Positions 1-38,297 of a DNA stretch of 38,297 nucleotides are shown here, in pieces. This DNA comes from a virus, in IMG/VR virus record IMGVR_UViG_3300029448_000128, positions 1-38,297 of that record. The stretch is one strand, 5' to 3'. The position numbers were made by a program, and so were the translations under genes. Numbering within the stretch: position 1 is the first letter of the stretch; every line of letters begins with the position of its first letter. The notes under the pieces are model-generated. The model did not search any database, had not been told where the DNA came from, and saw nothing but the letters and a program-made list of their open reading frames with translations.

Positions 1-344
1 CCACTTCCAATCTTAGCAGTAGTAACAGCGTTATCTCCAAGTTTAGCAGTAGTCACAGAGCCATCACTAGGTACTGTCATAACTCCTGTTCCATAATGTA
101 AAAAGAAATTACAAACACTTGTGCTTGGTATAGCAACGCCAAAGTCTATTGTAGAACTAGAAACTGTAAAGTTAGTAGCTTGAACCACACCATCAATACT
201 AATCAAACATGATTGAGCTGAGTTTGGTGTAAATGCTACTGAACCTTTTGTAATAGAATAAGAACTAGAACCATCAAAGGTAATATTATCTAGTACCTCT
301 ATGTTTGATATTTTATCTAATCCTCTGCCCAAATAATTTCCCAT
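1..344 (-). CDS. Tail-associated protein, N-terminal part (runs off the left edge)
   Basis: The gene starts with ATG at 344 (MGNYLGRGLDKIS) and stays open for 114 codons to position 1, with two bases left over. Adding base 38297 completes a Gly codon, and the frame continues at 38296 for 26 more residues to a stop at 38216, giving a 141-residue protein if the genome is circular. The sequence is rich in Ser, Thr, Val and Gly. Near its visible end it carries the repeat VTTAKxGDNAVTTAKI, typical of marine phage tail and fibre proteins. Its start overlaps the stop of the 58-residue gene upstream (TAATG). It is probably a small structural or fibre-associated protein; its exact role is not recognisable. 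Confidence 0.75.
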   Translation of the reverse strand, partial: MGNYLGRGLDKISNIEVLDNITFDGSSSYSITKGSVAFTPNSAQSCLISIDGVVQATNFTVSSSTIDFGVAIPSTSVCNFFLHYGTGVMTVPSDGSVTTAKLGDNAVTTAKIGS

Positions 345-520
345 TATTCTTGACCCCCATTATCTATTACTGTTCCACCATCTGCTATCCATTCTTGAAT
401 TGCTTGGTAATCTTTGTTTGCTTCGTCTAGTGGTACATTAGATATTTTACCATCTGAAAATATAACTTTGTAATTTTCAAAGTTTCCATCAATATATATT
501 TTTTCTACACTACTAATCAT
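344..520 (-). CDS. Small tail-region protein (58 aa)
   Basis: This 58-residue gene starts at ATG 520 (MISSVEKIYIDG), two bases after the stop of the large tail protein at 523, and its stop overlaps the next start (TAATG). The C-terminal part, with DEANKDYQAIQEWIADGGT, resembles short proteins found beside tail-fibre genes in marine phages, which may be assembly factors. The stop-start overlap suggests translational coupling within the tail operon. The function is inferred from position and a remembered sequence pattern only. Confidence 0.75.
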   Translation of the reverse strand: MISSVEKIYIDGNFENYKVIFSDGKISNVPLDEANKDYQAIQEWIADGGTVIDNGGQE

Positions 521-522
521 AA

Positions 523-1617
523 TTATAACTCCGCATCTGCTTCATATTGAAAAGCAAAACCTTGACCACTACTACCACCAAAACCTGTTATATATCCTAG
601 TCCACTTTCACTAACTCTTCCAGTAGTAGCAGTATCATCTGAACTATGAGTACCAGCAGTAGTTGTTGTATTTGAAATATTTCCAGACGTTCCTGCTAAA
701 GAATATAATGTAATCGTTGGTGTAGTTCTCATTCTAACTGGAAATCTAACATGAACAGGTTGATTGCTAAATGCACCTATTCTTCCTGCAAAAATTGCAT
801 TTTCATCACCACTTGAAAACCCACCAAACTCATCAACTCCTTGTGATGTTGTATAATATCTTAAACATCTATTGTGCATAATATCAAAAGGTAAGAACTC
901 AAAATCAGATGCAGTTCCAGCTTCTAATTGTACGCCTGTGATGTACCATTCGTTTGATGTGCTATCTGCATGATTAACTTGACCTACTGCTCTGTTTGCG
1001 TTTGTGTTTGCAACCCAAGATGTTTGTAAAGTTCCTGATGTTTTATCACTGCCAGCACCTAAATAAAAACCAAGATATAAACTTGTATCATTATCATTAC
1101 CAAAAGCACCACTTGTATCACCTGGATAAGTTATAGTTTTCTTTTCCCAAGTATTAGTTGAATTAATAGTATATGATTTTGAAATAGCTCTTGTGTTATC
1201 ATTATCAAATAGTTCAACAATATTTGTACCAGTTTTTGTAGACTTCACCCAAAATGATAAAGTTAAACTTTCAGCGTTTGATGTTCCTTTTTTTAAATAC
1301 TGTAACATTTGACCTTCAATAATTTGTTGAAAAAGTAATCTATCACTAGCAGATGGAGAAGCATTTGCAGTTGTGCAATCCATTTTTAAAGATGTTGCAA
1401 AACCTTGACCAGTTGGTACATCAGTTGATTGTGATTGTGTCCATGTTCCAAGACTAGAAAGGTTTAACCTAAATCTATCAACTGTGTAATAACCACTTGA
1501 AGTTATTGAAGATGTTGAAGTTCCTCTTTGTGCTATGCTCATGTCACCATTGATGATGATGTTTCTGAACTTAACATTGTCTTGAAATCCAGCACTTGGT
1601 ATTTTTGATATTGCCAT
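523..1617 (-). CDS. Tail/receptor-region protein with 'NGDMSIAQRG' N-terminal motif
   Basis: This is a 364-residue protein. The segment RNIIINGDMSIAQRGTS, at about residues 18-34, followed by YYTVDRFR, is a hallmark of a widespread marine phage tail or fibre family. The middle (about residues 115-240) has beta-rich stretches such as LTLSFWVKS and WYITGVQLEAGT that look like a carbohydrate-binding jelly roll. No enzymatic motif is seen. It sits in a run of tail genes after the fibre and probably decorates the virion or binds the host surface. The stop of the 265-residue gene lies 7 bases upstream of its start. A receptor-binding role is inference. Confidence 0.85.
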   Translation of the reverse strand: MAISKIPSAGFQDNVKFRNIIINGDMSIAQRGTSTSSITSSGYYTVDRFRLNLSSLGTWTQSQSTDVPTGQGFATSLKMDCTTANASPSASDRLLFQQIIEGQMLQYLKKGTSNAESLTLSFWVKSTKTGTNIVELFDNDNTRAISKSYTINSTNTWEKKTITYPGDTSGAFGNDNDTSLYLGFYLGAGSDKTSGTLQTSWVANTNANRAVGQVNHADSTSNEWYITGVQLEAGTASDFEFLPFDIMHNRCLRYYTTSQGVDEFGGFSSGDENAIFAGRIGAFSNQPVHVRFPVRMRTTPTITLYSLAGTSGNISNTTTTAGTHSSDDTATTGRVSESGLGYITGFGGSSGQGFAFQYEADAEL

Positions 1618-1623
1618 AATTTA

Positions 1624-2421
1624 TTAAATTCCTATTAATTTGTATGCACCGAAAAGATTGGTTTTAGGTGCAGCAGTGTTTAATATTGGATTTCCTGAAG
1701 TATCATTTCCATATGCAAATATTTCTAAATAATCAGAAGAACCATTCATATCAATTACACAAGCAATTGATGCATTAAATCTTCTTGCATAATTAGTATT
1801 AAAATTTACTTCATGCATTCTAATAACACTTCCATTTTTATAAATATTTATAGACGCATGAATTAATTGTGATGTTCCACCTGGGTCAACATTTATGTCT
1901 CCATAAACAAAATATTTTCCAGAAACTTGTGGTGTAAATCTGTAGTTAGTAGAATTATCATAAGCATTATCTGTGTCAAAAATTTCATTATCAAACTGAA
2001 CTTTTGTTTTTATTTCATCAGTTAATGTTTGATTACTTGATAAGTGAGCTTCAAAAGCAGGTGCATTAGTCATGTTACTAGCAAGTGTTACTGTCTTACT
2101 AGATAAGTCTAAAGAAGATGCTAACTGGCTTGTTCCAACACTAGCGTTTGGTGGTGTTATACTTTCCCTCGCAACTGAAACAAACAAACAATACATTTCT
2201 GTACCTGCTGAAATTGCAGTATTTAAAGTTAAAGTATTACCTGTTGCAGTATAAGAATTACTACCACCTTCTACCTGTTTTACGTTTGAAATATATAAAA
2301 GTATATCGTTACCATTAGCTACAGAGTGGTCTAAAGTGTACTGAGTTTGCCCAGTAACAGTAGTAAATGTTTGAGTAGCTAAACTCGTATAGTTAAGTGC
2401 AGGTGAATTTCCTAAATACAT
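1624..2421 (-). CDS. Tail protein with C1q/TNF-like C-terminal domain
   Basis: This is a 265-residue protein. The N-terminal third (about residues 15-90) has the TFTTVTGQTQYTLDH pattern common in phage fibre proteins. After residue 90 a linker reads GTSQLASSLDLSSKT. The C-terminal half (about residues 155-265), with FTPQVSGKYFVYGDINV, SINIYKNGSVI and YLEIFAYGN, looks like a C1q/TNF-type trimeric jelly roll, a fold used for receptor binding at the tips of fibres. The start codon directly abuts the stop of the upstream 107-residue gene, indicating coupled translation. The domain call comes from recognised sequence pattern, without alignment. Confidence 0.82.
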   Translation of the reverse strand: MYLGNSPALNYTSLATQTFTTVTGQTQYTLDHSVANGNDILLYISNVKQVEGGSNSYTATGNTLTLNTAISAGTEMYCLFVSVARESITPPNASVGTSQLASSLDLSSKTVTLASNMTNAPAFEAHLSSNQTLTDEIKTKVQFDNEIFDTDNAYDNSTNYRFTPQVSGKYFVYGDINVDPGGTSQLIHASINIYKNGSVIRMHEVNFNTNYARRFNASIACVIDMNGSSDYLEIFAYGNDTSGNPILNTAAPKTNLFGAYKLIGI

Positions 2422-2745
2422 CTACGCAACATCCGTCAATAGTGAAACAAAAGCATCAACATTACCTGACGAATTGTTAGATTTAATTTTTAATGAACCA
2501 CCTGAAGGTATTACTACTTTTCCGTTGACTATTTCAATAGAACTTCCAGTAGTTAGGGGTGCTTCTTTAATTAGGTATCTATCGTTAGAACCATCATTAA
2601 TTAGTACATCTACTAGAATAGCTGTACCTCCTGTGTTAGCCACAAGACAACCAATAACGATTTGTTTGTTTGATGTAGTTGAAACTACTGTCGTTAAGCT
2701 ATTATTCGCTATCCGAGCATTAGTTGAACTAAAGTTATTTGCCAT
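2422..2745 (-). CDS. Small beta-rich tail-region protein (107 aa)
   Basis: This 107-residue protein has alternating hydrophobic strands (QIVIGCLVANTGG, ILVDVLIND, GSLKIKSNN) that suggest a single beta-sandwich domain. It has no Cys pairs, signal peptide or catalytic motif. It lies between the main tail fibre gene and the C1q-like protein, all on the same strand with spacings of 0-21 bases, so it is probably a virion or fibre-attached component. A good ribosome binding site (AAGGAG) precedes the ATG. No family is recognised. Confidence 0.75.
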   Translation of the reverse strand: MANNFSSTNARIANNSLTTVVSTTSNKQIVIGCLVANTGGTAILVDVLINDGSNDRYLIKEAPLTTGSSIEIVNGKVVIPSGGSLKIKSNNSSGNVDAFVSLLTDVA

Positions 2746-2766
2746 TTTTTATTTTCTCCTTAATTA

Positions 2767-4629
2767 TTATCCAAGTGCTATTGCAAATGGGATGCTGTTA
2801 TCTGTATCTGTTGCTGCTATTGTTAGTGAGTTACCAGCATCATTATATGTTAATGTAATATTTGAACCTGCTGTAAGTAATCCGTTTACTCTGTCATCAA
2901 CTCTTTCATCTGTGTAATAAAGATTTGAACCTTCAGATAAATCTGAAGTTGATTTATTACTTAAACTTAAATTTGAACCTGTTTGTAGATTAATTCTTGC
3001 GTCTGCTCTTGCGTTAGTAAAATAAAGATTGCTAGAACCTTCAGTTAAATTATTGGTATCTTTGGCTGCTAATCTAGTGTCAAACCTTGCATCAGTATAA
3101 TATAGGTTTGTTCCTTCAGATAAATTAGTAGTTGATTTGTTGCTTAAATCTAAGTTTGAACCAGTTTGTAGGTTTACTCTAGCGTCTGCTCTAGCATTTG
3201 TATAATAAAGATTTGTTGAACCTTCAGATAAGTCATCTGTATCATTACTAGATAAATGTGTTGCACTGTTAATACTTAAAGTAGCATCACCACTTGTAGC
3301 ACCTCCAGATAAACCAGTACCAGCAACTACTGAAGTAATATCACCTGTTGGTATTGTTGCGACTTGTGTATCTACATAAGATTTAATTGCTTTAGCGGAT
3401 GCTATTGTATCATCATTAGAAGATACACTTGATAATGCAGTGTCCAGGACACCAGATTTTAAATTATCTACTTCAATGTTAGAAACGGTATTGTTATCTA
3501 CATCTATAGTTTTGTTAGTTAAAATTTGTGAGCCAGTTAATGTGGCTACTGTACTATCTATATTTAAAGTAACAGTTCCAGAATTTCCACCTCCACTTAA
3601 TCCTGTGCCAGCAGTTACACCTTCAATGTCTCCTGCTGTTGTAATTGTTCCACCAAGTGAAACTGAAGTCCCATTAATTGTAATTGCACTATTTGTTAAT
3701 GATGCATTTGGAATATTTGATAATCTTGCAGTTGGTACTGTGCCACTTGTTAAATTAGAGGCATTAAGATTATTTAAAGAACTTGTATCTAAAGTGTCTA
3801 CCCATGCACTTCCATTATAATATCTTAGTTTTGAACTACTGGTTACAAAAGCTAAATCACCTGCATCATTATTTGATGTTGGGTCATTAGTTGAAACTCT
3901 ATATCTTTCAGCAAATGAATTTACACCTGTAATGTTTGCAGCTAATGTATTCATGTTTGTTACATTAGAAGAAGTAGCTAGTGTGTTCATGTCAGAAACA
4001 ACATCAGCAGTAGCAAGTGTATTTAAATCTGACACAACGTCAGCGGTTGCCAATGTGTTCATATCTGAAACAACATCTGCTGTTCCTAAAGTATTTAAAT
4101 CACTAATAACTGCTGAAGTACCTAGTAAACCAATTTGTGTGCTTACTGGTGCTAAAGTATTAATATTTGCTTTATCTGAAGTTGATAACCAAGTATTTTC
4201 TAAGTAATGTTTAGTGACTGCATCTTGTGCATCTACTGGATTAGCTACATTAATAATTCTATTATTGTTAGCATCATATAAATTACTATTATTTAAACTT
4301 AAATTAGAAGAAACATTGTCTGAAGTTTCTTGTGCTATGTAAAAGTTTTGGTCTGCTGATTGGTCTAAATCTGCTGAAGTTAATACAGAACCATCCTGAA
4401 AATCAGTTAATCTTGTGTCTGACGGTGTAAATCTTTGAATAACAACTGTAGCTCCATTTGCAGGTGTACTTGATAGTGTAACCGAGCTAGTTGTTGGAAA
4501 TGTAATACTAGTGTCCTCTACTCCATTTACAAAAGCTTTTATGTGACTTTGTAAAATGTAAGGAAAACTAAATGAGAAAGTGGGCGTACTACCATTTGAG
4601 GTGTACGTCACTCTTGCTAAAAATGACAT
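2767..4629 (-). CDS. Tail fibre protein with T7 gp17-type N-terminal domain
   Basis: This is a 620-residue protein. The first ~150 residues (MSFLARVTYTSNGSTPTFSF through DQSADQNFYIAQETSDN) match the phage T7 tail-fibre N-terminal domain that anchors fibres to the tail. About residues 175-225 hold repeats of the type ADVVSDxNTLAT. About residues 455-590 hold repeats of the type SNLYYTNARADARVN alternating with LQTGSNLxLSNKST, consistent with an elongated trimeric shaft. It ends with a short hydrophobic tail and shows no chaperone domain. A phage-type promoter at 4636-4654 ends a few bases before the start codon, so the fibre and the five tail genes downstream form a late transcription unit. 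Confidence 0.92.
   Translation of the reverse strand: MSFLARVTYTSNGSTPTFSFSFPYILQSHIKAFVNGVEDTSITFPTTSSVTLSSTPANGATVVIQRFTPSDTRLTDFQDGSVLTSADLDQSADQNFYIAQETSDNVSSNLSLNNSNLYDANNNRIINVANPVDAQDAVTKHYLENTWLSTSDKANINTLAPVSTQIGLLGTSAVISDLNTLGTADVVSDMNTLATADVVSDLNTLATADVVSDMNTLATSSNVTNMNTLAANITGVNSFAERYRVSTNDPTSNNDAGDLAFVTSSSKLRYYNGSAWVDTLDTSSLNNLNASNLTSGTVPTARLSNIPNASLTNSAITINGTSVSLGGTITTAGDIEGVTAGTGLSGGGNSGTVTLNIDSTVATLTGSQILTNKTIDVDNNTVSNIEVDNLKSGVLDTALSSVSSNDDTIASAKAIKSYVDTQVATIPTGDITSVVAGTGLSGGATSGDATLSINSATHLSSNDTDDLSEGSTNLYYTNARADARVNLQTGSNLDLSNKSTTNLSEGTNLYYTDARFDTRLAAKDTNNLTEGSSNLYFTNARADARINLQTGSNLSLSNKSTSDLSEGSNLYYTDERVDDRVNGLLTAGSNITLTYNDAGNSLTIAATDTDNSIPFAIALG
2880..3240 (-). repeat. 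Four coding repeats (NLYYT..AR) in the tail-fibre gene
   Basis: Four similar units of about 80-110 bases each encode a version of NLYYTxARxDxR followed by a Gly/Ser/Asn-rich spacer. They end near 2890, 3005, 3080 and 3190. The DNA copies are similar but not identical. Repeats of this kind can recombine and alter fibre length. Confidence 0.75.
3960..4105 (-). repeat. Tandem 12-residue coding repeats in the tail-fibre gene
   Basis: Four consecutive ~36-base units encode variants of DVVSDMNTLATA. In the DNA the copies differ mostly at third positions. They probably form a helical or coiled-coil section of the fibre shaft. Confidence 0.75.
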
Positions 4630-4635
4630 CTATAT

Positions 4636-4654
4636 ATCTAAACTGTCCTGTTTT
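4636..4654 (-). promoter_or_regulatory. Phage RNA polymerase promoter before the tail fibre
   Basis: Read on the minus strand the site is AAAACAGGACAGTTTAGAT, identical over 19 bases to the copy at 18473-18491. By analogy with T7 promoters (CACTATAG, with G at +1) initiation is predicted at 4638. That leaves only about 9 untranslated bases before the fibre ATG at 4629. The position corresponds to a late promoter upstream of the T7 fibre gene. Confidence 0.85.
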
Positions 4655-4656
4655 GC

Positions 4657-7600
4657 TTATTTGGTCTGCTCTATGAAATTGTAAACACCCTTCTTAACAT
4701 TTTTAGGGTATCTGTTTGTTGCTTTAATATTACCTTTTTGAATATCTTTATTAAAAAAAGATGATGACAAAGTTACTTCTGGGTCTAATATTGATTTAAA
4801 TTTTGAACTATATTTTATTTTCATAAAAGCCATGTCTCTAGCAGATTGAACTTTTTTCCATACCATAACTTGTTTACCACCTAAATTTTTCATGTTCTCA
4901 TCAATAGAAATTGTAGCTGGTGCATTTTTATAACTATTTTGTTCAATTAGACGTTCTAATGATTTTCTTAAATTAGATTTACCAATTTCTTCATTAAATA
5001 CTTCATAAGCAGTTTTTCCAAAATCAGGGTCTTTTTCATCCATTATTTTATATTTAGTTAAATCAATATCTTCTCTAACAGCATCTAATCTAGGAATTTT
5101 TATACCATCATTTATTAAAGATTTTAAAAGTTTATCTTCTCTTAAATCTTTTATAGTAAGCGGATTTATTGCATTATTTATAAATCTAAATACATCGTTA
5201 TCTTGATATTTTATTGTTTCTCCTAATGAATTATATCTTTTAGGTAAAACTCTTGAATTAATTTTCTTTTTAATATTATTAAAATAACCTTCAGTCTTTC
5301 TCATAAAAGGGTCGTTTGAAACTTTTGATAAAATATTAGGTACAAACGATGCTACTTTGTTTTGTAACCACCATCCGCCTTTACCTTCAACAGCTTCACC
5401 ATCAAATGACTTAACAAAATCAGTTAATGCTCTTAAATAAGTTTTAGAAGCAATATTTTTATACATTGATTTATAAGTAGCTACTGTAAAATTTTGTATT
5501 TTATCAGTAGTACCTAATTGCTCTTCTGCTCCACCTTGTTGTTGTCTGACCATAAATCCTAAGAAATCATTTTCAATTTTTAATTTTTCTTTTTCAGTAA
5601 GGTCTTGATAAATTTGTGTGTAATCAGCAATAAAACCAATCAACATACCAACTGGGTCTAATCTTCCATATTGTATATAAGTATCTGTTCCAGGAATTTT
5701 ATATGAGTATTCAGCAAAACCTTGTGATTGTTGTAACTCTCTAATACTTGGGTCTGGATGATAACCACCAGTTATATTACCTGACATGACAAGCATTGAT
5801 GTTGCACCAAGTATAGTTGTACCAATAGCAACTCTACCTCTTGTCTCTGCAATTTTTCTTGGGTCTCTACTTGCTCCTGTAAAGTTATCCCAATTATTTT
5901 TTCCAAAAGCTCCAAATGGGCTTCTTTGTAATGCTTGTATTGCAAGGTTAGAAGGTGTTTTAACAAATGGTAATATTTGTTTTAATATAGGTGCTGAATT
6001 AACTCCATTTTGCACAAACCCAAGAACTCCATCTAAATCTTTTGTAAAAGTAACTTGTTGTGCATAATCAGCAGCTTCTTTATCTATTCCAATTAATCCA
6101 GTTTCATCAAAACCTTGTCTAACTCTGTTAGCAACCATTTGGTCAAATTCTGTAATTTCTTTACCATTAGGTAACTTACCGACTATTTTTGTTCTGGATG
6201 CACCTGCTTCAAGTGCTTCTCTTACAGCTATTTCACTTAAATAACTTCTATATGTAATTTGTTTAAAAAACTCATCAACTGCTGTCAAACCTCTTAATGG
6301 TATTCTTGCTAATTTTGCTTTTGAGCCAGTACCTAATGCTTTTGTTTGTGTATCAAATTTTGTACTTCCGCCAAATAAAATACTATCTTCATCGTTAAAT
6401 GCTTTTTTCATAAATGTAATAGCATCTGAATAATAATTTTTATAACCTGCTAATATTGCAGCTCCTTGTTCAGCTTGTGCTTTTACTAATTTAGCTGTTT
6501 GTGGGTCTAAACCCCATGCAAGTTTTGAACCCACCATTAAATCTAATGGTTTTAAATACATATTAAGACCAGTTGATACAGCATTAATTATTTGTGTTTT
6601 TGGTGATGATAATACTGCTGACATCCAAATTTCATTTACTACATTCCACATTCTGTTTTGAGCTACAAATCCAAATACTTTTTGAAGAGCATTTTTATCT
6701 TTGACTAAAGCAACAGATTTTTTAAAGTCAGAAAAATTACCTGTCCAGGTATCCATATTTCTAACCAATTTTAAAATTGCATCTGAACCTAAATCATATT
6801 CTGTTACAGCATCTTTTAAGACACTTCGTAATTGTAAACCTCTACCAACATTGGATGTAACTTTTTCATCAAACCTCATAAGTCTCATTAACAATGCAGT
6901 TGTAAGTTTCATGTCATTATCAGTATATTTACCATCTACATCTTTAACTTGTCTGTATAATGCATCTGCTAAATTTTGTTGTATCTGTTGTGAAGCATAC
7001 ATATATTTTAGGCCACCTTGTAATTTATCACCTAGTTGTCCTAACATTTTTGTAGTTTGTATTATGTCACCACCGTGTTTTTTAGCTTGGTTTTCAATAA
7101 GCTTATTTGACATAACATCAAATTGTCTTTCACTTCTAACTACTTTTTGTAAAGCTTCTAAAACAATTGTACCAAAGTTACTATCTGCGTATGCTCTTGG
7201 TGATAATTTAAAATTTAAACTTTCACCTAAATTTGTTCTCCAGTCTAAAGTCTTTTTAGCACCCCCACTAGCAACATTTTCTCTAGCACTATTAATAAAA
7301 TCATCAAACGTATTTATAATTTGTTCATTTAATTCATCAGAAGAAACTTTATCTTTTAATACTTCAACTGTATCTGCAATCTTTTGTGTGCTTGCTTCAT
7401 CTTTAATTTTCTTTGCAAGTTTTTCTGAAGATTTTTTACCTGAAGGTGTAAGCTCTGTTGTTTCACCTAATAATCTATTTTCTACTTCTTTTAATTTAGC
7501 AAAATCTATTTTTTCACCAGTAAGTGTTTTTCTATTAAATTTTATAAATCTAGCTGTATCTAAAAAATCAGATTTAAATTTTGAAAATTGTTCTTTTAAA

Positions 7601-8376
7601 TTTCCAGATTTTATTGTTTGAACACCTCTAGCAGTTCCTTCAAATATTCCTCCTATCATCAAACCCTCTAAAGCATTTTTCATTCTTGCTTCATACCAAG
7701 TTTCATCTTTGCCTTCTGCTGATAGATATTCAAATAATGGATTTTGTAATGATGGAAAGTTTGTATTAACCATATCTACAAATCTTCCTGTATTTTCATC
7801 AAAAGCTACAACATCTGCTACAGCACCTTTTGATAATGCACCTGCAATCTTACCACCTTTTGTAGTAGCTTTAACAATGCTTAAAGGTTTGGTTGCATAC
7901 CAACCAGTCATAAATTGCGAAACACCTCTAGTAAAAGCACCTAATTTAGTATCTGCATCATCAACATCTGGTAATTCATAAGCATCATCTTCATCTATTT
8001 TACCTAAACCTACATAACCAATACCGTCTTCTTTTAATTGTCTTTTAGTTTTTATACCAACAATTCCATTGTTCGCATTATCACCAAATACAACTGCACT
8101 ACCTGCGAGACCATCATCATCAGTAGTTTTCTCTTGAATATCTTCTACTAAACCAATTGCTGACTGTGATGCATCCCTAATACCACCAATGACTTGTAAA
8201 GGTAAATCTGTAGCCCAACCTCTTTTATCATCAGTTGGTAAATCCTGTTCAGGTTCTACTGGTTTTTCAGAAACAACATTGCCAGTTTGTTTTTGAATTT
8301 CTTTTTCTATTTGCTCTTCAGAAAAATCATCTGGAAATGTATAAGTTTCACCGTTACGTTTTATTACTTGTGCCAT
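4657..8376 (-). CDS. Large internal virion protein (T7 gp16-like position), no transglycosylase domain seen
   Basis: At 1239 residues this is the largest protein in the window. It lies between the gp15-like gene and the tail fibre, the place of the T7 gp16 ejection protein. The N-terminus (KRNGETYTFPDDFSEEQIEK) is a short module seen at the start of many phage ejection proteins. The rest is mainly helical and charged, with hydrophobic patches near residues 575-640 and 875-900. The T7 gp16 lytic transglycosylase signature (an early catalytic Glu-Ser in a lysozyme-like fold) is not visible. Any wall-degrading role must come from elsewhere, such as the amidase. The role as ejection protein is by position and length. 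Confidence 0.82.
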   Translation of the reverse strand: MAQVIKRNGETYTFPDDFSEEQIEKEIQKQTGNVVSEKPVEPEQDLPTDDKRGWATDLPLQVIGGIRDASQSAIGLVEDIQEKTTDDDGLAGSAVVFGDNANNGIVGIKTKRQLKEDGIGYVGLGKIDEDDAYELPDVDDADTKLGAFTRGVSQFMTGWYATKPLSIVKATTKGGKIAGALSKGAVADVVAFDENTGRFVDMVNTNFPSLQNPLFEYLSAEGKDETWYEARMKNALEGLMIGGIFEGTARGVQTIKSGNLKEQFSKFKSDFLDTARFIKFNRKTLTGEKIDFAKLKEVENRLLGETTELTPSGKKSSEKLAKKIKDEASTQKIADTVEVLKDKVSSDELNEQIINTFDDFINSARENVASGGAKKTLDWRTNLGESLNFKLSPRAYADSNFGTIVLEALQKVVRSERQFDVMSNKLIENQAKKHGGDIIQTTKMLGQLGDKLQGGLKYMYASQQIQQNLADALYRQVKDVDGKYTDNDMKLTTALLMRLMRFDEKVTSNVGRGLQLRSVLKDAVTEYDLGSDAILKLVRNMDTWTGNFSDFKKSVALVKDKNALQKVFGFVAQNRMWNVVNEIWMSAVLSSPKTQIINAVSTGLNMYLKPLDLMVGSKLAWGLDPQTAKLVKAQAEQGAAILAGYKNYYSDAITFMKKAFNDEDSILFGGSTKFDTQTKALGTGSKAKLARIPLRGLTAVDEFFKQITYRSYLSEIAVREALEAGASRTKIVGKLPNGKEITEFDQMVANRVRQGFDETGLIGIDKEAADYAQQVTFTKDLDGVLGFVQNGVNSAPILKQILPFVKTPSNLAIQALQRSPFGAFGKNNWDNFTGASRDPRKIAETRGRVAIGTTILGATSMLVMSGNITGGYHPDPSIRELQQSQGFAEYSYKIPGTDTYIQYGRLDPVGMLIGFIADYTQIYQDLTEKEKLKIENDFLGFMVRQQQGGAEEQLGTTDKIQNFTVATYKSMYKNIASKTYLRALTDFVKSFDGEAVEGKGGWWLQNKVASFVPNILSKVSNDPFMRKTEGYFNNIKKKINSRVLPKRYNSLGETIKYQDNDVFRFINNAINPLTIKDLREDKLLKSLINDGIKIPRLDAVREDIDLTKYKIMDEKDPDFGKTAYEVFNEEIGKSNLRKSLERLIEQNSYKNAPATISIDENMKNLGGKQVMVWKKVQSARDMAFMKIKYSSKFKSILDPEVTLSSSFFNKDIQKGNIKATNRYPKNVKKGVYNFIEQTK

Positions 8377-8381
8377 ATAAA

Positions 8382-9998
8382 TTATTGTTCTCCAATGTTA
8401 GGTATAAAAATTTTATATCTTGTACTTAAATCAATTAATAAATCTTCATTTTGACCAAAAATTCTACTGTCTTGTAAAGCTCGACCAATTAACAATTTAA
8501 TTTCACCATTTAATTTTATTTGTTTTTCTTGAGGCGTAATGTTTTCATCTTTAATACTGTTCCAATATTGAACTACATCATTTTCAAAATCCATTTTTAG
8601 TAAAGGTACTTCAACTTTTAAATCTGGAAATTGTGCTAATCTTGGGTCATCAAAAAAATTTCTTAAATTATTGAAAACTCTACTTTTTCTAAAAAACACA
8701 TTATTTTCTAAAACATCATAATTACCTGCTGAATTATTAAATCTTTCAAAATCAGCAGTTGTAAGTTCGCCAGCTTCCATTAGTTGTAAAGCTCTTTCTC
8801 TAATTAAATAAGGATTGTTTTCTTGTAAATCTATTAATTCAACAAGTGCACCTGGTGATGAATTTTTAACTCGTTTACCTTCTTCAGTTGCATTGTGTAA
8901 TTCTGTTAAATAATTTTTTTGTCTAGCATTATATTTATCATTAGCTAATTCACCCTCTTCATTTAATGTACCTATTAAATCTCCAAATTCAAATTCAGGG
9001 TTTTCTCTAAAATTAAAATAATCATTTGTTAATTGTTGTTCGTCTCTTTCTTTTCTAACAGTAAAAAGTTTATCTTCTCTTTGAAGATGTGATAATTCTT
9101 TTTCTGCTAATTCGTTTTCCATTGTTTTTTGATAATATAGAGCTCTATTAGAACCTGAAAAACTACCTGTACCCAAATTAAGATTATCTAAACTAGCAAC
9201 TAATTTTCTTGCATACTTAAAACCATCTAGTGTATTTACCGCTCCAACATAAGTTTTAAGACCTGTTAAAAACAATTCATTAGCTTCATTTTTATTTTTA
9301 GTTAAAGAAATATAATCGTTAGTTTTACTTTTAATAAATGCGTGAACATCATCTATTGAAGCATCCTTATATTGAAAATCAATAAATGAACCTGCGTAAT
9401 CTCTTACTTCTAATTCTTTAGTTTGTTTTTCAATTTTTGCTAATCTATTATTATTATGTGTAAATTCTTTATCGTCTCTGTATTTTGATGTTGTTGAAAA
9501 AAAAGCTTTGTTCAAAGCTATTGGGTCATATTTATCTAAATTATTTTCCTTATAAAATGTTTTAAGCTCATCTTGGTATACACTTTTAAATGTATCTTGG
9601 TCTGTCATGTCTGACATATTATTAACGTAATAATCATCAAATTTTCTTTGAAAATCTCTAGCTTTAGTAGCTAAATCTAATTCCATCATTTTATTAAAAT
9701 AGTGAGGATTAGCACCTGCTGGCATTTTTTTACTTTTTACTAATGTTGCAAAAGCCTCTTTATTAACATTAAAATCTTCTACAGCTTGAGCTTCATTTTT
9801 TCCTTTAAGCTCTGATTGTTCAATTACATCATAAGTAGCTAGTGTTGGTACAATATTAGATAATGAATTAATTAAACTTGCTACTTCTCTGTTTTTTGGA
9901 GCTGTTTGTGGTTTATAGAAAATATCAAAATCATTAACTACACCTTCAGGTAAAGCATAGCCTAAATTAAATTGTGGGTCTTTTATTTTTTTAGCCAT
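8382..9998 (-). CDS. Internal virion protein (T7 gp15-like position)
   Basis: This is a 538-residue, highly helical and charged protein (for example KIEKQTKELEVRDYAGSF) with no Cys-rich or membrane segments. It sits between the gp14-like and gp16-like genes. Its start overlaps the stop of the upstream gene by one base (9998), and the next gene starts 6 bases after its stop. In T7 gp14, gp15 and gp16 form the internal core that is ejected into the host to make a DNA-translocating channel. The assignment here rests on gene order, size and composition, because this family diverges quickly. Confidence 0.8.
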   Translation of the reverse strand: MAKKIKDPQFNLGYALPEGVVNDFDIFYKPQTAPKNREVASLINSLSNIVPTLATYDVIEQSELKGKNEAQAVEDFNVNKEAFATLVKSKKMPAGANPHYFNKMMELDLATKARDFQRKFDDYYVNNMSDMTDQDTFKSVYQDELKTFYKENNLDKYDPIALNKAFFSTTSKYRDDKEFTHNNNRLAKIEKQTKELEVRDYAGSFIDFQYKDASIDDVHAFIKSKTNDYISLTKNKNEANELFLTGLKTYVGAVNTLDGFKYARKLVASLDNLNLGTGSFSGSNRALYYQKTMENELAEKELSHLQREDKLFTVRKERDEQQLTNDYFNFRENPEFEFGDLIGTLNEEGELANDKYNARQKNYLTELHNATEEGKRVKNSSPGALVELIDLQENNPYLIRERALQLMEAGELTTADFERFNNSAGNYDVLENNVFFRKSRVFNNLRNFFDDPRLAQFPDLKVEVPLLKMDFENDVVQYWNSIKDENITPQEKQIKLNGEIKLLIGRALQDSRIFGQNEDLLIDLSTRYKIFIPNIGEQ

Positions 9999-10564
9999 TA
10001 CATTCTATCCTCTTCATATTCTTCAAGATTAAAGTCACCGAAGCTATATTTTTTGTTAAGCTCATTTGCTTTTATTTTATTTTTATAATCAAAATAACTT
10101 TTTGAATAACTTAACCCTGCAGCTAATGCAGGTGTTCTTCTATCTACATTGGTTACAAATGTTGATTGTCTGTCATATACAGAATTTAGATTTAAATAAT
10201 CTCTTCTAAATTGCTGACGGTCAAACTCTATATTTCCTAATACTGTTTTACTTACATCTGCTAAATTATTATCAAAATTTTGTACTAAGAATTGATATGT
10301 GTTTCCACCTATACCTCTGTCTGAAGCTTTAAATTCTGCTTTATTTCTTCGTGCTTCTCTTTCTTTAATACCTAATATCTTTAAATTCTTTTTTGTCTTT
10401 TGTGTAATTTTAGTTTGTAAGCTTGCTCTTCTATTGTTTAAATTAGCTAGCGCAATTTCATTCTGTCGGATTTGAGCGTCACGTTCTGCTTTTTGTTGTT
10501 TAACAGATTGTTGATACTGCAATCCAGCACTTATACCAGATACTACTAAAGTTGGGCTACACAT
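9998..10564 (-). CDS. Internal virion protein (T7 gp14-like)
   Basis: This is a 188-residue protein. The N-terminal MCSPTLVVSGISAGLQYQQ followed by a long charged helix (about residues 20-80) is typical of gp14-like internal virion proteins. Here the small N-terminal hydrophobic segment probably inserts into a membrane during ejection. The motif GIGGNTYQFLVQNFDNN at about residues 84-100 recurs in this family as I remember it. The ATG overlaps the stop of the gp13-like gene at 10564, and its own stop overlaps the next start, so the internal-core genes are tightly coupled. Confidence 0.85.
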   Translation of the reverse strand: MCSPTLVVSGISAGLQYQQSVKQQKAERDAQIRQNEIALANLNNRRASLQTKITQKTKKNLKILGIKEREARRNKAEFKASDRGIGGNTYQFLVQNFDNNLADVSKTVLGNIEFDRQQFRRDYLNLNSVYDRQSTFVTNVDRRTPALAAGLSYSKSYFDYKNKIKANELNKKYSFGDFNLEEYEEDRM

Positions 10565-11037
10565 TATATTTTAATAAATTCGTAAAAAGAAATTTTTTCT
10601 AATCCATAATTGTCATGTTTTTTTATAAATGAAAAACCCATCCACTTTAACCAACGAATGTGTAATTCATTTCTTGCATCAACATAATTATGCAAAATTG
10701 AAAAATTATTTTTTAAAACTTTGAATACTCCTTGACAGTTTCTTAAAAATGAAACTGATATTTTTTTTAATTCTGGGGTTCCTACCATCCAAATAGAACC
10801 TATGAGGCCATTTGGTACTACACCTATCATAGCAACTACTTTATTTTTTTCGTTACAAATTACTAAAGGAACTTGGCTAGTTTTATAACCATGTAATAAA
10901 GACAATAATGGAGGCAATCCTACAACTGCTTGAATTTCTTTATAATCATCTTCTCTTAAATTTTCTGATAAAAATAAACAGTCTTGTTCTGTTGCTACTC
11001 TTAAATAAGGTTTAATTGCTTTTTGATTGGGATACAT
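10564..11037 (-). CDS. GNAT-like virion assembly protein (T7 gp13 family)
   Basis: This is a 157-residue protein. The layout resembles T7 gp13, an acetyltransferase-like fold needed for internal-core assembly: YLRVATEQDCLFLSENLREDDYKEI, then VVAMIGVVPN, SIWMVGTPEL, and a helical end with RWLKWMGFSFIKKHD. The classic acetyl-CoA binding loop (Q/RxxGxG/A) is not evident, so catalysis is unlikely. The start overlaps the 3' end of the tail tube B gene by 26 bases. The gene continues directly into the gp14-like gene. Confidence 0.85.
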   Translation of the reverse strand: MYPNQKAIKPYLRVATEQDCLFLSENLREDDYKEIQAVVGLPPLLSLLHGYKTSQVPLVICNEKNKVVAMIGVVPNGLIGSIWMVGTPELKKISVSFLRNCQGVFKVLKNNFSILHNYVDARNELHIRWLKWMGFSFIKKHDNYGLEKISFYEFIKI

Positions 11038-13429
11038 AATATCCTTCCCATTCTGCGTTTACAAAATTAGAAGGTAAATGACTTTCATTTTTTAATTTAA
11101 CAATAAGATTTTCATTCCTACTTTGGATTGCAAAATTATAAAAACCATCTTCTAAATTCACACCTCCTGCTGATGAACTACCAATCGTTACAGCGTTAAA
11201 TGTATATACACTGGTATCTCTAGCTAATGGCGTTACTTCCACAGTAAAATGAGCAGTATTATCATAAGATACTGTCCAATTTCTTATCTGAAGTCTGCCT
11301 TCTCTAATTCTTGTTCTATTACCTGTGCCACTAGCTGCTTGTCCTACAGCTAAATATTGTTGTGAAAACTCATAAACAAATGAGTAATCAACTCCAATAA
11401 AGAATTTAACACCAGTCAAATCACCTTTAACTATAACTGTTGTGCTTGTTTTTGAAACTATTTCAAAGATAGCTCCAGGAATGTTACTACCTCCTGGTGC
11501 TCCAACAACTTTTATTGGAAAGAAAAAATCTCCTGCTGTAATTGAATAAGGTAATATAATTGTAGTTTGTTTTGTTACACTATTGTATGAAATTGAAACT
11601 TGAGTGTCATCAAGCTTTCTATCTAAATATGTTAAATAATTTGAACCTTCATCAACTGCTGCTGCTGAACAATCCATTTTTTCTAAAAATACTCCGTCAC
11701 TTCTATTAGTGACTATGTATAAATCTGCTCCAATAAAATCTATATTTAATATAGTTGTTCCACTATCGCCAAATTGAAGTGAACCTATTTGCCATTTATG
11801 CCATGCACTTTGTAATCTTCTTCCATCCGATATAAACCATTGGTAAACATATAGGTTATTAGCTTCAAAAGGTGTTGAGCTTAAAGCAACTAAAATATTT
11901 TCATTAGATGCTGTTGCAAATTTAAATAAATTACTTGGAATATATTTAGGTATGTTTGAAGTTATATCTTCACCTTTATTAGTTTCACCATCATCCTCAA
12001 CATACATTTCTCTTAATCCTGAAAATTTTCCTTTTTCAAATCCAAAAAATACATTTGAACCTGAACCAACTGGTTTTACAGTTTTTGAATTTTCATATTC
12101 AGTAGTTACAGTTACATTAACATTGTTAGGTGTTAGTGCTGCACCACCTGCTAGAATAAATTGTGTTTGGTCTGAAAATAATAATAACTGTTCATCAAAT
12201 GCAATTGCATGATTAAGTAATGATACTTTTGTATGACTTACATTAATATCAATAATATCTGTATCTAAACTATCTGTAACTGTTTCATTAAACCATTCAA
12301 AGAATTTTCCATTCCTTGTCATAATAACATTTTCATCTGCTATAAATCCAAGTCTATTTCTATGGAAAAACATATCTCTTATTTTGGTTCCAACAAATGT
12401 AGGACTTTTTGAAGTATCCTCATCACCAACTATTCTGCCTCCCCATGCAGGAACATCATAAGTAGTTCCTGAAATTGTATAAGAAGAACCATCTGCTTCG
12501 GTTAGTCTAAAATTTCCATCAGCAGTTCGTATTAATAAAATTGGCATAGTCGAATTATCAAGAGACGTTTTAATTCCAGGTTTAATTGTCTCTTCCCAAA
12601 TTCTTGTGCTACTTTTATATTTTACGTAATAACTATAAAAATTATTTGCAGGATTTCCTTTAACCTCTACAACCATATTGTTGATTGCTTCTGCTGGTAA
12701 ATCAGAAAAGTTTTGTACTTCATCTTTAATAACTGAAGTTGCTTGATTTCCATATCCATCTGATGCTGATATAGATAAAGTCCCCGAAGATTGAAATACT
12801 CTGAAACTACTGTCTCCAATGTTTGAAATAGATATACCAGATATACTACCAATAGCTGTTACTAATCCGTCTCTAATTGTTTTAGAGTTATTATCTTGTG
12901 AATTGTATGTAAATGTAGAACCATTAATAGTTACTGAATATGGAATAGGTGTTGTTGAATTTCCTATTCCTGTTGTAATTGTATAAACAGCCTGTTCAAT
13001 TTTAGCTGCACTTGTGGTGCTAGCCATTGATACAGTTTTAGATTTATTAACTATGTATGTATAATCATTAACTGTTAATGCTTTAATATCTTGTCTAGCA
13101 TCATTTGTAGTTAAATAACTTAATACACTACCACTTGTTACAACTGTTTTAGCAACTCCATCAATAGTATGCACAGTAATACCGCCATTAGTAATAACCA
13201 AAACGTATCGCTCACTTACATCCCTATTAATTGTATGAATATGTGCATTTGTAATATTTGAATTTGAAATTTTAGCTATTGCACTGCATGGAGGTCTTTT
13301 TTTTAAACCTTCAACTACATTGGATATTCCATTAAGTTGTTCAGTTGCTTGGTTATCCAATCGCAAAATTTCAGGTTGTTGCGATACGCCACCAATTAAA
13401 TTTGGAATACTTCTATTAATTAAACTCAT
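11012..13429 (-). CDS. Tail tubular protein B (T7 gp12-like)
   Basis: This is an 805-residue protein. The N-terminus MSLINRSIPNLIGGVSQQPE, with LDNQATEQLNGISNVVEGLKKRPPC, is the signature of T7-type tail tubular protein B, the nozzle of the short tail. Further recognisable stretches are RDMFFHRNRLGFIADENVIMTRNGKFFEWF (cut here for reading as RDMFFHRNRLGF and NGKFFEWF) and HAIAFDEQLLLFSDQTQF at about residues 395-420. The length is close to T7 gp12 (794). It follows tail tubular protein A with 8 bases between and overlaps the gp13-like gene at its 3' end. Confidence 0.95.
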   Translation of the reverse strand: MSLINRSIPNLIGGVSQQPEILRLDNQATEQLNGISNVVEGLKKRPPCSAIAKISNSNITNAHIHTINRDVSERYVLVITNGGITVHTIDGVAKTVVTSGSVLSYLTTNDARQDIKALTVNDYTYIVNKSKTVSMASTTSAAKIEQAVYTITTGIGNSTTPIPYSVTINGSTFTYNSQDNNSKTIRDGLVTAIGSISGISISNIGDSSFRVFQSSGTLSISASDGYGNQATSVIKDEVQNFSDLPAEAINNMVVEVKGNPANNFYSYYVKYKSSTRIWEETIKPGIKTSLDNSTMPILLIRTADGNFRLTEADGSSYTISGTTYDVPAWGGRIVGDEDTSKSPTFVGTKIRDMFFHRNRLGFIADENVIMTRNGKFFEWFNETVTDSLDTDIIDINVSHTKVSLLNHAIAFDEQLLLFSDQTQFILAGGAALTPNNVNVTVTTEYENSKTVKPVGSGSNVFFGFEKGKFSGLREMYVEDDGETNKGEDITSNIPKYIPSNLFKFATASNENILVALSSTPFEANNLYVYQWFISDGRRLQSAWHKWQIGSLQFGDSGTTILNIDFIGADLYIVTNRSDGVFLEKMDCSAAAVDEGSNYLTYLDRKLDDTQVSISYNSVTKQTTIILPYSITAGDFFFPIKVVGAPGGSNIPGAIFEIVSKTSTTVIVKGDLTGVKFFIGVDYSFVYEFSQQYLAVGQAASGTGNRTRIREGRLQIRNWTVSYDNTAHFTVEVTPLARDTSVYTFNAVTIGSSSAGGVNLEDGFYNFAIQSRNENLIVKLKNESHLPSNFVNAEWEGYYVSQSKSN

Positions 13430-13437
13430 TTAAAAAT

Positions 13438-14043
13438 TTATTTTAAAAACATATTTCTACTAACAGTTTTAAACTGGTCTAAACTATTAAATATATTGTG
13501 GTCTGCTGTAGAAGCCTCTGCTTGTTTTAAGAATGATAAAGCTCTTAATTCATCTTGCTGTGAAAATCTGTGTAAAGCATTTGCTCCTAGTGTTCTATCG
13601 TGAAAAATTCTCGATGCTCTGATTGTAATAAATCTTCTTGCTTGTTCAATTGTATCTTCAAAAGGTATTAAGAAAATAACTCTTACATTATCAAAGTTTT
13701 TATCCCAGACAAAACTTTCATCAACTAGATTATATAAAAAGGAACCTCTTAATACTGGGTCGTAACTACTTCTATTTTCTCTTAAATGATTAAATTCTAT
13801 ATGCATTACATCATTACCAATAGGAATTTTATTATTAGTATCTCTTGTTAATGTAACTTTGTAACTTGAATTAAATTTCCAACCTTGTGATTGTACTTCT
13901 CTATTAACTTCATCAAGAATATTAATAGCCATAGTAGCATCTGTAGGTAGTGTCCCAGTTAGTGAATTGACTGGAGCCTCTCCAATCGTACTAAGCATTG
14001 TATTAATGCTTTCTAATTTTGTTGTTCTTGTATTTGATGCCAT
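13438..14043 (-). CDS. Tail tubular protein A (T7 gp11-like)
   Basis: This is a 201-residue protein with KLESINTMLSTIGEAPVNSL at the N-terminus, then NREVQSQGWKFNS, and a C-terminal part with RRFITIRASRIFHDRTLG. These are the standard blocks of T7-type tail tubular protein A, the adaptor between portal and nozzle. The length is close to T7 gp11 (196). It is preceded by a GC-rich hairpin separating it from the capsid gene and followed at 8 bases by tail tubular protein B. Confidence 0.94.
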   Translation of the reverse strand: MASNTRTTKLESINTMLSTIGEAPVNSLTGTLPTDATMAINILDEVNREVQSQGWKFNSSYKVTLTRDTNNKIPIGNDVMHIEFNHLRENRSSYDPVLRGSFLYNLVDESFVWDKNFDNVRVIFLIPFEDTIEQARRFITIRASRIFHDRTLGANALHRFSQQDELRALSFLKQAEASTADHNIFNSLDQFKTVSRNMFLK

Positions 14044-14063
14044 AATAATTTTGTGATTGAGCA

Positions 14064-14087
14064 GCCAGGCGCATTGCTGCGCCTAGC
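14064..14087 (-). other. GC-rich hairpin between capsid and tail tube A genes
   Basis: A 10-base-pair stem (one G-T pair) closes on a four-base GCAA loop, read on the minus strand. It is strikingly GC-rich for this genome. It occupies the place of the T7 late terminator, which lies after the capsid gene, but no T run follows it. It could be a weak terminator, an RNA processing site or an mRNA 3'-end stabiliser that raises capsid expression relative to later genes. Confidence 0.7.
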
Positions 14088-14096
14088 CTACTTAGA

Positions 14097-15047
14097 TTAT
14101 GCTGTTTTAATTAACGAAGCACTTTCTGGTCTAAGGATGCCATGACCTAAAGCCATTTTTCCGACCATTAGTGAACCTTGTCTACGAATGTCATATTCAC
14201 TCTCCATAGCCAAGTCCATTAATTTAACAGTACCGATTGCACTCTTGTGGAAAACAACTGCTGCTACATTTTGTGCATCAACATTGTATGTGTTGTTAGT
14301 TCCAGTGATAGCTGATGATTGGTCAGTAAATGCTGTAACTGCTGTGTTAGCTTTAACTATGCTAATACCAGCTACTTTAATTACTGTTCCATCATGGAAA
14401 GTACCATTGTTGTTCGCACCAAAGTCTCTATTTAAAATCTTGTCATTTTGAACAAGAAGATAATAAGTTGCTGGTGGAACCACGCAGTATCTTTCTTCTG
14501 AAGGCACATCATGCTCATCAAGAGCTTGGGCACATTCAAATATAGAAGCGATTAATGAAGCCGCATTCGTCTTCGCATCACTATCTGTAATTTGAGTACC
14601 ACCGTTTCCGCCTGTGATTGTTGTAGAAGCTTGAGCTGCTAGTACAGACAATTGAAGTAGATGTTGGTCTACTTTGTTTGCTAGTGCTCTACCCATTTCT
14701 GATGTGTAAACACTTCTTACATCATAGTGGTTTTTTGCTTCATCTATGTTTGCTAAAAATGCATTCGAAATTAATAAATCATCAATGTTTATTACTTTCT
14801 CAGCATGATTAACTGACGTTCCCGTTATCTCATTTCCTGGTGTGTGGTATGATGTTGAATTAGTTCCAACAACTGGAAATTGAGCTGACTTACCTGAAGA
14901 TATAGTTCTGACCGAAGTCATCCCTAACATTTTGTTTTCTCTTTGGAAAGTAGCTAAAACTTCCGAACTCCATACTTTAAGGAAAAGAGCATTCTTATCG
15001 GTTCCGCCATTAATTGCACCAATTCTTGATGCTGTTGCGTTTGCCAT
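14097..15047 (-). CDS. Major capsid protein (T7 gp10-like)
   Basis: This is a 316-residue protein. Blocks such as FLKVWSSEVLATFQRENKM near the N-terminus, SGKSAQFPVVGTNS, and VDQHLLQLSVLAAQAS in the middle are those of T7-type major capsid proteins of the HK97 fold. The codon use is cleaner and less A+T-biased than in neighbouring genes, as expected for the most highly expressed gene. The ribosome binding site AAAGGAG lies 8 bases before the ATG. It follows a 150-base leader with two hairpins. Confidence 0.96.
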   Translation of the reverse strand: MANATASRIGAINGGTDKNALFLKVWSSEVLATFQRENKMLGMTSVRTISSGKSAQFPVVGTNSTSYHTPGNEITGTSVNHAEKVINIDDLLISNAFLANIDEAKNHYDVRSVYTSEMGRALANKVDQHLLQLSVLAAQASTTITGGNGGTQITDSDAKTNAASLIASIFECAQALDEHDVPSEERYCVVPPATYYLLVQNDKILNRDFGANNNGTFHDGTVIKVAGISIVKANTAVTAFTDQSSAITGTNNTYNVDAQNVAAVVFHKSAIGTVKLMDLAMESEYDIRRQGSLMVGKMALGHGILRPESASLIKTA

Positions 15048-15121
15048 AATTATTCTCCTTTTAAATTATGATTGGTTTGTTTTAGTTTCCTCCACATACT
15101 TCAAAAAGGTTATCTCTTTTA

Positions 15122-15139
15122 ATTTACTCGCAAGTAAAT
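15122..15139 (-). other. Hairpin in the capsid leader
   Basis: A perfect 7-base-pair stem ATTTACT/AGTAAAT closes on four bases, about 75 bases before the capsid ATG. No T run follows. It could protect or process the capsid mRNA. Confidence 0.5.
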
Positions 15140-15168
15140 CTATGAGGCAATTCATATCTTTGTGTAGG

Positions 15169-15197
15169 CTCACTCCTCTTAAAGAAGAGTGTGTGAG
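15169..15197 (-). other. Hairpin directly after the holin-like gene
   Basis: Two stem blocks, CTCAC/GTGAG and CTCTT/AAGAG, with a small internal loop form a hairpin ending next to the holin-like stop codon. On the minus strand there is no following T run, so it is not a classical terminator. A T run on the plus-strand side could only stop plus-strand transcription. A role as RNA processing site is possible. Confidence 0.5.
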
Positions 15198-15563
15198 TTA
15201 TTTTTTTCCTCTTATCTTACTAACTGTAGATAGTCCGAAACTTCCTGAGTAGACAATTAAAACTGCCCACCAAAATTCTTGTGGTGCTGACTTTAGGATT
15301 TCAAATCCTTTCTCCATCCATGGCTGTGTGTATGGAATAAATAAAGCAATAAATATTAATGTAATTTTTATAGTTAATACTTCATCTTTAATACTAGAGT
15401 TTGAGCTTTTAATTTGCTCTAAACTTACATTCTGTTCTGCTTCAATTTCTTTTGCCCTAATGATTTTCTTTTTTTCCATTGAATGATTGATAGCGCTAAT
15501 GCTCCTATCTACGACTAATTTAGTCAGTGGATTTTTCATTAAAGGCAATAGAAAATTCAACAT
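15198..15563 (-). CDS. Holin-like membrane protein
   Basis: This is a 121-residue protein. A charged amphipathic region (about residues 25-60) is followed by two hydrophobic segments, about residues 65-80 (ITLIFIALFIPYTQPW) and 95-112 (FWWAVLIVYSGSFGLS), and a basic C-terminus. The arrangement matches the three-transmembrane holin family known from gene transfer agents and marine podoviruses. It should sit in the inner membrane and release or activate lytic enzymes, here probably the T7-like amidase. It lies between the small basic gene and the capsid gene, a common place for it in marine podoviruses. Confidence 0.7.
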   Translation of the reverse strand: MLNFLLPLMKNPLTKLVVDRSISAINHSMEKKKIIRAKEIEAEQNVSLEQIKSSNSSIKDEVLTIKITLIFIALFIPYTQPWMEKGFEILKSAPQEFWWAVLIVYSGSFGLSTVSKIRGKK

Positions 15564-15565
15564 GA

Positions 15566-15691
15566 TTATTTCTTCTTTTTAGGAAAACCTTTTTTCATGT
15601 TTGAATATGCTTTTGCACTTACTGTACTTTTAGACTTTGGTCTTGAAGTACCAGCTCGTTTCCTCGCATTAATATTTTTGTAAAGCGACAT
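15566..15691 (-). CDS. Small basic conserved protein (41 aa)
   Basis: This 41-residue protein starts MSLYKNINARKRAG at ATG 15691 and ends in GFPKKKK. It is very rich in Lys, Arg and Ser. Short proteins with the same NINARKRAGTS...KAYSNMKKGFPKK layout are familiar from marine podoviruses beside the scaffold and capsid genes. It lies between the scaffold gene and the holin-like gene, with 2 bases to the latter. The strong positive charge suggests binding to DNA or to the acidic scaffold; this is inference. Confidence 0.8.
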   Translation of the reverse strand: MSLYKNINARKRAGTSRPKSKSTVSAKAYSNMKKGFPKKKK

Positions 15692-15717
15692 GTTTCTCCT
15701 TCCCACCTAAATAGGTG

Positions 15718-16473
15718 TTACATTATGTTTGATTTTGAGACTTTTGCTTCCACAGATTTTCTGAAAGCTGGGTCTTCTTTATATTTAGGATTATTAATAT
15801 CAGCGAGCATTTGAGCAACGCTTTCATAACCCACGTTACTTTCTGATTTTTGACCAGAAAATAAATTTGGTTCTCTTGTGTTAGATTGAAATTTAGCATT
15901 AACACCAGCTATCGCTAACTGTGCCTGGTCTAAACTTGCTCCATCTACAGCATTATTAAAGGCTTCTATTTCACCTTTAGATAAATTCTGTGCAGCCCAT
16001 TGAACCATATTATTATATTGTTCTTGGCCACCTACTGTTGCAACCATAGCTTCATTATGTTTTGCACTTAAAGCTTCTTGTCCAGAAATATAAGCATCCA
16101 CTACATCTTTAGGAATACCCATTTCATTTAGCTTATTATAACTTTCATCAGTTAATGAACCTTTGTCTGTATATTCATTATAAAAAGGTTCTAACGTTGG
16201 ATTAGATTTTGCTTCTTCAGTATTATCTATTTTTAAATCTTTAGTTTCTACTGGTGTGTCCGCAGGTTTAGAAAACTTTTTTTCTAATTCTCCATAAGCT
16301 TTTGCTAATTCTTCTGCATTAGTAAATTTTTCTGGAAGCCATTCTGGTCTATCATTAGAAGTCTCCTCTACTTGAGCTTCTTGTGTAACCTCTGTGCTTG
16401 TGTCTTGTTGTTGTGACTGTTCCTCTAGTGATACATTTTCTTCACCTTGAGTTATTTTAACTTGTTCAACCAT
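15718..16473 (-). CDS. Capsid assembly (scaffolding) protein (T7 gp9-like)
   Basis: This is a 251-residue, acidic, Glu/Gln-rich protein. The N-terminal low-complexity region (EEQSQQQDTSTEVTQEAQVE) is followed by RPEWLPEKFTNAEELAKAYGELEKKF at about residues 42-67, a block shared by T7-like scaffold proteins. It is placed between portal and capsid, as in T7. It would direct procapsid assembly and leave before maturation. The C-terminal part (about residues 205-251) has the small helical repeat expected for portal and capsid contact. Confidence 0.92.
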   Translation of the reverse strand: MVEQVKITQGEENVSLEEQSQQQDTSTEVTQEAQVEETSNDRPEWLPEKFTNAEELAKAYGELEKKFSKPADTPVETKDLKIDNTEEAKSNPTLEPFYNEYTDKGSLTDESYNKLNEMGIPKDVVDAYISGQEALSAKHNEAMVATVGGQEQYNNMVQWAAQNLSKGEIEAFNNAVDGASLDQAQLAIAGVNAKFQSNTREPNLFSGQKSESNVGYESVAQMLADINNPKYKEDPAFRKSVEAKVSKSNIM

Positions 16474-16482
16474 TTATTTCTC

Positions 16483-18072
16483 CTATTGGTTTTGGTTTAA
16501 AGCTTGGCCGATTGCTTCAGGTGGAATATTTCCAGCTATTTGTGAACCAGCGTTTAATACTGCTTGGTTCTGTTGGTCGGCTTGTGCAGCTTCTTGTTGT
16601 GCTTGCGCCTCTGCTTGAATTTCTTCTGGTGTTCTAATTAATCCATCTGTTTCAATACCGTCTGCTGTAGCAAGTCTTGATATTGCTTCAGTTACATTAA
16701 CGTATTGTTGAATTGCTTCCGCACCTAATACACCATTTAAAGTTTGTAAAAATTGAATTAATTTATTTCTATCATTACTTCTTCCTAATGCTTCAATACC
16801 TGTAATTACTTTTGGAAACACAACCCCTTTAGGTAATGGAGGTAATTTTTTACTTTTTTGTAAAATATTAATTTTTCTTTTAACAAATGGTAATTGAAAT
16901 TCTTGAGATAAAATTCCATAGATACCACCAAGACTATCTTGTAATTCTTGTGCTACCATTCTTACTTCTTCTGCTGTAGTTCTTTCACTATCTCTTACAA
17001 CTGAAGCATTTAATAAAAATGAATATGATAATCTTTGTTCTATTTTTGCTATTGTTTCTTGAGCAACTCTAAAATCTGGAAACTTACCAACTTGTAATAC
17101 TGATACATCTGCTGCTGAACCTTCAATGATTGCACCATTTTCACTTTCAGCTAAAGCTTTAGCTCTAGTGGTTCCATTAGGTGAAACCATAAACAATGTT
17201 TTTGCTGATGCACTAGCACCTTCTACAATTGCTTTAGTTAATCCTTCTAGGCTAATTAAGTCACCGAGCATTTCTTCTACGAAACTTCTTCCATAGCTTT
17301 CGCCATCAACTCTAATCATTCTTAGCGGAATGTATGGTGTTTTATCTAGGTCATAACTTCCAACACTATCTGGAATAATGACACCTTTTACTTCCTGGTG
17401 TACTTCAAATTTCTTATTAACTCTTTTTATACATGTGTATAAATCACATGTTTTATTGTCGTTTTCTTCAGGGTTTATTTGTGAATAAATTTCTTTTTGA
17501 ATTTCTTCTGGTAACACTTTGTATGCTACAGTTTCTTTAGTTACTATTTCTAATACATGACCCATAGGGTCTCTTTCAATTACATATTGAGATAATGGAA
17601 ATACTCTTATTCCTTCTTTATCTAAAAATAATAAAACATTACCACCAATAATTAAATGCTTTAAAGCTTGGAATATAGAAACTCTATCATTAGAGATTTC
17701 AATATTATTCATTACAGCTTTTTCTACTTCAGCTAATCCTTTTTCAATTTGGCTTTTTAAATTTTCATCTTGTTCAATTTCTTTAAGTGCAAAATTGTCT
17801 ATGCTTAATCTAAAAAATGGTGCGTTAGGTGGTAATAAAGTTAATAATAATTTTGATGCTAAATTGTTTACACCTCTAGCACCTACACCTTGATATGGTG
17901 TATCAAATAATTCTGATGTAGTTTCGCTATCTTCAGTAATTAAAGTTGGGATTGTAACTTCACTACACTGTCGTGCCCTATCTAAATATAATTCTCTTTC
18001 AGTAACTTTTTTTCTATACTTTTCAGCTAAAGTCCCAGTATTAGTTACGCTACTAAAATATTCTGAACTCAT
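16483..18072 (-). CDS. Portal (head-tail connector) protein (T7 gp8-like)
   Basis: This is a 529-residue protein close to T7 gp8 (536). Recognised blocks are YLDRARQCSEVTIPTLIT near residue 28, GARGVNNLASKLLLTLLPPNAPFFR at about 63-87, and RTTAEEVRMVAQELQDSLGG at about 366-385. It has a Gln/Ala-rich C-terminus. It forms the dodecameric vertex through which terminase pumps DNA. It is the first large gene of the virion operon driven by the promoter at 18473-18491 and lies 3 bases after the Pro-rich 65-residue gene. Confidence 0.96.
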   Translation of the reverse strand: MSSEYFSSVTNTGTLAEKYRKKVTERELYLDRARQCSEVTIPTLITEDSETTSELFDTPYQGVGARGVNNLASKLLLTLLPPNAPFFRLSIDNFALKEIEQDENLKSQIEKGLAEVEKAVMNNIEISNDRVSIFQALKHLIIGGNVLLFLDKEGIRVFPLSQYVIERDPMGHVLEIVTKETVAYKVLPEEIQKEIYSQINPEENDNKTCDLYTCIKRVNKKFEVHQEVKGVIIPDSVGSYDLDKTPYIPLRMIRVDGESYGRSFVEEMLGDLISLEGLTKAIVEGASASAKTLFMVSPNGTTRAKALAESENGAIIEGSAADVSVLQVGKFPDFRVAQETIAKIEQRLSYSFLLNASVVRDSERTTAEEVRMVAQELQDSLGGIYGILSQEFQLPFVKRKINILQKSKKLPPLPKGVVFPKVITGIEALGRSNDRNKLIQFLQTLNGVLGAEAIQQYVNVTEAISRLATADGIETDGLIRTPEEIQAEAQAQQEAAQADQQNQAVLNAGSQIAGNIPPEAIGQALNQNQ

Positions 18073-18075
18073 CTA

Positions 18076-18273
18076 TTAAACCCCTCCAATCGTGGGTATT
18101 CTTAAAACAGACGAACCAGCTCTACGTCTTTTTGACATAGTGTTATCTCCATCACCTTGCGCTTCTGAATATCCAGCTTCCATTGGTGCACCTTGAATAA
18201 TTTTAGTTATTGGTGGTGGAGCAATTGGGTCTGGTTTCGGAGCTGGTGGTGGACTAGGTCTACTATTACACAT
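18076..18273 (-). CDS. Pro-rich small protein beside the portal gene (65 aa)
   Basis: This 65-residue protein begins MCNSRPSPPPAPKPDP and has a basic C-terminal half with MSKRRRAGSSVLRIPTIGG. The RRAGxSxLRIP ending with an N-terminal Pro-rich tract is a familiar small protein next to the portal gene in marine podoviruses. Its start overlaps the stop of the preceding gene (18273). It is probably a minor virion or assembly factor; no biochemical role is known to me. Confidence 0.75.
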   Translation of the reverse strand: MCNSRPSPPPAPKPDPIAPPPITKIIQGAPMEAGYSEAQGDGDNTMSKRRRAGSSVLRIPTIGGV

Positions 18274-18470
18274 TAAGTATTCTCCAAGATATTTTCTGAT
18301 TGCTTGTTGGCTTCAGCATGTAAATATCTAACCACGCTTCTTTGGCCAATTCTGAAATATATTTCCTTCATATCCATATTTATTTCTGGAGTTTTTTCAG
18401 GAAATAAAACATCTAATGCCTCCAACATTTCTTTTGAAATGTGAGGTAATTTATTATTTTTTGGTATCAT
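18273..18470 (-). CDS. Small hypothetical protein, first gene of the virion operon (65 aa)
   Basis: This 65-residue protein (MIPKNNKLPHISKEMLEAL) is helical, with a basic stretch MDMKEIYFRIGQRSVVRYLH. The stretch resembles phrases in small proteins near podovirus portal genes, but I do not recognise the family. The ATG at 18470 lies only about 5 bases after the predicted start of transcription at 18475. The message from that promoter would therefore be nearly leaderless, while read-through transcripts would have an AGGA 12 bases upstream. Its stop overlaps the next start. Confidence 0.65.
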   Translation of the reverse strand: MIPKNNKLPHISKEMLEALDVLFPEKTPEINMDMKEIYFRIGQRSVVRYLHAEANKQSENILENT

Positions 18471-18472
18471 AT

Positions 18473-18491
18473 ATCTAAACTGTCCTGTTTT
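18473..18491 (-). promoter_or_regulatory. Phage RNA polymerase promoter of the virion operon
   Basis: The minus-strand sequence AAAACAGGACAGTTTAGAT is identical to the fibre promoter and differs at two positions from the copy before the ssDNA-binding protein. Predicted start of transcription is the G at 18475. It separates the replication genes from portal, scaffold, capsid and tail genes, the place of T7 class III promoters. Confidence 0.87.
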
Positions 18492-18494
18492 AGA

Positions 18495-18719
18495 TTAGCT
18501 ATAGTCTCTATCTAAAATCATTTTTAAGTAATGAATGGCTTTTTTAATATCTTCTTCTTTGCCTTTGTATGGGTGTCTACAAATATATTTAATTGCATTA
18601 CCTTCAGCAAAAGGAAGTTTATTTTCATTAATAAAATACGCTGGTTGCACCTTCATTTTTTTATAATGAGTACCGCCTTCTTGGTATTTAAGACTTTCAA
18701 ATATATCTTTAGCTGTCAT
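18495..18719 (-). CDS. DUF3310 family protein (74 aa)
   Basis: This 74-residue protein contains YQEGGTHYKKMKVQPAYF at about residues 12-29, then EGNAIKYICRHPYKGKEEDIKKAIHYLKMIL, cut here to its key parts GGTHY, GNAIKYICR and DIKKAIHYL. These are the hallmark of the DUF3310 family. That family is related to part of T7 gp1.7, described as a nucleotide kinase, and is common in phages. The single-domain form here may act in nucleotide metabolism during replication. It overlaps the start of the upstream coiled-coil gene by 11 bases and is the last gene before the virion promoter. Confidence 0.85.
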   Translation of the reverse strand: MTAKDIFESLKYQEGGTHYKKMKVQPAYFINENKLPFAEGNAIKYICRHPYKGKEEDIKKAIHYLKMILDRDYS

Positions 18720-18906
18720 TTTTTTGTTTCTTACGTAGTTGTGATTGAAGATATGATTTTTGTTTCTCTAGCATATCTACTGTTTCTTTAAATTTGATTA
18801 CTTCTTTCCTATGTAATTCATCCTTTTCTAATTGAACTTTTTTTTCGTATGCTTTTGCTTTATTAGCGGACACTACTTCTAAATGTTCTTCTCTCATTTC
18901 AGCCAT
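18709..18906 (-). CDS. Small coiled-coil protein (65 aa)
   Basis: This 65-residue protein is almost entirely charged helix (Lys/Glu heptads from about residue 3 to 62, with LEKQKSYLQSQLRKKQ at the end), so a coiled coil is likely. It has no Cys or membrane segment. It lies between exonuclease (2-base gap) and the DUF3310 gene (11-base overlap). I do not recognise a family. A role as a partner of a replication protein is possible from its neighbours. Confidence 0.65.
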   Translation of the reverse strand: MAEMREEHLEVVSANKAKAYEKKVQLEKDELHRKEVIKFKETVDMLEKQKSYLQSQLRKKQKNDS

Positions 18907-18908
18907 TG

Positions 18909-19667
18909 TTAATTACCTAACTGCCATAAAATGGGTTTCTTATTTTTAATATCCCAATCACTAGCTCTTAAAATTCTTGCTAATCTTGCTTGAGTTAATG
19001 CTTCTTCTTCATCTAATTTTGCTCTTTTATATTCAGCAACAACAGCAGGCCACATTTCGGATAAACCATTTTTATTAGCTAAAACTCTTTGAGCTTTAAC
19101 ACCACCAACACCAGGCACACCAGGAAAATTATCTGTCCTATCACCTATTAATGTTTGATACATAAAATTATAATTCGCAGTAGCTTCATCTACTAATTCA
19201 GTAGACCCATCATGTATAAAATGATGCATACCTGGAACAGTTCGCATATCTTTATCAGAAGATAATACTATACAATTATCTTTATATTCTTCTGATGTTG
19301 CTAATATACCAAGAACGTCATCACCTTCTAAACCAGGATATGAAACACATTCATATTCTTTTTTAAGATAATTTTTAAGTGGTTGTACTGTAATAGGTTT
19401 TCTAATTTTTTTTCTATTAGATTTATATTCAGGATATAATTTTTTTCTAAAATTATTTTTATCATCTAATGCGATGACTATACGACTACAATTTAATTTT
19501 ATAAAGAAATGCTTAATAGTATTTTCTAAAGTTTGTTTTGCTAAATTAAAATCAGTATGTAATGTCCATACATCATGTTCCCATTCTGTAGCTTCTTCTA
19601 AGGCTGCTGAAACTCTATACACAATTAATGAGCCATCAATTAATAGTGTCTTTTTTCTTGTTAGCAT
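18909..19667 (-). CDS. 5'-3' exonuclease (T7 gp6-like, FEN family)
   Basis: This is a 252-residue protein. LLIDGSLIVYR at about residues 8-18 carries the first metal-binding Asp. GLEGDDVLGILA (about 111-122) and LSSDKDM (about 133-139) supply the acidic cluster. GDRTDNFPGVPGVGGVKA at about 175-192 is the helix-three-turn-helix DNA-binding block of flap nucleases. In T7 this enzyme removes RNA primers and degrades host DNA. It overlaps the upstream 97-residue gene by 7 bases. Confidence 0.95.
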   Translation of the reverse strand: MLTRKKTLLIDGSLIVYRVSAALEEATEWEHDVWTLHTDFNLAKQTLENTIKHFFIKLNCSRIVIALDDKNNFRKKLYPEYKSNRKKIRKPITVQPLKNYLKKEYECVSYPGLEGDDVLGILATSEEYKDNCIVLSSDKDMRTVPGMHHFIHDGSTELVDEATANYNFMYQTLIGDRTDNFPGVPGVGGVKAQRVLANKNGLSEMWPAVVAEYKRAKLDEEEALTQARLARILRASDWDIKNKKPILWQLGN

Positions 19668-19954
19668 ATTGTTACTTTCTTCATTTTGATTATGTTTTGA
19701 TTTGGAATTGTTGTGGTGTTACCTACTTCAAGAATAGTTCCATTGTCTTCAAAGGACACATCACTTACAAACTTATGACAATTATTAGATGTTGAAACTA
19801 ACCAACCTGTAGAAATACAAATAGTCGGTAAATAGTTTTCAATTGTTTTTAAATTCTCCCAGGAACATGTGGAATTTATATCAATCCAATATACTAAATA
19901 AAATTTATAATTAAAATTTTTCTTATTTAGTTTTGGTAATTTCTTTAACTTCAA
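19661..19954 (-). CDS. Hypothetical protein (97 aa, TTG start)
   Basis: This 97-residue protein begins at a TTG codon (19954) with an excellent ribosome binding site, GGAGGAAAG, five bases upstream. It contains FYLVYWIDINSTCSWENL and then PTICISTGWLVSTS and the C-terminal IPNQNIIKMKKVTI. The last block, with a beta-strand pattern, is familiar from small phage proteins beside exonucleases, but I cannot name the family. It overlaps the upstream 145-residue gene by 32 bases and the exonuclease by 7, so it is embedded in the replication operon. Confidence 0.75.
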   Translation of the reverse strand: MKLKKLPKLNKKNFNYKFYLVYWIDINSTCSWENLKTIENYLPTICISTGWLVSTSNNCHKFVSDVSFEDNGTILEVGNTTTIPNQNIIKMKKVTIC

Positions 19955-20360
19955 CTTTCCTCCATAGGTTAATAAAATCTGACATTGGAATTAAGACACA
20001 CCTTGACTGATAGTTGTCTCCAAGCATTCTTATGATTTGTGATTTTCTTTTTTTATTATCTTTAATAAAAAGTTTGACTATCTGTTTTAAATTTTTGACT
20101 GGTATTATCCATTGACCTACACAAACATCTTTATTGAGCATAAATCTATGAGCCCAGTATTTTGCTTTTGTGCTACGCAATCCACTAGGTTTCCCTTTGA
20201 ATGCTAGTTCAATACAAATGTTTCCTGATTTTTGCCAGAAACCAAACTCTGATTTAACTTCGATTTTATCCTTACTTAAACCTAGTATATTAGCTAATGA
20301 ATGTTCAGATTGAACACCCCTTGCTAAATCAAAATCGAAATCTTTGTTGTTGTTAAACAT
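19923..20360 (-). CDS. Possible PD-(D/E)XK-type nuclease (145 aa)
   Basis: This is a 145-residue protein. After LARGVQSEHSLANILGLSKD, the segment KIEVKSEFGFWQKSGNICIEL at about residues 31-51 has an E-x-K strand pattern. It is followed by a conserved-looking KPSGLRSTKAKYWAH. This spacing is compatible with the PD-(D/E)XK nuclease fold, and similar small proteins sit near replication genes in other marine phages. All catalytic residues cannot be confirmed by eye. It is the first gene after the tRNA, reading leftward, and overlaps the next gene. Alternative: a structural DNA-binding protein. Confidence 0.7.
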   Translation of the reverse strand: MFNNNKDFDFDLARGVQSEHSLANILGLSKDKIEVKSEFGFWQKSGNICIELAFKGKPSGLRSTKAKYWAHRFMLNKDVCVGQWIIPVKNLKQIVKLFIKDNKKRKSQIIRMLGDNYQSRCVLIPMSDFINLWRKVEVKEITKTK

Positions 20361-20376
20361 GAATATTTTTTATAAA
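20347..20376 (+). promoter_or_regulatory. Possible host-type promoter for the tRNA
   Basis: On the plus strand TTGTTG (20347-20352) and TATAAA (20371-20376) are separated by 18 bases and lie 17 bases before the tRNA. The same TTGTTG-18-TATA spacing is seen before the plus-strand repressor gene. In such A+T-rich DNA a chance match is easy. Confidence 0.4.
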
Positions 20377-20393
20377 AAGCTTTTGTTACTGAA

Positions 20394-20479
20394 GCCCTCG
20401 TGGTGAAATTGGTAGACACAATGGACTTAAAATCCATGCCATTTATGGAGTGCCAGTTCGAGTCTGGCCGAGGGCACCA
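20394..20479 (+). tRNA. trnL-UAA: tRNA-Leu (anticodon UAA), candidate attachment site
   Basis: A complete class II cloverleaf is present. Acceptor arms are GCCCTCG (20394-20400) and CGAGGGC (20469-20475). A D arm is present. The anticodon stem ATGGA/TCCAT has loop CTTAAAA (20426-20432, anticodon TAA at 20428-20430). A 14-base variable arm follows, then T arm GCCAG-TTCGAGT-CTGGC (20452-20468), discriminator A and encoded CCA. It is on the opposite strand to all neighbouring genes and overlaps the 3' end of a small Cys-rich gene. It may supply UUA-decoding tRNA, or be the integration core identical to a host tRNA-Leu gene, or both. Confidence 0.95.
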
Positions 20480-20598
20480 GTATCGTGTTGTATATTTAAT
20501 TGAATATTGTATCTACAAGAAGCACAGTAATATCTTTTTTCATAAATAACATGAGCTGTCTTTTTACAACAACAGCATTTTAATGTGTCTCTGCCCAT
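20443..20598 (-). CDS. Small Cys4 zinc-ribbon-like protein (51 aa)
   Basis: A start at ATG 20598 has AGGA seven bases upstream and gives 51 residues, MGRDTLKCCCCKKTAHV and on. An earlier in-frame ATG at 20634 would give 63. Two Cys pairs (KCCCC near residues 7-11 and YCASC near 24-28) form a likely zinc ribbon. The gene overlaps the end of the DNA polymerase gene by 19 bases. Its last ~12 codons are antisense to the tRNA, which explains the odd ending GQTRTGTP. The Cys pattern supports a real protein, but the C-terminus is dictated by the tRNA on the other strand. Confidence 0.6.
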   Translation of the reverse strand: MGRDTLKCCCCKKTAHVIYEKRYYCASCRYNIQLNIQHDTGALGQTRTGTP

Positions 20599-22340
20599 GT
20601 AGTTCCTATCTTGTATGCAGCATCCAAAGGACACCTAAGATTAAAATAAACTCCAGCATCTATTATTGATTGTCTTGCAATTTTTCCTACTGCATCTGCA
20701 ATAGAAGATTTACACTGCAACTGTAGCTCATCGTGAATATGAGCAACCATTTGTACGTCATCATTATAATTTTTTTCTTTTAGTTTGTTGTGAAGTATGA
20801 CGGTAGCTTGTTTTAAAATTAAAGCTCCGCAACTTTGTATTAATAAATTTAAACTTGAATGTTCAGACCTTGGAATTAATTTTCTTTTATCTAAACCTAA
20901 TAAATATTTTTTATTTCTAACTGAAATAATAACATTATCTCTTAATTGTTTTAATGCAGGTAATGCTTCAAACAATTTTTGTTTTATTCGTTTTCCTTCT
21001 TGACTGCTTTTACCAACAACTGCACCAAGCCTTGTATCTCCGATACCATAGATGCAACCATATATGACCCTCTTCGCCAAATCTCTCGTTGGTAAGCCAA
21101 TTTGTTTTTGATTGTAGGAATGAATATCCCCATCGAGTAATTGCTTCGTAAAATGTCCTTTATCGTATGCACCGAGATAATGGCCAAGACACCTAAGTTC
21201 AATAGAGCTAGCGTCACAGCCAACAAGACTAAAGCCATCAGGAATAGTAAATAGAGACCTACATTCTTTACCATAAGGTACACCACTTGAAGGCGTTTGA
21301 GCAACATTAGGTTTTTGATGTGTACATCTACCAGTGTTCGCACCGTTAGTAATAACTTGTCCATGTATTTTTCCATCTTGTTCTAATTTCAGCCAGGCGT
21401 TTGCACCTTCTGCTAATTGTCCTATTCGTTTTTGTATTAAAAAATGTTCTGCTAATATTTTTGCTTCTGGATATGGTAAGGTTGACAAAACACTTTCATC
21501 AACTTTAGGTTTTCCATCAGGTGTATATTGTTCTGGTTTCCATCCTTTGTTAATTAACCTGTCTGAAATATGGTCTCTTGAATTTGGATTAAATGTAATT
21601 TCTTTGTATCTTTTTATTGGTACGCCCTTTGTATAACCTAGACTTTTATTGTCTCTTTTAGGTATAAAAGTACCAACGTATTTTTGCCAGTTTGGAAAGG
21701 TTGAAACTAAAGATTTCTCTAGCTCCAACCTTCTTTTTGCAAGCGAGGTATACAGCTTCTTTGCAGAAGCCACATTGAAATGAAATCCATGTGCTTCTTG
21801 TTGAATTATGCATCTAGCAAATTCATGCTCTAACTGTATTGCTTGTTTGGAATAGTTTTGCTTTTGTATTAGTTGATATAATTTTAAATTAACTTCTACA
21901 TCTAACTCACAGTAGTCTTGCATTTTTTGTGACCATTCTGAAAAGTCATTTTCTTTAGCAAACTCACCTTTTCTTAAACCTAATCTGTAACCCCAACTTT
22001 CTAACGAATGTCTACCTGCTAATTTTAAAGGTAAATCTTTCTTTTGAAAATCAAGCTCTTTTTGATTTGTCCATATAAGTCTACTGACTAATAAAGTATC
22101 GAATACATCACCATCAATTATATATTCAGGATGTAATTTTTTAATTACTTCTAGGTCAAACTTTAAAATATTATGGCCAACTAATAAGTTAGCACCACTT
22201 AATAAATAAAGACCTTTGCCAATTGTATCTCCATGATAAGAGAACATTTGACCTGTATCAATATCTTTAATTACTATTGAATGTATTTTTGTTGCTTCTT
22301 GTAAGAAGCCATTTGTTTCAATATCAAATATAATTTTCAT
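20580..22340 (-). CDS. DNA polymerase, family A with 3'-5' exonuclease (T7 gp5-like)
   Basis: This is a 586-residue protein. The exonuclease domain shows D6 and E8 (FDIETNG), GHNILKFD near 55-62 and DYCELDVEVN near 142-151. The polymerase domain has motif A CDASSIELR with D376, motif B RDLAKRVIYG with K423 and Y427, and motif C HIHDEL with H536, D537 and E538. Tyr at 427 matches T7 Tyr526. The protein is about 120 residues shorter than T7 gp5, and the thumb insertion that binds thioredoxin is reduced to about residues 218-248. Processivity must come from another factor. It is followed by the zinc-ribbon gene and the tRNA. Confidence 0.97.
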   Translation of the reverse strand: MKIIFDIETNGFLQEATKIHSIVIKDIDTGQMFSYHGDTIGKGLYLLSGANLLVGHNILKFDLEVIKKLHPEYIIDGDVFDTLLVSRLIWTNQKELDFQKKDLPLKLAGRHSLESWGYRLGLRKGEFAKENDFSEWSQKMQDYCELDVEVNLKLYQLIQKQNYSKQAIQLEHEFARCIIQQEAHGFHFNVASAKKLYTSLAKRRLELEKSLVSTFPNWQKYVGTFIPKRDNKSLGYTKGVPIKRYKEITFNPNSRDHISDRLINKGWKPEQYTPDGKPKVDESVLSTLPYPEAKILAEHFLIQKRIGQLAEGANAWLKLEQDGKIHGQVITNGANTGRCTHQKPNVAQTPSSGVPYGKECRSLFTIPDGFSLVGCDASSIELRCLGHYLGAYDKGHFTKQLLDGDIHSYNQKQIGLPTRDLAKRVIYGCIYGIGDTRLGAVVGKSSQEGKRIKQKLFEALPALKQLRDNVIISVRNKKYLLGLDKRKLIPRSEHSSLNLLIQSCGALILKQATVILHNKLKEKNYNDDVQMVAHIHDELQLQCKSSIADAVGKIARQSIIDAGVYFNLRCPLDAAYKIGTTWAETH

Positions 22341-22342
22341 AA

Positions 22343-22627
22343 TTATTGTATCACTACTACCGATATGTCATCTACAAATGGTAGCTTGTAAGAAATCCTT
22401 TCAAATATTTTTTCGATTATTTTTTTTGTTTCTGGATGATGAACAAACAGAATAGGTAAAATACCTGGATGTTTTAATTGTAAATAAATAATATGAAGTA
22501 GTCTGTTGTATAAAGAATAGATATACAATTTATCGTTGTCACTTAAATTTACAAAACTTTTATCTTTTATTAAATAAGCTTTTAAATAAATTCTAATTTG
22601 TTTAGCTAACTGTTCTTTCGATTTCAT
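22343..22627 (-). CDS. Hypothetical protein between primase-helicase and DNA polymerase (94 aa)
   Basis: This 94-residue helical protein (MKSKEQLAKQIRIYLKAYL) has an aromatic-rich centre (YIYSLYNRLLHIIYLQLK) and a C-terminal strand DDISVVVIQ. A strong ribosome binding site, AAGGAG, lies in the 3' end of the primase-helicase gene, which it overlaps by 26 bases. The stop is 2 bases before the polymerase start. The place corresponds to the small T7 4.x genes. No family is recognised. A replisome accessory role is possible. Confidence 0.7.
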   Translation of the reverse strand: MKSKEQLAKQIRIYLKAYLIKDKSFVNLSDNDKLYIYSLYNRLLHIIYLQLKHPGILPILFVHHPETKKIIEKIFERISYKLPFVDDISVVVIQ

Positions 22628-24203
22628 CTTGAAAATCTCCTTCAGACAGTCGACCTGTTTCTTGATTATAAATTAACGAAGTAGCAACACCAGTGTCACC
22701 GCAATATCTATTTTTTAAAACTCTTACAGTCATAAGATTATGATTTTCTTGAGACTGTTGGTTACGTTCAAAACCAATTACCATATCTGATAACTGGGCT
22801 AACGCGTGGGAACCTCTTAAATGACTTAATGAAGTTACTGCACCTTCTTCGTGTCCAGACTTACTGTCACTAATTCTTTTTAAATGACAAACAACTATTA
22901 AACCAAAGTTACATTCTTCAACTAATGTTCTTAGCTTTGTCATTGTAAAATCAATTAACTTTCTCTCATCACCTTCAAGACCTGAGACAACCATATTGAT
23001 ATGGTCTAAAAATATATAATCACATTCACATCCTTTAACTAAAAACCTAATCTTTGACATAAGGTTTTCGCTATCTGTTGAACCAAAATGTTTGTGAAAA
23101 AATGTGTGTGGTTGAATTTTATTCCAAGATGCTTTTAATGTTTCTTCATCAAGGTTTTTTCTAACCTCGTCTTCGTGTATTTTCTGGTTTAAATCAATAC
23201 TCATTAAACCTCTTACACTTCTAGCAACACTTTCTTCTAAAGCAATGTAGCCAATATTTTTTTTCTTTAAAACTAAATCAGCCGCTATCTCACGACAGAC
23301 TTGGCTTTTACCGACACCTGAACCTGCTGTTAATAATACTATCTCACCTTTACGAATGCCTTTACATTTATTGTTAAGTCCATTCCAAACATAAGGTGTA
23401 CTTTCTTTACTATCATCTTGAATAACTAAATCCCAAGTATCAACACCAGCAACAATACCTTCAGGTGTGTATGGTTTAGCATTCCATATATGATGTATAA
23501 TATCTTGACCCCTATCGGACACCAACATTTCGTTGGCATCCTTTAAAGGTAACATGGATATGCAAGCTTTTTTGGGAGTAAACAATTGAGCACATTCTAC
23601 CGCTGCTTTTTTTCCAGCAGCATCATTATCAAAAAGAAAATTAACTTTTTGAAAACTTTCTAGGTACTCTAAATTTTTCTTAATATATTTTTTTGCTGAT
23701 TGTGCACCACTAGGTACAGAAATTACTGGCCAACGATTTCCTTGAACCATGGATACACTCATACAATCAACTTCGCCTTCTGTAATTGTAATCATCTTAC
23801 CGCCAGGCTTCCATTTGTGTTGACCAAACAAATTAACTTTTTCAATATCACCTAACCAAATAAATTTTTTGTCAGGAAATCTAATGTGTTGTGCAACTAT
23901 CTGATACTTGTCATTGTAATATGGTGCTATGTGTACTGTCTGACCATTATATTGTCCAACTTGATAGTTAAAGAACTTGGTCGTATCTAAATTTATTTTT
24001 CTTTTATTTAATGCTTGATGTTCACCTTGAACCATATTGCTTACCTCTTTTGCTTGTGTATTATTTTCAATGCCATCTGGTGGTTCTCTATATTGACAAC
24101 CAAAACACCATGCATGTCCGTCAGAATACCTGGCAAGGTTATTTCTTGAATTGCATTGTGGGCATGGTTCGTGTTTTACAAATTCACTTTCACTATTATC
24201 CAT
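22602..24203 (-). CDS. Primase-helicase (T7 gp4-like)
   Basis: With a start at ATG 24203 (MDNSESEFVKHEPC) the protein has 533 residues and aligns with the T7 gp4 start. Zinc ligands are C14, C17, C33 and C36. The TOPRIM block TEGEVDCMSV lies near 141-150 and FLFDNDAAGKKAA near 190-202. Walker A GSGVGKS lies near 294-300. The helicase C-terminal blocks VVCHLKRISD and SHLRGSHALAQLSD are close to T7. An alternative start at 24221 has a GGAGAT 11 bases upstream. It makes RNA primers and unwinds DNA at the fork. It overlaps the amidase gene by 8 bases. Confidence 0.96.
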   Translation of the reverse strand: MDNSESEFVKHEPCPQCNSRNNLARYSDGHAWCFGCQYREPPDGIENNTQAKEVSNMVQGEHQALNKRKINLDTTKFFNYQVGQYNGQTVHIAPYYNDKYQIVAQHIRFPDKKFIWLGDIEKVNLFGQHKWKPGGKMITITEGEVDCMSVSMVQGNRWPVISVPSGAQSAKKYIKKNLEYLESFQKVNFLFDNDAAGKKAAVECAQLFTPKKACISMLPLKDANEMLVSDRGQDIIHHIWNAKPYTPEGIVAGVDTWDLVIQDDSKESTPYVWNGLNNKCKGIRKGEIVLLTAGSGVGKSQVCREIAADLVLKKKNIGYIALEESVARSVRGLMSIDLNQKIHEDEVRKNLDEETLKASWNKIQPHTFFHKHFGSTDSENLMSKIRFLVKGCECDYIFLDHINMVVSGLEGDERKLIDFTMTKLRTLVEECNFGLIVVCHLKRISDSKSGHEEGAVTSLSHLRGSHALAQLSDMVIGFERNQQSQENHNLMTVRVLKNRYCGDTGVATSLIYNQETGRLSEGDFQDEIERTVS

Positions 24204-24669
24204 CTTCGTCTCTTTCATCATCAGGTAGATAATCTCCTTCAACCCATAAGAAATCTGTTTTAGCCCATTCATCTACATCAAATGCAGGACACTCTTTATC
24301 TGGATTAAAATGGTAATGACCTTTTAGTTTTGCATCAGGATATGTCTTGTGAAGTTCATCAACTAATTTCTTTAAACTTTCCCATTGGGAACTTGTGAAA
24401 TTATTTTCGGCAGCAGTAAATTCTTCATTCATACCACCTACTAATGCAATACCAATACTATCGTGATTGTGTCCTCTACAATGAGCTCCAATTGCATCAG
24501 TTGTTCGGCCATCTTCAATGATACCGTCTCTTTTAATAATAAAATGATAACCACAACCCATCCAACCTCTAGCTAAATGCCAAAAGTTTACTTCTTCAAA
24601 CCCTATGTTTTGTGATGGTTTTGTAGCAGTACAATGTATGATTATATAATCTGTTGTTTTTCTACTCAT
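24196..24669 (-). CDS. N-acetylmuramoyl-L-alanine amidase (T7 gp3.5 lysozyme-like)
   Basis: This 157-residue protein is close to T7 gp3.5 (151). IIIHCTATKPSQNIG (His12 as zinc ligand), GYHFIIKRDG (with the catalytic-site Tyr) and KGHYHFNPDKECPAFD (His, Lys and Cys of the active site) are all present. It cuts the amide bond of peptidoglycan. In T7 it also binds the phage RNA polymerase to slow it and help packaging. That second role would have to act on a two-chain polymerase here. It lies between endonuclease I and primase-helicase, as in T7. The C-terminal tail PDDERDEDG is acidic and extra. Confidence 0.96.
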   Translation of the reverse strand: MSRKTTDYIIIHCTATKPSQNIGFEEVNFWHLARGWMGCGYHFIIKRDGIIEDGRTTDAIGAHCRGHNHDSIGIALVGGMNEEFTAAENNFTSSQWESLKKLVDELHKTYPDAKLKGHYHFNPDKECPAFDVDEWAKTDFLWVEGDYLPDDERDEDG

Positions 24670-24670
24670 G

Positions 24671-25120
24671 TTATGCCTCTTGTAATTTTTTAATTTGCTT
24701 TACCCATTCATCAGGTAAAAATTTTTTTGATGATTGAATGCAATGATATTGGAAACCTTTTAACTCACACCATTTTGCGTAAGTCGTTTTAGATTTTTTA
24801 CCAATTTTATTTTTGCTATTTGAAAATACAAATCTAATATCCAGGTCTGGGTATTGTTGTTTGATTTGTAAATGTTTGCGCCTGTCAGATGTTAAGAACT
24901 GACCTTTAGTTTCAAATATAATTCTTAAATTATTATTTATAGGACAGATAAAATCTGGTGTGTATTTAGATGGTTTTTCAGGCTTGAGGTAGGATATTTT
25001 AAAATCTTCATAACCAAAACTAATTTCATTTTTTTCAAGAAAATCATTAAACACCTCCTCAAGCTTAGACTTGAATTTAGAAGTCGGTTGCTGATACCGC
25101 TTCTGTTTCTTGTATTTCAT
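24671..25120 (-). CDS. Endonuclease I / Holliday junction resolvase (T7 gp3-like)
   Basis: The chosen ATG at 25120 (MKYKKQKRYQQPTSKFKSKLEE) gives 149 residues, the same length as T7 endonuclease I, and places FKSKLEE where T7 has FRSGLED. The active-site residues are visible: Glu21, Asp in TPDFICP and Glu/Lys in FETKGQF, followed by the shared block RRKHLQIKQQYPDLDIRFVF. The enzyme resolves branched replication DNA and helps break down host DNA. The start lies inside the 3' end of the ssDNA-binding protein gene (44-base overlap) and no strong ribosome binding site is seen, so translation may be coupled. Confidence 0.94.
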   Translation of the reverse strand: MKYKKQKRYQQPTSKFKSKLEEVFNDFLEKNEISFGYEDFKISYLKPEKPSKYTPDFICPINNNLRIIFETKGQFLTSDRRKHLQIKQQYPDLDIRFVFSNSKNKIGKKSKTTYAKWCELKGFQYHCIQSSKKFLPDEWVKQIKKLQEA

Positions 25121-25685
25121 CAGGGATGTTTTTAGATGATGCATCACCAGCAACTTTTTCAAAGTCACTAGAGCTACTTGTTTGTGCGCCACCTTCGATT
25201 AGATTTTTTACTTGAACTGATTTAAGTCTTAGTGAAACACCAGCACCTAACATTGGTGTAAACCATAATGCAGGTTGATAACTAACTCTTAATATGCTGC
25301 CACCCCAAATTTGAACTTGTTCAGGATTAATAGGTTTAAGGTCATTATCAAATAAAGCTGGTTTCTGTTTAAATGTATCGCCAGTTTTACTATTAGTTCC
25401 ACTAGCTTTCATTTTAAACTTAAAGATTGTTTTACCATCTTCAGTTTCTTTGTAAGGTAATGAAGAAGTTTGTTTTATATTCTTCTTACCTGTTTTTTCT
25501 TGAGCCTGTTTTACAGACTGTTCAGCTAAATCATTAATAAAAGTTTTTAACTCTTCAGCTTGTTCTCCTTCAACTTCTAGGTCTACTTTAAATTCACCTT
25601 CGGCTTTGAATTTTACATCCGCCTTAGATAAATATGGGTATAAAGCTTTCCCAAAAGGAGAAGTATATTTTTTTGCATTTTGCAT
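25077..25685 (-). CDS. Single-stranded DNA-binding protein (T7 gp2.5-like)
   Basis: This is a 202-residue protein. It shows the OB-fold layout of gp2.5: KVDLEVEGEQAEELKTFI near residues 33-50, DGKTIFKFKMKASG near 82-95, WGGSILRVSYQPALWFT near 121-137 and VSLRLKSVQVKNL near 142-154. A long acidic C-terminal tail ends in Phe (AVSATDF), which in T7 contacts polymerase and helicase. A perfect ribosome binding site AGGAGGG lies 6 bases before the ATG. It is the first gene after the phage promoter at 25794-25812 and has a structured 111-base leader. Confidence 0.94.
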   Translation of the reverse strand: MQNAKKYTSPFGKALYPYLSKADVKFKAEGEFKVDLEVEGEQAEELKTFINDLAEQSVKQAQEKTGKKNIKQTSSLPYKETEDGKTIFKFKMKASGTNSKTGDTFKQKPALFDNDLKPINPEQVQIWGGSILRVSYQPALWFTPMLGAGVSLRLKSVQVKNLIEGGAQTSSSSDFEKVAGDASSKNIPDEIQETEAVSATDF

Positions 25686-25796
25686 AATACCCTCCTAGGT
25701 ATTTATTGATTAATAAATACTGAGTAGTCTTGGTTAATATTCGCATACAACATTAGCCTTTTCGCCTACTCAGTATTTGATAAAGTTTCCTTCATC
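25686..25796 (-). promoter_or_regulatory. Structured 111-base leader of the ssDNA-binding protein mRNA with two exclusive stems
   Basis: The leader holds a perfect 13-base-pair inverted repeat, arms at 25715-25727 and 25766-25778. Overlapping it is a perfect 9-base-pair hairpin, arms at 25699-25707 and 25712-25720 around a 4-base loop. The two stems share 25715-25720, so only one can form at a time. The short stem ends next to the AGGAGG ribosome binding site. This is the layout of an RNA switch, or an RNA processing site, controlling gp2.5-like protein synthesis. Confidence 0.65.
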
Positions 25797-25812
25797 TATA
25801 GTGTCCTGTTTT
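25794..25812 (-). promoter_or_regulatory. Phage RNA polymerase promoter of the replication operon
   Basis: The minus-strand sequence AAAACAGGACACTATAGAT is the copy closest to T7 promoters (shared CACTATAG). Initiation is predicted at 25796. It lies between the RNA polymerase and the ssDNA-binding protein genes, as T7 class II promoters do, and drives replication genes. Confidence 0.88.
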
Positions 25813-25829
25813 GATGCGCTAGCGTAACC

Positions 25830-27569
25830 TTATGAACAAAAGTATTCACTGTGCATTACTTGAGAAACATCAAGGGTACCTTTTTCTGGTACAGCAGGTA
25901 TTTTGTTTCTTTTGTCTTTGCTTACTTGTGTTTGGATTTCTTCTGAAAAATTTTTCAGCAAATTTTTATTGTGAAAAATATCAACAAAACTTTCTCTTAA
26001 AGATTTATTCATCAAATCAACATCTGGTGCTAAAACTCCAAAGCTATCATGGATGACAGCAAAGTCAGTAATTCCAGCATCATAAGCTTTACATACTGCC
26101 CTTTGTAATACCGAAGCATCTAAAGAATGTACATAACAGCTTGAAATAGTATTTACTGCTTTTTGTACATTAATTTTATTTGTCTCAATACGAATAGTAG
26201 TTTTTTTAATATCATCTACATATTTATTAAGTTTTGGCCTCCATATTTTTTCACCCATATTTGTATTAATTCTTTTGGGTGTTGTAATTGGACAATTCAT
26301 TTGAACTATAAACCCTGTGGGTGTTGTCCAATGAATAGGTTTGTTATCACTTGAAACTAATTTAGTTACTTCTTGTAACCAGTCCATAGCTTCTCTTGAT
26401 TTTTTAATAACATTACCAAGCGCATCCCATACACTATCTGCAAGATATGATGTTGCTTTATAAGAAGATGGAACACCTTCTTTTTTATTCCTATCTGTAG
26501 AAAAAGGATTTTCAATACCATCTTCTTCATTTTCTTTTAGATGGTCTTCAATGTATTCTCTACCACTCCACTTAGTTAATGCATAGACAACACACATTGT
26601 AACTTTTTTTGTTGTATATCTATCAACACCGTACTCACGCCACATATCTTTTTCAATACAATCTGGTCTGTCATCAAGTAGTTCTAGTGTTTCATCTGCA
26701 ACTTCTTTGTATACGTCTCTAGGTTTTTCACTAGGTACAAGATTTGTTGCTTCACCTCCTCTTTTATCAGCTAACAATGCTGAAAAAATCTGGAGCCCTG
26801 AATTACTACAATCACTATAGCAAGGTAGATTAGTTACAAAATCTGAAGTTTCACCAAATTTAACAAAGTCTCTCCATTCAAAACAGAATGCAAGAAATTG
26901 GAATGGTTCCGAACATTTGCCCCAAAAATCATAGTGGTCGTGTGGGTCATTAGCTGTATCAATTATTCTTTGTTGATTATCTTCAACCCATTTAACTCTA
27001 TTTTGTAAAGTATCTTTATCAGCTTCACCAAAAGTATTAGCACCATGAATAGCAAGCCTAGCTAAAGCTTGGTCACTTCCAAGTGGTTTACCTTTTGCAA
27101 ATAAAATTAAACCTCTAGCTAAATCATTATTTTGTACGTTAAAGAATTGAGGTACAGAATAATATCTACCACGCCAATCATATTGACCTGGAAAATATAC
27201 ATGAGGATGCTGCTGGAACTCTGTAGCAATATCAATAATACTTTTAGTCAGTAATATTTTACTTTCCCGGGTTTCATTAGCATCAAAAATAGCTCTTTTA
27301 ATTTTACTCCAAGCTTTCCTGGCTTCTTCATTAGTATCAATATCAAATGGTTTAGGTGGAACCTCTTCTTTTACACTAGATGGTAATTTACCTACTGTAA
27401 GTCCTTTACCCCAAACACTTTTAGCTACTTCAAGTACGGATGTATTTACCTTGAAAGGTGTTTTTTGAAGTACATTAATACACTTCCATATTTCAGGCAT
27501 TTCATGTGCCCTGTTGTACATTTCTTCCAGATAAGGTCTGGATGCCTTTTTTACTATATTATAATGCAT
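25830..27569 (-). CDS. T7-type RNA polymerase, catalytic-core chain
   Basis: The start at ATG 27569 (MHYNIVKKASRP) has GAGGAGG five bases upstream and gives 579 residues, homologous to T7 RNA polymerase from about residue 295 to its end. Motifs are YDWRGRYYSVP near 130-140, YSDCSNSGLQIFSALL with catalytic D253, TKKVTMCVVY with K321 and Y329 (T7 K631 and Y639) and IHDSFG with D508 (T7 D812). The N-terminal domain is missing from this chain and is encoded by the gene just upstream, which it overlaps by 11 bases in another frame. Together they should form a promoter-specific polymerase. Confidence 0.95.
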   Translation of the reverse strand: MHYNIVKKASRPYLEEMYNRAHEMPEIWKCINVLQKTPFKVNTSVLEVAKSVWGKGLTVGKLPSSVKEEVPPKPFDIDTNEEARKAWSKIKRAIFDANETRESKILLTKSIIDIATEFQQHPHVYFPGQYDWRGRYYSVPQFFNVQNNDLARGLILFAKGKPLGSDQALARLAIHGANTFGEADKDTLQNRVKWVEDNQQRIIDTANDPHDHYDFWGKCSEPFQFLAFCFEWRDFVKFGETSDFVTNLPCYSDCSNSGLQIFSALLADKRGGEATNLVPSEKPRDVYKEVADETLELLDDRPDCIEKDMWREYGVDRYTTKKVTMCVVYALTKWSGREYIEDHLKENEEDGIENPFSTDRNKKEGVPSSYKATSYLADSVWDALGNVIKKSREAMDWLQEVTKLVSSDNKPIHWTTPTGFIVQMNCPITTPKRINTNMGEKIWRPKLNKYVDDIKKTTIRIETNKINVQKAVNTISSCYVHSLDASVLQRAVCKAYDAGITDFAVIHDSFGVLAPDVDLMNKSLRESFVDIFHNKNLLKNFSEEIQTQVSKDKRNKIPAVPEKGTLDVSQVMHSEYFCS

Positions 27570-28536
27570 TGATTTCCTCCTCGGTTTTAGCATTTTGATT
27601 GTTAAGCTCTCCTACAGTGGAACTTAATTCAGGTGGCCTTAATTGCTTGACGTAATAGCCGCCATTGTAAGGTGTAGTCCAATCTTGAGGTTCAACAATC
27701 ATTGGCATTTTCATAGGTTTTAGAACTTCAGCACTGAATTTCTTTTTATCAATCCATTCCAATGTTTTTGGTGTAACTTGCACATATTTTAAAATTTTAG
27801 TGCCTTTACGCTTATTACTGTATTGCACAAATCCAGTGTGGATTATAAGCAGCTCCAATAATAATTTACCGAGTTTAACTTTATCTTCTTGAGAAAAACC
27901 TTTCCATTCCAACTCATGTCTATTCATAGAATGTCTAAAGACCCTTCTATTGTGCCTATAGTTTTTCTTTTTTGTCTTTTTTAACCATTCTTTAGTCTGG
28001 TTATATTGCTTGCTATCTTGTTCTTTAAAATAACCTAGCCTAGCTTCATCTTCTACTGCGGTAGATATTTTAATTACTGATTTGTTTTGGGTAGAGCCAA
28101 CAGTGATACTGTCTAATACGGCTTTAAGAACTATAAAACTAATACCATCCCATCTATCTTGATTATCATGCTTTAAGTCCTTAATAGGAATGCATTTTGT
28201 GAGTAGAATTATTTCAGTTGATAGTTTTCTAGCCTCTCCATTCATAGCGCTGCAATAATAATTATTGATTGCTTTACTTAATGGTTCCAGGCCAGTTTGA
28301 GCCAATTGCTGGCCATAAATTGTGACACTTTCAGTTGTTTCTCTAGGCTTGTTTTTCTTGTTGGTTCGACTTTTTGCTTTGTATATTGATTTATGAAAAC
28401 GAGCTACACCTTTAGCCATCATTTTCATTTCATGTTCTCTTTCTATTTTTAGAGCATCGTGTTTATTGTCAGCTACTTTAGTTACAGCAACTTTTTTAAC
28501 ACCTAGTTTTTCTAGGATTTCTTTGGATATTTCCAT
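27559..28536 (-). CDS. T7-type RNA polymerase, N-terminal-domain chain
   Basis: The start at ATG 28536 (MEISKEILEKLGV) has GGAGG 8 bases upstream and gives 325 residues. The block ISTAVEDEARLGYFKEQ matches T7 AIGRAIEDEARFGR, and PMIVEPQDWTTPYNGGYYVKQLRPPEL matches the T7 end of the N-terminal domain (shortened here to IVEPQDW and GGYYVKQLRPP). After that point about 20 extra residues lead to a proper stop, TAA at 27561-27559. In T7 this domain binds the upstream promoter and holds the intercalating hairpin. It should assemble with the separate catalytic chain. Confidence 0.93.
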   Translation of the reverse strand: MEISKEILEKLGVKKVAVTKVADNKHDALKIEREHEMKMMAKGVARFHKSIYKAKSRTNKKNKPRETTESVTIYGQQLAQTGLEPLSKAINNYYCSAMNGEARKLSTEIILLTKCIPIKDLKHDNQDRWDGISFIVLKAVLDSITVGSTQNKSVIKISTAVEDEARLGYFKEQDSKQYNQTKEWLKKTKKKNYRHNRRVFRHSMNRHELEWKGFSQEDKVKLGKLLLELLIIHTGFVQYSNKRKGTKILKYVQVTPKTLEWIDKKKFSAEVLKPMKMPMIVEPQDWTTPYNGGYYVKQLRPPELSSTVGELNNQNAKTEEEINAL

Positions 28537-28855
28537 GTTATGCGCCTCCAAGCGTATGTTCTATTTAGGTTCTAATAACTATGTGCGGAGCGTGCACGAG
28601 CTTACGCCAGTGCAAATTAGTTGATTTTAACTTAATCAACTATTTGGTAGATAGGTCAGTATTTATTAAAATACGCTAGTTTAAAGGTTACGCTAGAGTA
28701 GACGTTAGCAAAAGTTTTTAAGACACATCCGCACAAAACTGTATCAAAAAACCTTATAAAACGCCTACTCAAATTTGATGACAAACCGTTTCGCACATCG
28801 TCTGCACATTTCTGCACACAGTATTTAATGATTGAAACAGTATTAGTCATAATAT
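28537..28855 (-). promoter_or_regulatory. Regulatory spacer between integrase and RNA polymerase genes
   Basis: This is about 320 bases without a convincing gene. It holds a perfect 9-base-pair dyad (28618-28626 and 28634-28642, TAGTTGATT/AATCAACTA). Two tandem ACTAGCGTA-type motifs lie at 28671-28680 and 28688-28696, with a related CACTGGCGTAA at 28602-28613. Several GCACA elements occur between 28730 and 28820 (28731, 28793, 28804, 28814). A 64-codon open frame at 28656-28850 lacks a good ribosome binding site and family features. The features fit promoter, operator and possibly integrase arm sites controlling RNA polymerase. Confidence 0.55.
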
Positions 28856-29944
28856 TTACTTCTTATCTCCAACAGCAATTCTAATTACATTTTCGCTGTT
28901 GTCTAGTTGTGTATCAAACTCATCCATAGTTTTAGCAATATCAATTTTGCCTGCACCATAGAAGTGTATGTACCTAGAAGTTACTGGTGAATTAGGAGCG
29001 TGGCCTAACCATGCAGCAACTTTAGCTAGTGGTATTCCTGCTTCAGCCATTCTTGATGCACAAGTATGTCTGCAAACATGGAAAGTCCAGTTTTTATCAG
29101 TAGTCTTACCTAAGATTTTTTTAACATGCTGAAATCTTCTATAGTAGTGTTTGTAACTACCCATAAAAAATTTAGCTGAATTACTTCGTCTTGATAAGAT
29201 TTCCTGGCTACGTTTTTTCAAACCTATATTACTGTCTGTATCAGTTTTAATTCGATATAGATTTAAAGTAAAAGAACCATCACTAAAATACTGAAAATCT
29301 CTAGCTGAAGCTTGAAGTAATTCCTCTGCTCTAGCACCAGTATCAATTAGTACAGTAATAAAATCTTTTAAATCATCATAACCAAGTTGCTCACAAGCAT
29401 CTTTAATAGATTTTTCATCTACACGAGAGAAAGCATAAAGTCTTGTAAGCCTTTCTTTAGCTCGTTTAATTTTCAATCTATCGCTTGGTGCAATTGTACC
29501 ATTCTCAACTGCATAGCTTGTGATTTTATTCCAACAGCTTGCTCTTCTATTGTTAGTAGCAGTGGCCTGGAATTGTGCAGTATATTCATACCACATTTTT
29601 TTGGTTATGCTTGTTAGCTGTGCTTTTGCTCCCCAAAAATTATAGAATGATTGAGCATAGTATCTTTGTTTTTTACCATGGTCTGTATTCATCCAACCTA
29701 TTTCTGGGTCATTGTGACATTGTTCAAAAGCATCTTTGATAGTGATACCTCTAGTTCCAGCAGTTGGAATTAAACTGATACCTCTCTCATGTTGGTCTTT
29801 TAAAGATGCAACAGTTGCAATTGCAACATCTTCAGTTGCACAAGTAGGCGTAAATCTTTTGCCTCCAAGTGTAATGTCTACCCTCCAACACTTAACAGAA
29901 CCATCTTGGTTCAATTGTGCTCGGTAGCCTTTTTTCTTACTCAT
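28856..29944 (-). CDS. int: Tyrosine recombinase integrase
   Basis: This is a 362-residue protein. An N-terminal arm-binding and core-binding part (about residues 1-165) is followed by a catalytic domain with R205 (DTGARAEELL), a basic beta-strand Lys near 233, H289-x-x-R292 (FHVCRHTC), H315 (LGHAP) and the nucleophile Y325 (SRYIHF). All expected catalytic residues are present. It would integrate the phage into the host chromosome, probably at tRNA-Leu given the complete tRNA at 20394-20479. It lies 5 bases after a winged-helix gene and before the RNA polymerase, as in integrase-bearing marine podoviruses. Confidence 0.96.
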   Translation of the reverse strand: MSKKKGYRAQLNQDGSVKCWRVDITLGGKRFTPTCATEDVAIATVASLKDQHERGISLIPTAGTRGITIKDAFEQCHNDPEIGWMNTDHGKKQRYYAQSFYNFWGAKAQLTSITKKMWYEYTAQFQATATNNRRASCWNKITSYAVENGTIAPSDRLKIKRAKERLTRLYAFSRVDEKSIKDACEQLGYDDLKDFITVLIDTGARAEELLQASARDFQYFSDGSFTLNLYRIKTDTDSNIGLKKRSQEILSRRSNSAKFFMGSYKHYYRRFQHVKKILGKTTDKNWTFHVCRHTCASRMAEAGIPLAKVAAWLGHAPNSPVTSRYIHFYGAGKIDIAKTMDEFDTQLDNSENVIRIAVGDKK

Positions 29945-29949
29945 ATTAT

Positions 29950-30420
29950 TTACCTCATTAGTTTTGCAAACTTTTCACCAAGTGTTGTCAGCTCAATATT
30001 TTTTACTCTCGCATCCAGTGGGTCTTCTACTAAAGTCAAAAGACCTAGTTCTCTAAGTGCTCCTGTATTACGACTAATTGTTGCTGAACTTGCTTCAAAG
30101 TTTAGTTTATTTAACATATAGCTTTTAGCATTTTGTGCGTTACATTCCTTAACAGGTAAATTTGCATACGCCATAAACACCATCAATGTTCTTAAATACA
30201 AACCGTTAATATTTTTTATTTTACCACGCTTTGATAATTCAAGAGCAAGGTTATTAAATGCTTTAGCTATATCGCCAAAGTGTGCCATACCGTTTATCCC
30301 TTCTTTAGTTATTGTTTTTAAATTGCAAGAAAATGTAGGTAGGCATGGTGTTGTTATTATCATGGTTCTACCACCAAAAAGAACCTGGTCATTATTTAAA
30401 CCTACTTTTGCTTGCATCAT
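29950..30420 (-). CDS. Winged-helix DNA-binding protein (MarR-like)
   Basis: This is up to 156 residues. The C-terminal half holds a winged helix: NGLYLRTLMVFMAYANLPVK, then SSATISRNTGALRELGLLTL as recognition helix region (near residues 113-132) and a wing DPLDARVKNIELTTLGEKF. This layout resembles MarR-type regulators. A shorter start at 30363 (MIITTPC) has GGTGG nearby and would remove 19 residues. It sits directly upstream of integrase, so it may regulate integration, excision or the lysogenic choice. A TTGACT element at 30447-30452 merges with an ACTAGCGTAA motif just upstream. Confidence 0.75.
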   Translation of the reverse strand: MMQAKVGLNNDQVLFGGRTMIITTPCLPTFSCNLKTITKEGINGMAHFGDIAKAFNNLALELSKRGKIKNINGLYLRTLMVFMAYANLPVKECNAQNAKSYMLNKLNFEASSATISRNTGALRELGLLTLVEDPLDARVKNIELTTLGEKFAKLMR

Positions 30421-30439
30421 AAATTTTTACATTATTCCC

Positions 30440-30469
30440 TTACGCTAGTCAAATGTTAAAACTAGCGTA
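30440..30469. promoter_or_regulatory. Inverted repeat of the ACTAGCGTA motif
   Basis: Two copies face each other: TACGCTAGT at 30441-30449 and ACTAGCGTA at 30461-30469, with an 11-base spacer. On the minus strand TTGACT (30452-30447) overlaps the first copy and could be a -35 element for the winged-helix and integrase genes. A protein bound to this dyad would block it. Confidence 0.65.
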
Positions 30470-30489
30470 TTAGGAATATTGTTATTAAG

Positions 30490-30735
30490 TTACTTTATTG
30501 AGGTTTTATCAGCCTGCTGCTGTGCTTTTAACAACACTTTTGCAATTGCGTCTGGTTTTTCTTTGACTATTGTAAGTCTGTGTTTACCCAAACGAAACAA
30601 CCAAGCTTTTTCAGTTCTATCATTCCAAGATTGGAATTGAAAAAAACTTTTAAAATGGTCGTGCCAATTTACTCCTTCAGGTGCATACATAGACACATCT
30701 TCATAAAGCAATTCAACATTATTAAATAACTGCAT
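30490..30735 (-). CDS. Hypothetical protein (81 aa)
   Basis: This 81-residue protein (MQLFNNVELLYEDVSMYAPEG) has an aromatic-rich middle (WHDHFKSFFQFQSWNDRTEKAWLF cut here to WHDHFKSFFQF) and a C-terminal helix AKVLLKAQQQADK. A clean ribosome binding site AAAGGAG precedes the ATG. It lies in the lysogeny region between two small genes. No family is recognised. Confidence 0.7.
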   Translation of the reverse strand: MQLFNNVELLYEDVSMYAPEGVNWHDHFKSFFQFQSWNDRTEKAWLFRLGKHRLTIVKEKPDAIAKVLLKAQQQADKTSIK

Positions 30736-30781
30736 ATAATGTCTCCTTTTCGGTGGTGCTGTTATTTGAGTTAATCATAAT

Positions 30782-30997
30782 TTAATTATTAAATTCGACT
30801 AACTTTCCAAACTCATCAACTTCATCAAAAGAAAACTTACATCCTGGATATGTTTCCAAGAGTTGTTTTCTAATATGTCTTATTGAAGATAGATAAGTTT
30901 TAACTTTAGAAGCTAAAATTGGTGGGTGTTCCACAAACTTCTGACTTCCATTTTGTAGTCCTCTATTGCTTGTTAAGACTACCATTTTATTAACCAT
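30782..30997 (-). CDS. Hypothetical protein (71 aa)
   Basis: This 71-residue protein (MVNKMVVLTSNRGLQNG) has a central basic helix SKVKTYLSSIRHIRKQLL and an acidic end DEVDEFGKLVEF. The ribosome binding site AAGGAGG lies 9 bases before the ATG. It lies between the large inverted repeat at 31026-31100 and the 81-residue gene. No family is recognised. The small size and helix could suit a regulator. Confidence 0.65.
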   Translation of the reverse strand: MVNKMVVLTSNRGLQNGSQKFVEHPPILASKVKTYLSSIRHIRKQLLETYPGCKFSFDEVDEFGKLVEFNN

Positions 30998-31025
30998 AGT
31001 TAATTTACCTCCTTAATTGCTTACT

Positions 31026-31100
31026 GTTACAAACGTGAGGTAGAAAGAATGAAATAAACCTCTTAAAGGAATAAGAGGTAAAAACCCTCACGCTTGTAAC
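31026..31100. repeat. Nested inverted repeat (15-bp outer, 8-bp inner)
   Basis: The outer arms, 31026-31040 and 31086-31100, are 15 bases with one difference that becomes a G-U pair in minus-strand RNA. Inside them is a perfect 8-base-pair hairpin, arms 31058-31065 and 31072-31079 around six bases. On the minus strand it is followed by TTTATTTC, so the inner hairpin may be a terminator for the gene at 31108-31428. The outer arms can instead form a long two-part structure. Confidence 0.75.
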
Positions 31101-31107
31101 GCAATTC

Positions 31108-31428
31108 TTATTTCATATTAAGATTTAAATTCAAATAATGCGTTCCACTATCCCATGGTGGTTGGGATGTATTTTCCATGGTGTTGCGGTGGTTATTATT
31201 TTTTATTTTTTTCTTAATATAAGAAAACAAATTTAAAACCATTTGATTTGAAAAATGTTTTACTTTTAGACCGTTGGGAAACTGAATAGCTTCCCCAACT
31301 TTTAGTTGGTCAATTTGTTTCTTCATTTGATTTGATAAGTCCTCTGACTTATGCAACCCAATTGCATGAAGAAACGTACTTTTACACATCATGCAATTTG
31401 ATGATGTCTGCACTATATATACACTCAT
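31108..31428 (-). CDS. Hypothetical protein divergent from the repressor (106 aa)
   Basis: This 106-residue protein starts MSVYIVQTSSNCMMCKS, with one Cys pair (C-M-M-C). A basic, helical middle (QMKKQIDQLKVGEAIQF, then FSYIKKKIKNNN) and a polar tail follow. It is the first gene transcribed away from the repressor, the place of cro in lambdoid phages. No helix-turn-helix is obvious, so a Cro role is only positional. Its predicted promoter is TTGCAG/TAAGAT with the start inside a 35-bp dyad. Confidence 0.6.
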   Translation of the reverse strand: MSVYIVQTSSNCMMCKSTFLHAIGLHKSEDLSNQMKKQIDQLKVGEAIQFPNGLKVKHFSNQMVLNLFSYIKKKIKNNNHRNTMENTSQPPWDSGTHYLNLNLNMK

Positions 31429-31445
31429 ATTTTACTATCCATTTC

Positions 31446-31480
31446 TACTGATATAAGAGATTAATTCTCGCAAATCAGTA
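31446..31480. promoter_or_regulatory. 35-bp dyad operator candidate in the divergent promoter region
   Basis: The dyad has outer arms TACTGAT (31446-31452) and ATCAGTA (31474-31480), and inner arms GAGA (31457-31460) and TCTC (31466-31469), placed symmetrically around TTAAT. It lies at the predicted start of leftward transcription. It is the natural binding site for the adjacent repressor. In RNA it could also form a 5' hairpin. Confidence 0.7.
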
Positions 31481-31485
31481 AGAAT

Positions 31486-31515
31486 ATCTTATGCACATTT
31501 TATATGAGACTGCAA
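31486..31515 (-). promoter_or_regulatory. Host-type promoter for leftward lysogeny-region genes
   Basis: On the minus strand TTGCAG (31515-31510), 18 bases, TAAGAT (31491-31486). Transcription would start near 31479, within the dyad, and read the 106-residue gene. Confidence 0.55.
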
Positions 31516-31532
31516 CTCTTTTATAAAAATAA

Positions 31533-31562
31533 TTGTTGATATAAAATTTAATTCAGTATATT
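31533..31562 (+). promoter_or_regulatory. Host-type promoter of the repressor
   Basis: On the plus strand TTGTTG (31533-31538), 18 bases, TATATT (31557-31562). The start would be near 31569, leaving a short leader with AGGTAG before the ATG at 31583. Confidence 0.55.
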
Positions 31563-31582
31563 ACCATTTATAGGTAGATAAT

Positions 31583-32317
31583 ATGATATATAAAGATATA
31601 GATAATTTTATGAGTACGTCTCCTAGTTCTCTTGAAGATTTTTCTGATTTTATAAACAAGCTGATTAAAGAGCATGGTAGAGAAGCTATTATTAATACAG
31701 CAGGTATAGATAAGAATGTATTATATCGTGCCAGTAATTGTCAAAATATAACTTTAGATAATTATTATAAAATTAAAAAAGCATACAACAATCAATTAAC
31801 ATCTATATCTCAATCTAAATCTATAGAACAATTACCAATATTAGGTCAAGTTATAGATAACGATAAAGTTCGTATGTTAAATCTTACTCAACCACAGTCT
31901 GTGTCTGTACCTGCTGATTTAATTAAAGCATGGTCGCCTGTACTTGGTTATTTGTGTGTCAGTGGTACAGCTTATTCAGGTTTTGTGTTTATATTTTCTG
32001 GTAAAGGTTTAGATAATGTAAGTTCTTACGTTAATAATAAATGTGTTAATAGATTAGTTATGCTTTATCCTGAAAATGATGACCCAATGTACGGTATGAT
32101 AATTAAACAAGATAATAATTTTGTATTAATTCATGTTAGAAGTCGTGAAGTTTTACTAACAATACCTAAAAATAATAACATTAGTTGGTCTAAGTTTATT
32201 TGCATGATACCTTTTTCACTTATGGAAGACTTCAAAGAGCCTAAAAGTGCTAACAATAAGTATCACAATAACTTACATAAATTAGAAACTAATATTATGA
32301 ATAAGTTAAATAAATAA
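31583..32317 (+). CDS. CI/LexA-like repressor lacking a clear autoprotease site
   Basis: This is a 244-residue protein and the only plus-strand protein gene. The N-terminal part has a helix-turn-helix-like stretch (INTAGIDKNVLYRASN, then NYYKIKKAY) at about residues 35-70. The C-terminal part follows the S24/LexA layout: LPILGQVIDNDKVRML near 83-98, PVLGYLCVSGTAYSGFVFIFSG near 118-139 and LVMLYPENDDPMYGMII. The usual catalytic Ser of the GDSM block and the later Lys are not evident. It may be non-cleavable, or induced in another way. It faces the leftward genes across the dyad and converges with the gene at 32331. Confidence 0.75.
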   Translation: MIYKDIDNFMSTSPSSLEDFSDFINKLIKEHGREAIINTAGIDKNVLYRASNCQNITLDNYYKIKKAYNNQLTSISQSKSIEQLPILGQVIDNDKVRMLNLTQPQSVSVPADLIKAWSPVLGYLCVSGTAYSGFVFIFSGKGLDNVSSYVNNKCVNRLVMLYPENDDPMYGMIIKQDNNFVLIHVRSREVLLTIPKNNNISWSKFICMIPFSLMEDFKEPKSANNKYHNNLHKLETNIMNKLNK

Positions 32318-32330
32318 ACTTAAAGATTAA

Positions 32331-33191
32331 TTATTTTTTCTTTTTTCTATCTATTACTTTATCTTTTGGATTTATCTTATTCCAAGCATTAACTAATAAA
32401 TCTTTATTTACTCTACAATTCTCTTCAGAATTAAAATAAATGTCTTCTTCGTGACACCAATTGTTTAAATCTTTTGAACCAAAAAAACTTTTAAAAGGTA
32501 ATTTAGATTTAAGGTGTTTACTATAAATTTCTATAAAAGTTCTAAGAGCATAAGTTTCATTACTTTTAATTCTTCGATATAATCTATGTTCTAAAAATCT
32601 TTCTTTAGTTTGTATTTTTGAAATAGAATAATTTAAAACTTCTTGAGGTTTAAAATTAAGAGACCTTAAAACATTAGTTAAGTCATCCCAATCTTTGGGC
32701 TCATATCTTTTTTTATTATTTTTATAAAATTTAATTAAACCAAAAATATCATCAATGTTGTTATCCCACATAAAGTCCATCACCAGGTATTCATCAGGTT
32801 CATACTTAGGCTTGAAGAGAATGTGATGACGTTTTCTACCATCTGGTAAAATTTCAACTTTAGTCTTTTTCTCGTAACTTGTATCTTTACCAGTGATAAG
32901 ATTTGCTAACTTGTTTGTTATTTCTGGTGTTTTAAATCTTTGTTTTCTAACTGCGCCTGTAAGAGAATTTGTAACTGCCTTTGTGTTTTTATCTTGTTGT
33001 AATTTAAGTTGAAGAGATTGTGTCTGTTGTCTTAATTTATGAAGAGCTTTTGATGCAGCATCTTCAAGTTTTATTTTTTCAATTGCCTCCAGGCCTTTCC
33101 GTAAGTTACCAAAGTTTTCCTCTAGTATTTTTTTAGCTGCAAGAGTGTTCCTATTTGGCCTTGTAATATCTGTAATTTTTTTCTTTTTCAT
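32331..33191 (-). CDS. Hypothetical Lys-rich early protein (286 aa)
   Basis: This is a 286-residue, strongly basic protein. The N-terminal third is a likely coiled coil (residues about 15-75, with LHKLRQQTQSLQLKLQQD). A middle beta-rich part has KVEILPDGRKRHHILFKP near 111-128, and the C-terminal part is helical, ending in DRKKKK. No catalytic motif is recognised. It comes after a terminator at 33276-33309, so it probably has its own promoter. It converges with the repressor, with 13 bases between the stops. A host-takeover or DNA-binding role is guesswork. Confidence 0.7.
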   Translation of the reverse strand: MKKKKITDITRPNRNTLAAKKILEENFGNLRKGLEAIEKIKLEDAASKALHKLRQQTQSLQLKLQQDKNTKAVTNSLTGAVRKQRFKTPEITNKLANLITGKDTSYEKKTKVEILPDGRKRHHILFKPKYEPDEYLVMDFMWDNNIDDIFGLIKFYKNNKKRYEPKDWDDLTNVLRSLNFKPQEVLNYSISKIQTKERFLEHRLYRRIKSNETYALRTFIEIYSKHLKSKLPFKSFFGSKDLNNWCHEEDIYFNSEENCRVNKDLLVNAWNKINPKDKVIDRKKKK

Positions 33192-33210
33192 TCATATCTT
33201 TTATATATGA

Positions 33211-33295
33211 CTGCAAGAGATTTAAAAGTAACTGAATGTAAATAAAGAGTTTGTGACTACTTTCTTGCACATAGTAAAAAGGCCTGCAAGAGATT
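33211..33295. repeat. Direct repeat CTGCAAGAGATT (two copies)
   Basis: Identical 12-mers lie at 33211-33222 and 33284-33295, the second inside the terminator loop. A related CTGCAA occurs in the leftward promoter at 31510-31515. They may be a binding site for a phage regulator. Confidence 0.5.
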
Positions 33296-33309
33296 AACCT
33301 ACAGGCCTT
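33276..33309 (-). terminator. Rho-independent terminator of the early operon
   Basis: A perfect 8-base-pair stem AAGGCCTG/CAGGCCTT (33279-33286 and 33302-33309) around a 15-base loop is followed on the minus strand by a run of five T. It ends the ardA transcription unit, after the 82-residue gene. Confidence 0.8.
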
Positions 33310-33324
33310 ATTAAATCTTATTTT

Positions 33325-33573
33325 TTATGTATTTGTCTTGTATTCATCAGCATAAAATTTCATGCCTTTATATTTCCAACTTAATCTATGTTTATCATTT
33401 GGATTACATTTTTTACAGTCTGGTTTGACCTCTTGCCAGTGGTATCTAAAATATTTATTTAAATATCTATATAACCTGGTTAGGTCTTTTGGTTTCATTG
33501 TATGGGTTTTAATTTCACCGCTACAATGGTCTTTTATTATATTAACAGGCCTGATAATAAGATTATATTTCAT
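33325..33573 (-). CDS. Hypothetical early protein with CxxC (82 aa)
   Basis: This 82-residue basic protein (MKYNLIIRPVNIIKDH) holds a central helix DLTRLYRYLNKYFRYHW, a CKKC pair near residues 53-56 and the strand LSWKYKGMKFYADEY. The Cys pair might bind metal together with the earlier Cys or His residues. The start overlaps the stop of the gene upstream (TAATG), so the two are co-translated. It is the last gene of the ardA operon. No family is recognised. Confidence 0.7.
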   Translation of the reverse strand: MKYNLIIRPVNIIKDHCSGEIKTHTMKPKDLTRLYRYLNKYFRYHWQEVKPDCKKCNPNDKHRLSWKYKGMKFYADEYKTNT

Positions 33574-33875
33574 TATTTAATATATCCTTGTTCAATACCA
33601 AATTTAATAAAACCTTGTGCAAAAGTATTTACAGCAGTTGGCTTTTTTGGTTTAAAGACTGTAGCTCCTTTAATACCATAATTACGCTTATATCTATTTA
33701 CAATATAACCAGTTCCATAAGCTCCAGCAGTTTGGCAGTGCTTTAGATACTTAATCCAGTTGGTAGCTGGTGTATCTTTTTTAATAAACACCCTTTCACC
33801 TGGTGTGTTGATATTTCTATCAATACCCCAACTAGGATAATTATATTTTTTAAAAAGTTTAGTTTGTTTATACAT
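33573..33875 (-). CDS. Hypothetical early protein (100 aa)
   Basis: This 100-residue basic protein (MYKQTKLFKKYNYPSWGIDR) contains GERVFIKKDTPATNWIKYLKH and, later, GAYGTGYIVNRYKRNYGIKG, which suggest an RNA- or DNA-binding surface. A good AAGGAT ribosome binding site lies before the ATG. It lies directly after ardA, in the place where T7 has small host-takeover genes. No family is recognised. Confidence 0.7.
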   Translation of the reverse strand: MYKQTKLFKKYNYPSWGIDRNINTPGERVFIKKDTPATNWIKYLKHCQTAGAYGTGYIVNRYKRNYGIKGATVFKPKKPTAVNTFAQGFIKFGIEQGYIK

Positions 33876-33883
33876 AATTATCC

Positions 33884-34387
33884 TTACCAGTTAGAGTTAA
33901 ATATTAAGCTTGAACCGTCAGCAGCATCGCCTTCGTGATAATCATGTGACAAATCACGCTCCCACTTATCATAATCAAAGTAATTTTGAATATGTTGTGG
34001 ACAGTCAATTAGCATAGTTTCATCAGCTAATGATTGAGCAAACTCACTGAAGTCTGAATATTTTCCATAGTAAGCATCATCAACATGGTCTAAGTCTTCT
34101 ATGCTCCAGTTTTCTAAAAAAGCACTAACAACATCAGCATCATGCTCGTCTATAGCCTCTTGAACTTTTATAATGTTTTCAATTCCAGGATATTCTCCAA
34201 GGTTTGGAAAATTATTATAATCATGTACAGCCCACTCTTCAGCATCTTCAATTGGTGAGCTCTTCAAGATTTTATTTATTTGTGCCTGCAATTCGTCTTT
34301 ATCATTTGCAGGTGTTATCCACTCGCCATGTAAATGACCGCTATTATAAGCGGCTAAACATGCAACGTATATTTGATTGTCTTGCAT
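33884..34387 (-). CDS. ardA: ArdA-family anti-restriction protein
   Basis: This is a 167-residue, very acidic protein. IYVACLAAYNSGHLHGEWI at residues 6-24, AEEWAVHDYNNFPNLGEYPG near 50-69, WSIEDLDHVDDAYYGKY near 94-110 and the LADETM and YFDYDKWERDL blocks are the ordered signatures of ArdA. ArdA proteins mimic bent B-form DNA and block type I restriction enzymes. It is the first gene of the early operon, exactly where T7 has the unrelated DNA mimic Ocr (gp0.3). A host-type promoter with two operator-like motifs lies just upstream. Confidence 0.95.
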   Translation of the reverse strand: MQDNQIYVACLAAYNSGHLHGEWITPANDKDELQAQINKILKSSPIEDAEEWAVHDYNNFPNLGEYPGIENIIKVQEAIDEHDADVVSAFLENWSIEDLDHVDDAYYGKYSDFSEFAQSLADETMLIDCPQHIQNYFDYDKWERDLSHDYHEGDAADGSSLIFNSNW

Positions 34388-34417
34388 AATATAACATCCT
34401 TTCTATTTAATTTATAT

Positions 34418-34460
34418 TTACGCTAGTGATATTAATATAGATGTATTTACGCTAGTGCAA
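34418..34460 (-). promoter_or_regulatory. Early promoter with two ACTAGCGTAA operator-like copies
   Basis: On the minus strand TTGCAC (34460-34455), 17 bases and TATTAA (34437-34432) form a host-type promoter. One ACTAGCGTAA (34456-34447) overlaps the -35 box and a second (34427-34418) covers the predicted start. Two identical motifs placed this way are expected for a repressed lytic promoter. Confidence 0.7.
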
Positions 34461-34829
34461 GTAATAATATAAAAATAATCAAAATAATTTAAATAGCTGC
34501 TATCTATCCAGGAGCGCTGCGCCTGGCGTTGTCTTTTGTGGAGGTTCTCTATAGTGGCACTTAATGAGTGTCTTCAGGTTTCAAAGTAGAAAACAGATAA
34601 GAGCTAATAGATAGCTGTTAAAAAATTCTGGCGCATTTAATCCATATATAGAGTGTCTTAGGTTTCGTAGTCCCTGGACAAATCCATATATATAAAGAGT
34701 AATGGCCTATAAATAATAATAATGTGCATATATGTGCATTTTTTTATCTATTATTGCTATTTTTTCCGCTCATAAGGGGGAAAATTTCCTGGGGTATATA
34801 CGTATACCCATTCAGATTTTTGTACCTAA
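34461..34829. other. Non-coding junction region, candidate genome ends / terminal repeat
   Basis: This is about 370 bases with no gene on either strand, between the terminase side and the early operon. It holds a GC-rich hairpin (34508-34526) and inverted GCTATCTAT/ATAGATAGC arms (34498-34506 and 34609-34617). Direct repeats GAGTGTCTTCAGGTTTC/GAGTGTCTTAGGTTTC lie near 34566 and 34651, and two ATGTGCAT copies at 34722 and 34732. A GGGTATA/TATACCC hairpin lies at 34792-34809. A phage-promoter-like core (CACTATAGA on the minus strand) lies near 34549-34557. T7 has its terminal repeat, phi-OL and palindromes in the same place. Confidence 0.6.
34508..34526. repeat. GC-rich hairpin related to the one after the capsid gene
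   Basis: The stem CCAGG/CCTGG is extended by GC pairs around a short loop. The half-site GCTGCGCCTGGC is nearly the same as GCTGCGCCTAGC at 14076-14087. It is one of two such GC-rich palindromes in this A+T-rich genome. Confidence 0.6.
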
Positions 34830-35051
34830 TTATTCTCTGAAGTCAGCTTTGACTATAATATTCTTAAAGAAACTCTCAAGGTTACACCCAAGGTAATCAT
34901 CAACAGTGAATATCTTGGTTTTCTTAGTTTTCACCAAGGACAACTTAGGGTTAACATCTTTAATCTCTGCTCTCTTTAAAGGTTTAGGAAAGTGTGTCTC
35001 TGCTTCTACTACAAGTTCATCATGGAACTTAATGATTTGGTCTAGGGTCAT
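34830..35051 (-). CDS. Small hypothetical protein after the terminal promoter (73 aa)
   Basis: This 73-residue protein (MTLDQIIKFHDELVVEAETH) has mixed helix and strand character (KLSLVKTKKTKIFTVDDYLG). Composition looks protein-like, but no good ribosome binding site is visible before the ATG at 35051. It lies downstream of the promoter at 35169-35187 and is the last gene before the presumed genome end, like T7 gene 19.5. Function unknown. Confidence 0.5.
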   Translation of the reverse strand: MTLDQIIKFHDELVVEAETHFPKPLKRAEIKDVNPKLSLVKTKKTKIFTVDDYLGCNLESFFKNIIVKADFRE

Positions 35052-35140
35052 ATATATATTTATAATAATTATTAATAATAAGAATAGGAAATGTAACAGT
35101 AACTACAGGTTAACCTTTAGTTAACTACTAGAGTAACTCT

Positions 35141-35168
35141 TAGGGGTATACCTATGGTTTAACCCCTT
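35141..35168 (-). other. Hairpin at the start of the phi-OR-like transcript
   Basis: Arms around AGGGGT and ACCCCT, with an inner TACC/GGT pairing, fold just after the predicted start of transcription at 35171. It could be a replication primer structure or a packaging signal, as this is the genome-end region. Confidence 0.5.
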
Positions 35169-35187
35169 ATCTATACTGTCCTGTTCT
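35169..35187 (-). promoter_or_regulatory. Phage RNA polymerase promoter after terminase (phi-OR-like)
   Basis: The minus-strand sequence AGAACAGGACAGTATAGAT matches the family at 17 or 18 of 19 positions and partly overlaps the terminase stop codon. The place after the terminase gene is that of T7 phi-OR, used for replication and packaging. Initiation is predicted at 35171. Confidence 0.85.
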
Positions 35188-36853
35188 AAAACCACTTGTT
35201 AGTCTTAGGTGTTCTGTCGAACACTTGATGGTCTAGGAACCTATCTAATTCACCTCGTAGGAGCTCCTCACGTCTCTGTGATTGCGCAGTCTCTTGGTCT
35301 CTGGCTAGTTGCTCTACCCAGTACCTACATGCCATTGCTAGCACGTCTAAACGGTCATCTTCGGCTAGTGAACCTCTATCTCTACCTATTCTGCTCATTT
35401 GATAAAACAATTGGTATCTCAAAGCTTTCTCTGATTGATACAATTCTTGAGTGGATTGGTAGTCATGCTGCACAACATTTGAATTAACAATAAGTCTATG
35501 TTGCTGCATCAATGGTTCCAAAGTATCTATAATTCTTTTTTCTTTGTTTTCTGTATGTCTAATTTCTTCAATAGTAACTGGATAAGTTCTGTGAATAAAA
35601 GGTAGTAATAATTTTGTAAACATACCACCACCATAGTTCTCCTCTATAAGAACTAAATTAACTTCTTCTTCTTTAGCAATGTCTGCTAAATTTTGTAATG
35701 TCTTATCTGTGTAACCACCAACAAGACCTCCTGACCTTGTTAAAAATAAATTTCCATTAAACATCTTAACAACAGCGTAAGCACTTTCATTGGCTCCACG
35801 GCCACTAGGGTCAATTGCTAAAACAGAACCATGGTAATCTAACCATTCACCTGTTGTTTGCATTGGTCGATAATAAGCATCACCATGTAAACCTACACAT
35901 GGTAACTCTTCATGTTTTAATTCTGGACTAGAAGCCCATACTACTTTTTCAGGTGCAACTTTAGGATTAGTATTCATAACCACTAAATCAGATAATTTAA
36001 GTGGATATTTATTTATATCAGCTAAAGTTGTATCCAATTGAAACTGTAAGTTAAAACCAGATGCACCATAAGAAAATTTTCTTTGTGCTAAATCTTCTTC
36101 ATCAAACCTTTGTGGGTCTGTAGGTTTACCTACTATATCTTCATTAATAGTATTCTTAATCATTGGAGCTAAGACTGTTCCATAGCTCTTCATTTGACTA
36201 TCTGAAGGGTATAAAGCTGGCCATATTCTTTGTTTATAACCTCTTTGTGGAAGAGTGTTATACAATGACATTTCATTCTGCATTGTACCTAGAAACACTA
36301 TGCGGCCATCAGGTTTAAGAATACTTTCAAACTCTTTAACTTGTTCAGAAAGCTTATCTCTCATACCCATAGTTGCTGAATTATTCGCACTTTCTACGTC
36401 ATCTGCAATTATCAGGCCGCTTCGACTACCTGTTAATTGACCACTAATTCCTAGTGATTTTACAGAAGGAGCATGTGAAGCTCTTGCAGGTTTTACGTCA
36501 AAACTTATCTTAGATTGTCTTTGGTCATCACTTGGTATCAAGTGTGAAAGAATATCAATCTCATTAATTAATCTTAATGTAAAAGTTGAAAAATCATCTG
36601 CTCTATTTTTAGATGCTGATACAACTAATATATTTTGTTGTGGGTCTAATAATAATTGGTGACAGACGTATGCCGATGTTATCCACGATTTACCAACACC
36701 TCTAAAGGCATTGATAACAATTCTTTTATTTTTTGATTGTAGAAAATTAGCTATATCAAATTGTATTGGTGTTGGTTTAGGTAAACTTAAATGTTTCCAA
36801 ACAATATATAAAAAATTTCTAAAGTCTTTAAGTTTAGTTGGTATCTGTTCCAT
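35186..36853 (-). CDS. terL: Terminase large subunit (T7 gp19-like)
   Basis: Start chosen at ATG 36853 (MEQIPTKLKDFRNFLYIVW), which matches the T7 start region and gives 555 residues (T7 586). Walker A is AFRGVGKSW with K55, and Walker B is LIIADDVE near 147-154. The nuclease domain has AIDPSGRG with Asp near 349 and the block MTRI-like FYQMSRIGRDRG with DDRLDVLAMA near the end. It is the packaging motor that cuts concatemers and pumps DNA through the portal. It overlaps the small subunit gene by 20 bases, and a phage promoter follows its stop. Confidence 0.97.
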   Translation of the reverse strand: MEQIPTKLKDFRNFLYIVWKHLSLPKPTPIQFDIANFLQSKNKRIVINAFRGVGKSWITSAYVCHQLLLDPQQNILVVSASKNRADDFSTFTLRLINEIDILSHLIPSDDQRQSKISFDVKPARASHAPSVKSLGISGQLTGSRSGLIIADDVESANNSATMGMRDKLSEQVKEFESILKPDGRIVFLGTMQNEMSLYNTLPQRGYKQRIWPALYPSDSQMKSYGTVLAPMIKNTINEDIVGKPTDPQRFDEEDLAQRKFSYGASGFNLQFQLDTTLADINKYPLKLSDLVVMNTNPKVAPEKVVWASSPELKHEELPCVGLHGDAYYRPMQTTGEWLDYHGSVLAIDPSGRGANESAYAVVKMFNGNLFLTRSGGLVGGYTDKTLQNLADIAKEEEVNLVLIEENYGGGMFTKLLLPFIHRTYPVTIEEIRHTENKEKRIIDTLEPLMQQHRLIVNSNVVQHDYQSTQELYQSEKALRYQLFYQMSRIGRDRGSLAEDDRLDVLAMACRYWVEQLARDQETAQSQRREELLRGELDRFLDHQVFDRTPKTNKWF

Positions 36854-37058
36854 TATAGACTTCTTCTTCACTGCTGAATGGTAATTCATCTACTAAAGAT
36901 TTTAGTGGTGAATTGTCTACTGGTAATGCCTCAATACCATTGTCCTTTAAAAATTGTCTAGCTACATTTAAATCTGAAGCTTTTGCATCTTCGCTTTTAA
37001 CTCTATCTAACAACTGTTGTGTTAGAACTTCATGTAATTGTTTTAATTTGTCATTCAT
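36834..37058 (-). CDS. terS: Terminase small subunit (T7 gp18-like)
   Basis: This 74-residue protein (MNDKLKQLHEVLTQQLLDRV) contains KASDLNVARQFLKDNGIEAL at about residues 26-45, the signature phrase of T7-type small terminase subunits. An acidic tail (ELPFSSEEEV) follows. It is slightly shorter than T7 gp18 (89). It selects concatemer DNA for packaging. The gene overlaps the large subunit by 20 bases. Confidence 0.88.
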   Translation of the reverse strand: MNDKLKQLHEVLTQQLLDRVKSEDAKASDLNVARQFLKDNGIEALPVDNSPLKSLVDELPFSSEEEVYNGTDTN

Positions 37059-37059
37059 A

Positions 37060-37245
37060 TTATTTTCTTACGCTATCTATAAAATTGTAAACTCTACCAA
37101 ATTGTTTATCTATATTTATTAATTCATTTTGCATCATGCTTACTATTGTTTGTATTTCTATTAATGTTATTAAAACCCATGTGCTTAAACTCATAAGTAT
37201 AGTTCCAAGTAAAGCAATTAATGCTGTGTTTGTTTTTCTAGTCAT
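37060..37245 (-). CDS. Small single-pass membrane protein, possible holin or spanin (61 aa)
   Basis: This 61-residue protein has one clear membrane segment at about residues 8-31 (ALIALLGTILMSLSTWVLIT) and a charged amphipathic C-terminus (FGRVYNFIDSVRK). It lies between tail genes and the small terminase, the place of the T7 gp17.5 holin. It could be a second lysis protein next to the holin-like gene at 15198. Its start overlaps the 49-residue gene upstream by 8 bases. Confidence 0.7.
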   Translation of the reverse strand: MTRKTNTALIALLGTILMSLSTWVLITLIEIQTIVSMMQNELINIDKQFGRVYNFIDSVRK

Positions 37246-37387
37246 CTGGAAAATTCATTCTATTGTCTGGTGACTTTACATTTTTTGTTTTTTTCTTAGG
37301 ACAGTCTTGTCTTTCACAATGTGTAAAATCCATATCCCAAATTTTATCTAGGAAACCGAATAGTTTATAAAATAATTTATCTAACAT
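37238..37387 (-). CDS. Small hypothetical protein (49 aa)
   Basis: This 49-residue protein starts at ATG 37387 (MLDKLFYKLFGFLDKIWDMD), shared with the stop of the gene before it (TAATG). It has an amphipathic N-terminal helix, then HCERQDCPKKK, a Cys pair in a basic context, and an Asp-Pro-rich end. It overlaps the membrane protein gene by 8 bases. No family is recognised. The tight overlaps on both sides support a real gene. Confidence 0.65.
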   Translation of the reverse strand: MLDKLFYKLFGFLDKIWDMDFTHCERQDCPKKKTKNVKSPDNRMNFPDD

Positions 37388-37605
37388 TATGTTGGTGTAC
37401 TCATATCTTTACAAGCAAATCTAATCGCTAATTTTTTTTGATTTACTTCATCTGGGTCAAGCATTTTTAAATGACTATAAGAGTGCATATAACCTTGTGT
37501 TATACAGTCATAATAATTTGAATATTCTTTACTTATTACTTGCTCTTGAAAACACTTAGGTTGTGTTGCGAAGGAACAAAGATAAAGAATTAAAACATAT
37601 TTCAT
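37387..37605 (-). CDS. Small exported Cys-containing protein (72 aa)
   Basis: This 72-residue protein begins MKYVLILYLCSFATQP, a likely signal peptide or lipoprotein-like segment. Cys residues follow near 18, 34 and 65, and the block YYDCITQGYMHSYSHLKML recurs in small proteins of marine phage tail-to-terminase regions. It probably goes to the periplasm and could assist lysis or host-surface change. Start and stop overlap both neighbours (TAATG on both sides). Confidence 0.75.
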   Translation of the reverse strand: MKYVLILYLCSFATQPKCFQEQVISKEYSNYYDCITQGYMHSYSHLKMLDPDEVNQKKLAIRFACKDMSTPT

Positions 37606-37733
37606 TAACGGCCTTGGCGATGATATTTTTTATAATCACGCTTACTACTTTTGTTTAAAGATTTAGTATGTCTACCTGGTCTTTTTTTTGGTTTTGACCT
37701 GGGTTCGAAATGAACGAATTTTTGTTTAGCCAT
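37605..37733 (-). CDS. Small basic conserved protein (42 aa)
   Basis: This 42-residue protein from ATG 37733 (MAKQKFVHFEPRSKPKKRPG) is extremely rich in Lys and Arg, with the phrase KKRPGRHTKSLNK and an ending KKYHRQGR. Very similar short basic proteins are familiar in marine phages. It overlaps the preceding gene by 8 bases, and its stop shares a base with the next start. A nucleic-acid-binding role is plausible from charge only. Confidence 0.75.
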   Translation of the reverse strand: MAKQKFVHFEPRSKPKKRPGRHTKSLNKSSKRDYKKYHRQGR

Positions 37734-37965
37734 CCCAGGTAAAATAACTAACTAATGCTGTAACTATTGTTCCAAAAAATACTAGAACTGATATAGCTCC
37801 TTTACCTTTTGATACGTCTTGCCTTAGTGATTTTACCTCGGTTTTTAACTCTTTTATTGCTTCTTGCAGTGCTTTCATACGTTCAGCACAGAGTTTCTCA
37901 TGTGATGAAAGCCTAACCCCAGTAGCTACATCAGCGTACTGTTTTGAGGTTAGTTTTCTAGGCAT
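37726..37965 (-). CDS. Coiled-coil protein with C-terminal membrane segment (79 aa)
   Basis: This is a 79-residue protein. It has a polar N-terminus, a coiled coil at about residues 23-52 (MKALQEAIKELKTEVKSLRQ) and one membrane segment at about 56-75 (AISVLVFFGTIVTALVSYF). This layout is like XhlA-type or Rz-like lysis accessory proteins. Its start overlaps the stop of the 83-residue gene by one base. A lysis role is inferred from architecture and neighbours. Confidence 0.72.
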   Translation of the reverse strand: MPRKLTSKQYADVATGVRLSSHEKLCAERMKALQEAIKELKTEVKSLRQDVSKGKGAISVLVFFGTIVTALVSYFTWDG

Positions 37966-38216
37966 TATAGAACTATCGTATTAGCTTCTTCTTCAGTAAG
38001 TGGTTGACCAGCTATTAGTTTAGCTTTTGCACTAGCTTTTAAATTTTCTCTTGCAGTAGCTTCTTCTTCAGCAGTAGGTAACTCTGACATCTTAGCTTCT
38101 ATGTCAGCTTTAGGTATTTCTGGTGTTCCATTGAGCCATTCAATAGTATTAATGTCATTTCCACTTACAGATACTTCTGCGTTTGGGTTTATTTTTAAAA
38201 TTGCTTCTATAATCAT
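37965..38216 (-). CDS. Tail-fibre-region accessory protein (83 aa)
   Basis: This 83-residue protein starts MIIEAILKINPNAEVSVSG and contains INTIEWLNGTPEIPKADIEA near residues 27-46, then a helical tail AKLIAGQPLTEEEANTIVL. The WLNGTPEIP-ADIEAK pattern is shared with XkdW-like phage proteins found beside fibre genes. These may help fibre assembly. The start overlaps the stop of the tail gene that crosses the window ends. Confidence 0.75.
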   Translation of the reverse strand: MIIEAILKINPNAEVSVSGNDINTIEWLNGTPEIPKADIEAKMSELPTAEEEATARENLKASAKAKLIAGQPLTEEEANTIVL

Positions 38217-38296
38217 TATCCTTCTACCTCTAATAAATTAACTACACTTCTATAATCATTTGGTGATACAGCAATAGCTCCACCATTACCTTTCAT
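38216..38296 (-). CDS. C-terminal end of the tail-associated protein (runs off the right edge)
   Basis: The frame is open from the right edge; the last 26 residues before the stop read MKGNGGAIAVSPNDYRSVV and on. The ATG at 38296 is probably internal. Joined to position 1 it continues the frame of the gene at 1-344 exactly, giving one 141-residue protein. Confidence 0.7.
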   Translation of the reverse strand: MKGNGGAIAVSPNDYRSVVNLLEVEG

Positions 38297-38297
38297 T

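Follow-up and report, generated by a model that had tools for sequence, protein, structure and literature searches.

A three-hairpin leader before the ssb gene of a marine T7-like phage, with a covarying RNA stem and a possible role in mRNA processing

Genes 1.0 and 1.1 of T7 are separated by the RNase III signal R1.1, a hairpin of 60 nt whose internal loop is asymmetric (PMC6121014). The gene 2.5 leader of the same phage is 51 nt long; behind promoter phi2.5, its mRNA has a small hairpin at +1, followed by a G-poor linker, a Shine-Dalgarno sequence (SD) and the ssb start. In T4 and RB69, the gene 32 operator joins a folded 5' element to an A/U-rich stretch that is unstructured and contains the ribosome binding site for the single-stranded DNA-binding protein (SSB) (PMC535899); in T4 the folded element is a pseudoknot, some 28 nt long, at the 5' end, accompanied by UUAAA repeats. 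The ssb leader described here shares the T7 order of phage promoter, 5'-end hairpin, G-poor linker, SD and ssb start, and it also recalls the gene 32 operator in placing a folded element before an unpaired A/U/C-rich linker. In contrast to the T7 gene 2.5 leader, it contains a long hairpin, SL2, and a hairpin that displays the SD; in contrast to the T4 operator, the folded element is a long hairpin, and a pseudoknot was not found.

The window (the whole stretch of DNA analysed, a 38,297-base virus record) belongs to a T7-like phage that encodes an integrase. In GenBank its nearest relative is marine phage KT997847 (Chosvirus KM23C739), with pelagiphages next; Chosvirus KM23C739 has the gene order of the window and an ssb leader without SL2. 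Since ssb lies on the minus strand (25685-25077), the leader RNA corresponds to the minus strand of 25829-25686, a gap of 144 nt between the RNA polymerase (RNAP) gene and ssb that holds both of the inverted repeats described in an earlier note on this DNA. Endonuclease I and amidase genes lie 3' of ssb on the same strand. The T7-type RNAP itself is split into overlapping open reading frames in different frames, RPOL_N and RNA_pol (Table 1), and the KT997847 annotation likewise has two adjacent RNAP genes.

Related SSBs are encoded at 80 loci recovered by scanning viral contigs, and the sequence before ssb was read in about 60 of them; no related ssb was found in the prokaryote genome collection. 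Within the clade defined by SSB identity above about 57%, the leader elements always follow one order: the RNAP stop, a palindrome TACGCTAGCG (in some AACGCTTGCG), the promoter-like A(G/A)GACACTATAGAT, a hairpin GATGAA...TTCATC, the long hairpin SL2 in most sequences, the linker and ACC(T)AGGAGGGT.

Table 1. Features at and around the ssb leader (coordinates of the window)
Feature	Position	Strand	Remark
RNA polymerase, two-part	28551-27559 + 27593-25830	(-)	upstream of ssb
Palindromic element TTACGCTAGCG	25817..25827	(-)	between RNAP stop codon and promoter
Phage-RNAP-type promoter AAAACAGGACACTATAG	25796..25812	(-)	predicted +1 = G at 25796
SL1, 5'-terminal hairpin GATGAAGGAAACTTTATC, 7 bp	25779..25796	(-)	begins at predicted +1
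SL2 helix P1, 5' arm	25766..25778	(-)	covariation
SL2 interior	25728..25765	(-)	asymmetric internal loop, weak upper stem, conserved bases
SL2 helix P1, 3' arm	25715..25727	(-)	covariation
Single-stranded linker, A/U/C-rich, G-free	25704..25714	(-)	between SL2 and SL3
SL3 hairpin AATACC-TAGGAG-GGTATT	25686..25703	(-)	Shine-Dalgarno in loop
9-bp hairpin of the earlier note	25699..25720	(-)	coincidental, not conserved
ssb, gp2.5-like	25077..25685	(-)	PF21265 SBB_T7 E=1.8e-15; phrog_112 E=5.4e-28

The promoter motif (AAAACAGGACASTWTAGAT) resembles the T7 core CACTATAG, is also kept before ssb in relatives, and recurs in the window on the minus strand at 35180, 18484 and 4647. From this we infer a promoter before ssb and a transcript that would start at 25796. 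At two promoter-like sites on the minus strand other than that before ssb, 4637-4648 and 18474-18485, the predicted +1 lies about 5-9 nt before the next start codon, and these sites, if used, would give nearly leaderless transcripts.

The minimum-energy fold of the leader holds three hairpins together, and against shuffled sequences the whole leader folds with z = -6.7, none of 200 shuffles equalling it. SL1, with a pair probability above 0.99, remains paired in nearly all relatives despite sequence changes (GATAAAC/GTTTATC and TGACAAT/ATTGTCG, for example); in one relative (L009, ~2844-2893) the place of the short SL1, at the predicted start of the transcript and upstream of SL2, is taken by a long hairpin of 18 bp. 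The linker has 6 G in 328 bases over 21 leaders, whether or not they have SL2. SL3, which displays AGGAG in its loop, has pair probabilities of 0.65-1.0 and is present in leaders with or without SL2. Its ACC/GGU pairs are constant in 22 of 22 clade leaders and compensatory changes occur at the next two pairs, giving stems such as AAAACC/GGTTTT, GAACC/GGTTC, AGACC/GGTCT and TAACC/GGTTA. When arms are swapped between sequences, SL3 pairing falls from 95.5% to 83% (maximum 90%), support that is weaker than for the 13-bp stem yet consistent. Among the gene starts examined in the window, the fold at the ssb SD is the most stable.

The strongest evidence concerns the 13-bp inverted repeat reported in the earlier note, here helix P1 of SL2. 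Its arms (AAATACTGAGTAG at the lower and CTACTCAGTATTT at the higher coordinates) match perfectly, and it is the sole perfect inverted repeat of at least 12 bp with a gap of at most 60 in the 38-kb window; since simulated sequences contain 0-2 such repeats, its length is not decisive alone. Comparison among relatives is more telling: many leaders are near-identical, and in the 14 with distinct SL2 sequences the two arms diverge almost completely with the pairing kept. P1 is paired in 94% of 182 cells, as against 57% when each 5' arm is matched with the 3' arm of another sequence (maximum 85% over 1000 such swaps); two-sided changes are seen at 12 of 13 positions and there are 32 extra pair types, counts that are not independent events because the 14 sequences are related by descent. 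The inner 9 bp pair without exception (126 of 126 cells). These counts were made on hand-anchored arms because the MAFFT alignment (A2) misaligns P1, which also limits the covariance model (R1) to 9 pairs. Read on the ssb mRNA strand, the non-Watson-Crick cells comprise 11 G-U against 1 A-C, a bias that favours a helix formed by the ssb transcript over a cruciform in the DNA. From sequence covariation, then, the 13-bp stem is a real RNA helix, which would act at the mRNA level.

Within SL2, the conserved bases are the apical UGUUGURUGCGA, with UUGU nearly invariant, and the 3'-side UUAAC, invariant in 14 of 14 sequences. Predicted folds comprise the 13-bp lower stem, an asymmetric internal loop and an upper stem; as the upper stem is weak in some relatives, parts of the modelled fold are uncertain. 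The sequence-structure covariance model finds a single SL2 copy in the window, at the ssb leader (E = 3e-12), and none in 32 other loci outside ssb leaders, and of 110 stretches in viral contigs with the core pattern, every one that has the flanking stem precedes ssb. At SL2, all Rfam families score below their gathering thresholds (in the window only a tRNA reaches its own), and a relaxed threshold returned only implausible miRNA, snoRNA and sRNA models, unrelated and far below threshold; SL2 is an RNA element without a match in this public RNA family library. On the SSB tree, the most parsimonious account of SL2 presence requires 4 changes, at least 2 of which are forced by well-supported branches, and several lineages are without SL2. 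The element was thus lost, or exchanged, more than once.

We also looked for tertiary contacts. Several leaders could pair UUGURUG in the SL2 loop with UAUGCAA at the ssb start codon; this pseudoknot was rejected because 15 of 42 gene starts of the window match the same loop equally well and because it is broken in three relatives (L005, L007 and L052). Pairing of the loop with codons 21-24 occurs in some relatives only and is absent in the window. No conserved long-range pairing or pseudoknot was found in the leader.

The best reading, which we advance tentatively, is that the region is the 5' leader of a phage-RNAP transcript beginning with ssb, and that SL2 serves as a processing and insulation hairpin. 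SL1, at the RNA 5' end, could protect or cap the mRNA. SL2 would be either a cleavage site for host RNase III or the binding site of a factor; in this way it would set the ssb mRNA apart from transcripts of the RNAP gene upstream and delimit the stable ssb mRNA. SL3 may tune translation initiation. The covariation of P1, the near-restriction of its wobbles to the mRNA strand and the coexistence of the hairpins in one fold are consistent with this proposal, as is the promoter motif, which ends where SL1 starts. T7 gene 2.5 itself has a promoter, 5' hairpin, linker and SD, and several cultured pelagiphages have the order RNAP gene, promoter-like motif, hairpin, SD and ssb. Set beside these leaders, SL1, the linker and the SD make up an ordinary T7-type ssb leader, to which, by comparison of the sequences, SL2 is an addition. 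SL2 is akin to R1.1 in size, shape and place: both are hairpins of about 60-70 nt in which two stems flank an asymmetric internal loop, and both are intergenic after the RNAP gene; the lower stem of SL2, hypervariable in sequence yet always paired, adds to the likeness. They differ in that SL2 stands directly before ssb and conserves bases at its apex and on its 3' side, and any cleavage of SL2 is putative. The repeated loss of SL2 would also fit a dispensable processing site. Two observations sit less well with processing. RNase III does not normally require fixed bases, and the conserved bases of the SL2 interior go beyond what RNase III alone would explain, which keeps a protein-binding role open. 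Moreover, cleavage within SL2 would strip SL1 off promoter-derived transcripts. If SL2 is indeed an RNase III site, the T7 plan of mRNA processing after the RNAP gene would extend to these phages.

A translational operator, the main rival, is possible, and less probable than processing. By analogy with T4 gp32, which acts on its own mRNA, SSB or another phage protein would bind SL2, spread along the linker and cover the SD hairpin, so that ssb would be shut off as free SSB accumulates. The layout resembles that of the gp32 operator, in which a folded element precedes a ribosome-binding region that is A/U-rich and unstructured (PMC535899), and the linker is unpaired and nearly G-free; however, the SD is inside SL3, there are no clear UUAAA repeats, and a gp32-type 5' pseudoknot was not found, the loop/start-codon match being at background level. 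T4 gp32 belongs to an SSB family unrelated to that of the window, and the likeness between the leaders is one of layout. The conserved bases within SL2 suggest a specific partner, and both the restriction of SL2 to ssb leaders and the SD hairpin peculiar to ssb would suit an operator. On the other hand, relatives with 59-74% identical SSBs lack SL2 entirely, the linker also fits simple ribosome access, and autoregulation in the gp2.5 family was not found in the open-licence literature. Because the T4 relative RB49 is also without the pseudoknot (PMC535899), the patchy loss of SL2 is not fatal to the operator proposal. If SL2 does bind SSB, the T7 lineage would have feedback control by SSB.

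A bolder claim, which we consider unlikely, is that SL2 founds a new family of regulatory RNAs confined to marine T7-like ssb leaders and read by the phage's gp2.5-type SSB or another phage factor as a control on ssb translation; if true, feedback of the T4 gp32 type would have been invented independently in the T7 lineage. Searches of the open-licence literature gave nothing specific on pelagiphage promoters and RNA structures. SL2 provides a well-supported, strand-assigned RNA structure in a little-studied group of marine T7-like phages, some of whose natural variants carry the element and others lack it.

The primary origin of T7 replication follows gene 1, and the repeat, which comes after both the RNAP gene and a phage promoter, could by its position be taken to indicate a DNA-level element, either a cruciform or an AT-rich replication origin. 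This is very unlikely, given that the excess of G-U over A-C on the sense strand points to selection on the mRNA strand and that no change in GC skew was seen near the site. Slightly less likely again is a role in terminating or attenuating transcription by host or phage RNAP: a stable stem does lie between the RNAP gene and ssb, but its loop is about 38 nt, it falls between the promoter and the gene of the same transcript, and the U-run after the stem is not consistent among relatives.

The earlier note had read the leader as a two-state, riboswitch-like switch between the 13-bp stem and a 9-bp hairpin bordering the ribosome binding site. The 9-bp arms are perfect (25699-25707, GTATTTATT, with 25712-25720, AATAAATAC), and the two repeats do overlap, at 25715-25720. 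Paired changes among relatives, the check that the note had suggested, retain the 13-bp stem; the 9-bp stem is missing elsewhere, being confined to the window genome and one near-identical contig. None of the other distinct leaders, including one whose SSB is 93% identical, has a hairpin like it immediately before the SD. Hairpins of at least 9 bp with a loop of at most 8 number 3 in the window and 1-6 in simulations, which places this one at chance level. Forcing it raises the folding energy of the leader from -34.8 to -26.3 kcal/mol, a cost of about 8.5, its pair probability is at most 0.04, and it also clashes with SL3. The stem that is really conserved next to the ribosome binding site is SL3, which can form together with the 13-bp stem. 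Failing on both conservation and energy, the 9-bp stem leaves the switch unsupported and, of all the readings, the most improbable.

Upstream of the promoter, the palindrome occurs in nearly all relatives and is probably a DNA operator rather than an RNA hairpin. A motif, TACGCTAG/CTAGCGTA, has copies at 25819, 28672, 28689, 30441, 30462, 34419 and 34448, all seven of them intergenic in a window of which intergenic DNA makes up 8%. Copies lie upstream of the RNAP gene, of gene 33884-34387 and, at close range, of the ssb promoter, and an inverted pair lies upstream of a probable transcription regulator that adjoins the integrase. The motif looks like the operator of a lysogeny regulator, which may be compared with the MarR model in phage LUZ100 (PMC10134795). 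In this integrase-bearing phage, a tRNA-Leu (taa) at 20394-20479 (+), on the strand opposite most genes, is a possible attachment site. The sole clear plus-strand gene amid minus-strand genes, 31583-32317 (+), is without a Pfam or PHROGs match and may encode a repressor.
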